A stretch of DNA of 58,425 bases from Methyloceanibacter sp. (GTDB taxonomy: Bacteria > Pseudomonadota > Alphaproteobacteria > Rhizobiales > Methyloligellaceae): positions 1 through 58,425 of the forward strand of contig JASJEH010000009.1 in NCBI GenBank assembly GCA_030064755.1, given 5' to 3'. Within the stretch, counting starts at the first letter, position 1, and every line of letters starts with the position of its first letter. The position numbers and the translations under genes were made by a program. This document shows positions 1 to 58,425 of this stretch, piece after piece. A model generated the notes under the pieces. It had not been told where the DNA came from and did not search any database. It worked only from the letters and a program-made list of their open reading frames with translations.

Positions 1-41
1 TCTCTATTGTCCAGAGTGTGGTGAAGCGGCTGGGGCCCTTT

Positions 42-428
42 TTAGGGCTTAACGACCCGCAACCCCTTGTCCAGGGCCCGCAAAACGCGTTTCAGATCAT
101 GGCCGCGCTTAAGGATCAGACCCGTCGCGGCCACAACGCTGTAGGCGCCCTGCCGTCTGGCCAGCTTCGGGTTCTTTTCAATGCGGTATAGCGGCATCTC
201 CGAGGAACGCCGGAAGATCGAGAAAACGGCCTTTTCCTTGAGCACATCGATGGCGTAGTCGCGCCACTCGCCGCTCGCCACTTTCCGACCATAGACACTG
301 AGAATCTGGCTGAGTTCTGCGCGATCGAAAGATATGCCTTCGCGCCAAACCCCCGCCTCTGTTCCGTATCGTTCGCCGCCGGCCCCCCGAGCCAGCGGCA
401 AGACTATCGGCTCCGTTTCGCTCAACAC
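42..428 (-). CDS. DUF2794 family protein
   Basis: This is a 128-aa protein of unknown function that matches the alphaproteobacterial DUF2794 family. The diagnostic core is the run around residues 35-105, with LILS/ILSVYGRKVASGEWRDYA, an FSIFRR-type strand, LYRIEKNPKLARRQG and VVAATGLILKRGHDL. There is no signal peptide or membrane segment, so it is probably cytosolic. The start is a GTG preceded by GGAGG six bases upstream, better than any internal start. It stands alone, with no same-strand partner in the visible part. No enzymatic motif is evident and I do not assign a function. Confidence 0.9.
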   Translation of the reverse strand: MLSETEPIVLPLARGAGGERYGTEAGVWREGISFDRAELSQILSVYGRKVASGEWRDYAIDVLKEKAVFSIFRRSSEMPLYRIEKNPKLARRQGAYSVVAATGLILKRGHDLKRVLRALDKGLRVVKP

Positions 429-599
429 GCGCCTCCTGTGACGGAAACGTCATGATGACGGCGCGGAGAACGAATTTCAAGCCGCACACGAGCCGTGAGA
501 GCGTCGTGAACGCCTGTAACACAATGTAACACAAATCACAGTTCCGCCCCGTTTCAGTCAACGGCACGCCCTACAAATCCTTAGCATCTCTATCGTTGC

Positions 600-729
600 C
601 TTTTGGCCCGGCTCTCGTTGAGGGACTTCGGATTCTCAGCCCCCCAGCCCCCCGGGGTCTTTTGCGGGGGTCGGGCCGATGTATTCAGTGGCACTACAAA
701 GGGCCGGCGGAAGCCGGCCCTTTGTTTTT
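600..729 (+). ncRNA. Candidate structured small RNA
   Basis: The 339-bp gap between two minus-strand genes holds no credible ORF but ends, on the plus strand, in a strong intrinsic terminator that no plus-strand gene uses. Upstream of it GGCCCG (605-610) can pair with CGGGCC (672-677), enclosing CCCCC (641-645) against GGGGG (666-670) with a C-rich loop. That layout resembles the hairpin-plus-terminator design of alphaproteobacterial sRNAs. No convincing promoter was seen, so the 5' end is a guess. Alternatively the hairpin only terminates the minus-strand gene to its right. Confidence 0.3.
697..729 (+). terminator. Rho-independent terminator
   Basis: A perfect 12-bp stem CAAAGGGCCGGC / GCCGGCCCTTTG with a GGAA tetraloop is followed by five T on the plus strand. 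On the minus strand it is followed by TAGTG, so it is a better plus-strand terminator, although it could act in both directions for the small gene that ends 39 bp to the right. Confidence 0.75.
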
Positions 730-767
730 GGGGCTCCAGCTTGGGGCAAAAAAGGACGTTCGAGGTG

Positions 768-1010
768 TTAGCCAGAGGGCGCCAGACCGTTTCGCCGGCA
801 ATCCGAAACAAGAGATTCTAAGACCGCTTTGGTGGCGCCGCGCGCGTCCGTTTCTCCAGTCCCATCGCCGCTCCTGAGCGCCGCCAACCTGCGCTCGAAT
901 TGCGCGCAGTTGGCCCTTAGCTCGGCCTCGTTCGGACCGTCGCGCGCGATCAAGAGGTAGACCATGGCCGTCACGGCCACGAGCCCCAGCAACGCCGACA
1001 GCACACGCAT
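768..1010 (-). CDS. Small single-pass membrane protein, unknown
   Basis: An 80-aa protein with one N-terminal hydrophobic segment (about residues 2-20), then a charged tail with two cysteines (NCAQFERRLAALRSGD and SDCRRNG). I do not recognise the family. Two ATGs lie nine bases apart. The GGAGG abuts the first directly but is nine bases from the second, so the second (MRVLSALLG) is chosen. The hydrophobic segment could be a membrane anchor or an uncleaved signal; the tail would then lie in the periplasm. It sits 59 bp downstream of the DUF1223 gene on the same strand and may be co-transcribed. Confidence 0.55.
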   Translation of the reverse strand: MRVLSALLGLVAVTAMVYLLIARDGPNEAELRANCAQFERRLAALRSGDGTGETDARGATKAVLESLVSDCRRNGLAPSG

Positions 1011-1069
1011 TGGTTCCATCCTCCCTGCAGGCAGCCTCGCTCTTTCCGGGAGACCTCGCCGTCGAACCG

Positions 1070-1870
1070 CTACTGCGGCTCGAACATTGCGGCGCCAAGA
1101 ATTGGCCCCGCCCCCTCAACCTGTAGCATTGCGACGAGGCAATCGCCGCCGATCGCGTGCAGATCCTTGAGCGGCAGGCGTAGCGTCGTAGGCTCGCCCT
1201 TCCACATTCCGACAGGCATCAGCTCGCGGACTGGGTGGGTGTAGGTGATGGTCTCGCCGCGGTTCTCACCACGCGTGATCTTCACCGTTTCCTCGTCCTT
1301 TGCGACGGCCAACCAGACCGTTGCCTGACGCATATCTGAGGTGTCAGGCGCCCCCGCAATGTCGACGAGGAGGCTGTCGCCCTCAGCGCGCATGGTCATC
1401 GGCACCTTTACATCCCTAAGCCGCCGCTCGGTGGTTCGGATGGCCATCTCGATGGCCGCTTCGTTGGCGCCATTGACGTGTTTGATACCGTCCACAACCA
1501 CTTGCGGCGTGTAGACCTTGCCATCGCCACGCGCCATCGCGTAGTCGCGTTGCCTCTCGCTGTTCTCAGGCGTCGAAAGCGTGTCGTGCCAGCCTAAGTA
1601 ATTCCAATAGTCCACAGAGAATGAAAGCGTGATCACGCCAGGCTTGCTGCGCAGTTCGTCGAACAACGCATCAGCCGGGGGACATGATGAACAGCCTTGG
1701 CTGGTGAAAAGCTCCAACAGCACGGGCGTATCGCTCGTCGGGTCAGGTACTTGAATCGAGCTTGTGTCCTCAGCCTGGCTTAAAGAACCGCTCGCTCCAA
1801 AGCCCAGAAGTACGAACGCCAAAGCGCCGCCGAGCCGCACTATCGAGTTTCTGGAAATGGCAATTGTCAT
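1070..1870 (-). CDS. Secreted DUF1223 thioredoxin-like protein
   Basis: A 266-aa protein with a signal peptide (hydrophobic stretch about residues 11-30, ending near SQAED). It is followed at once by the DUF1223 hallmark PVLLELFTSQGCSSCPPAD, with CxxC at residues 60 and 63 in a thioredoxin-like strand-turn-helix. A second family segment, SVDYWNYLGWHD followed by TPQVVVDG, supports the assignment. The likely location is the periplasm and the cysteine pair suggests a thiol-disulfide role, but the substrate is unknown. The length fits the family. The start ATG immediately precedes the signal peptide. Confidence 0.9.
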   Translation of the reverse strand: MTIAISRNSIVRLGGALAFVLLGFGASGSLSQAEDTSSIQVPDPTSDTPVLLELFTSQGCSSCPPADALFDELRSKPGVITLSFSVDYWNYLGWHDTLSTPENSERQRDYAMARGDGKVYTPQVVVDGIKHVNGANEAAIEMAIRTTERRLRDVKVPMTMRAEGDSLLVDIAGAPDTSDMRQATVWLAVAKDEETVKITRGENRGETITYTHPVRELMPVGMWKGEPTTLRLPLKDLHAIGGDCLVAMLQVEGAGPILGAAMFEPQ

Positions 1871-2024
1871 GTCTTATAGCATGCCGGAATCCGGCTTCCA
1901 TTTCTGACAAAATCGGATCGCGCGCGGTCACAACTCGGTGACCTGAGCCTGAAAAGCACTGAAAATTCAGGCCCTGACGTGCATCGGCGTATACGCGTGT
2001 TTGAGACTTTGACCAAGCGACTTG

Positions 2025-4727
2025 TTACGCGGCCTCCTTCACGAGACCACGCAACACGTAGTGCAAGATGCCGCCATTCTTGAAGTAATCCAACTCGTCA
2101 TACGTATCGATCCGGACCTTCAAGGGCACCATCCGTGTACTGTCGTTCGGATAGGTGATAGCGGCCTCGACGATCTGACCGGGTTGAATATCGCCGATCC
2201 CCTTGAGCGTGACAGTCTCGTTACCGACAAGACCAAGTGTCTCCCAGGACGCGTTGTCCGTGAAGGTCAGCGGCAACACGCCCATGCCGATGAGGTTCGA
2301 CCGATGGATGCGCTCGAAGCTCATGGCGATGACGGCACGAACACCCAGCAGACGGGTTCCTTTAGCGGCCCAGTCACGAGATGAGCCCGTTCCGTATTCC
2401 CTCCCGGCGAAAACGACCAACGGGACATTCTCCTCCTTGTAACGCATGGCTGCATCGTACATCGCGAGCCGCTCACCCGACGGGTAATGCACGGTAACGC
2501 CGCCCTCGACGCCGGGGACCATCTGATTCTTGATGCGCGTGTTGGCGAACGTCCCGCGCATCATCACCTCGTGATTGCCGCGCCGCGAACCATAGGAGTT
2601 GAAGTCCGCGGGCGCGACGCCGTTGTCCGTTAGGTAACGGCCCGCCGGGCTGTCCGCCTTGATCGCGCCAGCAGGCGAAATGTGGTCGGTCGTGATCGAG
2701 TCGAGAAACAGGCCGAGCACGCGCGCATCTTCGATATCGGTGAGGGGTGCTGGCTCCATACTCATATCGGCGAAGTATGGCGGCTCCTGCACATAGGTCG
2801 ACGAGGTATCCCACTGATAGGTGAGCCCCCCTTCAACCGCGATAGCCCGCCACTCGGGATCGCCTTTGAAGACATCGCCATAGCGATCCTTGAACATGGA
2901 CTTCTTGACCGCCTTCCGCACGAGCTTCGCGATCTCCTTGGACGAAGGCCAAATGTCCTTGAGGAAAACGGGCTTGCCGTCCTTGCCAACGCCAATTGGT
3001 TCCTTTGTCAGATCGACCGTGACCGATCCAGCCAAGGCGTAAGCCACCACAAGCGGCGGCGAAGCCAGATAGTTGGCGCGCACATCGTTGTTCACCCGAC
3101 CTTCGAAATTTCGGTTGCCCGAAAGGACAGACGCCACGGCGAGACCATTGTCGTGAATCGTGCGCGAGATTTCTTCTGGCAGCGGGCCAGAGTTGCCAAT
3201 GCAGGTCGTACAACCATAGCCGACGAGGTTGAAACCAAGCGTGTCGAGTTCCTTTTGCAAGCCGGCCTGATTTAGGTAGTCCGTCACGACTTGCGATCCT
3301 GGGGCAAGCGAGGTCTTGACCCAGGGCTTTACAGTAAGGCCCCGCTCAACAGCGTTGCGCGCAAGCACACCCGCACCGACCATCACATAAGGGTTTGAGG
3401 TGTTCGTGCACGATGTGATCGCCGCGATGACCACATCGCCGTGGCCTAGATCGAAATTCTTGCCCTCGACAGCCACACGCTTGCTGGCCTCTGCACTCTT
3501 TCCATATTCCTGGTCGAGGACTTTGGAGAAAGCCGCCGCCGCGTTTGTGAGCGCAACGCGATCTTGAGGCCGCTTCGGGCCCGCGATCGACGGGACGACA
3601 TCCGCAAGATTGAGCGAAAGCGTATCGGTAAAGACAGGGTCTGGCGTCTTGTCCTTGCGGTACATGCCTTGCGCTTTCGCATAGGCTTTCACCAGATCGA
3701 CCCGTGAGTCTTTGCGTGCGGTTGCCTCCAAATAGGCCAAGGCCTCTTTATCGATTGGAAAGAAACCGCACGTCGCGCCGTACTCCGGCGCCATGTTTGC
3801 GATCGTCGCGCGATCCTCGAGTGGCAAGTTGTCGAGGCCCTTGCCGTAGAATTCGACAAACTTTCCGACAACGCCCTTTTCGCGCAGCATCTCCACCACC
3901 GTGAGAACGAGATCGGTCGCCGTAACGCCCTCTTTCAGCTCGCCCGTGAGCTCGAAACCGATGACCTCGGGCAACAACATGGAGATGGGCTGGCCGAGCA
4001 TCGCCGCTTCCGCCTCGATACCGCCAACGCCCCAACCTAGCACGGAGAGCCCGTTGACCATGGTTGTGTGGGAATCCGTGCCGACAAGCGTATCCGGATA
4101 TGCGACCGTCTTGCCGTTCTCTTCCTTGGTCCAGACGGTCTGAGCCAAGTACTCGAGATTGACTTGATGGCAGATGCCCGTCCCAGGGGGCACCACGCGG
4201 AAATTGTCGAACGCGCCGGCACCCCAGCGCAAGAAGGCGTAGCGCTCGGCGTTGCGCTCATACTCCTTGTCAACGTTGAACTTGAAGGCGGCGCCCGATC
4301 CGAAGGCATCGACCATGACCGAATGGTCAATCACGAGATCGACCGGCGCCAGCGGGTTGATCTTCTTTGAATCGCCACCGAGCTTTGCAACCGCATCACG
4401 CATGGCAGCCAGGTCGACAACCGCGGGCACACCTGTGAAATCCTGCATCAGCACGCGGGCGGGCCGGAACGCAATCTCGCGGTCGCTACGCTTGTTCTGA
4501 ACCCACTCGGCAAGCGCTCGGATGTCATCGGACGTGACCGTGCGCCCGTCCTCATGCCGCAGCAGGTTCTCAAGGAGAACCTTTAGGGAGAATGGCAGAT
4601 TGCCGACGCCGTGTAGCCCGGCCTTTTCCGCAACCTTCAGATCGAAGTACTCGTACTCGCGCTTGCCGACCTTCAGAGTGCGCAGGCACTTGAAGCTGTC
4701 GAGCGAGGTCAAAACCGCCGATGTCAA
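2025..4727 (-). CDS. acnA: Aconitate hydratase A
   Basis: Cytosolic [4Fe-4S] enzyme that isomerises citrate to isocitrate in the TCA cycle. The IRP/AcnA-type architecture is complete. The cluster cysteines are in SCTNTSNP (about residue 440) and in [13 protein letters not shown] (about residues 505 and 508). The substrate-site segments [15 protein letters not shown] and [12 protein letters not shown] are present, as is the swivel domain with [19 protein letters not shown]. The best start is TTG, preceded by AAGGAGA with a 5-nt spacer, giving [14 protein letters not shown] and a protein of 900 aa, normal for the family. A longer reading to an upstream ATG lacks a ribosome-binding site and adds 29 unconserved residues. 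Confidence 0.97.
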
Positions 4728-5046
4728 TGAAGTCTCCTTTACGAGCCCGGACGATGGGCAAGTCCCAGCAATCAAGTCCCAGCAATGATGAACGTCTGTC
4801 TCAATGGCATGCAAAGACGCAGCCAGCCGAACCTAGGCGCTTACGACGAGGTCTGGAATGGGACCATCGGGCCCCAATATGGGGGCAAATCTTGGTCAGC
4901 GGGCTGTCTTGGCCTTTGGATACACGGTTTTCCGCAACTATAAAGACCCCTGCGACAACCGGACAGTGACACCAAGAGGTGCGCCACCTATCAAGGTGCG
5001 GCGAGACCTGCCGAAAACTTGCGCAAGATAGGCTTTAGTCCAATTC
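4728..5046. other. Divergent intergenic region acnA/ccmA
   Basis: This 319-bp gap separates two divergent genes and must hold both promoters. It carries the acnA ribosome-binding site at its left edge. ccmA has no strong Shine-Dalgarno sequence. I see no convincing ORF, repeat or terminator, and no operator I can name. Confidence 0.5.
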
Positions 5047-5694
5047 ATGAGCACCCCCTTCTCCGTAACTCTCGAGGCGCACGGGATTGCCTGCGACCGT
5101 GGAGGACGGCGTCTTTTTGAGGGGCTCTCGTTTAGCCTCGGACCCGGCGACGGGCTCTTGGTGCAAGGGCCGAATGGGACGGGCAAGACCAGCTTGATGC
5201 GCCAGATCGCCAGCCTGCTGCCGCTGGCGGCCGGGGAGATTTCGGTCGCGGGCGCCGGGGACGACACACCGCCCGCTGAGCTCTGTCATTACGTGGGGCA
5301 CCTGAATGGCGTGAAGGCCAGCCTGACTGTGCGGGAAAACCTGACCTTCTGGACTGCGTATCTACAAGGCAGTCCTGGCGACAGCATTGATGCCGCGCTG
5401 GGTGTTTTTGGGCTGACGCAGATCGCCGATATCCCCGCTGCCTTTCTCTCCGCGGGACAGAAGAGAAAGCTCGCCCTGTCGCGGCTGTTCGCTTGCCCCC
5501 GCCCGGTCTGGCTCCTTGACGAGCCTTCCGTCTCGCTCGACGTGGCGTCGGTGAAGACCCTTGGGAACGCCATCGAGGCCCACAGCCAAGCGGGCGGTAT
5601 CGCGATCGTTTCGACCCATGTGCCACTCGGCGGCGGCTTCACTCACACGCTCGATCTGCACCGGCTCGACCCGACAGAGGAGCAGACCCCATGA
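5047..5694 (+). CDS. ccmA: Cytochrome c maturation ABC ATPase CcmA
   Basis: ATPase of the CcmABCD complex, which releases holo-CcmE carrying heme for c-type cytochrome assembly at the periplasmic side of the inner membrane. The 215-aa protein has Walker A (GPNGTGKTS, residues 41-49), an ABC signature LSAGQ (134-138), Walker B WLLDEP (155-160) and the switch histidine (H191). The length fits CcmA exactly. Its stop overlaps the ccmB start by four bases (ATGA), so the two are translationally coupled. First gene of the ccmABCD-G operon; ccmE, ccmF and ccmH are not in this window. Confidence 0.95.
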   Translation: MSTPFSVTLEAHGIACDRGGRRLFEGLSFSLGPGDGLLVQGPNGTGKTSLMRQIASLLPLAAGEISVAGAGDDTPPAELCHYVGHLNGVKASLTVRENLTFWTAYLQGSPGDSIDAALGVFGLTQIADIPAAFLSAGQKRKLALSRLFACPRPVWLLDEPSVSLDVASVKTLGNAIEAHSQAGGIAIVSTHVPLGGGFTHTLDLHRLDPTEEQTP

Positions 5695-6359
5695 AGGCCG
5701 CGCTGGCTCTCCTGCGGCGAGATATTGAGCTTGCTTTCCGCGAAGGCGGCGCCATCGGTGTGGCACTCGGCTTCTACTTGGTGGTTGTCGCCATCGCGCC
5801 GTTTGGCCTCGGACCGGATCTCAACCTACTTGCGCGGGTGGCCCCCGGGCTCCTCTGGATCGCCCTCCTGCTTGCCGCACTCCTTTCCGCCGACCGTATC
5901 TTCCACAATGACCACGAGGACGGATCCCTCGATATCCTGACAATGGGGCCTCTCCCGCTCGCGGTGGTGGCCGCCTCCAAATCGCTTGCCCATTGGGTCA
6001 CGACCTGCGTGCCGCTCGCCCTGCTTGCGCCGGTTCTCGGGCTGCTGCTGAATTTTCCGATCGATACGATTCCGCTGCTCGTGCTCGCCATGCTGGTCGG
6101 CACCCCGGCGGTGAGCTTCATCGCGGGGATCGGAGCCAGCCTCACGCTGGGCCTCAGGCGCAGCGGACTGCTATTGGCCCTGCTCGTCCTGCCGCTCTAC
6201 GTGCCCGTGTTGATTTTCGGCGTTTCAACGATCTCGGCGGCCGTCACTGGGCCTGGTTCGCCCTGGCCACCGTTCTTGATGCTCTGCGCGATCAGCCTCG
6301 CAAGCATGGTGCTCGCGCCACTCGCCTCGGCCGCAGCCCTGCGCACGAGCTTTCGCTAG
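5691..6359 (+). CDS. ccmB: Heme exporter membrane protein CcmB
   Basis: Six-helix integral membrane subunit of the CcmABCD complex. The 222-aa sequence starts ALLRRDIELAFREGGA, the usual CcmB N-terminus. It contains the family segments LLWIALLLAALLSADRIF, then HNDHEDGSLD and LSLAHWVTT-like text (SLAHWVTTCVPL), with the remaining hydrophobic helices evenly spaced. The start overlaps the ccmA stop by four bases. The permease-like role in the complex is known from the family; the location next to ccmA and ccmC confirms the identity. Confidence 0.95.
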   Translation: MKAALALLRRDIELAFREGGAIGVALGFYLVVVAIAPFGLGPDLNLLARVAPGLLWIALLLAALLSADRIFHNDHEDGSLDILTMGPLPLAVVAASKSLAHWVTTCVPLALLAPVLGLLLNFPIDTIPLLVLAMLVGTPAVSFIAGIGASLTLGLRRSGLLLALLVLPLYVPVLIFGVSTISAAVTGPGSPWPPFLMLCAISLASMVLAPLASAAALRTSFR

Positions 6360-6452
6360 CGGCATGTCTGGCCTTGTTTTGGGCAAACCTTTCCGGTTTT
6401 ACATGGCGCTTCTGCTTTGCGCTTTGAGGCCAAAGCCACTAGATCAGCAACG

Positions 6453-7196
6453 ATGACATTTTCGCTGAACAACCTCGCCAACCCGTCCCGCTTTTTGAGC
6501 TTCGCCGGAACTGTGATTCCGTGGCTCGCAGCACTGACTGTGATCTTGCTCGTTATCGGCCTGTATCAGGCGTTTTTCGTCGCACCGGTCGACTACCAGC
6601 AAGGCGAGACGGTCCGCATTATGTATATCCACGTGCCGGCGGCCTGGGTTGGCATGGGCTGCTACGCGCTGATCGCCATTGCCGCACTCGGAACCTTGAT
6701 CTGGCGTCACCCACTCGCGGATGTCGCAGCAAAGACCGCGGCGCCCATCGGCGCGGCCTTCACCCTCGTGATCCTGGTGACCGGCTCGCTTTGGGGCAAA
6801 CCGATGTGGGGCACGTATTGGGTGTGGGATGCGCGCCTTACGTCACTGCTGGTGTTGTTCCTATTGTATCTCGGGCTCATCGCGCTTTGGCAGTCGATCG
6901 ACGACCCCGGCCGGGCCGGGCGCGCCGCCGCAATACTTGCCCTGGTGGGGGCAATAAACTTGCCCATCATCAAGTTCTCGGTGGATTGGTGGAACACGCT
7001 CCATCAGCCCGCTAGCGTCTTCCGCACCGATGGCCCGACCATCGATCCATCGCTCCTTACGCCGCTCTTTGTGATGGGGGGTGCGTTCCTCGCACTCTTC
7101 GTCCTGCTGCACCTGATCGCCATGCGCGCGGAAATTTTGCGCCGTCGGGTGCGCGTCCTGCAACAGACTCAAGTCGCGCAAGCGGCTTTGTCATAG
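6453..7196 (+). CDS. ccmC: Heme-handling protein CcmC
   Basis: Inner-membrane protein of the heme-handling superfamily that presents heme to CcmE. The tryptophan-rich periplasmic WWD signature WGKPMWGTYWVWDARLTS is near residue 120. Conserved heme-ligand histidines lie before and after it (YIHVPAAW; WWNTLHQPASVF). Six transmembrane helices are visible. The ATG giving MTFSLNNLANPSRFLSF matches usual CcmC N-termini and is preferred to an in-frame TTG 36 bases upstream. Neither has a strong Shine-Dalgarno, so the start carries some doubt. It lies 93 bp after ccmB and 16 bp before ccmD. Confidence 0.95.
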   Translation: MTFSLNNLANPSRFLSFAGTVIPWLAALTVILLVIGLYQAFFVAPVDYQQGETVRIMYIHVPAAWVGMGCYALIAIAALGTLIWRHPLADVAAKTAAPIGAAFTLVILVTGSLWGKPMWGTYWVWDARLTSLLVLFLLYLGLIALWQSIDDPGRAGRAAAILALVGAINLPIIKFSVDWWNTLHQPASVFRTDGPTIDPSLLTPLFVMGGAFLALFVLLHLIAMRAEILRRRVRVLQQTQVAQAALS

Positions 7197-7212
7197 CCCC
7201 AGGGACTCTCCG

Positions 7213-7422
7213 ATGCTTGGTCTCGGACCTCATGCCAGCTTTATCATCGGCGCCTACGGGGCGGCGTTTGTCACCTTGGGCGCATTGGTCATCGCGATTG
7301 TCCTCGATGACCGCAAGCAGCGCCGCCTCTTGGCCGACCTCGAACGGCGCGGGATCACCCGTCGTTCATCAGCAAAGCGGCGACCAGCAGCCGCGCCGAC
7401 CGTGACGCGGACGGCGCCTTAA
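7213..7422 (+). CDS. ccmD: Heme exporter small subunit CcmD
   Basis: A 69-aa single-pass membrane protein. The start LGLGPHASFIIGAYG is a typical CcmD opening, followed by one helix (about residues 10-30) and a basic cytoplasmic tail (DDRKQRRLLADLERRGITRR). CcmD helps assemble CcmC and CcmE in the heme-release complex. Position between ccmC and the thiol-oxidoreductase gene supports the call. A purine-rich AGGGA lies ahead of the ATG. Confidence 0.9.
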   Translation: MLGLGPHASFIIGAYGAAFVTLGALVIAIVLDDRKQRRLLADLERRGITRRSSAKRRPAAAPTVTRTAP

Positions 7423-7439
7423 GGAGAGAAGGAAGTCAC

Positions 7440-8105
7440 ATGAACAAAGCCGGAGCGCCACAGGAGAAGGGCACGTCGACTGGCGAGCCCAAGCGTCACA
7501 AACGCAGGTTCGGCGTGCTGCTCCCCTTTGTCATGTTCGCAGCTCTTGCGGGTCTCTTCTTTGTCGCCCTCAATGCAGGCGACCCGTCGAACCTGCCGTC
7601 GGCGCTCATTGGCAAGCCCGTGCCTCAGTTCGATCTCCCGCCGCTGAATCCCGACGGCGCGCCCCAAAACGTTACGTCGACAGCCCTAGGCAACGGCAAG
7701 CCCGCTGTTGTCCATTTCTTCGCATCCTGGTGCGGCCCTTGTCGCGAGGAACACCCGGCCGTTATGGCGCTGGCCAAGACATTGCGCGCGCAGGATCCGG
7801 GCATTCCGTTCTACGGCATCAACTACAAGGACGATCCGACCGCGGCCCGTCGTTTTCTTGGCGGTTTCGGCGATCCCTATTCGCACATCGGCGTCGACCG
7901 ATCGGGCCGGACCGCAATCAATTTCGGCGTCTACGGAGTCCCTGAAATCTATGTCGTCGCGGACGACGGTACGGTCGCCTTCAGGCATGCGGGACCGCTG
8001 ACCGAAGAGGTCGTTGAGGCAAAAATTCTGCCGTTGATGCGCAAAGATGCCAAGGCCACGCAAACGGACCAGCAGCCCGCAGAGCGTAGCGAACCCTCAG
8101 GCTAG
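7440..8105 (+). CDS. ccmG: Thiol:disulfide interchange protein CcmG/DsbE
   Basis: Membrane-tethered periplasmic thioredoxin that reduces apocytochrome c cysteines before heme attachment. The 221-aa protein has a cytoplasmic basic N-terminus, one transmembrane anchor (about residues 25-44) and a TlpA/DsbE-like domain with FFASWCGPCREEHP. The active-site cysteines are 98 and 101, and the cis-proline motif YGVPEIYVV follows. A strong AAGGAG ribosome-binding site precedes the ATG. It ends the ccm operon; its stop overlaps the stop of the convergent MarR gene by four bases. The C-terminal tail after about residue 205 is low-complexity and polar. Confidence 0.93.
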   Translation: MNKAGAPQEKGTSTGEPKRHKRRFGVLLPFVMFAALAGLFFVALNAGDPSNLPSALIGKPVPQFDLPPLNPDGAPQNVTSTALGNGKPAVVHFFASWCGPCREEHPAVMALAKTLRAQDPGIPFYGINYKDDPTAARRFLGGFGDPYSHIGVDRSGRTAINFGVYGVPEIYVVADDGTVAFRHAGPLTEEVVEAKILPLMRKDAKATQTDQQPAERSEPSG

Positions 8106-8542
8106 TCCTCGCCAGCCGCGACGATCGCACTCAGTGTTTGCAAAAACTCGTTCCGCTTCGTCGCGCTGAGACCGGCGAGAAGCTTTGAGTCCGCCGAGCT
8201 TGCAGCCGGCTTCGCTTTGGCCAGCGCCTTCGTACCTTTGGCACTCAGCTTGATGGCGTAGGCTCGCCCGTCCTCCTTGGCGCGGCGGCGCTGAATGAGC
8301 CCGCGGCTCAGCAAACGAGCGACAATGTCAGCGAGAGTCGAGCGATCGATACCCGTTCTCGCAACAAGTTCCGCCTGCGGTAGACCTTCTTCTTGCGACA
8401 CCGCCGTCAGAACGGCGTACTGCCGAGGCGTAAGGCCACCCTTCTTTGCCTCTTCGGCGAATATATCCGCCGCCCGCTGGCCGGCGCGATGCAACAAATG
8501 TGTGGCTGAGCTCTCGAGTGGATTCTTGCTTCTTGTCGACAT
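8102..8542 (-). CDS. MarR-family transcriptional regulator
   Basis: A 146-aa winged-helix DNA-binding protein of the MarR type. Helix 2 to the recognition helix reads LTPRQYAVLTAVSQ, then LPQAELVARTGIDRSTLADIVARLLSRGL. The wing is RRRAKEDGRAYAIKLSAKG. The start at MSTRSKNPLE, behind GGGGAG, is preferred to a longer reading with a 37-residue, unconserved leader. The target genes and the inducer cannot be told from sequence. It stands between ccmG (convergent) and yciB, and may regulate itself through repeats upstream. Confidence 0.88.
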   Translation of the reverse strand: MSTRSKNPLESSATHLLHRAGQRAADIFAEEAKKGGLTPRQYAVLTAVSQEEGLPQAELVARTGIDRSTLADIVARLLSRGLIQRRRAKEDGRAYAIKLSAKGTKALAKAKPAASSADSKLLAGLSATKRNEFLQTLSAIVAAGED

Positions 8543-8636
8543 GTGGACGCTCCCCGTTCCAAACCGAGCACGGTTGTGAGTGTATTGTCTCGGACCTTCC
8601 GGCAACTGACATTCTAGAGGACTAATGACACACCTG

Positions 8637-8654
8637 GTTGCCCACTGCGGCAAC
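8637..8654. promoter_or_regulatory. Inverted repeat upstream of MarR gene
   Basis: GTTGCC and GGCAAC form a perfect 6-bp inverted repeat with a 6-nt centre, about 95 bp upstream of the MarR start. It could be an operator for autoregulation. The spacing is ordinary for winged-helix dimers, but there is no comparative support and the surrounding 250-bp gap shows no other clear signal. Confidence 0.25.
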
Positions 8655-8792
8655 GAGACATGCTGTCACCCCCAACAAACCTCAGGGTACGGTTATTGCA
8701 GTTACAAGCCGCACACTGAGCACCTCATATCGGCACCGCATAGGCATCCTGCAAGGGCTAATTTCGTACGAATACACTCGAAATGCGCCGTC

Positions 8793-9419
8793 TCAATGAT
8801 CTTGAGCGTTTTCGTCGATGCCATAGCGCTGCATTAGCGGCACTTGGGACATGGCAAATACAAAAGTGATCGGCAGGAATCCGAATGCTTTGAAACTGAC
8901 CCACGTATCGGTCGAGAAACTACGCCACACAAACTCATTGAGTACGGCCATGGCAACGAAGAATATGGCCCAGCGTATAGTCAGTTTGCGCCAGCCTTCA
9001 GGCGTCAAATTGAACACCGGACCAAACAACAGGGCGAGTACAGGCTTCCCCGCCAGCAGCCCCCCAACCAGCAACACGGCGAACATGCCATAGACGATGG
9101 TGGGCTTAAGCTTGATGAAGATGTCGTCGTGCAGATACAGAGTAAGGCCGCCGAACGCCAGAACAAGCCCTGCACTGACGAGAGGCATCACCGGGATTTT
9201 CCGGTATAGGAACCATGCTAGTCCGAGCGAGATGACCGTCGCGACCATAAAAGCGGCGGTGCCGATAAATATGCCATAGGCCGCATTCACACCAAAAAAG
9301 ACAAGCAACGGCCCAATCTCGATCAGGAGCTTTCCGGCAACGGACTGTTCTGAGTCCTTGCCCTTTTTGATCTCGGTCATCGTCCCAGACTCTGTCGTGG
9401 ACTTAGGCGGCTGCGTCAT
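8793..9419 (-). CDS. yciB: Inner-membrane protein YciB (septation protein A family)
   Basis: A 208-aa polytopic membrane protein of the YciB/IspZ family, linked to cell-envelope and division processes in enterobacteria. Family features are LLIEIGPLLVFFGVNAAYGIF near the N-terminus, KPTIVYGMFAVLL in the middle and LNEFVWRSFSTDTWVSFKAFGFLP near the C-terminus. Five transmembrane helices are apparent. The start overlaps the end of ftsY by 17 bases, so it is co-transcribed with ftsY and mtaB. The first about 25 residues are polar, and a second ATG (MTEIKKGK) is a possible alternative start. Confidence 0.9.
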   Translation of the reverse strand: MTQPPKSTTESGTMTEIKKGKDSEQSVAGKLLIEIGPLLVFFGVNAAYGIFIGTAAFMVATVISLGLAWFLYRKIPVMPLVSAGLVLAFGGLTLYLHDDIFIKLKPTIVYGMFAVLLVGGLLAGKPVLALLFGPVFNLTPEGWRKLTIRWAIFFVAMAVLNEFVWRSFSTDTWVSFKAFGFLPITFVFAMSQVPLMQRYGIDENAQDH

Positions 9420-10368
9420 TCTCTTGATTCGCTCCTGCTATCGCGCGCGCATAATCATGCGCATCAAATGGTTCGAAATCCTCTATCCCCTCACCGACGC
9501 CAATCGCATTGATCGGCAGACCGAACTTCTCCGCAATGGCCACGACAATGCCGCCACGCGCCGAGCCATCGAGTTTGGTGACGACAAGATTGGTCACGCC
9601 CGCGATTTCGCGAAAGATCTGCACCTGGCTCAAGGCATTCTGACCAGTGGTCGCGTCGAGTACGAGGAGTACCGTATGCGGCGCGTCTACGTCGAACTTC
9701 TTCAAGGCACGGACGACCTTCGCAAGCTCCGCCATGAGATCGCCCTTGTTCTGCAGACGTCCTGCCGTATCGATCATGAGGACATCCGCCCCCTTGACCT
9801 CGGCTTGCTCCAGTGCCTCAAACGCAACGCTGGCGGGATCCGCGCCGACACCCCTGGCTACAACCTCAGCGTTGACGCGCTCGCCCCAGATCTTGAGCTG
9901 ATCGATAGCAGCGGCCCGAAACGTGTCTCCTGCGGCGAGCATGACAGTTTTCCCGTCCCGTACGAATTGGTAGGCAAGTTTGCCGATCGTTGTGGTCTTG
10001 CCGGTCCCATTGACACCGACGACCAGGATCACATGGGGCTTGGCGCCTGCCTTGAGTTCGAGCGGCTTCGCGACCGGCTCAAGTACGTTTGCAACTTCCT
10101 CGGCCAATACCGCACGCACATCTTCGGCGCTGATGTTCTTGTCGTGACGCCCGCTTGATAGGCGATCGCGAATTCGGTCGGCCATGGCGAAGCCGAGATC
10201 CGCCTTGAGCAGGACCTCTTCAAGTTCGTCCAGCGTTTCGTCGTCGAGTTTTCGCTTGGTCAGAACGCCCGTGAGGTTCTCGCTGAGCGCATTGGACGTG
10301 CGCGAGACCCCTGCCTTAAGCCGCGCAAACCATCCCTTTTCCTCTTTAGGTGCCTGCTCGCCGCTCAC
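9403..10368 (-). CDS. ftsY: Signal recognition particle receptor FtsY
   Basis: SRP-family GTPase that docks Ffh-bound ribosomes at the membrane for co-translational insertion. The NG domain is complete: P-loop GVNGTGKTT (residues 118-126), the DTAGRLQNK G-3 region, TKLDGSARGG G-4, and the closing GVGEGIEDFEPF motif. The N-terminal membrane-binding A domain is short (about 20 residues), as in many alphaproteobacteria. The GTG start has GGAGG seven bases upstream and overlaps the mtaB stop (GTGA), giving MSGEQAPKEE. The partner ffh is also in this window, 6 kb to the right. Confidence 0.96.
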   Translation of the reverse strand: MSGEQAPKEEKGWFARLKAGVSRTSNALSENLTGVLTKRKLDDETLDELEEVLLKADLGFAMADRIRDRLSSGRHDKNISAEDVRAVLAEEVANVLEPVAKPLELKAGAKPHVILVVGVNGTGKTTTIGKLAYQFVRDGKTVMLAAGDTFRAAAIDQLKIWGERVNAEVVARGVGADPASVAFEALEQAEVKGADVLMIDTAGRLQNKGDLMAELAKVVRALKKFDVDAPHTVLLVLDATTGQNALSQVQIFREIAGVTNLVVTKLDGSARGGIVVAIAEKFGLPINAIGVGEGIEDFEPFDAHDYARAIAGANQENDAAA

Positions 10369-11639
10369 CGCAGCGCCTCCGCAAGCCAAGCGGCGCCGTC
10401 ATCGCCGGAAATCAAGCAATTGACGAGTTCACCCGCACGCGCCGCACTAGGGTCCACGCGCACTGGCGTAAAGTCGGACGAGCGGCCCTGGATATCCGTC
10501 TCCATAAGGACCTGGATACGGCGTCCTTTGGCGGCTTCAAGATGGGCTCGAAGCGCGGACGCACCCTTGTCGCGCAACATGCGCGCACGCTCGGCAATCA
10601 CCTTGCCATGGACTTGCGGCATGCGCGCGGCAGGCACGCCTTCGCGCGGTGAGAATGGGAAGACATGCAGAAACGTGAGCCCGCAATCGTCGACGAGCGA
10701 TACGGAGTTTTGGAACATCTCCTCCGTCTCCGTGGGAAAACCGGCAATGATATCGGCGCCAAACACAATGTCTGGCCGCGCCTTCCGCATCGCCTCGCAA
10801 AAGGCAACCGAGTCAGCGCGCGCATGCCGCCGCTTCATGCGCTTTAGGGTCATGTCATCGCCAGCCTGCAAGGAGAGGTGCAAGTGCGGCATTAGCCGCT
10901 CTTCCTCAGCAATCGCGGTGATGAGATCGGCGTCCGCCTCAACCGAATCGATGGACGAGAGCCGCAAGCGCGGCAGGTCTGGAACGAGCTTGAGCACAGT
11001 ACGCACAAGCTTACCGAGCGTCATGGCACCAGGCAGATCCTTGCCATAGGCCGTCATGTCGACCCCGGTCAGCACAATCTCCTGATAACCGTTCTCGACC
11101 AGGCGGCGGACTTGCGTCACGACTTCGCCTGCGGGCACCGACCGCGACGGGCCCCGCCCATACGGAATAATGCAGAATGTACAGCGGTGGTCACAGCCAT
11201 TCTGAATTTGGACATAAGCTCGCGCGCGGCCGACAAAGCCTTCAATAAGGTGGCTGGCTGTCTCCGTCACGGACATGATGTCGTTGACGGAGACCTTTTC
11301 GGTGTCTTCCGTCCCAAGACCGCTTCTGCGGAGCGTCTGGAAGGTTCGCGCCTGCAGCTTCTCTTGATTGCCGACAACCCGGTCGACCTCATCCATTTGC
11401 GCAAACTGATCGGGATCAATCTGCGCAGCGCAGCCAGTCACGACGATCTTCGCGTCGGGACGTTCACGCCGCGCCTTGCGGATCGCCTGCCGTGCTTGGC
11501 GCACAGCCTCGCCGGTCACCGCGCAGGTGTTCACGATCACCGCATCGGCCAAGCCGGCGGCGTTCGCGTGCTCGCGCATGACCTCGGACTCGTAGCTGTT
11601 GAGCCTGCAGCCAAAGGTGATGATGTCCAAATTCGACAT
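10365..11639 (-). CDS. mtaB: tRNA t6A37 methylthiotransferase MtaB
   Basis: Radical-SAM enzyme that converts t6A37 to ms2t6A37 in tRNAs reading ANN codons. The N-terminal UPF0004 domain has three cluster cysteines (FGCRLN, NTCAVTGE, TGCAAQID). The radical-SAM motif CDHRCTFCIIPYGRG is about residue 145. A C-terminal TRAM-like region follows. MSNLDIITFGCRLN is the family-like start; an ATG eight codons earlier is possible, and neither has a strong Shine-Dalgarno. It overlaps ftsY by four bases and follows dapF closely, an arrangement common in alphaproteobacteria. Confidence 0.95.
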   Translation of the reverse strand: MSNLDIITFGCRLNSYESEVMREHANAAGLADAVIVNTCAVTGEAVRQARQAIRKARRERPDAKIVVTGCAAQIDPDQFAQMDEVDRVVGNQEKLQARTFQTLRRSGLGTEDTEKVSVNDIMSVTETASHLIEGFVGRARAYVQIQNGCDHRCTFCIIPYGRGPSRSVPAGEVVTQVRRLVENGYQEIVLTGVDMTAYGKDLPGAMTLGKLVRTVLKLVPDLPRLRLSSIDSVEADADLITAIAEEERLMPHLHLSLQAGDDMTLKRMKRRHARADSVAFCEAMRKARPDIVFGADIIAGFPTETEEMFQNSVSLVDDCGLTFLHVFPFSPREGVPAARMPQVHGKVIAERARMLRDKGASALRAHLEAAKGRRIQVLMETDIQGRSSDFTPVRVDPSAARAGELVNCLISGDDGAAWLAEALR

Positions 11640-11671
11640 GTCGCGGCTTCTAACAGAATTCAATCAGCGTG

Positions 11672-12568
11672 TCAGACACGTTGGGCTTCCGCGCCGGCCA
11701 ACAGCGCGGCCGGCAGCATGCCCTCGAAGTCCAGCGCGTACGGACCGGTCATCAGAACGTGACCATCTCCCTCACGCCATTCGATCACGAGATCGCCGCC
11801 CGGCAACGTAACCGTTACCTTGCGGTCCATCATGCCACGCCGAACCGCCGCCACGGCGGCGGCGCAAGCCGCCGTCCCGCAAGCGCGAGTAAGACCCGCG
11901 CCCCGCTCCCATGTCCGCAAGCGGATCCGCTTGGGCTCCAGGATCTGTGCAATCGAAATGTTGGCGCGCTCGGGAAACAGCGGATGGTGCTCCAGCATAG
12001 GCCCTATCCGGGCCAGGTCGACCGCGTCCACATCGTCCACAAAGAAGATCGCATGCGGATTGCCCATGCTGACCACGCCCGGCGAATGCAGAACCGGTTC
12101 ATCGATGGGTCCGGCCTGAAGCTCGATACGGCTCGTGTCGTGAAACTCCTCGGCAAGCGGGATCTCGTCCCACCGCAGGCGTGGTTCGCCCAGGTCGATC
12201 GTGACAAGGCCATCATCGCCCGCGTAAGCGCCGAGCACTTGGTCTTCGGTTTCGATTGTGACGGTCGGACGTCCCAACTCGCCAGCCACGACCGCGGCCA
12301 CGCAGCGCGCAGCGTTGCCGCATGCGGCCACCTCGCCGCCATCGGCATTCCAGATACGCATAAACACGTCGGCGTCCGCGGACGGGTCGAGCGCGATGAG
12401 CTGATCGCAGCCAATACCCGTCTCCCGGTCCGCGATCGCGCGCACCGCATCGGCTGGGAGCGCAAGATCGTCCGTTCGGCGATCGATCACGACAAAGTCG
12501 TTCCCGAGGCCGTTCATCTTGCGGAAGCTGTGGGTGCTCTCGTCCATCGTCTCCAATCCAACGCTCAT
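11672..12568 (-). CDS. dapF: Diaminopimelate epimerase
   Basis: PLP-independent racemase converting LL- to meso-diaminopimelate for lysine and peptidoglycan. Both catalytic cysteines are present, one in GNAARC and one in ACGTAACAA. The family opening FRKMNGLGNDFVVID and the segment GIGCDQLI are clear. The start is uncertain: the ATG giving MSVGLETMDE is chosen, but MDESTHSF seven codons later has a better-spaced GGAG, and a TTG 15 codons upstream would overlap the MFS stop. It lies between the MFS gene and mtaB on the same strand. Confidence 0.95.
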   Translation of the reverse strand: MSVGLETMDESTHSFRKMNGLGNDFVVIDRRTDDLALPADAVRAIADRETGIGCDQLIALDPSADADVFMRIWNADGGEVAACGNAARCVAAVVAGELGRPTVTIETEDQVLGAYAGDDGLVTIDLGEPRLRWDEIPLAEEFHDTSRIELQAGPIDEPVLHSPGVVSMGNPHAIFFVDDVDAVDLARIGPMLEHHPLFPERANISIAQILEPKRIRLRTWERGAGLTRACGTAACAAAVAAVRRGMMDRKVTVTLPGGDLVIEWREGDGHVLMTGPYALDFEGMLPAALLAGAEAQRV

Positions 12569-12599
12569 GATCTCTATAACGCCGCCTGCCACGCTGAGG

Positions 12600-13799
12600 C
12601 TAGGCTTGCTCAACGGGGCGCATCATCAGAAAGACGATCATCGCGGCCCCTGCGAACCCGGCTCCTGCCAAGAAGGTCGCTTCCGGCGAAACGGCATCCC
12701 ATAGAATCCCGGCAATTACGCTGGCCACCAGCGTGGCGACCCCGACCGTGAGGCCGAACACCCCAAATGCCGTTCCGCGCAAGCGTGCAGGCGCCGCATG
12801 GGCCACAAGCGCCGATAGAACGCCCTGTGTCAGTCCCAAATGGAGACCCCAAAGCCCAATGGCAAGGAACACGGAAACGAGTCCCGAACCGAACGCAAGC
12901 AGTAAATCGGCCGCGATCAGGGCTGCAAGGCCCGCTAGAAGCGGGGGCCAAGCACCGAAGTGGTCCTGGAGCCGGCCTGCCGGATAGGCCGATAGGGCGA
13001 ACACAATGCTCATGACGGCAATGACCGCAGGCGCCAGCGCCAACGGCAAGCCCTCTCCGAAAGCGCGAATGACCAGGAAGGCCTCGCTGAATCTTGCGAG
13101 GGTAAAGATGGCCCCCGCCCCCACTACGAGCCAATAGAAGCGCCCGAGGCCGCCAAGGTCGTGAAGCTTGATCGGCACACGCTTGGGCGCATTTTCCGAT
13201 GTCCCGCCGCCGCCGGGCTCTCGCACAAAGATCAAGAGGATCGCGACGGAGGTCACCGCGGGAATCACGGCGAACCACAGCACGGCGCGGATATCGTCAT
13301 CGAAAAGCACCATGAGCCCGATCGCGAGCAGCGGCCCGAGAGTCGCGCCGACAGTGTCGAGCGATTGCCTCAAACCGAAGGCGGCGCCTCGCTGCTCGGG
13401 GGGCGCAACGTCGGCGACAAGCGCATCGCGCGGGGCCCCGCGAATGCCCTTGCCGATGCGGTCCACCAGACGCGCGAAGGCAACGAGCGAGACGGTGCTC
13501 GCGAGCGGAAAGAGCGGCTTGGTCACCGCCGCAAGGCCATAGCCGAGAACGGCCAGGGCTTTTCGCCGCCGAAGCGTGTCGGACAGCCAGCCTGAAAAGA
13601 CTTTGACGATATGCGCGGCCGCCTCGGCCATCCCTTCGACCAGGCCGAGGATTGTTGCGCTCGCCCCAAGATTGACCATGAGGAAAAGCGGCAGAAGCCC
13701 ATGGATCAGCTCGGAGGACACATCCATGAAGAGCGATGTGAACCCCAGCGCCCAGACGGTCGGCGGCAGCGCCTTGCGGGTTGTTTGTTTCGCGCGCAC
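12600..13799 (-). CDS. MFS transporter
   Basis: About 399 aa with 12 predicted transmembrane helices. The MFS loop 2-3 signature is GWLSDTLRRRKALAVLGYG, with an antiporter-like DRIGKGIRGAPRDALVAD segment following. The latter phrase is typical of a poorly characterised MFS branch. Substrate unknown. The GTG giving MRAKQTTRKALPPTVW, with GAAGG upstream, is chosen because it places the first helix at a normal distance and avoids overlap with the divergent amidase gene. An ATG-started 488-aa reading would add a long basic, non-homologous leader running into that gene. Confidence 0.82.
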   Translation of the reverse strand: MRAKQTTRKALPPTVWALGFTSLFMDVSSELIHGLLPLFLMVNLGASATILGLVEGMAEAAAHIVKVFSGWLSDTLRRRKALAVLGYGLAAVTKPLFPLASTVSLVAFARLVDRIGKGIRGAPRDALVADVAPPEQRGAAFGLRQSLDTVGATLGPLLAIGLMVLFDDDIRAVLWFAVIPAVTSVAILLIFVREPGGGGTSENAPKRVPIKLHDLGGLGRFYWLVVGAGAIFTLARFSEAFLVIRAFGEGLPLALAPAVIAVMSIVFALSAYPAGRLQDHFGAWPPLLAGLAALIAADLLLAFGSGLVSVFLAIGLWGLHLGLTQGVLSALVAHAAPARLRGTAFGVFGLTVGVATLVASVIAGILWDAVSPEATFLAGAGFAGAAMIVFLMMRPVEQA

Positions 13800-13911
13800 C
13801 GGAGCCGGACCTTCTATGTAGGACTTGGAGGTTTCAAGCGTTGCGGTTGGGGCTCTTCTATGGCGTTGTGCCCGCCTCTGCACCTGCTTTTGAGACAACG
13901 GAGCCTCAGAA

Positions 13912-15108
13912 TTGATCGACGTCCCCTTGGATGATCCAGTCCACGCGCTCGTGCCGCATACGCTTGCGGAGCCCATCCTTGGAGCGGAGGACGGCCCACT
14001 TGCAGGCCGCACGTTCATGGTGAAGGACCTCTTCTCCATCGAGGGCCGAAAAACCGGAAACGGCAATCCGGAATCCTATGCGGCCGCAATGCCAGCACAA
14101 GCAACAGCGCCAGCTATTGGCACGCTCTTGGGTGCGGGAGCGTCTCTCACCGGCATCACAATCTGCGATGAGTTCTTCTACAGCGTGCTTGGCAGTAACG
14201 CCCATTACGGTCAGCCGGCGAACCCGCGCGCGCGCAGCTTTGTCACCGGCGGCTCGTCTTGTGGGGCCGCAGCCGCGGTGGCCGCGCAAATGTGCGATTT
14301 CGCGCTGGGCTCGGACACGGGTGGGTCGATCAGGGTCCCGGCCTCTTTCTGTGGGCTTTATGGCTTCCGTCCAACCCACGGGCGCATTGACATGACGGGC
14401 GCAACGCCCATGGCCCCAAGCTTCGACACGGCGGGTGTCTTGGCGGCGAACGCCGAACTGTTCCGCACCGTTTGCGGCCTCTTGCTTCAAGGCGAGGAGC
14501 GCATCGCTCCAGTGGACCGGCTTATCCTTGCGCAAGATATCGTCGCCGCGTGCGAGCCGAGCCTGGCCCAGCTCGTTTTGCAGACACTTGAGACAATGGC
14601 ACCCGCGATACCAGACATCGAACCGGCCGAGATTGCCGGCGATGCAATTGTCGCCTGGCGAACGGCGTTCGCCACGATCCAGGGCTTTGAGGTGCAGTCG
14701 ACGTTGCTCCCGTTCATTCAAGCTCACCCTGTTTCGCTTGGACCAGGGATTAAGGAACGCTTTGAGATCGCCTCCGGCGTGACCCCGGACGACGCCGAAG
14801 CCGCTAGAAGCGTCCGCCAAGCCGTGGCCTCTCACCTCAAATCCATCCTACAGCCTGGGACACTCATCGTTCTGCCGACCACGCCAACCACGCCGCCTGA
14901 GCGCGGCATCCCGGACGGCCCTGCCGTCGCCAACTACCGGACGCGGACTTTGCAGAACACGTGCCTGGCCGGCCTCGCCGGACTGCCTCAAATCTCGGTA
15001 CCCATTGGTGAAGCCGACGGATGCCCCGTAGGGCTGTCACTTATCGCGTGGGAGGGGGGCGATGAGTCGCTGCTGGACTTCGCCGTCGGGCTGTCGGATT
15101 TGCTGTAG
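13912..15108 (+). CDS. Amidase signature family hydrolase
   Basis: A 398-aa amidase-signature enzyme that hydrolyses amide bonds in the cytosol; the substrate cannot be deduced. The Ser-cisSer-Lys triad is visible: lysine in FMVKDLFSIEG (about residue 40), and two serines in the Gly/Ser-rich core GGSSCGAAAAVAAQMCDFAL and DTGGSIRVPASFCGLYGFRP. The start is TTG with CGGAG eight bases upstream. It is shorter than GatA (about 490 aa), so it is a stand-alone amidase rather than the tRNA amidotransferase subunit. It diverges from the MFS gene and precedes an SMR gene. Confidence 0.88.
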   Translation: MIDVPLDDPVHALVPHTLAEPILGAEDGPLAGRTFMVKDLFSIEGRKTGNGNPESYAAAMPAQATAPAIGTLLGAGASLTGITICDEFFYSVLGSNAHYGQPANPRARSFVTGGSSCGAAAAVAAQMCDFALGSDTGGSIRVPASFCGLYGFRPTHGRIDMTGATPMAPSFDTAGVLAANAELFRTVCGLLLQGEERIAPVDRLILAQDIVAACEPSLAQLVLQTLETMAPAIPDIEPAEIAGDAIVAWRTAFATIQGFEVQSTLLPFIQAHPVSLGPGIKERFEIASGVTPDDAEAARSVRQAVASHLKSILQPGTLIVLPTTPTTPPERGIPDGPAVANYRTRTLQNTCLAGLAGLPQISVPIGEADGCPVGLSLIAWEGGDESLLDFAVGLSDLL

Positions 15109-15160
15109 TTCTACTACCATCGACGAAGCGGGAAACTATCGTCGACACAGGATCGAGCTC

Positions 15161-15490
15161 ATGCCTTACGCCTATCTTTGCTGCGCGATTGTCTTTGAAG
15201 TAATCGGAACGGCAGCGCTGAAGGAAACAGCCGGCTTCTCACGCCTATTGCCCAGCGCCGTGACACTGACGGCTTACGGCATATCGTTCTGGGCGCTGGC
15301 CATGACGTTGAAGTCCATTCCGGTGGGTCTGACCTATGCCACCTGGTCCGGCGTTGGCATCGTGCTGGTGAGCGCCATTGGTTGGTTCAGGTACAAGCAG
15401 ACACTGGACACGCCTGCCTTGATCGGCTTGGGGCTGATCATCTCGGGCGTGGTCATCGCGAACGCTTTTTCGAAGTCGTTCTCGCACTAG
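15161..15490 (+). CDS. SMR-family multidrug exporter (EmrE-like)
   Basis: A 109-aa four-helix small multidrug resistance protein. The active-site glutamate lies in the first helix (LCCAIVFEVIGTAALK), and the family segments GLTYATWSGVGIVLVSAIGW and the final GLGLIISGVVIANAFS are present. The loop-helix 3 composition is closer to EmrE/QacE than to the guanidinium exporter Gdx, so proton-coupled export of cationic compounds is likely. The start ATG has AGGA upstream. A second SMR gene lies 19 kb away. Confidence 0.9.
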   Translation: MPYAYLCCAIVFEVIGTAALKETAGFSRLLPSAVTLTAYGISFWALAMTLKSIPVGLTYATWSGVGIVLVSAIGWFRYKQTLDTPALIGLGLIISGVVIANAFSKSFSH

Positions 15491-15551
15491 GCCCGAAGAC
15501 CGGACGCTTGACTTCTCTAGCGCGCTGACCGACAGTCCGCGCCATATTAAT

Positions 15552-15657
15552 GGCAGCTCATTTTGAGCCGCCGCCCGTTCCGGGGTCTTGCCTTTTGCGG
15601 TGACTAGGAACGGGGGGTCAACACCCGTCAGCGCGATGCGCCCACGGGTGCGTTTTT
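15552..15657 (+). ncRNA. Candidate trans-acting sRNA, three hairpins
   Basis: In the 313-bp gap before the SH3 gene, three consecutive stems can form. Stem 1 is GGCAGCTC/GAGCCGCC (15552-15572, one mismatch). Stem 2 is CCCGTTCC (15574-15581) with GGAACGGG (15607-15614). Stem 3 is CACCCGT/ACGGGTG (15622-15650), followed by a T run. This is the architecture of alphaproteobacterial alpha-r-type sRNAs. An AT-rich patch CATATTAATG lies just upstream, but a good -35 at the right spacing was not found. Alternatively stem 3 is simply the SMR terminator. Confidence 0.45.
15622..15657 (+). terminator. Rho-independent terminator
   Basis: A perfect 7-bp stem CACCCGT/ACGGGTG encloses a 15-nt loop that can itself pair (GCGC/GCGC), followed by CGTTTTT. 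It ends either the SMR transcript or the candidate sRNA, and insulates the downstream SRP operon. Confidence 0.65.
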
Positions 15658-15658
15658 G

Positions 15659-15782
15659 GTTGCGCTATCGGCCTAGCGGCCTACTTGAGCGCTTTTTTTC
15701 GTTGCGCTATCGGGCTAGCGGCCTACTTGAGCGCGCGTTTCGTTGCGCTACCGGCCTAGCGGCCTACTTGAGTGCGTTACTC
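15659..15782. repeat. Tandem repeat, three units of 41-42 bp
   Basis: Three head-to-tail copies (15659-15700, 15701-15741, 15742-15782) start GTTGCGCTAT/CCGGCCTAGCG and share CGGCCTACTTGAG. They differ mainly in the last about 12 bases and at single substitutions. They sit directly after a terminator and 22 bp before the SH3-domain gene, so they lie in its 5' leader or promoter. One frame can be read through them, but it is not supported as coding. Confidence 0.9.
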
Positions 15783-15803
15783 GTCCGCATGGAGGCGGAA
15801 ACG

Positions 15804-16214
15804 ATGCTGTCGAAGCTAAAGAGCCGGAGTTTGGGCCTGGCGGCCGCGCTCGCACTCACGGGCGTCTCGATAACGGCGCTGGCTCAGCAACCGCAAGTCC
15901 CAGTCCTTGCGGGCGGCGAAGCCGATTATGACGCGTGCGGGTCGCAAGGCGTAGTGCGGGGTCTTGACCCAAACGGCGACGGCTTTCTCGCGGTACGCGG
16001 CGGTCCTAGTTCGAAATACGGCATGCTCGACAAGATCTATAACGGCTACATCGTCAATCTTTGCGATGAGCGTGGCAACTGGCTTGGCGTCGTCTATTCC
16101 CACGAGAGCATAGATTGCGGCGTCGGAACGCCTTGGCCCCGCCGCCAGGCCTATTCCGGCCCCTGCCGCTCCGGCTGGGTCTTTCGTAAATTCGTCGCAG
16201 GATATGCCGGCTGA
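15804..16214 (+). CDS. Secreted SH3-domain protein
   Basis: A 136-aa protein with a signal peptide (hydrophobic residues about 10-26, cleavage after ALA). A bacterial SH3-like domain follows: LAVRGGPSSKYGMLDKIYNGYIVNLCDERGN and a WLGVVY strand. Four or more cysteines suggest disulfides in the periplasm. Bacterial SH3 domains often bind the cell wall or other proteins; no catalytic domain is present. The second of two ATGs is chosen because GGAGG lies eight bases ahead of it. Its TGA overlaps the first base of the ffh ATG, so the two genes are coupled. Confidence 0.82.
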   Translation: MLSKLKSRSLGLAAALALTGVSITALAQQPQVPVLAGGEADYDACGSQGVVRGLDPNGDGFLAVRGGPSSKYGMLDKIYNGYIVNLCDERGNWLGVVYSHESIDCGVGTPWPRRQAYSGPCRSGWVFRKFVAGYAG

Positions 16215-17737
16215 TGTTTGAAACGCTTTCCGACCGTCTCTCCGGAATTTTCGACAAGCTCACGCGCCGTGGCGCGCTGAGCGAGGCAGACGTTGCCGAG
16301 GCCATGCGCGAGGTGCGCCGCGCCCTCATCGAGGCCGACGTCGCCCTCGACGTGGTCAAGTCCTTCACCGACCGGGTGAAAGCCAAGGCCGTCGGCCAGG
16401 ACGTCGTGAAGTCCGTTACGCCCGGCCAGATGGTCGTCAAAATCGTCAATGACGAACTCATCCGTATGCTGGGCTCCGACGCCCAGGGCATTGACCTCGC
16501 GGCGACCCCGCCCGTTGTCATGATGATGGTCGGCCTGCAGGGGTCCGGCAAAACCACTACCACGGCTAAGCTCGCTCACCGCCTAACCACCCGCGACAAG
16601 CAGAAGGTCATGATGGCCTCACTCGACACGCGCCGCCCCGCCGCCCAGGAGCAACTGCGTGTGCTTGGCGAGCAGGCCGACATTGCCACGCTGCCCATTG
16701 TCGAAGGCCAAAGCCCCACAGAGATTGCGGAGCGGGCCGTCAAGGCGGCTCGGCTCGGCGGCTTCGACGTCCTGATACTCGACACCGCGGGCCGCACCCA
16801 TATTGACGAAGAGCTCATGGCCGAAACTGCTGCGATCGAGAAGATCGCGCAACCTCATGAGACATTGCTCGTCGCGGACGCGCTCACCGGTCAGGACGCG
16901 GTGAACCTTGCCAAGAACTTTGGCGAGCGGGTCGACCTCACCGGCATCATCCTGACCCGCGTGGACGGCGACGGACGCGGCGGCGCGGCGCTATCTATGC
17001 GCGCCGTCTCTGGGAAGCCCATCAAGCTGATGGGCGTCGGCGAAAAGCTCGACGCGCTCGAAGACTTCTACCCAGACCGCATTGCGGGCCGCATCCTGGG
17101 CATGGGCGACGTGGTCGGCCTGGTCGAAAAGGCCATGGAGACTGTCGAGGCTGACAAAGCCCAGAAGATGGCCGAGCGCATGAAGAAGGGCGCGTTCGAC
17201 CTCAACGATCTTTCCGAGCAGCTGGGGCAGATGCAGAAGCTCGGCGGAATGGGCGGCGTCCTGTCGATGCTGCCCGGCATCGGCAAGGCGAAGAAGCAGA
17301 TCGAGGCCGCCAACCTCGACGACAGTCTTCTCAAGCGCCAGCAAGCAATCATCAGCTCAATGACGAAAGCCGAGCGCAAGACTCCGAAACTGCTGAATGC
17401 CTCGCGCAAGAAACGTGTTGCTGCGGGTTCGGGCACAAGCGTTCAGGAGATCAACAAGCTCATCAAGATGCACCGCCAAATGGCCGACATGATGAAGGCC
17501 ATGGGCAAGAAGCGCGGCGCGCTGTCGGCACTGTTTGGCGGGGGGATGCCACAAATGCCGGCGGACATGCCCGACGGTGGCGGCCTTCCGAAAGGTGCGG
17601 AGCTACCAGCCGATTTCCCCGGTCTGCCCGGCGGCGGGCTACCCGGTGGCCTACCTGGACTGCCTGGCGCAGGCCTGCCCGGCGGCCTCCCACCCGGACT
17701 TCCTGGACTTCCCGGACAGCGCAAGAAGAAGCGCTGA
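16214..17737 (+). CDS. ffh: Signal recognition particle protein Ffh
   Basis: SRP54 homologue that binds signal sequences and the SRP RNA and delivers ribosomes to FtsY. It has an N domain, a GTPase domain (GLQGSGKTT at residues 107-115; DTAGRTHIDEEL; TRVDGDGRGG) and a methionine-rich M domain (about 300-440) with SMTKAERKTPKLLN and GSGTSVQEINKLIK. The C-terminal about 55 residues are unusual: repeated GLPG/GGLPG units ending in a basic KKKR. The SRP RNA gene was not found in this window. It leads the ffh-rpsP-rimM-trmD-rplS group. Confidence 0.97.
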   Translation: MFETLSDRLSGIFDKLTRRGALSEADVAEAMREVRRALIEADVALDVVKSFTDRVKAKAVGQDVVKSVTPGQMVVKIVNDELIRMLGSDAQGIDLAATPPVVMMMVGLQGSGKTTTTAKLAHRLTTRDKQKVMMASLDTRRPAAQEQLRVLGEQADIATLPIVEGQSPTEIAERAVKAARLGGFDVLILDTAGRTHIDEELMAETAAIEKIAQPHETLLVADALTGQDAVNLAKNFGERVDLTGIILTRVDGDGRGGAALSMRAVSGKPIKLMGVGEKLDALEDFYPDRIAGRILGMGDVVGLVEKAMETVEADKAQKMAERMKKGAFDLNDLSEQLGQMQKLGGMGGVLSMLPGIGKAKKQIEAANLDDSLLKRQQAIISSMTKAERKTPKLLNASRKKRVAAGSGTSVQEINKLIKMHRQMADMMKAMGKKRGALSALFGGGMPQMPADMPDGGGLPKGAELPADFPGLPGGGLPGGLPGLPGAGLPGGLPPGLPGLPGQRKKKR

Positions 17738-17783
17738 CCCGGCATTCATCACCTATTCAACGATCACCGAGGAGTAAGAAACC

Positions 17784-18281
17784 ATGTCTTTGAAGATCAG
17801 ACTGTCGCGGGGCGGCGCCAAGAAGCGTCCGTTTTACCGCATCGTCGTTGCCGACTCGCGCAGCCCGCGTGACGGCCGCTACATCGAGAAAATCGGCACC
17901 TTCAACCCACTGCTGCCAAAGGATTCCGAGGACCGGATTCAGCTAGACACAGACCGTGTGAAGCACTGGCTCTCCAACGGCGCCTTGCCGACGGACCGCG
18001 TGCTCCGCTTCCTGGATGCCGAAGGCCTCATGAAGCGCGAACCACGCAACAATCCGGAGAAGGCTAAGCCCGGTAAGAAGCGCCTTGAGCGTGAGGAAGC
18101 CAAACGTGCTGCTGAGGAAGAGAAGGCCGCAGCCGAGAAGGAAGCCGCTGAGCAGGCCGCCGCCGAGGCGGAATCAGCTGACGCCGCAGCCGCCGCCGAG
18201 GAAGAGGCTTCCGAGGAGGCCACCGACGAGGCCGCCGCTGAGGAAGCCAAAGACGCCACTGATAAGGAAGCGTCCGAGTAA
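17784..18281 (+). CDS. rpsP: 30S ribosomal protein S16, extended
   Basis: Small-subunit protein. The S16 core occupies residues 1 to about 85 ([52 protein letters not shown]). After it comes a long tail (about residues 95-165) made almost only of Ala, Glu, Lys and Asp, doubling the usual length of about 82. The tail should form a charged helix or be disordered. Longer Ala/Glu tails on S16 are known in alphaproteobacteria. AGGAG precedes the ATG. Confidence 0.96.
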
Positions 18282-18295
18282 GGACGCATCGGACC

Positions 18296-18853
18296 TTGGG
18301 CGGCACTCGAAAGCCAAACGGTGACGCAACGCTGCTCCTCGTTGGCGAGATAGGCGCGGCACAGGGCCTGAAGGGCGAGGTGCGCTTGCGGTCATACACG
18401 CAAGAGCCGACGGATATCGCCGCCTATGGGCCGCTCCGCAACGAGGCGGGCACGAAGACGATCGAGATCGACCGTATCCGTGTCACGCCCAAGGCGCTCA
18501 TCGCCCGCATCAAGGGCGTGACCACGCGCGAAGCGGCCGAAGCGCTGAATCGTACGAAGCTGTACATTTCGCGGGAAGCCCTTCAGCAGCCGGCCGATGA
18601 TGAATGGTATGTCGCGGACATGATCGGCCTCACAGCGGTCTCGCCGGAAGGCGCGCGCCTCGGCACGGTCGTCGCCATCCATAATTTTGGGGCGAGCGAC
18701 ATTTTGGAGATCGTTCCGGACGAGGGGCCCTCGTACCTCGTTGCCTTCACAGACGACACGGTACCGGAGGTCGCGATCTCGAAGGGACAGCTTGTCCTCG
18801 TACCACCGGAAGAAATCGAAGCGAGAGAAGACGACGAAGACGGAAACGCGTAA
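18296..18853 (+). CDS. rimM: Ribosome maturation factor RimM
   Basis: 16S rRNA processing factor that binds S19 in the 30S head. The N-terminal beta-barrel (LLLVGEIGAAQGLKGEVRLRSYT) and the PRC barrel (EWYVADMIGLTAVSPEGARLGTVVAIHNFGASDILEI) are both present, ending in VPPEEIEAREDD. The start is a TTG 14 bp after the rpsP stop, with AAGGA about 11 bases upstream. The first residues before LLLVGEI are not conserved, so an alternative start is possible. Gene order rpsP-rimM is the normal one. Confidence 0.94.
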   Translation: MGGTRKPNGDATLLLVGEIGAAQGLKGEVRLRSYTQEPTDIAAYGPLRNEAGTKTIEIDRIRVTPKALIARIKGVTTREAAEALNRTKLYISREALQQPADDEWYVADMIGLTAVSPEGARLGTVVAIHNFGASDILEIVPDEGPSYLVAFTDDTVPEVAISKGQLVLVPPEEIEAREDDEDGNA

Positions 18854-18911
18854 CGTCGTGCTGGCAAAAAGCCTCATCGGACAAGACGCTTCGCGCGATA
18901 GAGTGGTGGCC

Positions 18912-20210
18912 ATGTCACTTCGCCCCATCTCTCAAACAGACAGGCCGCCGCGCGAAGGCGCGACCGAATTGCTGAATCTTAAGTGGCTCGGACCTCTACG
19001 GCGCTTTGCGGAGATCGGCATCGCCGGCTATCCGCGCGAGGTCCGCCTCCGGCTCGCGATCATCAATGTGATGGCGCTGCTGATCGCCTTTGCGTCGATG
19101 ACCTATGTGGTGACCTATGCAAGCTTCGGCGTCATGAAGTACTGGCCGCTGATCGTGGTCAATCTTGGCTTGGTGGTCGTCGCATTGCTCGCGCCGCTCG
19201 CCCACCGCATCAACGATATCGCCGCGATCGTGCTGATCTGGGTCGCCGAGTACGCGGCCTTGTTCTTCTTCGTCCGCGAGCTTGGACACAACTCAGGTAT
19301 CCAGCTGAACTACATCATCGGCGCCGCCGTGGCCTTTGCGATTTGCGGATGGGGGCATATTCGGCTTGTCGTCGCCGCCGTGCTTTCCGGCCTTGCCTTG
19401 CATCTTGCCGCTTGGTTCCTGTACCCGCCGGGCAGCGCACGCATCGCCGCGGACCCTGCGCTCCTGCATAATCTCTATGTCTCGTCGGCGGTGACAACGT
19501 TTGGCATCGTCGCCCTGGTGGTGGGCTATGCGCTCAACAAAGCGGACCGGGCGCGAGCCGAGGCCGACAAGCTGCTGGCGAACATCCTGCCTGAACCTAT
19601 CATCGACCGCCTGAAGCAGGTGCCGGAAGGGCGCATCGCCGACGCGGTACCGGACGCCTCGGTCCTGTTCAGCGATCTCGTCGGCTTCACGGCACTCTCG
19701 CAGAAAATCGGCGCCGCCCGCACCGTGGAGATCTTGGATAGCCTGGTGACAGAATTCGATCGTCTCGCGGTCGAACATGGGGTTGAGAAGATTAAAACAA
19801 TCGGCGATGGCTACATGGCCGTCGCGGGCGTCAGCCAGCACCAGGCCGATCATTGCGCACGCCTCGCCCGGCTGGCGCTCGCCTTGCCGAGAGTCGTGGC
19901 GGCGGTATCGAAGACGCACGATGTAGAGTTGCGTATCCGTATCGGCATCGCCAGCGGACCTGTGATGGCGGGGGTCATAGGCGCGGACAAATTCTCTTAC
20001 GACGTCTGGGGCGAGACCGTGAATTTCGCGGCCCGGCTAGAGTCCCACGGTCTGCCGGGCGAGATTCAGGTCTCAAGCAACGTGCGCGAAGCATTGGGCG
20101 ACGCCTTCTTGCTGACAGAACGCGGCCCCATATCGATCAAAGGCGTGGGGACGCGGGAGACCTGGTTCTTGATCGAAGAGATGGGAGTAGCCCCCGATCC
20201 CATCTCCTGA
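18912..20210 (+). CDS. Membrane class III adenylate cyclase
   Basis: A 432-aa protein with six predicted transmembrane helices (about residues 47-208) followed by a class III cyclase domain (about 245-420). Catalytic parts are intact: metal-binding Asp255 in FSDLVGFT and Asp299 in KTIGDGYM, with Lys295 and the Asp of SYDVWG as adenine-specificity residues. The transition-state Asn and Arg are in VNFAARLES. It should make cAMP from ATP at the inner membrane. The start at MSLRPISQTD is preferred; the ribosome-binding site is weak. It is inserted between rimM and trmD, where a cyclase is not expected. Confidence 0.92.
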   Translation: MSLRPISQTDRPPREGATELLNLKWLGPLRRFAEIGIAGYPREVRLRLAIINVMALLIAFASMTYVVTYASFGVMKYWPLIVVNLGLVVVALLAPLAHRINDIAAIVLIWVAEYAALFFFVRELGHNSGIQLNYIIGAAVAFAICGWGHIRLVVAAVLSGLALHLAAWFLYPPGSARIAADPALLHNLYVSSAVTTFGIVALVVGYALNKADRARAEADKLLANILPEPIIDRLKQVPEGRIADAVPDASVLFSDLVGFTALSQKIGAARTVEILDSLVTEFDRLAVEHGVEKIKTIGDGYMAVAGVSQHQADHCARLARLALALPRVVAAVSKTHDVELRIRIGIASGPVMAGVIGADKFSYDVWGETVNFAARLESHGLPGEIQVSSNVREALGDAFLLTERGPISIKGVGTRETWFLIEEMGVAPDPIS

Positions 20211-20234
20211 GCGCCACGTGGTAAGACTAGGGTC

Positions 20235-20936
20235 ATGACTTGGAAGGCGACCGTCCTCACCCTTTTCCCTGAGATGTATCCGGGCCCGCTCGGCTTGAGC
20301 CTTGCCGGGAAAGCGCTCGCCGAAGAGACCTGGCAGCTTGAGACGATTGATATCCGCGACTTCGCCCACGACAAGCACCGTTCCGTGGACGACACACCGG
20401 CCGGCGGCGGGGCGGGCATGATCATGCGCGCCGACATTGCCGCGGCCGCCATCGATGCCGCCCGCAAAAACGTCCCAGCCGGGACAGCCACAATTTACCT
20501 CTCTCCCCGTGGAACGCCGCTGACCCAGGCGGGTGTGGAGATGCTGGCTCATGGTCCCGGCGTGATCCTGCTCTGTGGCCGGTTCGAAGGCCTAGACCAG
20601 CGCGTGCTCGACGCCCGTGACATCGAGGAAGTCTCGATCGGCGACTACGTTCTCTCAGGGGGCGATCTGGCGGCTCACGTGGTCATGGACGCCTGCGTGC
20701 GGCTGCTGCCCGGCGTCGTCGGCAATGCGGGCACTCACAAGGAGGAGAGCTTCGCCTCAGGCCTCCTGGAATACCCGCACTACACCCGCCCTCGCGACTT
20801 CGAGGGCCACACCATCCCCGACGTGCTGCTGTCCGGCGATCACGAGAGAATCGCCCGCTGGCGCCGCGAGCAGGCGGAAGCTCTCACAAAATCCCGTCGG
20901 CCCGATCTTTGGGAAAAGCGCAAAACCCAATCTTGA
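20235..20936 (+). CDS. trmD: tRNA (guanine37-N1)-methyltransferase
   Basis: SPOUT-class methyltransferase that makes m1G37 and prevents +1 frameshifts. The trefoil-knot core is clear: [24 protein letters not shown], and [30 protein letters not shown]. The C-terminal domain has [23 protein letters not shown]. Its 233 aa are standard. It lies 24 bp after the cyclase gene and is probably co-transcribed with it. Confidence 0.97.
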
Positions 20937-20997
20937 TCAAGGTCAGAGCCGCCGGGGCACCACATCGTAAAGTCCATTGAAAAAGAAGGAGTTGGGT

Positions 20998-21321
20998 ATG
21001 AAATCTGTCGTGATTCTAGTTGCCATGTTGGGATTTGGTCTTCCAGGCGATGCACACGCTCAAGACGCCGATATCGCTGCCGGGAAAGCCTATGCGGAAG
21101 AGGTTTGCGCGCGCTGTCACGCGGTTCTGGCAGGCGAGGACATGTCTCCCGACTTTAGCGCCACACCGTTCGAGCAAGTGGCAAAGACGCCCGGCATGAC
21201 GGAGATGGCTCTGTCTGTCTTCTTGCAGACCCCCCATATCGACATGCCCAATCTCATCCTAGAGCAGGACGATGCGCGGAATGTCATCGCCTATATCCGG
21301 AGCCTCGACGGCCGGGAGTAA
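20998..21321 (+). CDS. Small periplasmic c-type cytochrome
   Basis: A 107-aa class I cytochrome c with a signal peptide (residues 1 to about 22, ending AHA). A single heme-binding CARCH motif is near residue 38, and a likely distal Met ligand lies in HIDMPNLIL. A closing helix ARNVIAYIRSL is typical of the fold. AAGGAG precedes the ATG; a longer in-frame reading starting MKKKELG ignores that site. It would need the Ccm system encoded 14 kb to the left. Its redox partner is unknown. It interrupts trmD-rplS. Confidence 0.88.
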   Translation: MKSVVILVAMLGFGLPGDAHAQDADIAAGKAYAEEVCARCHAVLAGEDMSPDFSATPFEQVAKTPGMTEMALSVFLQTPHIDMPNLILEQDDARNVIAYIRSLDGRE

Positions 21322-21515
21322 GGCCCAATTTCGCCCCTGAAAACCATCGACAAACCCCACGCCCTGGGGTAGGAAATCCCCGCTGGCTGCCGGGCTAAGG
21401 CCTTGGGCGGCCTCAAAGGTCTGGGAAACACCTCCAGACGACGACCAATCAAAAAGAATGGCGTTCGCTCATGAGGCCCTCGTGGCCCAGCAGGCGCCCG
21501 TGAAAGGCTTGAGAG

Positions 21516-22226
21516 ATGAACATTATTGCCGAGCTCGAGAAAGAGCAGGTCGCCGAGCGCCTGAATAAGCGCAGCGTGCCGGAATTCGGCCCCGGTGACA
21601 CCGTCCGCGTCAACGTGAAGGTGGTGGAAGGCGAACGCACCCGCGTTCAGGCCTATGAGGGCGTGTGCATCGGACGCGCCAATGGCGGCATCCACGAGAA
21701 CTTCACAGTCCGCAAGATTTCCTACGGCGAGGGCGTGGAGCGTGTTTTCCCGATTCACTCGCCGCTGATCGAATCCATCGAAGTCGTCCGTCATGGCCGG
21801 GTGCGCCGGGCGAAGCTCTATTACTTGCGTGGCCGCCGCGGTAAGGCCGCCCGTATTCCGGAGCGCCGAGACACTCGTGACGCGAAGGGTAAGAAGGGTC
21901 ACAGCTTCAAGGGCTTCACCAAGCCAAAGGGCGAGCCGGACGATCTTAAGCTTGTCGCTGGCATTACCGAGGATCTCGAGAAGAAGCTGAACAAGCTCGG
22001 CGTCACCAAAATCGAGCAGATCGCGACCATGAGCGACGATGCAATCGCCTTTCTCTCGGATAAGCTTTCGCTTGGCAGCCAGATCGAGGACGGCGACTGG
22101 ACCGGAAAAGCCATCGCCGCAATGGCGGAGATGACCGCCGACGAAGTCCCCGAGATCCAGGGCGGCGCCGAGACCGCCGAGGCCGATACAGGCGACGCCG
22201 ATACGGCTGAGAAGAAAGACGCTTAG
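21516..22226 (+). CDS. rplS: 50S ribosomal protein L19 with extra C-terminal domain
   Basis: The L19 core covers residues 1 to about 118 ([50 protein letters not shown]). After a basic linker comes a second domain at about 141-203 that starts [20 protein letters not shown] and continues [12 protein letters not shown] to IEDGDW. This closely resembles the helix-hairpin-helix-like domain at the C-terminus of rhizobial L21 and of some NuoE proteins. An acidic tail ([17 protein letters not shown]) ends the protein. The 236 aa are about twice the usual L19 length. A 194-nt leader without ORF precedes the ATG. Confidence 0.94.
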
Positions 22227-22244
22227 CGCCTTTCGAAGCAGGAC

Positions 22245-22267
22245 CGGCCGGACACATGATCCGGCCG
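22245..22267. terminator. GC-rich hairpin after rplS
   Basis: CGGCCGGA and TCCGGCCG form a perfect 8-bp stem with a 7-nt loop, 19 bp after the rplS stop. There is no T run, so it may stall or protect the transcript end rather than terminate it fully. Confidence 0.4.
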
Positions 22268-22410
22268 CCCCTCTAGAAATCGGTCGATGCTTTTTCGGGC
22301 GGCTCACCTCGGCGCCCTGCTGGGCGCCATCGAAGGTTCGCCGCTGAACTGGAATTTCTGGATTCAATCGCCATCTCAGGCGTAACGATCCGAAAGGTTG
22401 GGTTCATTCA

Positions 22411-23817
22411 ATGGCAAAACCCCGCACGCTCTACGACAAGATCTGGGACGAACACTTGGTGCACGAGGCTCCTGACGGGACGAGCCTCATCTATATCGAC
22501 CGTCATCTCGTCCACGAAGTCACGAGCCCGCAGGCGTTCGAAGGCTTGCGCATGGCCGGCCGCGACGTCCGTGCGCCGGAGAAGACGCTTGCCGTCGTGG
22601 ACCACAACGTTCCGACCACAGACCGTTCCAAGGGCATTGACGACCCGGATTCAGCGATCCAGGTCGAAGCGCTCGCCAAGAACGCGGCGGACTTCGGCAT
22701 CGACTATTATCACGAGCTCGACGAGCGTCAGGGTATCGTCCACGTCGTCGGCCCGGAGCAAGGCTTCACCCTACCTGGCACCACCATCGTATGCGGCGAT
22801 AGCCACACCTCGACTCATGGTGCGTTTGGCGCGCTGGCTCATGGGATCGGTACGTCGGAAGTCGAGCATGTGCTTGCCACCCAGACGCTGATCCAGCAAA
22901 AGGCCAAAAACATGCTGGTGCGCGTGGAAGGCAAGCTGCCGGACAACGTCACCGCAAAAGACATCATCCTTGCCATCATCGGCGAGATCGGCACGGCCGG
23001 GGGCACCGGACACGTGATCGAATATGCGGGCGAGACCATTCGCGACCTGACCATGGAAGGCCGTATGACCGTCTGCAACATGTCGATCGAGGGCGGCGCC
23101 CGTGCGGGGCTGATCGCGCCTGATCAGAAGACCTTCGACTACATCATGGGCCGCCCACGCGCGCCGAAGGGGGCCGCGTTCGAAATGGCGAAGGCCCATT
23201 GGGAAACGCTGTTCACGGACGAAGGTGCGCATTTCGACGCAGAGGTCGTGCTGGACGCGGCCAACCTGCCGCCCATTGTCACCTGGGGTACGAGCCCTGA
23301 GCAGGTCGTGGCGATCGACGGCCATGTGCCGAGCCCCGAAGATATCGCCGACGAGACGAAGCGCCAGGCGGCGGTCCGCGCCCTCGACTATATGGGCCTC
23401 AAGGGCGGCGAGAAGATCACTGACATCGCACTGGACCGCATCTTTATCGGTTCCTGCACAAATGGCCGCATCGAAGACTTACGCGCTGTAGCGAAGGTCG
23501 TCGAAGGTCAGCATGTCAACGAAAACCTGAACGCGATGATCGTGCCGGGCTCCGGACTTGTGAAACTCCAGGCCGAGGAAGAAGGCCTCGATAGGATCTT
23601 TACCGACGCCGGCTTCGAATGGCGCGAGCCGGGCTGTTCCATGTGCTTGGCCATGAACCCGGATAAGCTCGCGCCCGGCGAGCGGTGCGCCTCGACTTCG
23701 AACCGCAATTTCGAGGGCCGCCAAGGCCGTCTAGGACGCACCCATCTGGTATCGCCGCAAATGGCGGCTGCGGCTGCCATCGCCGGTCACTTCGTCGACA
23801 TTCGCGATCTGCAATAG
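22411..23817 (+). CDS. leuC: 3-isopropylmalate dehydratase large subunit
   Basis: [4Fe-4S] large subunit of isopropylmalate isomerase (leucine pathway). It opens with [12 protein letters not shown]. The active-site segment is [23 protein letters not shown]. The three cluster cysteines are in [12 protein letters not shown] and GCSMCLAMN, followed by [11 protein letters not shown]. It pairs with leuD, which lies 2.1 kb downstream and separated by three other genes, instead of the usual adjacency. Length (468 aa) is normal. Confidence 0.97.
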
Positions 23818-23858
23818 ACCTTCGCACGCGCCAACCGCAGCTTTCTTGGAGAGGCGGC

Positions 23859-24644
23859 ATGACATCGCTGGTCCAAAAGAAGTTTGGTGAGGCGGCGGCT
23901 GACTATGCGTCTTGCGCGGTGCATGCAGAAGGCCCGACGCTCGCGCGCCTCACAGAACTGATCGAGACCAAGCCCACGTGGCGGCAGTTGGACATTGCCA
24001 CGGGCGCGGGCCACACGGCCCTCGCCTTCGCGCCGCACATCGCGAAATCGACGGCCAGCGACATCACGCCGGAGATGCTGGCCGAGGTGAAGCGGCTTGC
24101 CAAGGAGCGCGGACTCACCAACGTGGTCACACGGAAAGCCAACGCGCAAGACCTGCCCTTCCCCGATACAAGCTTCCACCTCGTGACCTGCCGGCTGGCG
24201 GCGCATCACTTTCCGAAGCCGAAGGACTACGTAGCGGAGTCTGCCCGCGTGTTGATTCCCGGCGGCATGTTCGCCCTCGTGGACAATGTCTCTCCGGACG
24301 ATTCGGACATCGCTGCCCAATACAACACCTTTGAGAAGCTGCGCGACCCGAGCCATGTCCGGGCGCTGTCGGTAAAGGAATGGTGCGCGCTGATCGATGC
24401 GGCAGGGCTGGACCTCCTGTCGGCGGAGGTCATGGACCAGGATATCGGGTTTGATGCCTGGGTCGCGCGCATGCGGTGCTCAAGCGAGACAACTACCCGT
24501 TTGCGAGAGATGCTGGACGCTGGGCCACTTCGGTCGCTGCTGCGTCCGCGCGAGGAGGAAGGTGGGCTCACGTTCACCTTGCGTGAAGCTATCATCCTCG
24601 CCAGCAAGCCCGGGAACCTTGGCCGAACCGCGCCCAAACCCTAA
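23859..24644 (+). CDS. Class I SAM-dependent methyltransferase
   Basis: A 261-aa protein with a UbiE/MenG-like Rossmann methyltransferase fold. SAM motif I is QLDIATGAGHTALAFAPH (about 42-59), followed by the acidic position in ASDITPEML, motif II FPDTSFHLVTCRLAAHHF and motif III VLIPGGMFALVDN. The acceptor is unknown. GGAGAGG lies just ahead of the ATG. The stop is immediately followed by the next gene's ATG, so the two are coupled. Confidence 0.88.
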   Translation: MTSLVQKKFGEAAADYASCAVHAEGPTLARLTELIETKPTWRQLDIATGAGHTALAFAPHIAKSTASDITPEMLAEVKRLAKERGLTNVVTRKANAQDLPFPDTSFHLVTCRLAAHHFPKPKDYVAESARVLIPGGMFALVDNVSPDDSDIAAQYNTFEKLRDPSHVRALSVKEWCALIDAAGLDLLSAEVMDQDIGFDAWVARMRCSSETTTRLREMLDAGPLRSLLRPREEEGGLTFTLREAIILASKPGNLGRTAPKP

Positions 24645-25052
24645 ATGTGGATGATGCAAAAGCACACACTCCCCGGCATCGGCGATTTCGAGCAGGTCGC
24701 GAACGAAACTTTCGCGAAACTTCCCGCCGCGTTCCGGGACATGACCAAGGACGTGGTCATCCGTGTCGAGGATTTTCCGACCCGCGACGTGCTGCGGACC
24801 CTCAACATCGATTCGCCGTTCGGACTCCTTGGGCTCTATCACGGCGTGGACCTCACCCGGCAAAGCGTGCTCGACGTCTCACCGTTGCCGGAGATGATCT
24901 TTCTCTACCGCCGGCCGATCCTGGCCTACTGGGAAACCCACGACGAGGCGCTTGAGGACATTATCGCCCATGTGCTGATCCACGAGATCGGCCATCACTT
25001 CGGGCTATCCGATGCCGACATGGAGCGCATCGAGTCCGAAGCCGCTGGCTAA
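24645..25052 (+). CDS. Zincin-like metallopeptidase family protein
   Basis: A 135-aa protein of the small bacterial zincin family (once DUF1025). The signature HEIGHHFGLSDADME near residues 116-130 has HExxH plus a third His and the conserved Asp, and the usual LGLYHGVDLT-type segment lies upstream. No signal peptide, so cytosolic. The family's substrate is not established. The ATG directly follows the methyltransferase stop. Confidence 0.88.
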   Translation: MWMMQKHTLPGIGDFEQVANETFAKLPAAFRDMTKDVVIRVEDFPTRDVLRTLNIDSPFGLLGLYHGVDLTRQSVLDVSPLPEMIFLYRRPILAYWETHDEALEDIIAHVLIHEIGHHFGLSDADMERIESEAAG

Positions 25053-25060
25053 GCCGTTTC

Positions 25061-25164
25061 CGGACTTGGAATGCGGACTTGGGATGCGGACTTGGGATGA
25101 GGACTTGGGATGAGGACTTGGGATGAGGACTTGGGATGAGGACTTGGAATGCGCACCTGGGATG
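25061..25164. repeat. 13-bp minisatellite, eight units
   Basis: Eight perfect-length head-to-tail copies of a 13-mer with consensus AGGACTTGGGATG. Units 1-3 start with C instead of A, units 1 and 7 have GAATG, and unit 8 is most diverged (CGCACCTGGGATG). The array starts 8 bp after the metallopeptidase stop and ends 56 bp before the next ATG. A 13-bp period makes it non-coding. Confidence 0.95.
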
Positions 25165-25220
25165 GCGCGACAAGCATGGTCATTGTCTGGACACCATTCC
25201 GCTTCTAAACTGTTGGGAAG

Positions 25221-25826
25221 ATGGGGTTCAGGACAACGATACTGGGGTGCGTGCTGTCCGCCGCCGTTTTCGCGGCTGCGCTGAGCATGGGCCAATCGGC
25301 GACGGCGCAAGAGTTCACCTTTCGCGGCGGCGGGGCAAAGGCGCCTTCGATTGGCCAGTACATGAACCAGGCGGGTCCGCAGACAAAGGAAGTCCCGCAC
25401 GGCGAGATGACGATCGACGGGATCCGGGTCAACTGCGGCACGCGTCCGACGGTTCTCAACCCGAAGTTCGATAGCTGGGGCGGCGCTTTTCCCGGCTTCC
25501 TGATCATGAACACCGCCAAGATCAAGGGCCTCTCCACGCAAGTGAAGCTCTACATCTATTCCCACGAATGCGGGCACCAGTTCATCGGCGCGAGCGAGAC
25601 AAAGGCAGACCTCTTCGCCATCCGCCGCGGCGTGAGATGGGGCTGGCTTGATGCGCAGGGCATGGAAGAGATCTGCACCTTCATTTCAAAACTGAAGGGC
25701 AGTGCCGTGCATCCGCCGGGTCCAAAGCGCTGCACGACCATGCGGAATTACTACCGCGAGCTCGTGAGCGGGGAGCATCGGGCAGGCTCTGGTGTGAAGC
25801 CCAATACGCTTGGCCCATCCAACTGA
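25221..25826 (+). CDS. Secreted protein with HECGH motif, unknown
   Basis: A 201-aa protein with a clear signal peptide (hydrophobic about residues 8-26, ending ATA). The centre carries [25 protein letters not shown]. The His-Glu and second His five residues on, with a following Glu and Asp, look like a metalloprotease zinc site, although the sequence is HECGH and the family is one I cannot name. Three more cysteines may form disulfides. It follows a cytosolic HExxH gene, so two possible zincins lie side by side. Any peptidase activity is inference. Confidence 0.65.
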
Positions 25827-25966
25827 CGCCGAGCATCATTGCAGCCCATACGCGGCCAAAACCCCCGCGCGCCGCACTTGATCGCATCCCCAACTCCGCG
25901 GTTGGTTCCAACGGTAGCAAGTCAGCTCGAAAAGCTCTATATGGCTCAGCGTATAGAGGTTCAGAC

Positions 25967-26572
25967 ATGGAAAAATTCACGACACTCACGGGCATTGCGG
26001 CGCACCTGCCGATGATCAACGTCGATACCGACATGATCATCCCGAAGAACTATCTGAAAACGATCAAGCGTACGGGCTTGGGCGAAGGCCTTTTTGCCGA
26101 GCTACGCTATGACGAGAACGGCCAGAAGCACGAGCATTTCGTGCTCCACAAAGAACCCTACACGAACGCCGAGATCTTGATCGCGGGAGAGAATTTTGGC
26201 TGCGGCTCAAGCCGCGAGCACGCGCCTTGGGCCCTACTCGATTTCGGCTTTCGCTGCATCATCGCGCCGTCCTTTGCGGACATCTTCTACAACAACTGTT
26301 TCAAGAACGGCATTCTGCCCATCGTCCTCCCGCAGGAAGAGATCAACAAGCTGATCGACGATGCGGAGCGCGGCGACAATGCACGGCTCACCATCGATCT
26401 AGAAGCGCAGGAGATTTCAGGCCCGGATGGCGGCAAGATCCATTTCGACATCGACCCGCACCGCAAGCGCTGCCTGATCGAAGGGCTCGACGATATCGGC
26501 CTCACGTTGGAAAAGGCCGAGCACATCGACCGCTTCGAAGAGCAGGCGGGGACCGTGAGGCCCTGGGTCTAG
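25967..26572 (+). CDS. leuD: 3-isopropylmalate dehydratase small subunit
   Basis: Swivel-domain subunit of isopropylmalate isomerase. Family marks are [14 protein letters not shown] near the start, [21 protein letters not shown] in the middle and [13 protein letters not shown]. The 201 aa are normal. It acts with LeuC, encoded 2.1 kb upstream on the same strand. The intervening methyltransferase and two zincin-like genes are not leucine genes. The stop is 5 bp from that of the convergent next gene. Confidence 0.97.
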
Positions 26573-26577
26573 GACGC

Positions 26578-27033
26578 CTACTCAAACGGAACCGGGTCTG
26601 TTTCCTGTTCGGCGACCGTTTCGCCGCCGCGGGTAACGGTGATGTGCGCCGTGTACCCGCCTTTGGGCCAGCCGCCCGCGGGCACACCCGTCTTGCCGGC
26701 CTGGAGGAGGACCGACGCATCGTCTTCCGTGACGTCGCGGACATTATTCATCAGCGACTTGCCGTCCAGCTTGAGATGGATTTCGATCTTGTCGCCCTTC
26801 TTGGCGTGAGCGACCCAGCCATAGGCGACACCCGCTGAGTCAAACCGGGGCTTCGGCAACGCCTCGCGCTTTAGCAGTGTCTCCTCGTCCACAGGACGGT
26901 CGGCTAACCCGAGGCTGACCACGGTGGTCTTGGCATCAGCGACGTCGGCCTTGTCGGCCTCTGCTCCTTCAGCCGAAGCCAGGCTGGACCCGAAGGCCAG
27001 TACAAGAACTGTCAACAGCACCCTTGTCAGCAT
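26578..27033 (-). CDS. Secreted protein, unknown
   Basis: A 151-aa protein with a signal peptide (residues 1 to about 21, cleavage after ASA), an acidic early region, then [21 protein letters not shown] and [19 protein letters not shown], which suggest an immunoglobulin-like beta fold. No cysteines in the mature part and no catalytic motif. I do not recognise the family. It lies convergent to leuD and divergent from leuB. Confidence 0.6.
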
Positions 27034-27117
27034 CTCTTACTCCCGCTACCCAAAACGCCGCCGGACGGTTTCCGGCTTTCTTTGATAGATGCTTTAGCAC
27101 AGGGCGGACGCAACTTC

Positions 27118-28224
27118 ATGGCTTCATTCAAACTCTTACTTCTTCCTGGCGATGGCATCGGCACCGAGGTGATGGGCGAGGTTGCGCGTCTCGTGGATTG
27201 GGCCAACGGAACAGGCGAAATCGCGATCGAGACCGAAACGGATTTGGTGGGCGGCTGCGCCTATGACGACCACGGCGAAGCCATCTCCGAGGCGGCGATG
27301 ACAACGGCTCATGCGGCCGACGCGGTCATGCTCGGCGCCGTGGGTGGCCCCAAATGGGATGGCGTACCCTACGAGAAGCGCCCCGAGGCGGGGCTCTTAC
27401 GTCTCAGAAAGGACCTCGAACTATTTGCCAATCTGCGTCCCGCGATTTGCTATGCCGCTCTCGCCGATGCGTCTTCCTTGAAGCGCGAACTGGTGGAAGG
27501 GCTGGACATTATGATCGTGCGCGAACTGACGGGTGGCGTCTATTTCGGCGAGCCGAAGGAGATCACCGATCTCGGCAACGGCCAGAAACGCGCGGTCGAC
27601 ACGCAGGTTTACGAGACGTTCGAGATCGAGCGTATCGCCGCCGTCGCCTTCGACCTCGCCCGCAAGCGCGGTAACATGGTGCACTCGGCTGAGAAGCGGA
27701 ATGTCATGAAGACGGGCGTGCTTTGGAACGAGGTGGTCACGCAAGTGCACAAGGATACCTATTCGGACGTCAAGCTCGAGCACATCCTTGCGGATAATTG
27801 CGCCATGCAACTCGTTCGCGCACCCAAGCAGTTCGATGTGATCGTTACCGACAATCTTTTCGGCGATGTACTGTCCGATGAAGCGGCGATGGCCACGGGC
27901 TCTCTTGGCATGCTGCCCTCGGCTTCGCTGGGTGCGGCGGATGAAGCCGGCATGCGGCCCGCCATGTACGAGCCCGTGCACGGGTCGGCTCCCGATATCG
28001 CCGGCCAGGGCAAGGCCAACCCCATTGCGACCATCGCCAGCTTCGCCATGTGCCTGCGCTATTCCTTTGATCAGGGCGCCCTCGCGGACAGGGTCGAGGG
28101 CGCCATCGCAAACGTCCTGGATCAAGGCTTGCGGACAGGCGATATTGCGCAGGAGGGCTGCAAGACAGTGGGAACGCGCGATATGGGCGATGCCATCATC
28201 GCGTCGCTAAACAATGGCAGTTAG
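27118..28224 (+). CDS. leuB: 3-isopropylmalate dehydrogenase
   Basis: NAD-dependent oxidative decarboxylase, third step of leucine synthesis. Opening [21 protein letters not shown], substrate-binding [13 protein letters not shown], catalytic lysine region [15 protein letters not shown], and metal/NAD segment [26 protein letters not shown] are intact. The ATG before [12 protein letters not shown] is chosen; an upstream in-frame ATG adds 12 unconserved residues. It completes leuC, leuD and leuB in one 6-kb stretch; leuA is not here. Confidence 0.97.
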
Positions 28225-28229
28225 GTGAT

Positions 28230-29018
28230 ATGAGACACGTCTTCGGCCCGCTCACCCTCGCATGCGTCATGCAAATGACGGCTCCGCTTGGCTGGGCTGC
28301 CGACGAATCCGTCGACGCCGGGCCCGCCGCCTCGGAGGATACGGCGGAGACTGGCGATAGCGCAGATACGCTAGACGTGGAGACATGGGATGACGCCCCC
28401 ACTGAGGAAGAGACGGCGGTCCCCGATGCCCCGATCCTCGGTCCACAGGTCAGCTCGAAAGTCGTGCTCACACCTGAGGAGAAGGCAGAGAAGGAATCCC
28501 GCAAAGCCTGCAAGATCGAGATTTGCGACATCATCGCCACGCGCGAGCCGATTGGCGAGGACATCGCCTGCGATATCAAAAAGACCTGGCGCGCCGACAG
28601 CCTCACGAAGATGCTGGGCGATCAGTTCTCTTGGCCTTGGGGCAAGGCCGTGTGCCAATCGAAGCTCAATCTGTCGCGAACCGATCTAGCTGCGGCCATG
28701 CTGGAATCCAGCTCCACGGTCAAGATGGAGAAGTTCGCGGTGTCGTGCGAGCTGCATACAGGCGAAGGTGAGCCCTATATCGTTGAGATGGAACTGGCTC
28801 CAGAAGTCACTTTCGAGAAGGGCAAGGCCGTTTCGGCCACCGTGAATTGGGGCGACGTTTCGGCCCCGCTCGTTATCTATCCGGTGGTCTATGCCGGCAC
28901 CGGTCTCGATAACCGGACGAACATTCTGGGCTCCTCGGTCGTCACTATGGTCAACGAGTTCACGCACAAGAAGTGCGCCGAGGTCAAAGACGAACTGCCG
29001 GGCCGCCGGGTCAACTAG
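28230..29018 (+). CDS. Secreted cysteine-containing protein, unknown
   Basis: A 262-aa protein with a signal peptide (about residues 1-23, cleavage after GWA). A Glu/Asp/Ala-rich low-complexity stretch follows (about 25-70), then a folded domain with six cysteines (CKIEIC, IACDIKK, AVCQSK, VSCELH, KKCAEV), probably disulfide-bonded in the periplasm. I do not recognise the family. It begins 5 bp after leuB and is followed by a terminator. Confidence 0.62.
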   Translation: MRHVFGPLTLACVMQMTAPLGWAADESVDAGPAASEDTAETGDSADTLDVETWDDAPTEEETAVPDAPILGPQVSSKVVLTPEEKAEKESRKACKIEICDIIATREPIGEDIACDIKKTWRADSLTKMLGDQFSWPWGKAVCQSKLNLSRTDLAAAMLESSSTVKMEKFAVSCELHTGEGEPYIVEMELAPEVTFEKGKAVSATVNWGDVSAPLVIYPVVYAGTGLDNRTNILGSSVVTMVNEFTHKKCAEVKDELPGRRVN

Positions 29019-29027
29019 CCACAAATC

Positions 29028-29050
29028 AAAGCGCCCGGGCGCTTTTGACT
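29028..29050 (+). terminator. Rho-independent terminator after leuB operon
   Basis: AAAGCGC/GCGCTTT with a CCGG loop forms a perfect stem 10 bp after the stop of the secreted-protein gene, followed by a short T-rich stretch (TTGACTTT). It separates the leuB transcript from asd. Confidence 0.65.
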
Positions 29051-29146
29051 TTCCCCGCGCCTTCCCATACATCCGCGCCAGGTGTCGTTCGCGATTACAA
29101 CGCCCAGCACCGCAGGGTCCAGGGCACCGCAATCAGGAGTACCGGA

Positions 29147-30172
29147 ATGGGTTACAAAGTCGCTGTCATCGGCGCGACCGGCAATGTCGGGCGCGAGATG
29201 CTCAACATTCTTGAGGAGCGGGACTTCCCCGCCGACGAGGTCATTCCAATTGCCTCGCGCCGCTCGGTCGGCCGGGAAGTCTCATACGGCGATGCGCGCC
29301 TGAAATGCCGGGACCTCGAGAACTTCGACTTTTCAGGTGTCGATTTCGCCCTGATGTCGGCGGGTTCAAGCATCTCCAAGGAATGGTCGCCGCGCATCGG
29401 CGCGACCGGCTGCGTTGTCATCGATAACTCCTCCTGCTGGCGCTACGACCCGGACGTGCCGCTGATCGTGCCCGAAGTGAACCCGGATGCCATTGCAGGC
29501 TTTACCAGGAAGAACATCATCGCCAACCCGAACTGCTCGACAGCACAGCTCGTTGTTGTGCTGAAGCCGCTGCACGATGCCGCCAAGATCAAGCGTGTCG
29601 TTTGCTCCACCTATCAATCCGTCTCGGGCGCGGGCAAAGACGCGATGGACGAGCTCTGGAACCAAACCAAGGGCATCTTCGTGACCGACCCTCCGGCGCC
29701 GGAGAAATTCACCAAACAGATCGCGTTCAACGTCATTCCTCATATCGACGTCTTTCTCGACGATGGCTCGACGAAGGAGGAGTGGAAGATGGTCGCAGAG
29801 ACCAAGAAGATCCTCGATCCGAAGATCAAGCTAACAGCGACCTGCGTCCGTGTGCCCGTCTTCGTGGGCCATGCCGAGGCGGTGAATATCGAGTTCGAGA
29901 ACCCGTTGAGCACTGAAGAAGCGCGGGAGGCCTTGCGCGACGCGCCAGGCGTGCTCGTGGTCGACAAGCGCGAGGACGGCGGCTACGTAACGCCCGTCGA
30001 ATGCGTCGGCGACTACGCCACGTTTGTCTCCCGCGTCCGGGACGATCAGACCACCGACAACGGTCTGTCGCTGTGGTGTGTTTCGGATAACCTTCGCAAA
30101 GGGGCAGCGCTGAACACGATCCAAATCGCGGAAACGATGATCGAGCGCGACCTCATCAAAAAGGCTGCTTGA
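29147..30172 (+). CDS. asd: Aspartate-semialdehyde dehydrogenase
   Basis: NADPH-dependent enzyme converting aspartyl phosphate to the semialdehyde, the branch point for lysine, threonine and methionine. NADP-binding VAVIGATGNVGREML starts the protein. The catalytic cysteine is in NPNCSTAQLVVVLKPLHD. The acid/base His is in the ATCVRVPVFVGHAEAVN region. Its 341 aa are normal. CAGGAG precedes the ATG. dapF, also in this window, uses its downstream product. Confidence 0.96.
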   Translation: MGYKVAVIGATGNVGREMLNILEERDFPADEVIPIASRRSVGREVSYGDARLKCRDLENFDFSGVDFALMSAGSSISKEWSPRIGATGCVVIDNSSCWRYDPDVPLIVPEVNPDAIAGFTRKNIIANPNCSTAQLVVVLKPLHDAAKIKRVVCSTYQSVSGAGKDAMDELWNQTKGIFVTDPPAPEKFTKQIAFNVIPHIDVFLDDGSTKEEWKMVAETKKILDPKIKLTATCVRVPVFVGHAEAVNIEFENPLSTEEAREALRDAPGVLVVDKREDGGYVTPVECVGDYATFVSRVRDDQTTDNGLSLWCVSDNLRKGAALNTIQIAETMIERDLIKKAA

Positions 30173-30601
30173 GAACTCTCAACCGAGACGCCAGTTCGGT
30201 TTGGGCCGGACTCGGAAGGAATGCCGGCTCGGCTGTTTTGCGACTTGCGCCTGAGGCAACGATTAGCTTGCTGATCTCACTTCGACTGGTCGCTCGGGAG
30301 GCTTCGGGCGACGGCAGGGCACCGCACGCTCCTGCGGTCCTCGATAGATAAACCTAATTGGTCGTTTCGGAATCCCGTCTTGATTAGCGCCGACGGGTTG
30401 AGCGTAATAGCTGGGTCGGATCAAGAGAAGCGCATCCTAAACACGCGCCAACCGACAGACGGAAACTTGGTCCAGAGCCGGCCGGATGTTCAGCCGGCAG
30501 GACTTCTAGCGCGACATGCCTGGCACGTCGACGGTCCGCTTGCGTATGCTTGCGGGACGCTCACTTGTGTACGGCCATGTCGCACCCAAAGGAGCGCTGA
30601 C
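30173..30601. other. Intergenic region upstream of fdh
   Basis: A 429-bp gap without a supported gene. It holds one notable hairpin, CCGGC...GCCGG around 30480-30500, and AAAGGAG just before the fdh ATG. Short AT-rich stretches (GATAGATAAACCTAATT near 30345) might belong to a promoter, but no clear -35/-10 or sigma-54 pair was found. Confidence 0.5.
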
Positions 30602-31807
30602 ATGGCAAAAGTCCTGTGTGTACTTTATGACGACCCGATCAACGGTTTCCCGCCCAAATACGCCCGCGACAGCATCCCGCACATTGCCGGATACGTGGAT
30701 GGACAGACGGCCCCGACGCCCAAAGCAATCGACTTCCAGCCTGGTGAATTACTCGGCAGCGTCTCTGGCGAACTCGGATTGCGCAAATTTCTAGAATCAA
30801 AGGGCCACGAACTCGTCGTTACATCTGATAAGGACGGTGCGGACTCTGTGTTCGAAAAAGAGCTCGTAGATGCCGACGTCGTCATCTCTCAGCCCTTCTG
30901 GCCCGCTTATCTCACAGCCGATCGGATTGCCAAGGCGAAGAACCTCAAGCTTGCTCTAACAGCAGGGATCGGTTCCGACCACGTTGATCTCCAAGCCGCG
31001 ATGGACAAGGGCGTTACGGTGGCCGAAGTGACTTTCTGCAACTCGATTAGTGTCGCAGAGCACGTGGTCATGCAGATTCTGTCTTTAGTCCGCAATTACA
31101 TCCCGTCCTACCAGTGGGTCGTAGACGGCGGTTGGAATATCGCTGATTGCGTTGAACGTTCTTACGACGTTGAGGGTATGGACGTAGGCACCGTAGCGTC
31201 CGGTCGCATTGGCCTCGCGGTCCTTCGCCGCATGAAGCCCTTCGACGTCAAGCTGCACTACTACGACAAGCACCGTCTGCCCGCCGATGTAGAAGCCGAG
31301 CTCGGGGCGACCTATCATCCAGATGTGGAGTCACTAGCCAAGGCTTGCGATGTCGTGACCATCAACTGCCCACTCCATCCGGAGACAGAGCATCTCTTTG
31401 ATGACGAAATGATCGGCAAGATGAAGCGTGGCAGCTATCTCGTGAACACGGCGCGCGGCAAAATCTGTGATCGCGACGCGGTAGTTCGGGCACTTGAGAG
31501 CGGCCAGCTTGCAGGCTACGCGGGCGATGTTTGGTTCCCCCAGCCCGCACCGCGCGATCATCCGTGGCGCACGATGCCTCACCACGGCATGACACCTCAC
31601 ATCTCCGGCACGTCGCTATCGGCTCAGACTCGCTATGCCGCTGGTACGCGCGAGATTCTTGAGTGCTTCTTTGCCGGCGAACCAATCCGCGATGAGTACC
31701 TCATAGTTCAGGGCGGCGCCCTCGCTGGCACCGGCGCGCACTCCTACACAGCTGGAAATGCCACAGGCGGCTCTGAAGAAGCCGAGAAATTCAAGAAGGC
31801 AAGCTGA
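30602..31807 (+). CDS. fdh: NAD-dependent formate dehydrogenase
   Basis: Cofactor-free D-2-hydroxyacid-dehydrogenase-type FDH that oxidises formate to CO2 with NAD+, the last step of methanol dissimilation. The 401-aa sequence is almost colinear with the Pseudomonas sp. 101 enzyme. Conserved functional residues are Asn147 (FCNSIS), Gly-rich VASGRIG (198-204), NAD-selecting Asp222 (YYDKHRLP), Arg285 (NTARGK), Gln314 (WFPQP) and His333 (TPHISGT). AAAGGAG precedes the ATG; a longer upstream reading has no such signal. It is followed by an oxalate/formate-type carrier gene. Confidence 0.97.
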   Translation: MAKVLCVLYDDPINGFPPKYARDSIPHIAGYVDGQTAPTPKAIDFQPGELLGSVSGELGLRKFLESKGHELVVTSDKDGADSVFEKELVDADVVISQPFWPAYLTADRIAKAKNLKLALTAGIGSDHVDLQAAMDKGVTVAEVTFCNSISVAEHVVMQILSLVRNYIPSYQWVVDGGWNIADCVERSYDVEGMDVGTVASGRIGLAVLRRMKPFDVKLHYYDKHRLPADVEAELGATYHPDVESLAKACDVVTINCPLHPETEHLFDDEMIGKMKRGSYLVNTARGKICDRDAVVRALESGQLAGYAGDVWFPQPAPRDHPWRTMPHHGMTPHISGTSLSAQTRYAAGTREILECFFAGEPIRDEYLIVQGGALAGTGAHSYTAGNATGGSEEAEKFKKAS

Positions 31808-32021
31808 CCCAACACCCTCGATCCAAGCAATCGGGGTGAGGCCTCGCGCTCCGCTCCCTGGCGCAGACGAATATCTGTCGCCTGGAGCGCGAGGCCGTTC
31901 CACTCCCGAGCGGCGCCCGCGCGATTATGACAGACCACCCCCTTGCGATGCGGCGCAGGCCCGTTCAGAGTAACGGCCAATAAGCGCACCAATGCGCCGT
32001 CTCAATGGGGGGAATCCACAC

Positions 32022-33425
32022 ATGTCGACCGCAGCGCGCGCGGACTCTGGAGGATTGTTCGGCTGGCTGGACCGGTCGCACACCGTGGCGAAACCGGGTT
32101 TTAGCCGCTGGATGGTTCCGCCCGCCGCCCTTTGCGTCCATCTTTGTATCGGGCAGGTTTACGCCTTCAGCGTGTTCAACCTGCCGATGACTAAGCTGAT
32201 CGGCATCACCGAATCCGCGCCCGACGATTGGAAGCTGACAGAGCTCGGCTGGATCTTCTCCATTGCTATCGTGTGCCTCGGCCTCGCGGCGGCCTTCACC
32301 GGCACCTGGCTGGACCGGGTAGGCCCGCGGCGCGCGATGTTCACTGCGGCGCTTCTTTTTGGCGGCGGCTTTCTGGTTTCGGCGCTCGGCGTCCACCTCC
32401 ACCAGCTCTGGCTGATCTATTTGGGCTACGGCGTACTGGGCGGCTGCGGCCTCGGCCTCGGCTACATCTCGCCCGTGAAGACCCTCATCACCTGGTTCCC
32501 AGATCGGCCGGGCATGGCCACCGGCATGGCCATTATGGGCTTTGGCGGCGGCGCCATGATCGCCTCTCCCCTTTCGGTGCTGCTGATGGACTACTTCTCA
32601 AGCCCAACCGATGTGGGCGTCGCTGGCACTTTCGTCACGATGGGCCTCATCTATTTGGTCTTCATGATGATTGGCGCCATCATTGTTCGCGTTCCCCCGC
32701 ACGGGTGGCTCCCGGAAGGCTATACTCCGCCAGCTCAACCAAAGAAGATGGTCACCGCCAATCACGTCCATGTGGATGAGGCGCTGAAGACCCCGCAATT
32801 CTATCTGCTATGGGGCGTACTCTGTTTGAATGTAACCGCCGGCATCGGCGTGCTCGGTCAGGCCTCCGCTATGAGCCAGGAGATGTTCCCCGGCAAGATC
32901 ACAGCAGCGGCCGCCGCCGGATTCGTTGGTCTTTTGAGCCTGTTCAACATGATCGGGCGCTTCTTCTGGGCGTCGACCTCAGACTACATTGGCCGCCGCA
33001 ACACCTACATGATCTTCTTCGCCCTCGGCATGGCGCTGTACGCCGCCGTACCCTGGACCGGCCATACGGGCTCGGTAGTCCTGTTCGTGCTGTTCTATTG
33101 CGTGATCATGACCATGTATGGCGGAGGCTTTGCCACGATCCCCGCCTATCTCCGGGATGTCTTCGGCGTGCGCTATGTGGGCGCCATCCATGGCCGCCTG
33201 CTGACCGCATGGTCAACCGCAGGCGTCCTCGGCCCTGTGCTCGTCAACTACATCCGCGAGTACCAAATCAACCATGGCGTGCCCAAGGCGGACGCCTATT
33301 CGGTCACCATGTACATCATGGCGGGACTTCTCCTTGTCGGGTTCCTTCTGAACTGGCTGATGACCCCTGTGGACGACAAGCACTACATGACCGAGGAAGA
33401 ACTCAAAGCGTCGATGGAGAATTAG
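32022..33425 (+). CDS. OFA-family MFS transporter (oxalate/formate type)
   Basis: A 467-aa, 12-helix carrier of the oxalate:formate antiporter family. Diagnostic segments are HLCIGQVYAFSVFNLP, LGYISPVKTLITWFPDRPGMATGMAIMGFGGGAMI and GRFFWASTSDYIGRRNTY. The family moves small mono- or dicarboxylates. Position next to fdh suggests formate or oxalate here, but this is inference. The start after a GGGGGGAA tract (MSTAARAD) is better than an ATG ten codons earlier. The stop is directly followed by the ATG of the small partner. Confidence 0.9.
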   Translation: MSTAARADSGGLFGWLDRSHTVAKPGFSRWMVPPAALCVHLCIGQVYAFSVFNLPMTKLIGITESAPDDWKLTELGWIFSIAIVCLGLAAAFTGTWLDRVGPRRAMFTAALLFGGGFLVSALGVHLHQLWLIYLGYGVLGGCGLGLGYISPVKTLITWFPDRPGMATGMAIMGFGGGAMIASPLSVLLMDYFSSPTDVGVAGTFVTMGLIYLVFMMIGAIIVRVPPHGWLPEGYTPPAQPKKMVTANHVHVDEALKTPQFYLLWGVLCLNVTAGIGVLGQASAMSQEMFPGKITAAAAAGFVGLLSLFNMIGRFFWASTSDYIGRRNTYMIFFALGMALYAAVPWTGHTGSVVLFVLFYCVIMTMYGGGFATIPAYLRDVFGVRYVGAIHGRLLTAWSTAGVLGPVLVNYIREYQINHGVPKADAYSVTMYIMAGLLLVGFLLNWLMTPVDDKHYMTEEELKASMEN

Positions 33426-33563
33426 ATGACTGAAACGGCCCAACCAAATCAGATCTCCGGCGCGACCAAAGTCAAGCTGGTCCTAGCCTGGATCATGGTG
33501 AGCGTCCCGCTTGTTTGGGGCGTGCTCAATACGCTCGAAAAGGCCTCTCAGCTGTTTAGGTAG
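33426..33563 (+). CDS. MFS transporter small subunit
   Basis: A 45-aa protein starting with no gap after the OFA carrier stop. One transmembrane helix (about residues 16-36) contains KLVLAWIMVSVPLVWGVLNT, then a short tail ending SQLFR. Small single-helix proteins of this form accompany OFA-type carriers in many proteobacteria. The start is coupled to the previous stop and has no ribosome-binding site of its own other than within the carrier's end. Confidence 0.78.
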   Translation: MTETAQPNQISGATKVKLVLAWIMVSVPLVWGVLNTLEKASQLFR

Positions 33564-33625
33564 ATGTCAGACTCTGACAGAGCGTCGCACCTTGTAACCT
33601 GGGAGAACCTCCAAGTCTCTGATTT

Positions 33626-33640
33626 AGAATAATTTATTCT
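33626..33640. promoter_or_regulatory. AT-rich palindrome upstream of pqqA copy 1
   Basis: AGAATAA-T-TTATTCT is a perfect 7-bp inverted repeat around one base, in an AT-rich patch 100 bp upstream of the first pqqA. It has the form of a dimeric repressor or activator site. The half-site TTTAGAA resembles the Irr iron-control element, but the spacing differs from that consensus. No matching site was seen before the second copy. Confidence 0.3.
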
Positions 33641-33741
33641 GTAAGAATCTGTTAATGCGCCAGTCATGCGGTTCTCATCCCAGATCCCCATTATCTGTAC
33701 ACGACGATGTTTACCGAACGAACCTTTCTAAGGAGACGACC

Positions 33742-33831
33742 ATGAAAGAGTGGCTGAAGCCTGAGATCACCGAGTCCGAAGCTGGCATGGAAGTTACTTC
33801 CTACCTTCCGGCTGAGCTCGACCGCGCTTAA
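33742..33831 (+). CDS. pqqA: PQQ precursor peptide PqqA, copy 1
   Basis: A 29-aa peptide with the PqqA core GMEVTSYLPAELD. Glu17 and Tyr21 are in the ExxxY spacing that PqqE crosslinks to build pyrroloquinoline quinone, the cofactor of methanol dehydrogenase. A strong AAGGAGA lies 5 bases from the ATG. It is followed by its own terminator. A second gene with an identical product lies 337 bp downstream. The pqqBCDE genes are not in this window. Confidence 0.92.
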   Translation: MKEWLKPEITESEAGMEVTSYLPAELDRA

Positions 33832-33859
33832 TTCGCGCTGATCTAGCCTAGTTTTCGAA

Positions 33860-33896
33860 AATGGCGGTCCTAGCGATTTGCGGGGCCGCCATTTTT
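33860..33896 (+). terminator. Terminator of pqqA copy 1
   Basis: AATGGCGGTCC and GGGGCCGCCATT pair, with a small loop and a TTTT run, 29 bp after the pqqA stop. Confidence 0.75.
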
Positions 33897-34078
33897 GTAT
33901 GCGCTATCGGCTGTCACGTCGCTCATCGCGCCCAAACTGCGAGCAGCCGACCGCCGCAAGCCTTATCGGGGTCCCTTCACGACCATTCCCGCCGTTCAGA
34001 TTGTTTTCATGGACGCGTCATGCGCCGCTCATTCAAATTGTCGCACCTTAGGCCATCGTTTATCGAAAGGAGACGACC

Positions 34079-34168
34079 ATGAAAGAGTGGCTGAAGCCCG
34101 AGATCACCGAGTCCGAAGCTGGCATGGAAGTGACTTCCTACCTCCCGGCTGAGCTCGACCGCGCTTAA
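34079..34168 (+). CDS. pqqA: PQQ precursor peptide PqqA, copy 2
   Basis: The 29-aa product is identical to that of copy 1. The two coding regions differ at three synonymous third positions. The shared block covers AAGGAGACGACC ahead of the ATG, the gene, and about 15 bp after the stop (ATTCGCGC-GATCTAGC). The ExxxY pair is Glu17/Tyr21. The upstream regions are not obviously the same, so the two copies could be controlled differently. It has its own terminator. Confidence 0.92.
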   Translation: MKEWLKPEITESEAGMEVTSYLPAELDRA

Positions 34169-34192
34169 TTCGCGCCGATCTAGCAATCCAAG

Positions 34193-34230
34193 AATGGCGG
34201 CTCTCGCGTTGGCGGAGCCGCCATTTTTTT
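34193..34230 (+). terminator. Terminator of pqqA copy 2
   Basis: AATGGCGGCTC / GAGCCGCCATT with a short loop and seven T follows the second pqqA by 24 bp. Stem arms are nearly the same as at copy 1, so gene and terminator were probably duplicated as one unit. Confidence 0.85.
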
Positions 34231-34408
34231 GCGCGGGGTCTTTGCAGTCGCGCTCGATAACCGCCCACCCGACCGCACCCCCGTTGCGGAGGGTGACAGA
34301 TCGCCGCCCCGAAACTAAGGTCCGGGCCGCCGGTCAGCCCTCCGATGCGAGGTGCGCTCCGGCTCATGCAGCGCGATTGGTCGCAATCAGCTTCAAGGGG
34401 ACCTTGCT

Positions 34409-34732
34409 ATGCCCTGGGTCTATCTCGTCATCGCCGGTCTCTTCGAGATCGGCTTTGCGTCGGTGCTCAAGCTTACTGAAGGCTTCACGAAGCTCTGGCC
34501 CTCCGTCATCTTCGCGATCTGCATCGTGCTCTCAATGTATTTCTTGAACAAGGCGGCGAAGGATCTGCCCATCGGCACGGCCTACGCAGTTTGGACAGGG
34601 ATCGGCGCCGTGGGCACTGTCATTGTCGGCATCGTGTTCTATAAGGAGCCCGTCACGGCGCTGCGTATGTTCTTTATCGTGACGCTGATCGGCTCCATCA
34701 TCGGATTGAAACTCGCAACAACGACCACATGA
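34409..34732 (+). CDS. SMR-family exporter, Gdx/SugE-like
   Basis: A 107-aa four-helix SMR protein. The active-site Glu is in LVIAGLFEIGFASVLK, and the segments PIGTAYAVWTGIGAVGTVIVGI and FFIVTLIGSIIGLKLAT are present. The GIGAVGT motif and lack of EmrE-like residues place it nearer to the guanidinium exporter Gdx (SugE); substrate remains inference. AAGGGG precedes the ATG. The stop overlaps the next gene by four bases (ATGA). Confidence 0.88.
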   Translation: MPWVYLVIAGLFEIGFASVLKLTEGFTKLWPSVIFAICIVLSMYFLNKAAKDLPIGTAYAVWTGIGAVGTVIVGIVFYKEPVTALRMFFIVTLIGSIIGLKLATTTT

Positions 34733-35799
34733 CCCAGACCAACAAGATCGACCGCACCGTTACCGGAAACTATTTCGAGGATTTCAAAGTCGGCGAGGAG
34801 ATCGTGCACCCCACGCCGCGTACCGTCACCGTCGGAGACGTCGCCGTCTATACGTCGCTCTATAGCGGCCGCTTCGCCGTGCAGTCGTCGGACGCCTTTG
34901 CCCAGAGCATCGGCTACCCGCGGTCACCCATCGACGACATCCTCGTCTTCCATTTTGTGATCGGCAAGACGGTGCCGGACGTTTCCCGCAACGCGATCGC
35001 CAACCTCGGTTATGCGGAGTTTCGCTTCCTCAAGCCGGTCTATCCGGGCGACACCATCGCTTCGACTTCGGAAGTCATTGGCGTCAAGCAGAACTCCAGT
35101 GGCAAGAACGGCACAGTCTATGTGCGCACGACGGGCCGCAATCAGAACGGCGAAGAGGTCTTGTCCTTCGCGCGCTGGGTCATGGTCGTGAAGAAAAACC
35201 TCGACCTGCCCGTGCCCGAACCGGTCATCCCCGAACTGGACAAGGAGATCTCACCAGACAGTCTTGGCAACGCCCTGCCTCCGCTAAAGTTGATGGTCTA
35301 TGACTACGCACTCGCCGGCTCCCCGCGCCGCTGGGCAGATTACGCTGTGGGCGACAGGATCGACCACGTCGACGGCCAAACGATCGAAGAGGCCGAGCAT
35401 CAGATGGCCACCCGGCTCTATCAGAACACCGCGCGGGTCCACTTCAACCAGCACCGCGAGTCCCAAGAGCGCTTCGGCCGCCGCCTCGTCTACGGCGGGC
35501 ACGTTATCTCGATCGCCCGATCGCTCAGCTTCAATGGGCTTGCCAACGCGTTCCATGTCTTGGGTCTTAACGGCGCCCGCCATGCCGCACCGTCGTTTGC
35601 GGGCGATACCATCTACGCCTGGAGCGAGGTGCTCGACAAAGCCGAGCTTCCAGGACGGTCCGATGCAGGTGCGCTGCGCCTGCGCACCTTCGCGGTGAAG
35701 GACCGCAACTGCGCCGATTTCCCAGGCGTGAAGGAAGATGGAAAGCTCGAAGACGGCGTGGTGCTCGACATGGACTATTGGGTGGCCCTGCCGCGCTAA
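34729..35799 (+). CDS. Mesaconyl-CoA hydratase (2-methylfumaryl-CoA hydratase)
   Basis: A 356-aa protein with two MaoC-like hotdog domains. Family text matching the Rhodobacter enzyme is GNYFEDFKVGEEIVHPTPRT, FGKTVPDVS-like (VIGKTVPDVSRNAIANLGYAEFRFLKPVYPGD) and VIGVKQNSSGKNGTVYVRT. It hydrates mesaconyl-CoA to beta-methylmalyl-CoA in the ethylmalonyl-CoA pathway, which regenerates glyoxylate in serine-cycle methylotrophs; in Methylobacterium this enzyme is MeaC. Coupling to an SMR gene by a 4-bp overlap is odd. Other MaoC hydratases are a less likely alternative. Confidence 0.85.
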   Translation: MTQTNKIDRTVTGNYFEDFKVGEEIVHPTPRTVTVGDVAVYTSLYSGRFAVQSSDAFAQSIGYPRSPIDDILVFHFVIGKTVPDVSRNAIANLGYAEFRFLKPVYPGDTIASTSEVIGVKQNSSGKNGTVYVRTTGRNQNGEEVLSFARWVMVVKKNLDLPVPEPVIPELDKEISPDSLGNALPPLKLMVYDYALAGSPRRWADYAVGDRIDHVDGQTIEEAEHQMATRLYQNTARVHFNQHRESQERFGRRLVYGGHVISIARSLSFNGLANAFHVLGLNGARHAAPSFAGDTIYAWSEVLDKAELPGRSDAGALRLRTFAVKDRNCADFPGVKEDGKLEDGVVLDMDYWVALPR

Positions 35800-35931
35800 G
35801 CGATGAGCCCTCCCGTGGTTTGATCACCGAATAGGCAATTCTCCCGTACACGCCGGTATCGTAAACCTTCTGTAAAATATTTCGGTTGCATTCTTGGGCC
35901 TCGTAATTCTCGCAACTTGGGGGAGTTGCCC

Positions 35932-36087
35932 ATGGCTTGGGAAGGACCATTCGACGGAGTGATGGGGGGCGTCGCCTATATCGTCGGCTCTCACGTTTGG
36001 GAGTCGCTCGACGGCGGCCAGACTTGGATCATGTCAAAATTCGTCGAAGACGAAGAAGCCTGCTACGAAATCGCAAAGCCCGCGTAG
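35932..36087 (+). CDS. Small hypothetical protein
   Basis: A 51-codon ORF preceded by GGGGGAG with good spacing to its ATG. The product is acidic, with Trp and Gly (GVMGGVAYIVGSHVWESLDGGQ), one Cys, and no membrane segment. I do not recognise it. An AT-rich patch (GTAAAATATTTCGG, about 35871-35885) upstream may be a promoter. Codon use is like the neighbours. It lies 157 bp before sdhC on the same strand. Confidence 0.5.
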   Translation: MAWEGPFDGVMGGVAYIVGSHVWESLDGGQTWIMSKFVEDEEACYEIAKPA

Positions 36088-36244
36088 CGGCCTGTTTCTG
36101 CCGTTCTACTAAAGTCTGCGGCGAAACCGCCGCACCCACCGTCCCTCGGACGTGAAAATGGGGCACGTTCCAGCTGCCCCTGATTGCCCATGTCTTCTTC
36201 GTGCGTTATGAGAAGATTGAACTGGGCAACACATATAATATCCA

Positions 36245-36649
36245 ATGACAGATAAGCTTGAGGCGGAGCGGCCTCTTTCTCCGCATCTGCAGATTTATCG
36301 GCCGATGCTGACGATGCTGATGTCCATCGCGCATCGCATCACCGGCGCCAGCTTGGCCGTCGGATTTGCGCTACTGACATGGTGGCTCGTGGCCGTGAGT
36401 ATGGGGCCGGAAGCCTACGCCAGCGTACAGAGTTTCTTCGGCAGTCTCATTGGCCGCGCCCTGCTCTTTGCCTTCACCTGGGCTTTGATTCACCACATGC
36501 TGGGCGGCATTCGTCACCTTATCTGGGACACGGGCACGGGGCTCGACAAGGTGACGATCGAGCGTTTCGCCTTGGGAACGATCGTCGGCTCCGTCGTACT
36601 TACAATCCTGGTCTGGCTGGCCGCCTACAATGTGATGGGAGGGCTCTAG
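36245..36649 (+). CDS. sdhC: Succinate dehydrogenase cytochrome b556 subunit
   Basis: Three-helix membrane anchor of complex II that binds heme b and ubiquinone. Typical text is RPLSPHLQIYRPMLTMLMSIAHRITG (read in two parts), where the SxxHR motif lines the quinone site. LIHHMLGGIRHLIWD follows and carries the heme-ligand His. The 134 aa fit. It is the first gene of sdhCDAB. Confidence 0.95.
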   Translation: MTDKLEAERPLSPHLQIYRPMLTMLMSIAHRITGASLAVGFALLTWWLVAVSMGPEAYASVQSFFGSLIGRALLFAFTWALIHHMLGGIRHLIWDTGTGLDKVTIERFALGTIVGSVVLTILVWLAAYNVMGGL

Positions 36650-36651
36650 CC

Positions 36652-37026
36652 ATGGCAACCCCGCTGAAGCGCGTCCGCGGCCTCGGCGCCGCGCGTCACG
36701 GAACGGAAACTTTCTGGCGCCAACGCCTCACGGCCGTCGCCAACGTTCCGCTCGTGATCTTTCTGATCTGGTTCGTCGTATCCCATGCAGGTGCGAGCTA
36801 CGAAGTTGTCAAGGCGAGCTTGGCGAATCCGGTCGTATCTGTGCTGATGCTGGCCATGATTTGGTCCGCCGCAATCCACATGAGGATTGGTTTGCGGGAA
36901 ATCATTGAGGACTATCTGCATAACAAGCTGTGCAAGGTCTCTTCCCTGATGCTTGCAACTTTCTTTTCCGCAGGTCTAGCCATCGCTTCGACCCTCGCCG
37001 TACTAAAAATCAGTTTGGGAGGCTGA
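36652..37026 (+). CDS. sdhD: Succinate dehydrogenase membrane anchor subunit
   Basis: A 124-aa three-helix anchor. The start reads TPLKRVRGLGAARHGTE, then WRQRLTAVANVPLVIF. The helix IWSAAIHMRIGLREIIEDYL carries the heme-proximal His and the conserved Asp-Tyr. The ATG lies 2 bp after the sdhC stop, so the two are coupled. Confidence 0.93.
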   Translation: MATPLKRVRGLGAARHGTETFWRQRLTAVANVPLVIFLIWFVVSHAGASYEVVKASLANPVVSVLMLAMIWSAAIHMRIGLREIIEDYLHNKLCKVSSLMLATFFSAGLAIASTLAVLKISLGG

Positions 37027-37032
37027 TGCGAA

Positions 37033-38874
37033 ATGCCTCAAGACGCCACGCCCAACACGCCGCACAATGCCGTCAACGTGAACGGCCGTGCTTATGAAAT
37101 CACCGACCACGCTTACGATGTCATCGTTGTGGGCGCGGGCGGATCAGGTCTCCGCGCTGTCGTCGGCGCGAGCGAGGCAGGGCTTCGCACGGCCTGTATC
37201 ACGAAGGTTTTTCCAACTCGGTCGCATACCGTCGCTGCCCAGGGTGGCATCGCCGCCGCGCTCGGCAATATGGGCCCAGACGACTGGCGTTGGCACATGT
37301 ACGACACAGTAAAGGGCTCCGATTGGCTCGGCGACCAGGACTGCATCGAGTATCTTTGCCGTCATGCGCCCGAAGCCGTCTACGAGCTGGAGCACTGGGG
37401 CGTTCCCTTCTCACGCACCGAAGACGGCAAGATCTTTCAGCGCGCCTTTGGCGGCATGACGACAGAGTTCGGCAAGGGCCAGGCGCGGCGGACTTGCGCC
37501 GCCGCCGACCGGACGGGCCATGCGCTGCTGCACACGATGTATGGCCAGGCTATGCGCCATTCGGCGGAGTTCTACATTGAATACTTCGCCCTCGATCTCA
37601 TCATGGATGACGAGGGGCATTGCCGCGGCGTGATCGCCATAAACATGGCAGACGGGTCACTCCACCGCTTCCGCGGACATCAGACTATTCTCGCGACCGG
37701 CGGCTACGGCCGCGCCTACTTCTCCTGCACCTCTGCCCATATCTGCACCGGCGATGGCAACGGCATGGTGCTTCGCGCGGGGCTTCCCCTTCAGGACATG
37801 GAGTTCGTGCAATTCCACCCAACCGGCGTCTATGGCGCGGGCGTACTTATCTCAGAAGGCGCGCGCGGTGAAGGCGGATTCCTAAGGAATTCCGAAGGCG
37901 AGAAATTCATGGAGCGCTACGCGCCCTCGGCCAAGGATCTGGCGTCGCGTGACGTCGTGTCTCGCGCCATCACGCTCGAGATTCGCGAAGGCCGGGGACA
38001 CGGTCCCGACAAGGAGTATATGCACCTGCATCTGGACCATTTAGACGACAACGTCTTCGAAGAGCGACTGCCAGGCATAACCGATCTCGCCCGCATTTTC
38101 GGGGGCGTCGATGCGCGGAACGAGCCAATCAAGATCATTCCGACCTGCCACTACAATATGGGCGGCATTCCCACCAACATGCATGGCGAAGTGATCGCGC
38201 CCAAGAATGGAGACCCCGACGCCACGGTTCCAGGGTTGATGGCGCTGGGAGAGGCGGCTTGCGTCTCCGTCCATGGCGCCAACCGCTTGGGGTCCAACTC
38301 GCTGATTGACCTCGTCGTCTTCGGCCGGGCGGCCGGCCTCCGCTGTGCAGAGCTCATTCCGCAAGGCTCGGCCATTCCGGACTTGCCAAAGGGCGCGGGC
38401 GAAGCCTCCATCGCGCGTCTCGATGGATTCCGCTACGCCGATGGCGGCACCCCAACTGCCGAGCTACGGCTGGCGATGCAGAAGACCATGCAGCGCGATT
38501 GCTCCGTATTCCGCACAAAGGACGTGCTGGAAGAGGGCGTGAAGAACATCAAGAAGGTCTGGGACGACGCGGCGGACATCAAAGTCACGGATCGCTCCCT
38601 GATCTGGAACACGGACCTGATCGAGACGCTCGAGTTTGACAACCTCATCTCCCAGGCGGCCGTCACGGTTCAGGGGGCGCTGGCTCGGGAAGAGTCGCGC
38701 GGCGCTCATGCGCGCGAGGACTTCCCCAAGCGCGACGATAAGGACTGGATGAAACACACCCTGTCCTACGCAGACTATGGGACGCATACGGTGAAACTCG
38801 ATTTTCGTCCGGTGCACAACTTCACGCTGTCGAACGAGGTCGCCTATATCGAGCCGAAGGAGCGGGTTTACTAG
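37033..38874 (+). CDS. sdhA: Succinate dehydrogenase flavoprotein
   Basis: The 613-aa catalytic subunit of complex II. FAD-binding [20 protein letters not shown] is at about residues 31-50, and [15 protein letters not shown] carries the histidine that binds FAD covalently. Active-site [18 protein letters not shown] and the substrate Arg in [18 protein letters not shown] are present. It lies 6 bp after sdhD and 61 bp before sdhB. Confidence 0.97.
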
Positions 38875-38935
38875 ACACCCGGATCGAATGCGGTTGAGAC
38901 TGCAACGCTTGGCCGGCCCAAAGGATTAAGCTGAG

Positions 38936-39724
38936 ATGGTTCAATTCACACTTCCCAAGAATTCGAAGATCAAGAAGGGCAAAGAGTGGAACCCGCCCGC
39001 CGTGGACGCGGATCCCGACCGCTGGCGCGAGTACCGCGTCTACCGCTACGATCCTGAGGGGGGTGAGAACCCGCGCGTCGACACCTATTGGGTGGATATG
39101 AACGATTGCGGGCCGATGGTCTTGGACGCGCTGATCTGGATAAAAAACAAGATCGATCCAACGCTGACCTTCCGCCGGTCCTGCCGCGAAGGCGTCTGCG
39201 GCTCGTGCTCGATGAATATCGACGGCACGAACACGCTTGCCTGCACCATGCACGCGGAGGAGGCGCAAGGCGCGGCTATCGCCATCTACCCGCTCCCGCA
39301 CATGCCCGTGGTGAAGGATCTTGTGCCAGACATGACGCAGTTTTATGCGCAGCACCGGGAGATTGAGCCCTGGCTCAAGACCGACAGCCCGACGCCGCAA
39401 AAGGAATGGCGTCAGAGCCACGAGGATCGTGAAAAACTCGATGGGCTCTACGAGTGCATTCTTTGCGCTTGCTGCTCAACGGCGTGCCCGTCCTATTGGT
39501 GGAACGGCGATCGCTATCTCGGTCCGGCCGTTCTGTTGCAGGCCAATCGCTGGGTCGAGGACTCCCGCGACGAGCGCACCGGCGAGCGGCTGGACGATCT
39601 AGAAGATCCCTTCCGCCTCTATCGCTGCCATACCATCCTTAACTGCACCAAGGCTTGCCCGAAGGGTCTGAACCCCGCAGCTGCGATCGCCAATCTGAAG
39701 CGAAAGATGGTCGAGCGGCTGTAG
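38936..39724 (+). CDS. sdhB: Succinate dehydrogenase iron-sulfur subunit
   Basis: The 262-aa subunit carrying electrons from FAD to quinone. The 2Fe-2S site is [13 protein letters not shown] followed by LAC. The 4Fe-4S and 3Fe-4S sites are [17 protein letters not shown] and [17 protein letters not shown]. The [2Fe-2S] domain is N-terminal and the ferredoxin domain C-terminal, as normal. Confidence 0.97.
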
Positions 39725-39794
39725 CGCGCGCCCCGCCCATTCCATTCCGGTGCCAATTCGTGCAGCTCTCGGCGTGGGTCGGGACTTTCGCTGT

Positions 39795-40286
39795 CTAGCC
39801 CCGTTTGGCTGCCCCGGGGCAAGCGGGCAGCGAAAACACGCAAGTAGGCGTCCCTTCACGCTTCATCTGCGCTTGCTTCTCGGGATCCTTCTCCGCCTGC
39901 CAGGCGTAGGGGCTGCGGCCCTTCTTGTGTGAGTAGCTCACGCGGATCAGCGTGCCGCCCTGGAACGTCAAACTCGCGGTGCACATCGCGTCCTTCGGCG
40001 TATCGCCTGGAACCGGTCCCGCACCCTTGTAATGATAGATCAGCGTCTCCGCGCCGCCCGCCGCAGGGATCCGCGAGCGCGGCTGGCCGGCACATTTCAT
40101 CACCTGCTGCCGGCTCATGCCGATATAGGGCTTCCCATGGTCAACACGCGTGAGGTCCTGGATGGCCTGCTCAGGCCCCGAAAAGCCCCCAGCACATCCC
40201 GCAGCAAAAAGCACCAACCACGCCACCAAAGTCGCGCGCCAAGGCCAGCCAGCGGAAAACGCTTCCCTTGATGCAATCAAATCCAT
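39795..40286 (-). CDS. Predicted lipoprotein, unknown
   Basis: A 163-aa protein with a hydrophobic segment (about residues 17-30) ending in a lipobox-like LFAAGC. A small domain beginning KPYIGMSRQQVMKCAGQPRSR follows, similar in feel to BamE/SmpA-type folds (GMSxxQV). Cysteines recur at MKC, AMC and TPTC. It has a charged tail. The family is not recognised with confidence. It diverges from the cupin gene. Confidence 0.6.
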   Translation of the reverse strand: MDLIASREAFSAGWPWRATLVAWLVLFAAGCAGGFSGPEQAIQDLTRVDHGKPYIGMSRQQVMKCAGQPRSRIPAAGGAETLIYHYKGAGPVPGDTPKDAMCTASLTFQGGTLIRVSYSHKKGRSPYAWQAEKDPEKQAQMKREGTPTCVFSLPACPGAAKRG

Positions 40287-40404
40287 GTCTTCCCATAGCC
40301 CCGAAGACGGCCTAGCGCGAGATTGCGGGCGCTTTGGGGCGCAGCCAAAGGCCGGAATCTCAGAAATCTCTCGGTCTCAACCGCTTCCAGGCTATTCTGC
40401 GCCC

Positions 40405-40890
40405 ATGAAACGCTGGAAGACAACGCACGCGCTCGGATGCGCCGTCCTCTTGCTCGCTCTGTGCCAAGTAAGTTCTGGCCTACAGGCCCACGAGCCGGGC
40501 GCGGCGCCGAAGATCGAAGCCCAGCATGTTGCGACGGAACCGCTTGCAGGCGATCCCAACAAGGAAATCGACATCAAGATCTACACGTTTCCCCCTAGCA
40601 GCGCGACGCCCTGGCATATTCACCAGGACTCGGTTGAGATCGCACACATTCTTGAGGGGTCGATCATGCTGGAGAAGACGGGCAAGCCGTCCTACGAGGT
40701 CACCGAAGGCGAGACCAATATCCTGCAGCCCAACGTCGTCCATCGCGGTTGGAACCCGAGTGACACAAAGGCAGCCAAACTCTACGTGGTTCGGATAAAG
40801 CCCAAGGGCGCGCCGCTGGCGACGATTGTCCCGCCCCCGGACCAAGCAGCGGAAGCGCCGCCTGAGAGCGATTATCCAGAAGACGAATAG
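40405..40890 (+). CDS. Secreted cupin-domain protein
   Basis: A 161-aa protein with a signal peptide (hydrophobic about residues 10-28). Its single cupin barrel has motif 1 TPWHIHQDSVEIAHILEGSIMLE and motif 2 around NILQPNVVHRGWNPSD. Metal-binding His and Glu positions are present. Periplasmic cupins have many roles, and no substrate can be assigned. The tail is Pro/Glu-rich. Confidence 0.82.
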   Translation: MKRWKTTHALGCAVLLLALCQVSSGLQAHEPGAAPKIEAQHVATEPLAGDPNKEIDIKIYTFPPSSATPWHIHQDSVEIAHILEGSIMLEKTGKPSYEVTEGETNILQPNVVHRGWNPSDTKAAKLYVVRIKPKGAPLATIVPPPDQAAEAPPESDYPEDE

Positions 40891-40931
40891 CAGACGCGCC
40901 GTCTTGAGAACGCCGGCAACGACACGGTCTG

Positions 40932-41432
40932 CTATCGCGCGTCGCTCTGCTTGACGAGCGCTATCAGCCCAGCGGCCCAGGCGAATACCACGACGACCCA
41001 GTAAAAAACCTTAGCGGACGTACCCAGCTCCATACCGAGTGCAGATCCCTCGAATGTCCCGAAGCCCGCAACCACGGTGAAGAAGGCTGCGAAGGCCAGA
41101 ACGAAAGTGGTTGCATGGCGCGGACGGAAGAAGCCGATCAACGTGCCAGCGAGGCCCCACGCAAAGTCGACAACGGCCTGGAGCGGGTTCAACCTGAAGC
41201 CAGGAGGGAAGCTCTTCGGATCGGTGTCGAACCCATACACCGCATAGGACACGAGCATGATACCGCCCAGCGCTAGGAAGTAGCTGCTGAAGCGTGCCGC
41301 CCAGACCACTAACGGCAGTGGCGGCGTTGCATCCAGTTCCTCGTCCGTCGGCACGCGCCGCTCGTCGTCGCGCCCAGGTCGAGAGCCAGGCTTCGGCTCG
41401 GTTTCATTCTTCGCGGGGTTATCGCCGGTCAT
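40932..41432 (-). CDS. Membrane protein, unknown
   Basis: A 166-aa protein with a polar N-terminus (about 40 residues) and four predicted transmembrane helices (SSYFLALGGIMLVSYAVYGF; FAWGLAGTLIGFF; FVLAFAAFFTVVAGFGTF; VFYWVVVVFAWAAGLIALV). The start MTGDNPAKN has GGAGAGG upstream; a longer frame would run into the divergent mdh leader. No known family recognised. It is convergent with the cupin gene. Confidence 0.65.
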   Translation of the reverse strand: MTGDNPAKNETEPKPGSRPGRDDERRVPTDEELDATPPLPLVVWAARFSSYFLALGGIMLVSYAVYGFDTDPKSFPPGFRLNPLQAVVDFAWGLAGTLIGFFRPRHATTFVLAFAAFFTVVAGFGTFEGSALGMELGTSAKVFYWVVVVFAWAAGLIALVKQSDAR

Positions 41433-41579
41433 CGCCTCTCCAAGGTTTCCATCCGACGGCTTCAGACTACCGCCTATTGTACCCGACTGTGAACCAAAGA
41501 TGCGCCTCGTACGAACAGCGACCTTGCGCGCGAGCCAGATTGCATCTAACCATCCACAAGATCTCGTAGCGGTTGGTAA

Positions 41580-42596
<1,017 letters not shown>

Positions 42597-42629
42597 AGTT
42601 CATTTCGTTTCCGCGTCCGGAGAGTCTTT

Positions 42630-43796
<1,167 letters not shown>

Positions 43797-43853
43797 TTCC
43801 AGTCTCAAAGTTTGTGTCACAAATCCTTCCTCAAACCGGCTTAGCTTTGCAAC

Positions 43854-44726
43854 ATGTCAGTCCTCGTCGATAAAAACACGCGCGTCATTTGCCAGGGTTT
43901 CACGGGTTCCCAAGGTACTTTCCACACCGAACAAGCCATTGCCTACGGCACGAAAATGGTTGGCGGCGTGACCCCCGGAAAAGGCGGCACAACCCATCTC
44001 GACCTTCCCGTCTTCGATACAGTGCGCGACGCGGTGGAATCGACCGGCGCAACAGCATCGGCGATCTACGTTCCGCCGCCTTTCGCAGCCGACGCAATCC
44101 TCGAAGCCATCGATGCTGGCATCGAACTCGCCGTCTGCATCACTGAGGGCGTTCCGGTCCTCGACATGGTCAAGGTGAAGCGCGCACTCATTGGGTCGGG
44201 CACCCGGCTTATCGGGCCGAACTGCCCGGGGATCATTACCCCTGGCGAGTGCAAGATCGGTATCATGCCGGGCCACATCCACACGCCCGGCCGCGTCGGC
44301 ATTGTGTCCCGATCCGGCACACTGACCTATGAGGCCGTGGCTCAGACCACTGCCGTTGGGTTCGGACAGACCACATGTATCGGCATCGGCGGAGACCCCG
44401 TCAACGGCACAAACTTTATCGACGCGTTGTCACTCTTCCTTGAGGACGACAAGACGGAAGCCATCATCATGATTGGCGAGATAGGCGGCAGCGCGGAGGA
44501 AGAGGCCGCGGAGTTTCTCGTTCAGGCCGGCAACAAGAAGCCGATCGTCGGCTTCGTAGCCGGCGCGACCGCCCCGCCTGGGCGCCGCATGGGTCACGCA
44601 GGTGCCGTTATTTCGGGCGGCAAGGGCGATGCTAAGAGCAAAATCGAGGCAATGCAGGATGCCGGAATCGTGGTGTCCCATTCCCCTGCGGCGCTTGGAA
44701 CAACGCTTGCAGGTATATTCAGTTAA
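43854..44726 (+). CDS. sucD: Succinyl-CoA ligase alpha subunit
   Basis: CoA-binding subunit. The start reads [18 protein letters not shown], with [18 protein letters not shown] in the middle. The phospho-acceptor His is in [13 protein letters not shown] near residue 250. The 290 aa are normal. It forms the alpha/beta enzyme with SucC. Confidence 0.97.
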
Positions 44727-44804
44727 GGCTGCGCTGGGCGCCAAACGCTCGCCTTTATTGCCCGGCACGCCTGGGGTCCAGATGAGGACCATGGGATTAG
44801 TGCC

Positions 44805-47693
44805 ATGACACGATACGAAGCCAGCGAGGTTTTTGCGCACACGTCTTTTTTGGACGGTGCCAACGCGACTTATCTCGCCGAGCTCTACGCACGCTATCAG
44901 GCCGACCCATCCTCGGTATCGGAGGATTGGCGTCACTTCTTCGCCAATCTCGGCGACGAGGCCAGGAACGTCATCGCCGACGCGGAAGGTCCCTCCTGGG
45001 GCGCCTGGAGCCGAGCACCCTCCTGGAAGGACGGCGCCTCGTCTTCCGCTACAGCCGTTGCGCCGTCCGGCGCGCTGACGCAAGCCGAAGCCCTTGACGC
45101 CGCCCGGGACACATTGGGCGCGCGCATGCTGATCCGCGCCTACCGCACGCGCGGTCATTTGATCGCGAACCTCGATCCCTTGCGCCTCACAGAGCGCGGA
45201 GACCATCCTGAACTTGATCCGAAGACCTACGGTTTTTCGCCGTCCGACTATTCGCGGCCCATCTATATCGGTGGCGCGCTGGGGTTCGAATTCGCTGATC
45301 TCTCCCAAGTTCTCGCAGTCTTGGAGAAGACCTATGCCTCGACAATCGGCTTCGAGTACATGCACATCTCGGACCCCGAGCAACGCGCCTGGCTCCAGGA
45401 GCGCATTGAGCGCACCGAGATGCAGTTCACGGAGCAAGGCAAGCGCGCAATCCTCAACAAACTGATCGAGGCGGAGGGAGCGGAGCGCTTTCTCAATGTC
45501 AAATACACGGGCACCAAGCGCTTTGGTCTTGATGGCGGCGAGTCGATGGTTCCAGCGCTCGAGCAGATCATCAAGCGCGGAGGCCAGCTTGGCGTCAGAG
45601 AGATTGTCATAGGCATGCCCCACCGCGGCCGCCTGAACGTGCTTGCCAACGTCATGGCCAAGCCGTGGCGTGCCATCTTCAATGAGTTCCGCGGTGGGTC
45701 CGCGCATCCTGATGATGTGGAGGGCTCCGGTGATGTGAAGTATCACCTGGGTGCCTCGTCGGATCGCGAGTTCGACGACAACCGCGTTCATCTCTCACTC
45801 ACCGCGAACCCCTCTCATCTTGAGTACGTTGATCCAGTTGTTCTCGGCAAGGTTCGGGCAAAACAGGACCAGGCTGACGACACAGAACGCGTAAAGATAT
45901 TGCCGCTTCTTCTACACGGCGATGCGGCCTTCGCTGGTCAGGGCGTCGTCGCCGAATGCCTCGGGCTATCGGGCCTTAGGGGCCATCGCACTGGCGGATC
46001 GATCCATTTCATCGTGAACAACCAGATCGGCTTCACCACGGCGCCGCGCTTCTCACGCTCATCTCCGTATCCCTCGGATGTGGCCAAAATGATCGACGCG
46101 CCCATCTTCCACGTGAACGGCGACGATCCAGAAGCGGTCGTTCATGTCACCAAGATTGCGACAGAGTTTCGCCAGCGTTTTAAGAAGCCTGTCGTCATCG
46201 ACATGTTCTGCTACCGCCGCCACGGCCACAACGAGGCGGATGAGCCGGCTTTTACGCAGCCCTTGATGTATCAACGGATCGCCGACCACCCGCGCGTGGT
46301 TGACATGTATTCGGATCAGCTGGTCAAGGAAGGTCTCCTCACCAAGGACGAGATCGAAGGCCTCCAAGCCGGCTTCCGCGACTTCCTGGAAGAGGAATTC
46401 AAGGCGGGCGAGACCTACCGGCCAAACCGCGCCGACTGGCTCGACGGCCGCTGGTCGGGGATCGGCTTCGCGGAGGAAGGAGCGCGGCGCGGGCTCACCG
46501 GGGTCGACCTAGATGTCCTACGCGAAGTCGGACACAAGTTGACGGAGATCCCGCCGACACTGACGCCGCATAAGACGATCGCACGCATCATGGCGACGCG
46601 GCGCAAGTCAATTGACGAAGGTAGGGGCATCGATTGGGCGACCGCTGAGTCGTTGGCCTTCGGCACGCTCCTCGTCGAAGGCTTCAAGATCCGCTTATCA
46701 GGGCAGGACTCCGAGCGCGGCACCTTCTCCCATCGCCATTCTGTGCTGATGGATCAGGTGAACGAGAACAAGTACACGCCGCTGAAGCATCTCGGCAAAG
46801 AGCAGGGTGACTTCGAAGTTATCAATTCGATGTTGTCTGAAGAGGCCGTGCTTGGCTTCGAGTATGGCTACAGCTTGGCCGAACCCAACGCACTTGTGTT
46901 GTGGGAGGCTCAGTTCGGTGACTTCGCTAACGGGGCCCAAGTTGTGGTCGATCAGTTCATCTCATCGGGCGAGCGCAAATGGCTGCGCATGTCGGGTCTG
47001 GTGCTCCTGCTGCCCCACGGCTACGAAGGTCAGGGGCCGGAACATTCCTCTGCCCGGCTCGAGCGCTATCTGCAGCTCTGCGCCGAGGACAACTGGCAGG
47101 TCGTCAATTGCACCACGCCCGCCAACTACTTCCATGTGCTGCGTCGCCAGCTCCACCGGCAGTTCCGAAAACCCCTGGTCCTCATGACGCCGAAATCGCT
47201 CCTGCGGCACAAGAAGGTCAAATCCAGCATCGAGGACTTCGGGCCCGACTCGAGCTTTCATCGACTCCTTTGGGACGACGCCGAGCGCGTTGCGGACTCC
47301 AACATCAAGCTCGTGCCGGACGAGCAGATCGAGCGCGTCGTGCTCTGCTCGGGCAAGGTCTATTACGACCTGGAAGCAGAGCGCGAGTCACGCGGCCTTA
47401 ACGACGTCTATCTCCTGCGCATGGAACAGCTCTATCCATTCCCGGCACGGGCGCTCATCCAGGAACTAGGCCGGTTCAAGCAGGCGGAGATCGTGTGGTG
47501 CCAAGAAGAGCCCAAGAACATGGGAGCTTGGACTTTTGTAGAACCAAATTTGTCTTGGGTGCTGGAGCATATCGATGCGAAGTCTAAGCGACCAAGATAT
47601 GCTGGACGTCCGAGCTCCGCAGCGACGGCGACAGGTTTGATGTCCAAGCACGTGAGAGAATTGAAGGCTCTGCTCAACGAAGCGCTGGGCTGA
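44805..47693 (+). CDS. sucA: 2-oxoglutarate dehydrogenase E1 component
   Basis: Thiamine-diphosphate decarboxylase of the 2-oxoglutarate dehydrogenase complex. The N-terminal segment is TSFLDGANATYLAELYARYQ with WRHFFANL. Core motifs are VIGMPHRGRLNVLANVM, HLSLTANPSHLEYVDPVV and the ThDP segment GDAAFAGQGVVAE. Later RRHGHNEADEPAFTQPLMY and LLPHGYEGQGPEHSSARLERYLQL are present. The 962 aa are normal. It lies 78 bp after sucD. Confidence 0.98.
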   Translation: MTRYEASEVFAHTSFLDGANATYLAELYARYQADPSSVSEDWRHFFANLGDEARNVIADAEGPSWGAWSRAPSWKDGASSSATAVAPSGALTQAEALDAARDTLGARMLIRAYRTRGHLIANLDPLRLTERGDHPELDPKTYGFSPSDYSRPIYIGGALGFEFADLSQVLAVLEKTYASTIGFEYMHISDPEQRAWLQERIERTEMQFTEQGKRAILNKLIEAEGAERFLNVKYTGTKRFGLDGGESMVPALEQIIKRGGQLGVREIVIGMPHRGRLNVLANVMAKPWRAIFNEFRGGSAHPDDVEGSGDVKYHLGASSDREFDDNRVHLSLTANPSHLEYVDPVVLGKVRAKQDQADDTERVKILPLLLHGDAAFAGQGVVAECLGLSGLRGHRTGGSIHFIVNNQIGFTTAPRFSRSSPYPSDVAKMIDAPIFHVNGDDPEAVVHVTKIATEFRQRFKKPVVIDMFCYRRHGHNEADEPAFTQPLMYQRIADHPRVVDMYSDQLVKEGLLTKDEIEGLQAGFRDFLEEEFKAGETYRPNRADWLDGRWSGIGFAEEGARRGLTGVDLDVLREVGHKLTEIPPTLTPHKTIARIMATRRKSIDEGRGIDWATAESLAFGTLLVEGFKIRLSGQDSERGTFSHRHSVLMDQVNENKYTPLKHLGKEQGDFEVINSMLSEEAVLGFEYGYSLAEPNALVLWEAQFGDFANGAQVVVDQFISSGERKWLRMSGLVLLLPHGYEGQGPEHSSARLERYLQLCAEDNWQVVNCTTPANYFHVLRRQLHRQFRKPLVLMTPKSLLRHKKVKSSIEDFGPDSSFHRLLWDDAERVADSNIKLVPDEQIERVVLCSGKVYYDLEAERESRGLNDVYLLRMEQLYPFPARALIQELGRFKQAEIVWCQEEPKNMGAWTFVEPNLSWVLEHIDAKSKRPRYAGRPSSAATATGLMSKHVRELKALLNEALG

Positions 47694-47767
47694 GCCGAGC
47701 GGAGACCGCGCCCCGCCTTTTCCCGCGGGTGTATGAGACCGAGCAAGAAGGACGGACTTAGAGAACC

Positions 47768-49039
47768 ATGACAACAGAAATTCGGGTTCCGACATTGGGC
47801 GAGTCCGTCGTCGAAGCGACGGTGGGACAGTGGTTTAAGCAAGCTGGCGAAGAGGTCGCGGCCGATGAACCGGTCGTCGAACTGGAGACCGACAAGGTCA
47901 CAGTCGAGGTGCCGGCCCCTGCGGGTGGTGTCTTGTCCGAGATCGTCGTGAAGGAAGGCGATACGGTCGAGGTCGGCGCGTTGCTGGGAGCAATCACGGA
48001 TGGAGATGGCGCGGCTGTCGCGCCAGCAACGAAAGCTGCCGAGCCGAAGCCCGCCCAGCCAGCACCGGCAGCGCCATCAGTCGAGCCTGTCGCCCTCAAG
48101 CGCGAGCCGCATGTGCGGGCGGAAATCGCCCCGATCTCCATGCCGCCGTCACCAGCCGCGCAGAAGCTTCTTGAGGAGACCGGGCTTTCCGTCGACCAGA
48201 TCACTGGCACCGGGCGCCGAGGCCAGATCCTCAAGGGCGATGTGATCGCTGCAACGGCCGCGGCGGAGACATTGCGCGAGACACCGCGCGAACCCAAGCC
48301 GCCGGCCCCGCCGCGCCCGCCGGTGACGCCAGACGATGCGGCGCGCGAGGAGCGCGTGCGTATGACGCGGCTGCGCCAGACGATCGCTAAGCGCCTCAAG
48401 GACGCCCAAGATACTGCCGCCATGCTGACCACGTTTAACGACGTGGACATGAGTCAGATCCTGGAACTACGCCGGGAATACAAAGAGGACTTTCAGAAGC
48501 GCCACGGGGTGAAGCTCGGCTTCATGGGATTCTTCGTGAAGGCTTGCGTGCAGGCACTGAAAGACATTCCCGCCGTGAACGCAGAGATCGACGGCGACGA
48601 CCTCGTCTACAAGAACTACTACCATGTCGGTGTCGCGGTCGGCACGGAGCGCGGTCTCGTTGTTCCGGTGATACGCGATGCGGACCAGATGAACCTTGCG
48701 GAAATCGAAAGTACGATCGCTGATTTTGGACAGAGAGCCCGCGAAGGCAAGCTCGGGCTCGCCGAGATGCAAGGTGGCACCTTCACCATTTCCAATGGCG
48801 GCATCTACGGATCGATGCTCTCAACGCCAATCCTGAACGCGCCGCAATCCGGCATTCTCGGGATGCACCGTATTGAAGAGCGCCCGGTGGTGCGCGATGG
48901 ACAGATTGTGGCACGACCTATGATGTATCTCGCCCTCTCCTATGACCACCGTATCGTCGACGGCAAGGAGGCGGTGACCTTCCTGGTGAATGTGAAGGAC
49001 TCGCTGGAGAACCCCGCGCGCCTGATCCTCGATCTTTAG
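47768..49039 (+). CDS. sucB: 2-oxoglutarate dehydrogenase E2 component
   Basis: Dihydrolipoyl succinyltransferase. One lipoyl domain has Lys43 in [11 protein letters not shown]. An Ala/Pro-rich linker and an E1/E3-binding domain follow ([22 protein letters not shown], about 135-160). The catalytic domain ends with the active-site [17 protein letters not shown]. The 423 aa are normal. A GGACTTAGAGAA purine-rich run precedes the ATG. Confidence 0.97.
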
Positions 49040-49061
49040 CCCCGATCTTAGAGATAGCATC

Positions 49062-50465
49062 ATGAGTACGTCCTACGACCTGATCGTCATCGGTACCGGC
49101 CCAGGTGGGTACGTTTGCGCCATCCGAGCGGCGCAGCTTGGCATGAAGGTAGCCGTTGTCGAGAAGCGCGGGACGCATGGCGGCACCTGCCTCAATGTTG
49201 GCTGCATCCCCTCCAAGGCGCTGCTGCATGCCTCCGAGGCTTACGCGGAAGCGGACGGCCATTTCGCTGAGATGGGCATCAAGGTAAAGCCGGAGCTGGA
49301 TCTCGCCGCAATGCTTGCCTTCAAAGACGAAGGCGTGAAGGGCAATGTGGATGGCATCGAGTTTCTGCTGAAGAAGAACAAGATCGACGCATACAACGGA
49401 CTGGGCACAATCCGCGCCCCTCACCAGGTTGAAGTGACGCCGGACAAGGGTGAGAAGCAAACGCTTGAGGCGCGAGCAATTGTGATCGCCACGGGCTCGT
49501 CGAGCGCCGACGTGCCCGGCATAGATGTGGACGAGAAACGTATTGTCTCTTCCACGGGCGCGCTGTCGCTTCCCAAAGTGCCGAAGCGCATGGTGGTCAT
49601 CGGTGGCGGCTATATCGGCCTTGAACTCGGCTCGGTCTGGTCGCGCCTCGGCTCGGACGTGACCGTGGTCGAGATGCTGCACACTATTACGCCGGGCCTC
49701 GATGCAGAAGTCGCCAAACAACTGCAGCGTACGCTGAAGAAGCAAGGGCTCAAGTTCAAGCTCGGCGCCAAGGTCACCAAGGTCGACACCTCGGGCAAAT
49801 CCGTGAAGCTCACTGTCGAGCCGGCGGAGGGCGGCGACCCCGAAACGCTCGAATGTGACGTGGTGCTGGTCTCGATCGGACGCGTGCCGAACACGGAAGG
49901 GCTCGGGCTCGCTAATGTGGGCGTCGGAACGCACGCGCGCGGACGCATCGTGGTCGATCACAGCTTCCAAACCAACGTGCCAGGCATCTACGCCATCGGC
50001 GATGTCATTGCCGGTCCCATGCTCGCCCATAAGGCCGAGGAAGAAGGCGTCGCGGTCGCAGAGACTCTCGCGGGCCAATCAGGTCACGTGAATTACGATG
50101 TGATTCCGTCGGTGGTGTACACCGCCCCTGAAGTGGCTTCCGTCGGCAAGACCGAAGAGCAGTTGAAGGAGGACGGCGTCGCCTACAAGGTCGGAAAGTT
50201 CCCCTTCACCGCCAATGGCCGCGCGAAGGTGAACCGCACGACAGAAGGTTTCGTCAAAATCCTCTCGGACGCTGTCACCGACCGCGTGCTTGGTGTGCAC
50301 ATCATCGGCCCCGACGCGGGCACCATGATTGCGGAGGCCGCCGTGCTGATGGAGTTTGGCGGCTCGGCCGAAGACTTGGCCCGCACCTGCCATGCGCACC
50401 CGACGCTGAACGAAGCCGTGAAGGAAGCGGCACTCGCCGTCGAAAAGCGTCCCATTCACATGTAG
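49062..50465 (+). CDS. lpdA: Dihydrolipoyl dehydrogenase E3
   Basis: FAD disulfide reductase that re-oxidises lipoyl groups. FAD-binding [19 protein letters not shown] is at the start, and the redox cysteines are 43 and 48 ([12 protein letters not shown]). The NAD-binding [13 protein letters not shown] and the dimer-interface HAHPTLNEA with catalytic His are intact. The C-terminal text, [12 protein letters not shown], is copied in degenerate form 4.1 kb downstream. It ends the suc block. Confidence 0.97.
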
Positions 50466-50475
50466 TTGGGCTTGC

Positions 50476-50581
50476 TAGAGCATCGTGCGAAAAAGTGGGT
50501 ACCGGTTTTTCGCAAATAGCGATGCGATATCAAAAAACTAGAGCACGGGTTCTGATTCCATCAGAACGCAACGTGCTCTAG
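50476..50581. repeat. Dispersed palindromic repeat (rhizobial type)
   Basis: Two linked inverted repeats fill the gap between convergent lpdA and the permease. The first has GCATCG...CGATGC outside GCGAAAAA/TTTTTCGC (50480-50525). The second has CTAGAGCACG/CGTGCTCTAG outside TTCTGAT/ATCAGAA (50538-50581). Elements with this AGAGCA...TGCTCT plan are scattered in Hyphomicrobiales genomes. It probably also terminates transcription both ways. The permease stop codon lies in its right arm. Confidence 0.75.
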
Positions 50582-51750
50582 TCGAGCGTACGGCGGAATC
50601 GCACCAGCGCGATGCCCATCGCCGCAACCACAAAAATCACGAGTGCCAGCACATCAACTTCCATATCCGTGAACCCGTTTCCTTTGAGCATGATGCCACG
50701 CACGATTCGCAAGAAATGCGTCAGCGGCAGGAACTCTCCCAGCCATTGCGCCCACTCTGGCATCCCCCGGAACGGGAACATGAAACCGGACAACAGGATA
50801 TTGGGCAGGAAAAAGAAGAAGGTCAGCTGAACGGCTTGTAGCTGGTTCTGCGCAATGGTCGAGAACGTATAGCCCACGGCAAGGTTGGCCGCCGCGAATA
50901 GCGTGGTCAGCACGATCAACAGGCCAAGACTGCCCACGATCGGTACGCCAAACACGAAATAGGCCGCGCTCAGAATGATGCTCATCTGCACGAAGCCGAC
51001 GAGGACGAAGGGCGCGATCTTGCCAATCATGATCTCCACGGGTCTGATTGGCATCGCGAGCAAGCTCTCCATGGTTCCGCGCTCGATTTCGCGCGTGACC
51101 GCGAGCGCGGTGAACATCATCATAGTCATGGTGAGCACGATCCCGAGCAGGCCCGGCACAATGTTGAACCGCGTCTCCCCTTCCGGGTTGTAACGCTGCT
51201 GAAGAGCGATCTCGAACGGCGGCGGCCGGGCGGCGACCTTCTCATCGGGCCCCCGCAGGTCGCGCCGCAAGGCAGAATCGGTCAGCCCCTGAAGCGCCGA
51301 GACTGCCGTCCCCGTCGCGACCGGATCGGTGGCATCAGCGATAACCAGTAACGCGGGACGATCGCCGCGCCGCACATCCCGCTCAAAACTCGCAGGAACT
51401 TCAACAGCGAAAAGCGCCTCGCCAGAGCGCAACATCGCATCGAGCATGGCGGGATCGCGGACCTGGCGCGTGAACCGGAAATAGTCGCTGTTCTTCATCG
51501 CCGCGAGCACGGCTCGTGTCAGCGGACCATCATCGCGAAGCAGAAGCGCCGTGGGCAGTTGCTTGGGGTCCGTGTTGATCGCGAAACCGAAAAGGACGAG
51601 CTGCAGAACCGGAATGGTGATCATCGTGGCGAAGGTCATGCGGTCACGCCGCATCTGCACGAATTCCTTCACGATCATCGCCCAGGTACGCCTCAGGAAA
51701 CCGGCGTCAGGTTGGCGTACGGCCGGTCGGGAGTAGGTGGGCGCTCTCAT
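50578..51750 (-). CDS. ABC-2 type transporter permease
   Basis: A 390-aa permease with the ABC-2 layout: one N-terminal helix after a FVQMRRDRMTF coupling motif, a large periplasmic loop (about residues 50-190) and five more helices. The text SLLAMPIRPVEIMIGKIAPFVLVGFVQ and the region around NILLSGFMFPFRGMP fit the YbhR/YbhS-like drug-export branch. The start overlaps the ATPase stop by four bases. The stop TAG is supplied by the palindromic repeat. Only one permease gene is present, so it may homodimerise. Confidence 0.9.
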   Translation of the reverse strand: MRAPTYSRPAVRQPDAGFLRRTWAMIVKEFVQMRRDRMTFATMITIPVLQLVLFGFAINTDPKQLPTALLLRDDGPLTRAVLAAMKNSDYFRFTRQVRDPAMLDAMLRSGEALFAVEVPASFERDVRRGDRPALLVIADATDPVATGTAVSALQGLTDSALRRDLRGPDEKVAARPPPFEIALQQRYNPEGETRFNIVPGLLGIVLTMTMMMFTALAVTREIERGTMESLLAMPIRPVEIMIGKIAPFVLVGFVQMSIILSAAYFVFGVPIVGSLGLLIVLTTLFAAANLAVGYTFSTIAQNQLQAVQLTFFFFLPNILLSGFMFPFRGMPEWAQWLGEFLPLTHFLRIVRGIMLKGNGFTDMEVDVLALVIFVVAAMGIALVRFRRTLD

Positions 51751-52673
51751 GAGAAATTGTCCTTGGCGCTGTCCATAAGCAGAATGAACACATCCTCAAG
51801 ACTCGGCTCCCCGCGCATCCAATGATGACTGCTGCTGGCGCGCTTCGCCGCCTCGATCGTCGCGTCGAGCGCGGAACGGTCGCGGCCTGCCACGTGCAGT
51901 TCCGCGCCAAAGGGCGCCACCATATCGACACCGGGTCGCGACCGAAGATCCCGCGCTAGCTGATGCAGCCCCTCGCCCGAAACAATCCAGGTGCTGAGGC
52001 CGGATTGATCGATGATCTGCTGGGCCGTGCCGCGCGCGAGCAAGTCGCCATAGGCGATGTATCCGAGCTCGTGACAGCGTTCGGCCTCGTCCATGTAGTG
52101 CGTTGAGACAAGCACAGTGATGCCTTCAGCCGCGAGCGCATGAATCTCGTCCCAGAACTCTCGGCGAGCCTTAGGGTCGACTCCAGCCGTGGGCTCGTCC
52201 AGCAACAGAAGCTGCGGATTTGGCAGAATACAGGCGCCAAGAGCGAGCCGCTGCTTCCAGCCGCCTGAAAGCTCCCCGGCGAGCTGCTCGGAGCGCCCGG
52301 AAAGACCCAAGCGATCGATCGCACCTCGGGCGGCCGCGCGTGGATCCGACAGACCGTAGACGCGGGCCACGAATTCTAGATTCTCGCGTATCGAAAGATC
52401 TGTGTAGAGACTGAATCGCTGGGTCATATAGCCCACGTGGCTCTTTATCCTCTCCTGCTCTTTGAGAATGTCAAACCCAAGACACATACCCTCTCCAGAA
52501 TCAGGAGTGAGCAGGCCACAAAGGAGCCGGATCGTCGTAGTCTTCCCGCTACCATTCGGTCCCAGGAAGCCGAAGATCTCCCCCTTCGGAACCTGCATGC
52601 TCAGATCGTGCACAACGGTACGATCACCGAAACGCTTCGTGAGACCCGTGACGTCGATGGCGATCTCTTTCAT
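51747..52673 (-). CDS. ABC transporter ATP-binding protein
   Basis: A 308-aa single-domain ATPase, with Walker A GPNGSGKTT (about 38-46), signature ELSGGWKQRLALG, Walker B LLLLDEPTAGVDP and switch VSTHYMDEAERC. A C-terminal extension (about 220-308) is of the DrrA/CcmA-like type. It should power the neighbouring ABC-2 permease. Coupled at its stop to the permease, and two bp from the HlyD gene stop. Confidence 0.93.
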   Translation of the reverse strand: MKEIAIDVTGLTKRFGDRTVVHDLSMQVPKGEIFGFLGPNGSGKTTTIRLLCGLLTPDSGEGMCLGFDILKEQERIKSHVGYMTQRFSLYTDLSIRENLEFVARVYGLSDPRAAARGAIDRLGLSGRSEQLAGELSGGWKQRLALGACILPNPQLLLLDEPTAGVDPKARREFWDEIHALAAEGITVLVSTHYMDEAERCHELGYIAYGDLLARGTAQQIIDQSGLSTWIVSGEGLHQLARDLRSRPGVDMVAPFGAELHVAGRDRSALDATIEAAKRASSSHHWMRGEPSLEDVFILLMDSAKDNFS

Positions 52674-52675
52674 GA

Positions 52676-53662
52676 TTACATCGCCTCTTGATCGTCTGGC
52701 GCGATCTTGACCGTGACCGGCTGCCCGGCGGTCAGCGCGGCGGCTGCGGGATCGGGCCTCGCTTCCACGAGGAACACGAGCTTCTGGCGTTGCTCACGCG
52801 AGAAAATGACCGGCGGCGTGAACTCGGCCTCCCGCGCGATAAAGCTGACTTTCGCGCGCAAGTCCGCCGGACAACTGTCACAACTCAATGCAACCGTCTG
52901 TTCGAGCTTGAGCTTTGCGAGGTCCGGCTCGCCGACGAAGAAGCGGACCTTGAGATTCTCCGGCGGCAGGAGTGCTACGACGCTCTGGCCCGTGGTGACG
53001 ACCTCACCGGGACGGAAATACACTTCCTCAATCGTACCGCCGACCGGCGTGAAGACTTCGCGCTTGGCTAGAGACCTCTGTGCCTCAACAAGTGCGTGCC
53101 GTGCGGCCTCAACACTGGCCTTGGCGGCGCGGATCACACCAGAACGGCCGGGAAGACGTGCAGCCGCGATGCGGCGCTCTGCCTCGGCAACCGCGGCCTG
53201 ATTGCTCTCGTCCTCCGCCATGGCCTCGTCGAGCAGGGCCTCTGCGACCCAGCCCTTGCCATGGAGCTGCCGAACGCGGTCCAGGTTGAGGGCCGATTGG
53301 CGCGCCATAGCCTTGGCCCTGGTCAGCGCGGCCGATAAGACCTCAATCTCGCGTGGCCGCTGTTGTTCCGCTTCCACATCGGCGAGCCTTGCTTCTGCCT
53401 CCACCAGCCGTGCCTTGGCCTCCGCAACGTCTGCCCTTTCTTCGGAACTCTCAAGTTCGAAGATCAGGTCGCCGGCCGAAACCGCATCGCCTTCTTGGAC
53501 CGCGAGCGTACTGATGCGGCCGCCCTGTTCGGAGCCGACCAAAACGAGATCGGCTTCCATGTAACCTGGCACGCCCTCGTCTTCCTGCGACTGGAACGCA
53601 ATCCAGAAGAGCCCAGCGCCCGTCGCGAGAAGAGCAACGGCGATGACAGCGAAACGCCTCAT
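52676..53662 (-). CDS. HlyD-family periplasmic adaptor
   Basis: A 328-aa membrane-fusion protein. One N-terminal helix (about 3-22) is followed by a lipoyl-like start (ISTLAVQEGDAVSAGDLIFEL) and a long Ala/Glu-rich coiled coil (about 70-180). The second lipoyl half (FTPVGGTIEEVYFRPGEVVTTGQSVVAL) and a beta-barrel follow. This matches YbhG-like adaptors that link an ABC-2 pump to an outer-membrane channel. No channel gene is nearby. It overlaps the TetR stop by four bases. Confidence 0.93.
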   Translation of the reverse strand: MRRFAVIAVALLATGAGLFWIAFQSQEDEGVPGYMEADLVLVGSEQGGRISTLAVQEGDAVSAGDLIFELESSEERADVAEAKARLVEAEARLADVEAEQQRPREIEVLSAALTRAKAMARQSALNLDRVRQLHGKGWVAEALLDEAMAEDESNQAAVAEAERRIAAARLPGRSGVIRAAKASVEAARHALVEAQRSLAKREVFTPVGGTIEEVYFRPGEVVTTGQSVVALLPPENLKVRFFVGEPDLAKLKLEQTVALSCDSCPADLRAKVSFIAREAEFTPPVIFSREQRQKLVFLVEARPDPAAAALTAGQPVTVKIAPDDQEAM

Positions 53663-54324
53663 GGCTCATTGCGACCCGAGCGCGGCGCGCGGATCGCCTC
53701 GACGATAAGGTCAATATGCGTCTTGAGCAGCGCATCCGTGTCCAGGTGCACATGGCTCTCGAACAGATTTCGCCAGATCACTGCCATGAGCGCCGGCGCC
53801 ACAAGCAGCTGTGGAAAGTCCTCTAAGGCCGTCGGTCTGAACTCACCACGCTCGACGCCCCGCCGGATGAAGGCACTGAGCGCGTCTTTGCCTTTGGAGA
53901 CCACTTGCTCGTAGTAGAAGCTGGTGAGTTCGGGGTGCTTGTGTCCTTCTGCGACGAGCAGCCGCGCGATCAGGACCCTGCGCGATTTAACGAGGTCTTG
54001 CAGGAAGGTCAGGAACGGTCCCTTGAGAAAGTCCTCACCCGATAGCTCGGTGCTGAGCATGCGGTCACACATCTCGTCGAACACTGGCGAGATGACGCTG
54101 CGGACGACAGCCTTAAACAGCTCTTCCTTGGTCTTGAAGTAGAGATAGGGCAAGCCCTTGGAGACTCGGGCGCGCGAGGCGACGTCCTCCAAGCGGGTGC
54201 CAGCGTAGCCTTTGGCTGCAAACTCCTCGAAGGCCGCTGACACGATCTCACCTTCGCGGTCGGCTTTACGCCCACGCTTCTTGCTGGCCTCATTTTGCGG
54301 CGTTGCATCGCTCCTGCCGGTCAT
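53659..54324 (-). CDS. TetR-family transcriptional regulator
   Basis: A 221-aa regulator. The HTH is EGEIVSAAFEEFAAKGYAGT through LEDVASRARVSKGLPYLYFKTKEEL (residues about 25-70). The helical ligand domain follows, with a C-terminal TetR_C region. It is the first gene of the tetR-hlyD-ATPase-permease transcript and probably controls that operon through an operator found upstream of it. The inducing compound is unknown. Confidence 0.92.
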   Translation of the reverse strand: MTGRSDATPQNEASKKRGRKADREGEIVSAAFEEFAAKGYAGTRLEDVASRARVSKGLPYLYFKTKEELFKAVVRSVISPVFDEMCDRMLSTELSGEDFLKGPFLTFLQDLVKSRRVLIARLLVAEGHKHPELTSFYYEQVVSKGKDALSAFIRRGVERGEFRPTALEDFPQLLVAPALMAVIWRNLFESHVHLDTDALLKTHIDLIVEAIRAPRSGRNEP

Positions 54325-54402
54325 CCCATACCGCCTTGCTGTGGGTTCGGCCGTTTGTCTCCCTGCGACTTTGCGGCCTTAGTTACGACAACCGCATAAT
54401 TG

Positions 54403-54416
54403 ACTGACTGGTCAGT
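54403..54416. promoter_or_regulatory. Likely TetR operator
   Basis: ACTGAC-TG-GTCAGT is a perfect 6-bp inverted repeat with a 2-nt centre, 79 bp upstream of the TetR start. The GACTGACTGGTCAG form is common for TetR operators in front of efflux operons, and the location fits autoregulation. Confidence 0.7.
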
Positions 54417-54522
54417 ACTGCCTCAAAAGAAAGGCGGTTTTTAGGCAATCCATGGGAATGACGAGGTTGCCGCGACGTGCGGTCGAGGAGCAATCAACGG
54501 GTCGGATTGCGGGGCAGCCAGG

Positions 54523-54606
54523 GAACACTTGGCGCGAAGGTGTCACGCGCTCCCGGAGCCCAACGAAGCCGCGCTCGCCGTCGAGAAGCGTCCCATTCAC
54601 ATGTAG
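54523..54606 (+). pseudogene. Remnant of lpd 3' end
   Basis: Reading in frame to a TAG gives EHLARRCHA, then [18 protein letters not shown]. Intact LpdA ends [31 protein letters not shown] (quoted in parts). The remnant thus lacks four codons (VKEA) and has about seven substitutions. The last about 35 bp match the lpdA end with two mismatches. No start or upstream homology is visible. The TAG lies one base from the stop of the convergent avidin-like gene. Confidence 0.8.
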
Positions 54607-54607
54607 G

Positions 54608-55003
54608 CTAGCGCGTAAACTCGTCGGCGCCCGTGAAGACCGAAGTCCACAGGCGGTCTGCCTCGTCCTCGTCTTTCACGTCTGTAACCAGGTTCCACAG
54701 GGTCTTGATCGTCGGATTCACCTGATCGTCCACGAGTTGACCCACCCAGGCCGTCATCGACCCACTTGGCCAAAGTACAAGAAACGACACCAAGTCTCCG
54801 ACGACATAGCCCTTTAGCGGCCCGGTAGTGGGCCCTCCGGCACCGCTCGTTTTGCTCGTATAGCGTCCTGTAACGTCGGACCCACTGACGGCCAAGTCCA
54901 TCTTCGAACCCATCTGATTGATCCAACGACCTGAGAAGTCGAGCTGCGGGCTGGCCGAAGGCGACATAGCTGCCGCATTACCCAAAGCCTTTTCGTGTAG
55001 CAT
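54608..55003 (-). CDS. Avidin-family biotin-binding protein, no signal peptide
   Basis: A 131-aa protein that aligns along its length with streptavidin. The conserved sheet starts FSGRWINQMGSKM. Biotin-contact positions are kept: Asn29, Ser33, Tyr48, Ser50, Trp78, Thr84, Trp86, Trp103, Trp119 and Asp127 (streptavidin N23, S27, Y43, S45, W79, T90, W92, W108, W120, D128). The final GADEFTR matches the usual GHDTFTK. The N-terminal about 22 residues are polar, and an in-frame TAG lies one codon before the ATG, so no signal peptide can be added. GGAG lies 9 bases upstream of the ATG, and the AT-rich leader may hold the promoter. Biotin binding is inferred from homology. Confidence 0.85.
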   Translation of the reverse strand: MLHEKALGNAAAMSPSASPQLDFSGRWINQMGSKMDLAVSGSDVTGRYTSKTSGAGGPTTGPLKGYVVGDLVSFLVLWPSGSMTAWVGQLVDDQVNPTIKTLWNLVTDVKDEDEADRLWTSVFTGADEFTR

Positions 55004-55105
55004 CGCCTAACACTCCAAATTGTATTACTCAAAATAAGCAAATTTTGATTGTATATCAAGCGACCAATCCGTCACACCCTGGAACGCGAGGTTAGGCCTC
55101 ATGCG

Positions 55106-56080
55106 TCACGCCCTCGGGTGAGCGCTTGCGTAAGCCTTCAAGAGATGCGCGCGGTCGACCTCGGTATAGCCTTGCGTGGTCGACAGGCTGGCATGGCCGA
55201 GCAGTTCTTGGATGGCGCGCAAATCAGCGCCGGCCCCAAGGAGATGCGTCGCGAACGAATGGCGCAGCGCATGCGGTGTCGCCGTTGCGGGAAGTCCCAG
55301 CGCGGCACGGGCCTTCTCAAGACGCAGCTGAATAATCCGTGGACTGAGCCTCTTGCCGCGCACGCCGATGAAGAGCGGGTCGTCCGGCCCAAGCGACTTT
55401 GGGCAGAGATCGAGATAGCGCTCCACAGCCTCGCGTGCGACCGGCAGAACCGGTACCGCACGCGTTTTGTTGCCCTTGCCGATCACGCGAAGTGTGTCGC
55501 GGCCCTTGATGGGTGCATCGCAGACCTGTAACCCCAGAGCCTCGGAGATGCGCAAACCCGATCCATAGAGCAGCGTAAGCACGGCGGTATCGCGGGCGAG
55601 CGTCCATTCGGGTGCGTCCGGCGCGGCAATATCGGGGCCCTCCAGAAGCGCGGTCGCCTTCGCTTCGGGGAGCGGCTTTGGCACCGCGTGCGGCAGTTTC
55701 GGCATGGAGACCGCGCGCACGGCATCGTTCTTGCCGTAGCCCCGCCGCTCCAGAAATTGGAAGAACATCCGCAGAGCGCTTAAGGAACGGGAGAGGCTGC
55801 GGCTTCCCACATTCTGGCCGCGGCGATAGGCCAGGAACGACCGAACGTCGCGCGCGGTCAGCGACAACAATGCGGCCATATCTGGAGCCCCGCCGAAGTG
55901 TTGCCCCATGAAGAACAGGAACTGCCCGAGATCGCGCGTATACGCATCGACTGTATGGTCGGCGAGCCCACGCTCCGTCGTGAGATATGAAAGCCACGCC
56001 TCGACGGCAGCCGCCACATCGAGCGCCGTACCGATCGCCGCGAGGTCTCTAGCGGCAAGACTTTGCGATCGCTTGGCCAT
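55106..56080 (-). CDS. xerC: Tyrosine recombinase XerC
   Basis: A 324-aa site-specific recombinase that, with XerD, resolves chromosome dimers at dif. The SAM-like N-domain (ERGLADHTVDAYTRDLGQFLFF) is followed by the catalytic domain with Arg in LLYGSGLRISEALGL, Lys in GKGNKTRAVPV, HxxR in TPHALRHSFATHLL, His in LGHASLSTTQ and the nucleophile Tyr in GYTEV. The ATG at MAKRSQSL with GGGAG is chosen over a longer ATG that would overlap priA. It is divergent from priA, a normal alphaproteobacterial arrangement. Confidence 0.95.
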   Translation of the reverse strand: MAKRSQSLAARDLAAIGTALDVAAAVEAWLSYLTTERGLADHTVDAYTRDLGQFLFFMGQHFGGAPDMAALLSLTARDVRSFLAYRRGQNVGSRSLSRSLSALRMFFQFLERRGYGKNDAVRAVSMPKLPHAVPKPLPEAKATALLEGPDIAAPDAPEWTLARDTAVLTLLYGSGLRISEALGLQVCDAPIKGRDTLRVIGKGNKTRAVPVLPVAREAVERYLDLCPKSLGPDDPLFIGVRGKRLSPRIIQLRLEKARAALGLPATATPHALRHSFATHLLGAGADLRAIQELLGHASLSTTQGYTEVDRAHLLKAYASAHPRA

Positions 56081-56175
56081 CACACTCCCACAGTCTATCT
56101 CAGTCGCTACTATGGCAGGGTGAGTCGTTAAGTCCCGGCTAACCAAACCTCCAAACGCCCCGAAAGCCCTCAGAT

Positions 56176-58395
56176 TTGGCCAAATCCGACCCGGACCAGA
56201 CACTCCTTATCCCCGAGCCTGAGCTGGAGACGGTCCCGGTACTGATTCCGCTCGCCTTGCCCGCGCCCTACGACTACCTGGTGCCAGACGGCGCGCGCGT
56301 GCGACCGGGCACGTTCGTCGTGGCCCCACTCGGCCCCGTGAGATATGTGGCTGCGGTTTGGCGCCGGCCTGACGGCACGGCCTCACCCTCGGTTCCCCGG
56401 AGCAAATTGCGCACGCTGATCGAGGTGTTGGACGACGTTCCGCCGCTCCCCAGCATCTCACTGGACTTCGCTGAATGGGTGGCGGACTACACGCTGACCC
56501 CGCCCGGCATGGTCCTGCGCATGATGATGAGCGCCAGCGCCGCGTTTCAACCGCCGGCTCCGCGCTATGGCGTGCGGCTCGCAGGTCCGCCGCCCGAACG
56601 CATGACACCGGCTCGCACCCGCGTGCTGGATGCGGCGAGCAACGGGCTGATCTGGGTGAAGTCGCTTCTTGCTGAAGCCGCAGGCGTCAGCCCTGGCGTA
56701 ATCGACGGCCTGGTCGATGCGGGCACCCTGGCGGCCGAGCCCCTGCCTGACATGATCGCGCGCGAACTCGACCCATCCCTGCTTCGGGCCGAGCTTTCGG
56801 ACGAGCAGACGAGAGCCGCGGAGCAGCTCCTCGAGAACACCAAGAACGGCTTCACGGTCTCGCTGCTCGATGGCGTGACGGGATCGGGCAAAACGGAAGT
56901 CTATTTCGAGGCGATTGCGCAAGCGCTCGCGGCAGGCAAGCAAGCGCTTGTCATGATCCCAGAGATCGCGCTCACCGCCGCCTTTCTCGCGCGCTGCGAG
57001 GAGCGCTTCGGCGCACGCCCCGCGGAATGGCATTCGGGGCTTACGCAATCGGCCCGCGGGCGCACCTGGCGCGCGGTGGCCGAAGGCAAGGCTCAGCTGC
57101 TGGTGGGCGCCCGCTCGGCCCTGTTCCTACCGTTCCCCAATCTGGGGCTCATCGTCGTCGATGAGGAACACGATCAAGCCTACAAGCAAGAAGACCGCGT
57201 TTCGTATCAGGCAAGGGACATGGCTGTAGTGCGCGGACATCTTGGCCAGTGCCCTGTGGTTCTCAGCTCCGCGACGCCATCGATTGAGAGCTTGGTCAAT
57301 GCCGACCAAGGCCGCTACCAGCACATTCCCTTACGCGCCCGCTACAAGTCGGCCAGCTTGCCCGACCTCAGAGCCATCGACATGCGCAAGTCCCCGCCTG
57401 AGCGCGGGTCTTGGCTGTCGCCCGTGCTGACGGAGGCCATGGCGGAAACGCTGGCGCGCGGGGAGCAGGCCCTGTTGTTCCTCAACCGGCGAGGCTATGC
57501 GCCGCTCACACTCTGCCGCAGATGCGGCTATCGCTTCGAATGCCCGAACTGCTCAGCCTGGATGGTCGAACACCGCTTCCGGCACCGCCTCGAGTGCCAC
57601 CATTGCGGCACAGTCGCGCCAATCCCAGAGGAATGCCCGTCTTGCGGCGCCGAGGACTCCCTAGTCGCGTGTGGGCCTGGCGTCGAACGCATTGCCGAGG
57701 AAGTGGAAGCCCTGTTCCCGGAGGCACGCCGCGCGATCCTGTCGAGCGATATGACGCCGCGCATCTCAGACCTGCGCGAGACTTTGCGGGAGATCGAGGA
57801 CCGCGAAGTGGACATCGTCATCGGTACCCAGCTCGTCGCCAAGGGACACCACTTTCCGGGGCTGGCCTTGGTTGGCGTGGTGGATGCTGACCTTGGCCTA
57901 GCCCAGGGTGATCCGCGTGCCGCCGAGCGCACCTTCCAGCTCCTCAGCCAGGTCACGGGGCGGGCGGGCCGCGAGGCCATAGCCGGGCGCGGCCTGCTCC
58001 AGACCTATATGCCCGATCACCCGGTCATCAAATCGCTGGTGGCTGGCGACCGGGACGCCTTCTACAGCCAGGAGATTGAGGCCCGGCGGGAGGCAGGCAT
58101 GCCGCCCTTCGGCCGCCTCGCCTCACTGCTGATCTCAGGGAGCGACCGGGCTGCCGCCGAGGCGCATGCAAGAGCCATCGCCCGCGCGGCCCCGCCAGCC
58201 GAGAAAATCGAGGTTCTGGGGCCTGCGGAAGCGCCGCTTTCAGTCATCAGAGGGCGCTATCGCTTTCGCATCCTCGTCAAAGCCCCCCGCGAAGCCGACA
58301 TCCAGGCCTACTTACGCCTCTGGATAGCGGACATGCCCAAGACGCGTGGTTCCATCCGGCTCTCCATCGACATCGATCCGTATAACTTCCTCTGA
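56176..58395 (+). CDS. priA: Primosomal replication protein N' (PriA helicase)
   Basis: DExH helicase that restarts stalled forks. The DNA-binding domain is N-terminal (VLIPLALPAPYDYLVPDG). Walker A is GVTGSGKTE (about residue 235) and the DEEH box is IVVDEEHDQAYKQ. Zinc-binding cysteines are in CRRCGYRFECPNCSAW and CHHCGTVAPIPEECPSCG. The helicase VI motif is in GRAGREAIAGRGLLQTY. Its 739 aa are normal. The start is TTG; an alternative in-frame start farther in cannot be excluded. It ends 30 bp before the window edge. Confidence 0.96.
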   Translation: MAKSDPDQTLLIPEPELETVPVLIPLALPAPYDYLVPDGARVRPGTFVVAPLGPVRYVAAVWRRPDGTASPSVPRSKLRTLIEVLDDVPPLPSISLDFAEWVADYTLTPPGMVLRMMMSASAAFQPPAPRYGVRLAGPPPERMTPARTRVLDAASNGLIWVKSLLAEAAGVSPGVIDGLVDAGTLAAEPLPDMIARELDPSLLRAELSDEQTRAAEQLLENTKNGFTVSLLDGVTGSGKTEVYFEAIAQALAAGKQALVMIPEIALTAAFLARCEERFGARPAEWHSGLTQSARGRTWRAVAEGKAQLLVGARSALFLPFPNLGLIVVDEEHDQAYKQEDRVSYQARDMAVVRGHLGQCPVVLSSATPSIESLVNADQGRYQHIPLRARYKSASLPDLRAIDMRKSPPERGSWLSPVLTEAMAETLARGEQALLFLNRRGYAPLTLCRRCGYRFECPNCSAWMVEHRFRHRLECHHCGTVAPIPEECPSCGAEDSLVACGPGVERIAEEVEALFPEARRAILSSDMTPRISDLRETLREIEDREVDIVIGTQLVAKGHHFPGLALVGVVDADLGLAQGDPRAAERTFQLLSQVTGRAGREAIAGRGLLQTYMPDHPVIKSLVAGDRDAFYSQEIEARREAGMPPFGRLASLLISGSDRAAAEAHARAIARAAPPAEKIEVLGPAEAPLSVIRGRYRFRILVKAPREADIQAYLRLWIADMPKTRGSIRLSIDIDPYNFL

Positions 58396-58425
58396 GTGCG
58401 CGGCGGAAACGGCGCCGAAGGCGTC

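What the first reader, a model, noticed from the sequence alone, without database searches (positions are those of the whole stretch)
33742..34230. Two orphan pqqA genes in tandem, each with its own terminator
Two 29-codon genes encode the identical PqqA precursor, with Glu17 and Tyr21 in the crosslinking spacing. They differ at three silent positions and share Shine-Dalgarno, gene and terminator. pqqBCDE are not in the surrounding 24 kb in either direction. Separate upstream regions suggest gene dosage or different control of PQQ supply next to fdh. Purifying selection on the peptide is implied by silent-only differences, or else the copy is recent.
Basis: partly seen in the sequence, partly recalled or inferred. 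Interest (0 to 1): 0.8.

Follow-up and report, generated by a model that had tools for sequence, protein, structure and literature searches.

The report
Duplicated PQQ precursor genes, shared operator
A bacterium of a methanol-eating group keeps two copies of the tiny gene whose peptide is turned into the cofactor PQQ, far from the enzymes that process it; such stray copies are already known, but here each copy, and the processing genes of its relatives, sits behind a row of short repeated DNA sites that looks like a shared on-switch.

Summary
Two 29-codon pqqA genes (33742-33831, 34079-34168, +) encode the same peptide, pass PF08042 and TIGR02107 cut-offs, and each has a Shine-Dalgarno and a hairpin terminator. 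They are the only pqqA found in this 90.6%-complete, Methyloceanibacter-type genome; pqqCDE and pqqB lie on two other contigs, and no pqqA lies beside pqqCDE. The pair is not recent: 1-3 such copies occur in congeners, and each position keeps its own conserved promoter. Multi-copy orphan pqqA is known in methylotrophs, so the genes alone are ordinary. The added element: all 35 type-1 orphan copies that I held with upstream DNA (Methyloceanibacter, Methyloligella) have four TCAT-type heptamers at 11-nt period; 18 of 35 have CATTAT 10 nt further on. A related array lies upstream of pqqCDE in 16 of 16 Methyloceanibacter loci (decayed in this genome). Cluster-linked and Hyphomicrobium-type pqqA lack it. 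Best reading: a PQQ-supply regulon under an unidentified OmpR/PhoB-family response regulator, with several self-terminated precursor genes giving dosage. The regulator is not identified; a canonical PhoB box is not supported. There are no expression data.

The parts
33639..33678 (+). array upstream of pqqA copy 1: four heptamers CTGTAAG, TGTTAAT, CAGTCAT, TTCTCAT at 11-nt period
   Evidence: 0 of 300 shuffles; 57.3 bits with a matrix built without this genome; third-best window position -8.9
33689..33694 (+). -10-like CATTAT, 10 nt after the array
   Evidence: CATTAT at this distance in 18 of 35 orphan copies; not tested experimentally
33742..33831 (+). pqqA copy 1
33858..33895 (+). terminator hairpin of copy 1 (13-nt arms with one mismatch or G-U pair, dG -24.0)
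33993..34032 (+). array upstream of pqqA copy 2: CGTTCAG, TTTTCAT, GCGTCAT, CGCTCAT at 11-nt period
   Evidence: 0 of 300; 59.2 bits
34044..34049 (+). weak -10 candidate of copy 2 (CACCTT), read by eye
   Evidence: no CATTAT here, and the -10 region does not resemble that of copy 1
34079..34168 (+). pqqA copy 2
34190..34228 (+). terminator hairpin of copy 2 (14-nt arms with one mismatch or G-U pair, dG -28.8)
33426..33563 (+). 45-aa ORF between the MFS gene and copy 1 (neighbour, not claimed as part)
   Evidence: no Pfam hit

Best explanation
The two genes are functional PqqA precursor genes that have replaced the cluster-linked pqqA as the source of PQQ precursor in this Methyloceanibacter-type species. 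Each is its own small transcription unit (promoter, ribosome site, 29 codons, terminator), so that a consumed substrate peptide can be made far in excess of PqqCDE. Each promoter holds four tandem 11-nt-spaced heptamers, read as head-to-tail sites of an OmpR/PhoB-family response regulator placed where such an activator would contact polymerase. Related arrays lie upstream of pqqCDE in the genus, so precursor and processing genes form one regulon. Shown: genes, identity, orphan state, no pqqA beside pqqCDE, conserved arrays and terminators. Inferred: that the arrays bind protein, that the protein belongs to this family, its signal (probably methanol-related demand for PQQ), that a cluster copy was lost, and dosage as the reason for several copies.
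For: Family membership. Only two pqqA in the assembly; pqqC was found in 16 of 17 Methyloceanibacter-group genomes, and 10 of the 16, this one and two single-contig genomes among them, have no pqqA in the 1.5 kb upstream of it. Four full-length PQQ alcohol dehydrogenases here as consumers. Array in 35 of 35 orphan type-1 copies held with upstream DNA, each at 0 of 300 shuffles, and in 26 of 26 of the named set, mostly the same genes. Related array upstream of pqqC in 16 of 16 Methyloceanibacter loci at 0 to 5 of 200 shuffles. Matrix from orphan promoters scores 29.7 to 48.6 at five pqqC promoters and 13.0 at a sixth, against -8.2 at best in 21 MDH loci and -13.3 in 16 pst/response-regulator loci. 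Core identity 86% against 40-47% in the rest of the array between copies 1 and 2. Promoters conserved by position across six species. Precedent: an orphan pqqA in Methylosinus has expression values 11857 and 13927 where pqqE has 166 and 161 (PMC3615186, passages).
Against: No transcripts, binding or PQQ data. I defined the array after seeing it; a motif-free periodicity test is weak for single promoters (23 of 100 shuffles for copy 1, 4 of 100 for copy 2). This genome's own pqqC array is decayed: matrix score -15.6, the lowest of the 16, heptamer test 1 of 200; four of the 16 pqqC loci have negative matrix scores and two more score below 1. pqqB of this genome has no array. Methyloligella pqqC arrays are weak (24 and 8 of 200). 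CATTAT follows the array in only 18 of 35 copies, and not in copy 2 here. One Methyloceanibacter MAG has a further, divergent pqqA without array (L148, 79 of 200). The assembly is incomplete.
Confidence: 0.66

Rival explanations
1. The arrays are ordinary Pho boxes bound by PhoB, so the orphan pqqA genes belong to the phosphate-starvation regulon.
For: 11-nt period, TCAT core and 10 nt to the -10 are the geometry of a Pho box (recalled); a PhoB over the curated cut-off is in 4 of 4 genomes tested; the pst promoter of a congener has CTGTCAT and GCGTCAT 22 nt apart.
Against: The canonical pattern CTGTCAT-N4-CTGTCAT with up to 2 mismatches gives 27 hits in 3 genomes (6 for the reversed control) and none is at pqqA; the pqqA matrix scores -21.1 at best in the pstS loci that its printed table shows; the first heptamer positions and the spacers differ.
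Confidence: 0.15
2. The regulator is the sensor kinase/response regulator pair beside whose kinase gene Methyloligella carries the array.
For: In both Methyloligella genomes a 4-heptamer array (0 of 300 shuffles) lies between the kinase gene and a divergent operon; the one pair tested has HisKA/HATPase and Response_reg/Trans_reg_C domains; the kinase has orthologues (66-68% identity) beside listed regulator genes in this genome (C104) and in G004.
Against: The orthologous promoters in G000 and G004 have no array (156 to 275 of 300 shuffles); the array faces the divergent operon, not the kinase; seven to ten full-length regulators of the family other than PhoB are listed per genome.
Confidence: 0.2
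3. Only dosage matters: the copies are constitutive, and the upstream similarity is left over from duplication of one promoter.
For: Copies 1-3 are paralogous units; multi-copy pqqA is frequent: 61 of 101 pqqA-bearing genomes among 297 of the order have two or more.
Against: TCAT cores are kept at 86% while the rest of the array is at 40-47%; a related array is also upstream of pqqC in the genus.
Confidence: 0.2
4. The orphan peptides serve another purpose, such as metal (lanthanide) handling, rather than PQQ.
For: PMC11317620 (passages) reports orphan pqqA2 and pqqA3 of M. extorquens responding to the form of neodymium and speculates on lanthanide uptake.
Against: No other pqqA was found here to feed pqqCDE; the crosslinked Glu and Tyr are invariant in the eight peptides aligned.
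Confidence: 0.06

Closest known systems
Multi-copy pqqA of Methylophilaceae (PMC4109929, passages) and Methylovorus sp. MP688 (Ge et al. 2015, seen only as a citation)
   Same: several pqqA copies, typically with a single set of the other pqq genes (3 to 12 copies in nine Methylophilaceae genomes; one of them has extra pqqDE)
   Different: different class of bacteria; no operator array is mentioned in the passages that I saw
Orphan pqqA2/pqqA3 of Methylorubrum extorquens AM1 (PMC11317620, passages)
   Same: orphan copies that respond apart from most of the PQQ genes
   Different: a further, previously studied pqqA is mentioned there; promoters were not compared here
pqqA of Methylosinus trichosporium OB3b (PMC3615186, passages)
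   Same: pqqA separated from pqqBCDE and missed by annotation; far higher transcript than the rest
   Different: one copy; its promoter was not compared here
Five pqqA copies in a Hyphomicrobium denitrificans strain (PMC9851590, passages)
   Same: three of the five are located separately; copies differ in expression
   Different: a pqqABCDE operon remains; Hyphomicrobium-type copies in my set lack the array, and 33 of 57 have CGATT[TG]G upstream instead
PhoB Pho box (geometry recalled)
   Same: 11-nt direct repeats with a TCAT-containing core, 10 nt from the -10
   Different: the canonical pattern is absent at pqqA; four or more repeats

Membership tests
PqqA (PF08042 / TIGR02107) | profile score over curated cut-off | tested here: met
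   both copies
PqqA (PF08042 / TIGR02107) | Glu-X3-Tyr for PqqE crosslinking | tested here: met
   E17, Y21
PqqA (PF08042 / TIGR02107) | is processed to PQQ by PqqDE, PqqB and PqqC | not testable with these tools
   pqqB, C, D, E are present in the genome
orphan multi-copy pqqA | two or more pqqA, unlinked to pqqBCDE | tested here: met
PhoB Pho box | CTGTCAT-N4-CTGTCAT with few mismatches | tested here: not met
   no pqqA site at 2 mismatches or fewer in 3 genomes
PhoB Pho box | bound by PhoB | not testable with these tools
   none
OmpR/PhoB-family operator (direct repeats near 11 nt) | tandem same-orientation sites at a fixed period near one helical turn | tested here: met
OmpR/PhoB-family operator (direct repeats near 11 nt) | a member of the family binds it | not testable with these tools
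   candidates only

The most novel reading that the evidence does not exclude
Methyloceanibacter and Methyloligella have a PQQ-supply regulon: an OmpR/PhoB-family response regulator binds four or more tandem heptamers in front of each free-standing pqqA, and in Methyloceanibacter in front of pqqCDE, so that precursor copy number and processing enzymes are tuned together; the orphan copies then made the cluster pqqA dispensable, and it was lost in part of the genus.
Probability: 0.45. Interest if true: 0.6.

Novelty: new variant of a known kind. Interest (0 to 1): 0.45.

Why it matters
Free-standing extra pqqA genes are known in several methylotrophs, but why they exist and what drives them is open. 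A conserved, sequence-defined array shared by the orphan copies and by pqqCDE makes the question directly testable and gives a handle for finding the regulator of PQQ supply. It may also supply a missing gene: the passages that I saw of the M. caenitepidi Gela4 genome paper name pqqBCDE but no pqqA (PMC6417678); G004, which I take to be that strain from its size and its five methanol dehydrogenase genes (an inference), has three tandem copies.

Tried and rejected
Recent duplication: rejected. Canonical Pho box: not met. Arrays at methanol dehydrogenase promoters: none stood out in 21 loci. Array at own pqqB: none. Array as a general feature of multi-copy pqqA: rejected; 75 rows of other pqqA types and taxa in the named set all have negative matrix scores, -14.4 at best (recounted; one gene is there twice with alternative starts). 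Three of those 75 rows reach 0 of 200 in the heptamer test alone (L155, L158 second copy, L162 second copy). In 20 further loci (one, L242, gave no row; 30 rows) two copies reach 0 of 200: L236 second copy, on a contig as long as that of L162, and L240 first copy. I take these as chance or separate arrays; this was not followed. Motif-free periodicity is too weak for single promoters. The kinase/regulator lead from Methyloligella is not conserved in Methyloceanibacter. Literature searches for a Pho box, PhoB or a response regulator together with pqq/pqqA gave 1, 14 and 0 papers, none of which looked relevant by its listing; I did not read them. A look for MxbM as a candidate gave listings and two passages of PMC7391723, nothing on pqqA. 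The library is open-access papers only.

Full report
WHAT IS THERE. The window is contig C64 of a 3.0-Mb assembly in 157 contigs, 90.6% complete. Two pqqA genes lie at 33742-33831 and 34079-34168. They encode one peptide, differ at three silent positions, and pass two curated profiles. Each has AAGGAG upstream and a hairpin with T residues at its end; the arms change in step between the copies.

WHERE THE REST OF THE PATHWAY IS. pqqE scores 551.8 bits on C151 and pqqB 378.9 bits on C106; pqqC and pqqD are with pqqE. No other pqqA was found in the assembly. The interval between pqqC and the divergent OxyR-like LysR gene on C151 (below the OxyR cut-off) has no PqqA-like ORF by my pattern. In g1, pqqC was found in 16 of 17 genomes. 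Six of the 16 have a second kind of pqqA (MREW..) upstream of pqqC within 1.5 kb and ten have none. Two single-contig genomes (G004, G009) are among the ten; in G004 pqqA is near 85 kb and pqqC near 2,420 kb. Four PQQ alcohol dehydrogenases over cut-off, plus a fragment, are in this genome.

AGE OF THE PAIR. In the genus one to three type-1 copies are present per genome, between the FDH/MFS and mesaconyl-CoA hydratase/SDH genes where the stretch held shows both sides. Over six species, the 66-nt promoter block of position 1 is 88.0% identical between species (15 pairs), that of position 2 is 87.4% (15 pairs), while position 1 against position 2 within a genome is 48.7% (6 pairs). The pair is therefore older than these species. 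The 90-nt genes differ at 3-4 positions within a genome and at 0-7 between species at the same position. In four flanking genes 33-48% of same-residue codons differ between this genome and the same five others (three genes in one of them). So silent sites are constrained too, or partly homogenised; I did not separate these.

THE ARRAY. Upstream of all 35 type-1 copies that I had with upstream DNA, four heptamers with a TCAT-type core repeat every 11 nt; none of 300 shuffles of each region reached the score. The orphan copies of one MAG (G012) were not in that set; one of them, L141, has the array and the other, divergent one, L148, has not. Six cluster-linked type-2 copies do not show it (9 to 299 of 300), nor do three copies of more distant family members (61 to 254 of 300). 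The heptamer weights used the recalled Pho-box consensus after I had seen the repeats, so this is not a blind test. Two less circular tests follow. A 40-nt matrix built without this genome scores 59.2 and 57.3 at the two window sites and -8.9 at the next of 116,772 positions. A matrix built from orphan promoters only scores 48.6, 35.1, 32.2, 31.9, 29.7 and 13.0 upstream of pqqC in six congeners, against -8.2 at best in 21 MDH loci and -13.3 in 16 pst and response-regulator loci; in loci that had been fetched with the TCAT pattern itself the best are 19.5, 10.1, 5.0 and 4.3.

Over all 16 Methyloceanibacter pqqC loci the heptamer test gives 0 to 5 of 200 shuffles, and by eye the best stretches are the homologous ones. 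But matrix scores run from 48.6 down to -15.6 (four of the 16 are negative), the lowest being this genome, where the last heptamers have decayed. Two Methyloligella loci give 24 and 8 of 200, and four other family members 138 to 187 of 200. Between copies 1 and 2 within six genomes the TCAT cores are 86% identical, the first three heptamer positions 40% and the spacers 47%. CATTAT begins 10 nt after the array in 18 of 35 copies; two more have CATTCT; copy 2 of this genome and its counterparts have neither.

SPECIFICITY. A three-heptamer pattern with up to two mismatches finds 13 sites in four genomes, ten of them at pqqA, with none for the reversed control. An exact TCAT-N7-TCAT-N7-TCAT pattern finds 22 sites in ten genomes: 14 at pqqA, one upstream of pqqC, seven elsewhere (two of them overlapping), none for the reversed control. 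Two of the seven are orthologous Methyloligella sites between a sensor kinase gene and a divergent operon, with an OmpR-type regulator gene next to the kinase; the orthologous promoters in this genome and in G004 lack the array. This is a lead, not an identification. In the named collection 26 of 26 type-1 copies have the array at 0 of 200 (mostly the same genes as before), and 75 other rows have negative matrix scores.

MECHANISM. PqqA is consumed one molecule per PQQ (established knowledge), so its message is expected to exceed that of the enzymes; in Methylosinus OB3b the orphan pqqA has 11857 and 13927 where pqqE has 166 and 161 (PMC3615186, passages). Separate short units, each with its own promoter and terminator, fit this. 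Direct repeats near one helical turn next to a -10 are how OmpR/PhoB-family activators bind (recalled). A canonical PhoB box pattern does not hit pqqA in three genomes, so I do not file the array as a Pho box.

WHAT IS KNOWN. Several pqqA copies are reported for Methylophilaceae (3 to 12; PMC4109929, passages), a Hyphomicrobium denitrificans strain (five; PMC9851590, passages) and M. extorquens (orphan pqqA2 and pqqA3; PMC11317620, passages). In my survey of 297 genomes of the order (at least 90% complete, drawn evenly), 101 have a pqqA match at E 0.01 or better; 61 of these have two or more, 28 three or more, up to eight. The finding as given is thus a new member of a known kind. The shared array is the added, untested element; the listings showed no report of it, within an open-access library.

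Noticed in passing
L149-L153, L159 (upstream of cluster-linked pqqA) and L163-L209, L232-L246: A different shared element, CGATT[TG]G often followed by TTAT, lies upstream of 33 of 57 Hyphomicrobium-type pqqA genes (1.3 expected from shuffles) and 6 of 6 Methyloceanibacter cluster-linked pqqA, but only 1 of 25 orphan type-1 copies.
   Followed up: partly
L279 3450-3489 and L280 4501-4540: Four-heptamer TCAT array between a sensor kinase gene and a divergent operon in both Methyloligella genomes; the two operon proteins tested (L279) have no Pfam hit and look secreted by eye.
   Followed up: partly
L037 1492-1590 / L134: First tandem copy in M. marginalis is frameshifted after SYLPAD; real or an assembly error is open.
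   Followed up: no
L007 about 1-1245: A long ORF that looks by eye like a TonB-dependent receptor lies beside the orphan pqqB of this genome; not tested with a profile.
   Followed up: no
window 33426-33563: 45-aa ORF, hydrophobic by eye, directly after the MFS gene, no Pfam hit.
   Followed up: no
L148 5001-5087: A third pqqA type (MNEWLKPHIQETEAGM..) in one Methyloceanibacter MAG, without array and without pqqC, pqqB or pqqE in the stretch held.
   Followed up: no
L232, L234, L235, L237-L240: Tandem pqqA copies also occur in other families of the order (for example three about 155 nt apart in L235), with other upstream regions.
   Followed up: partly
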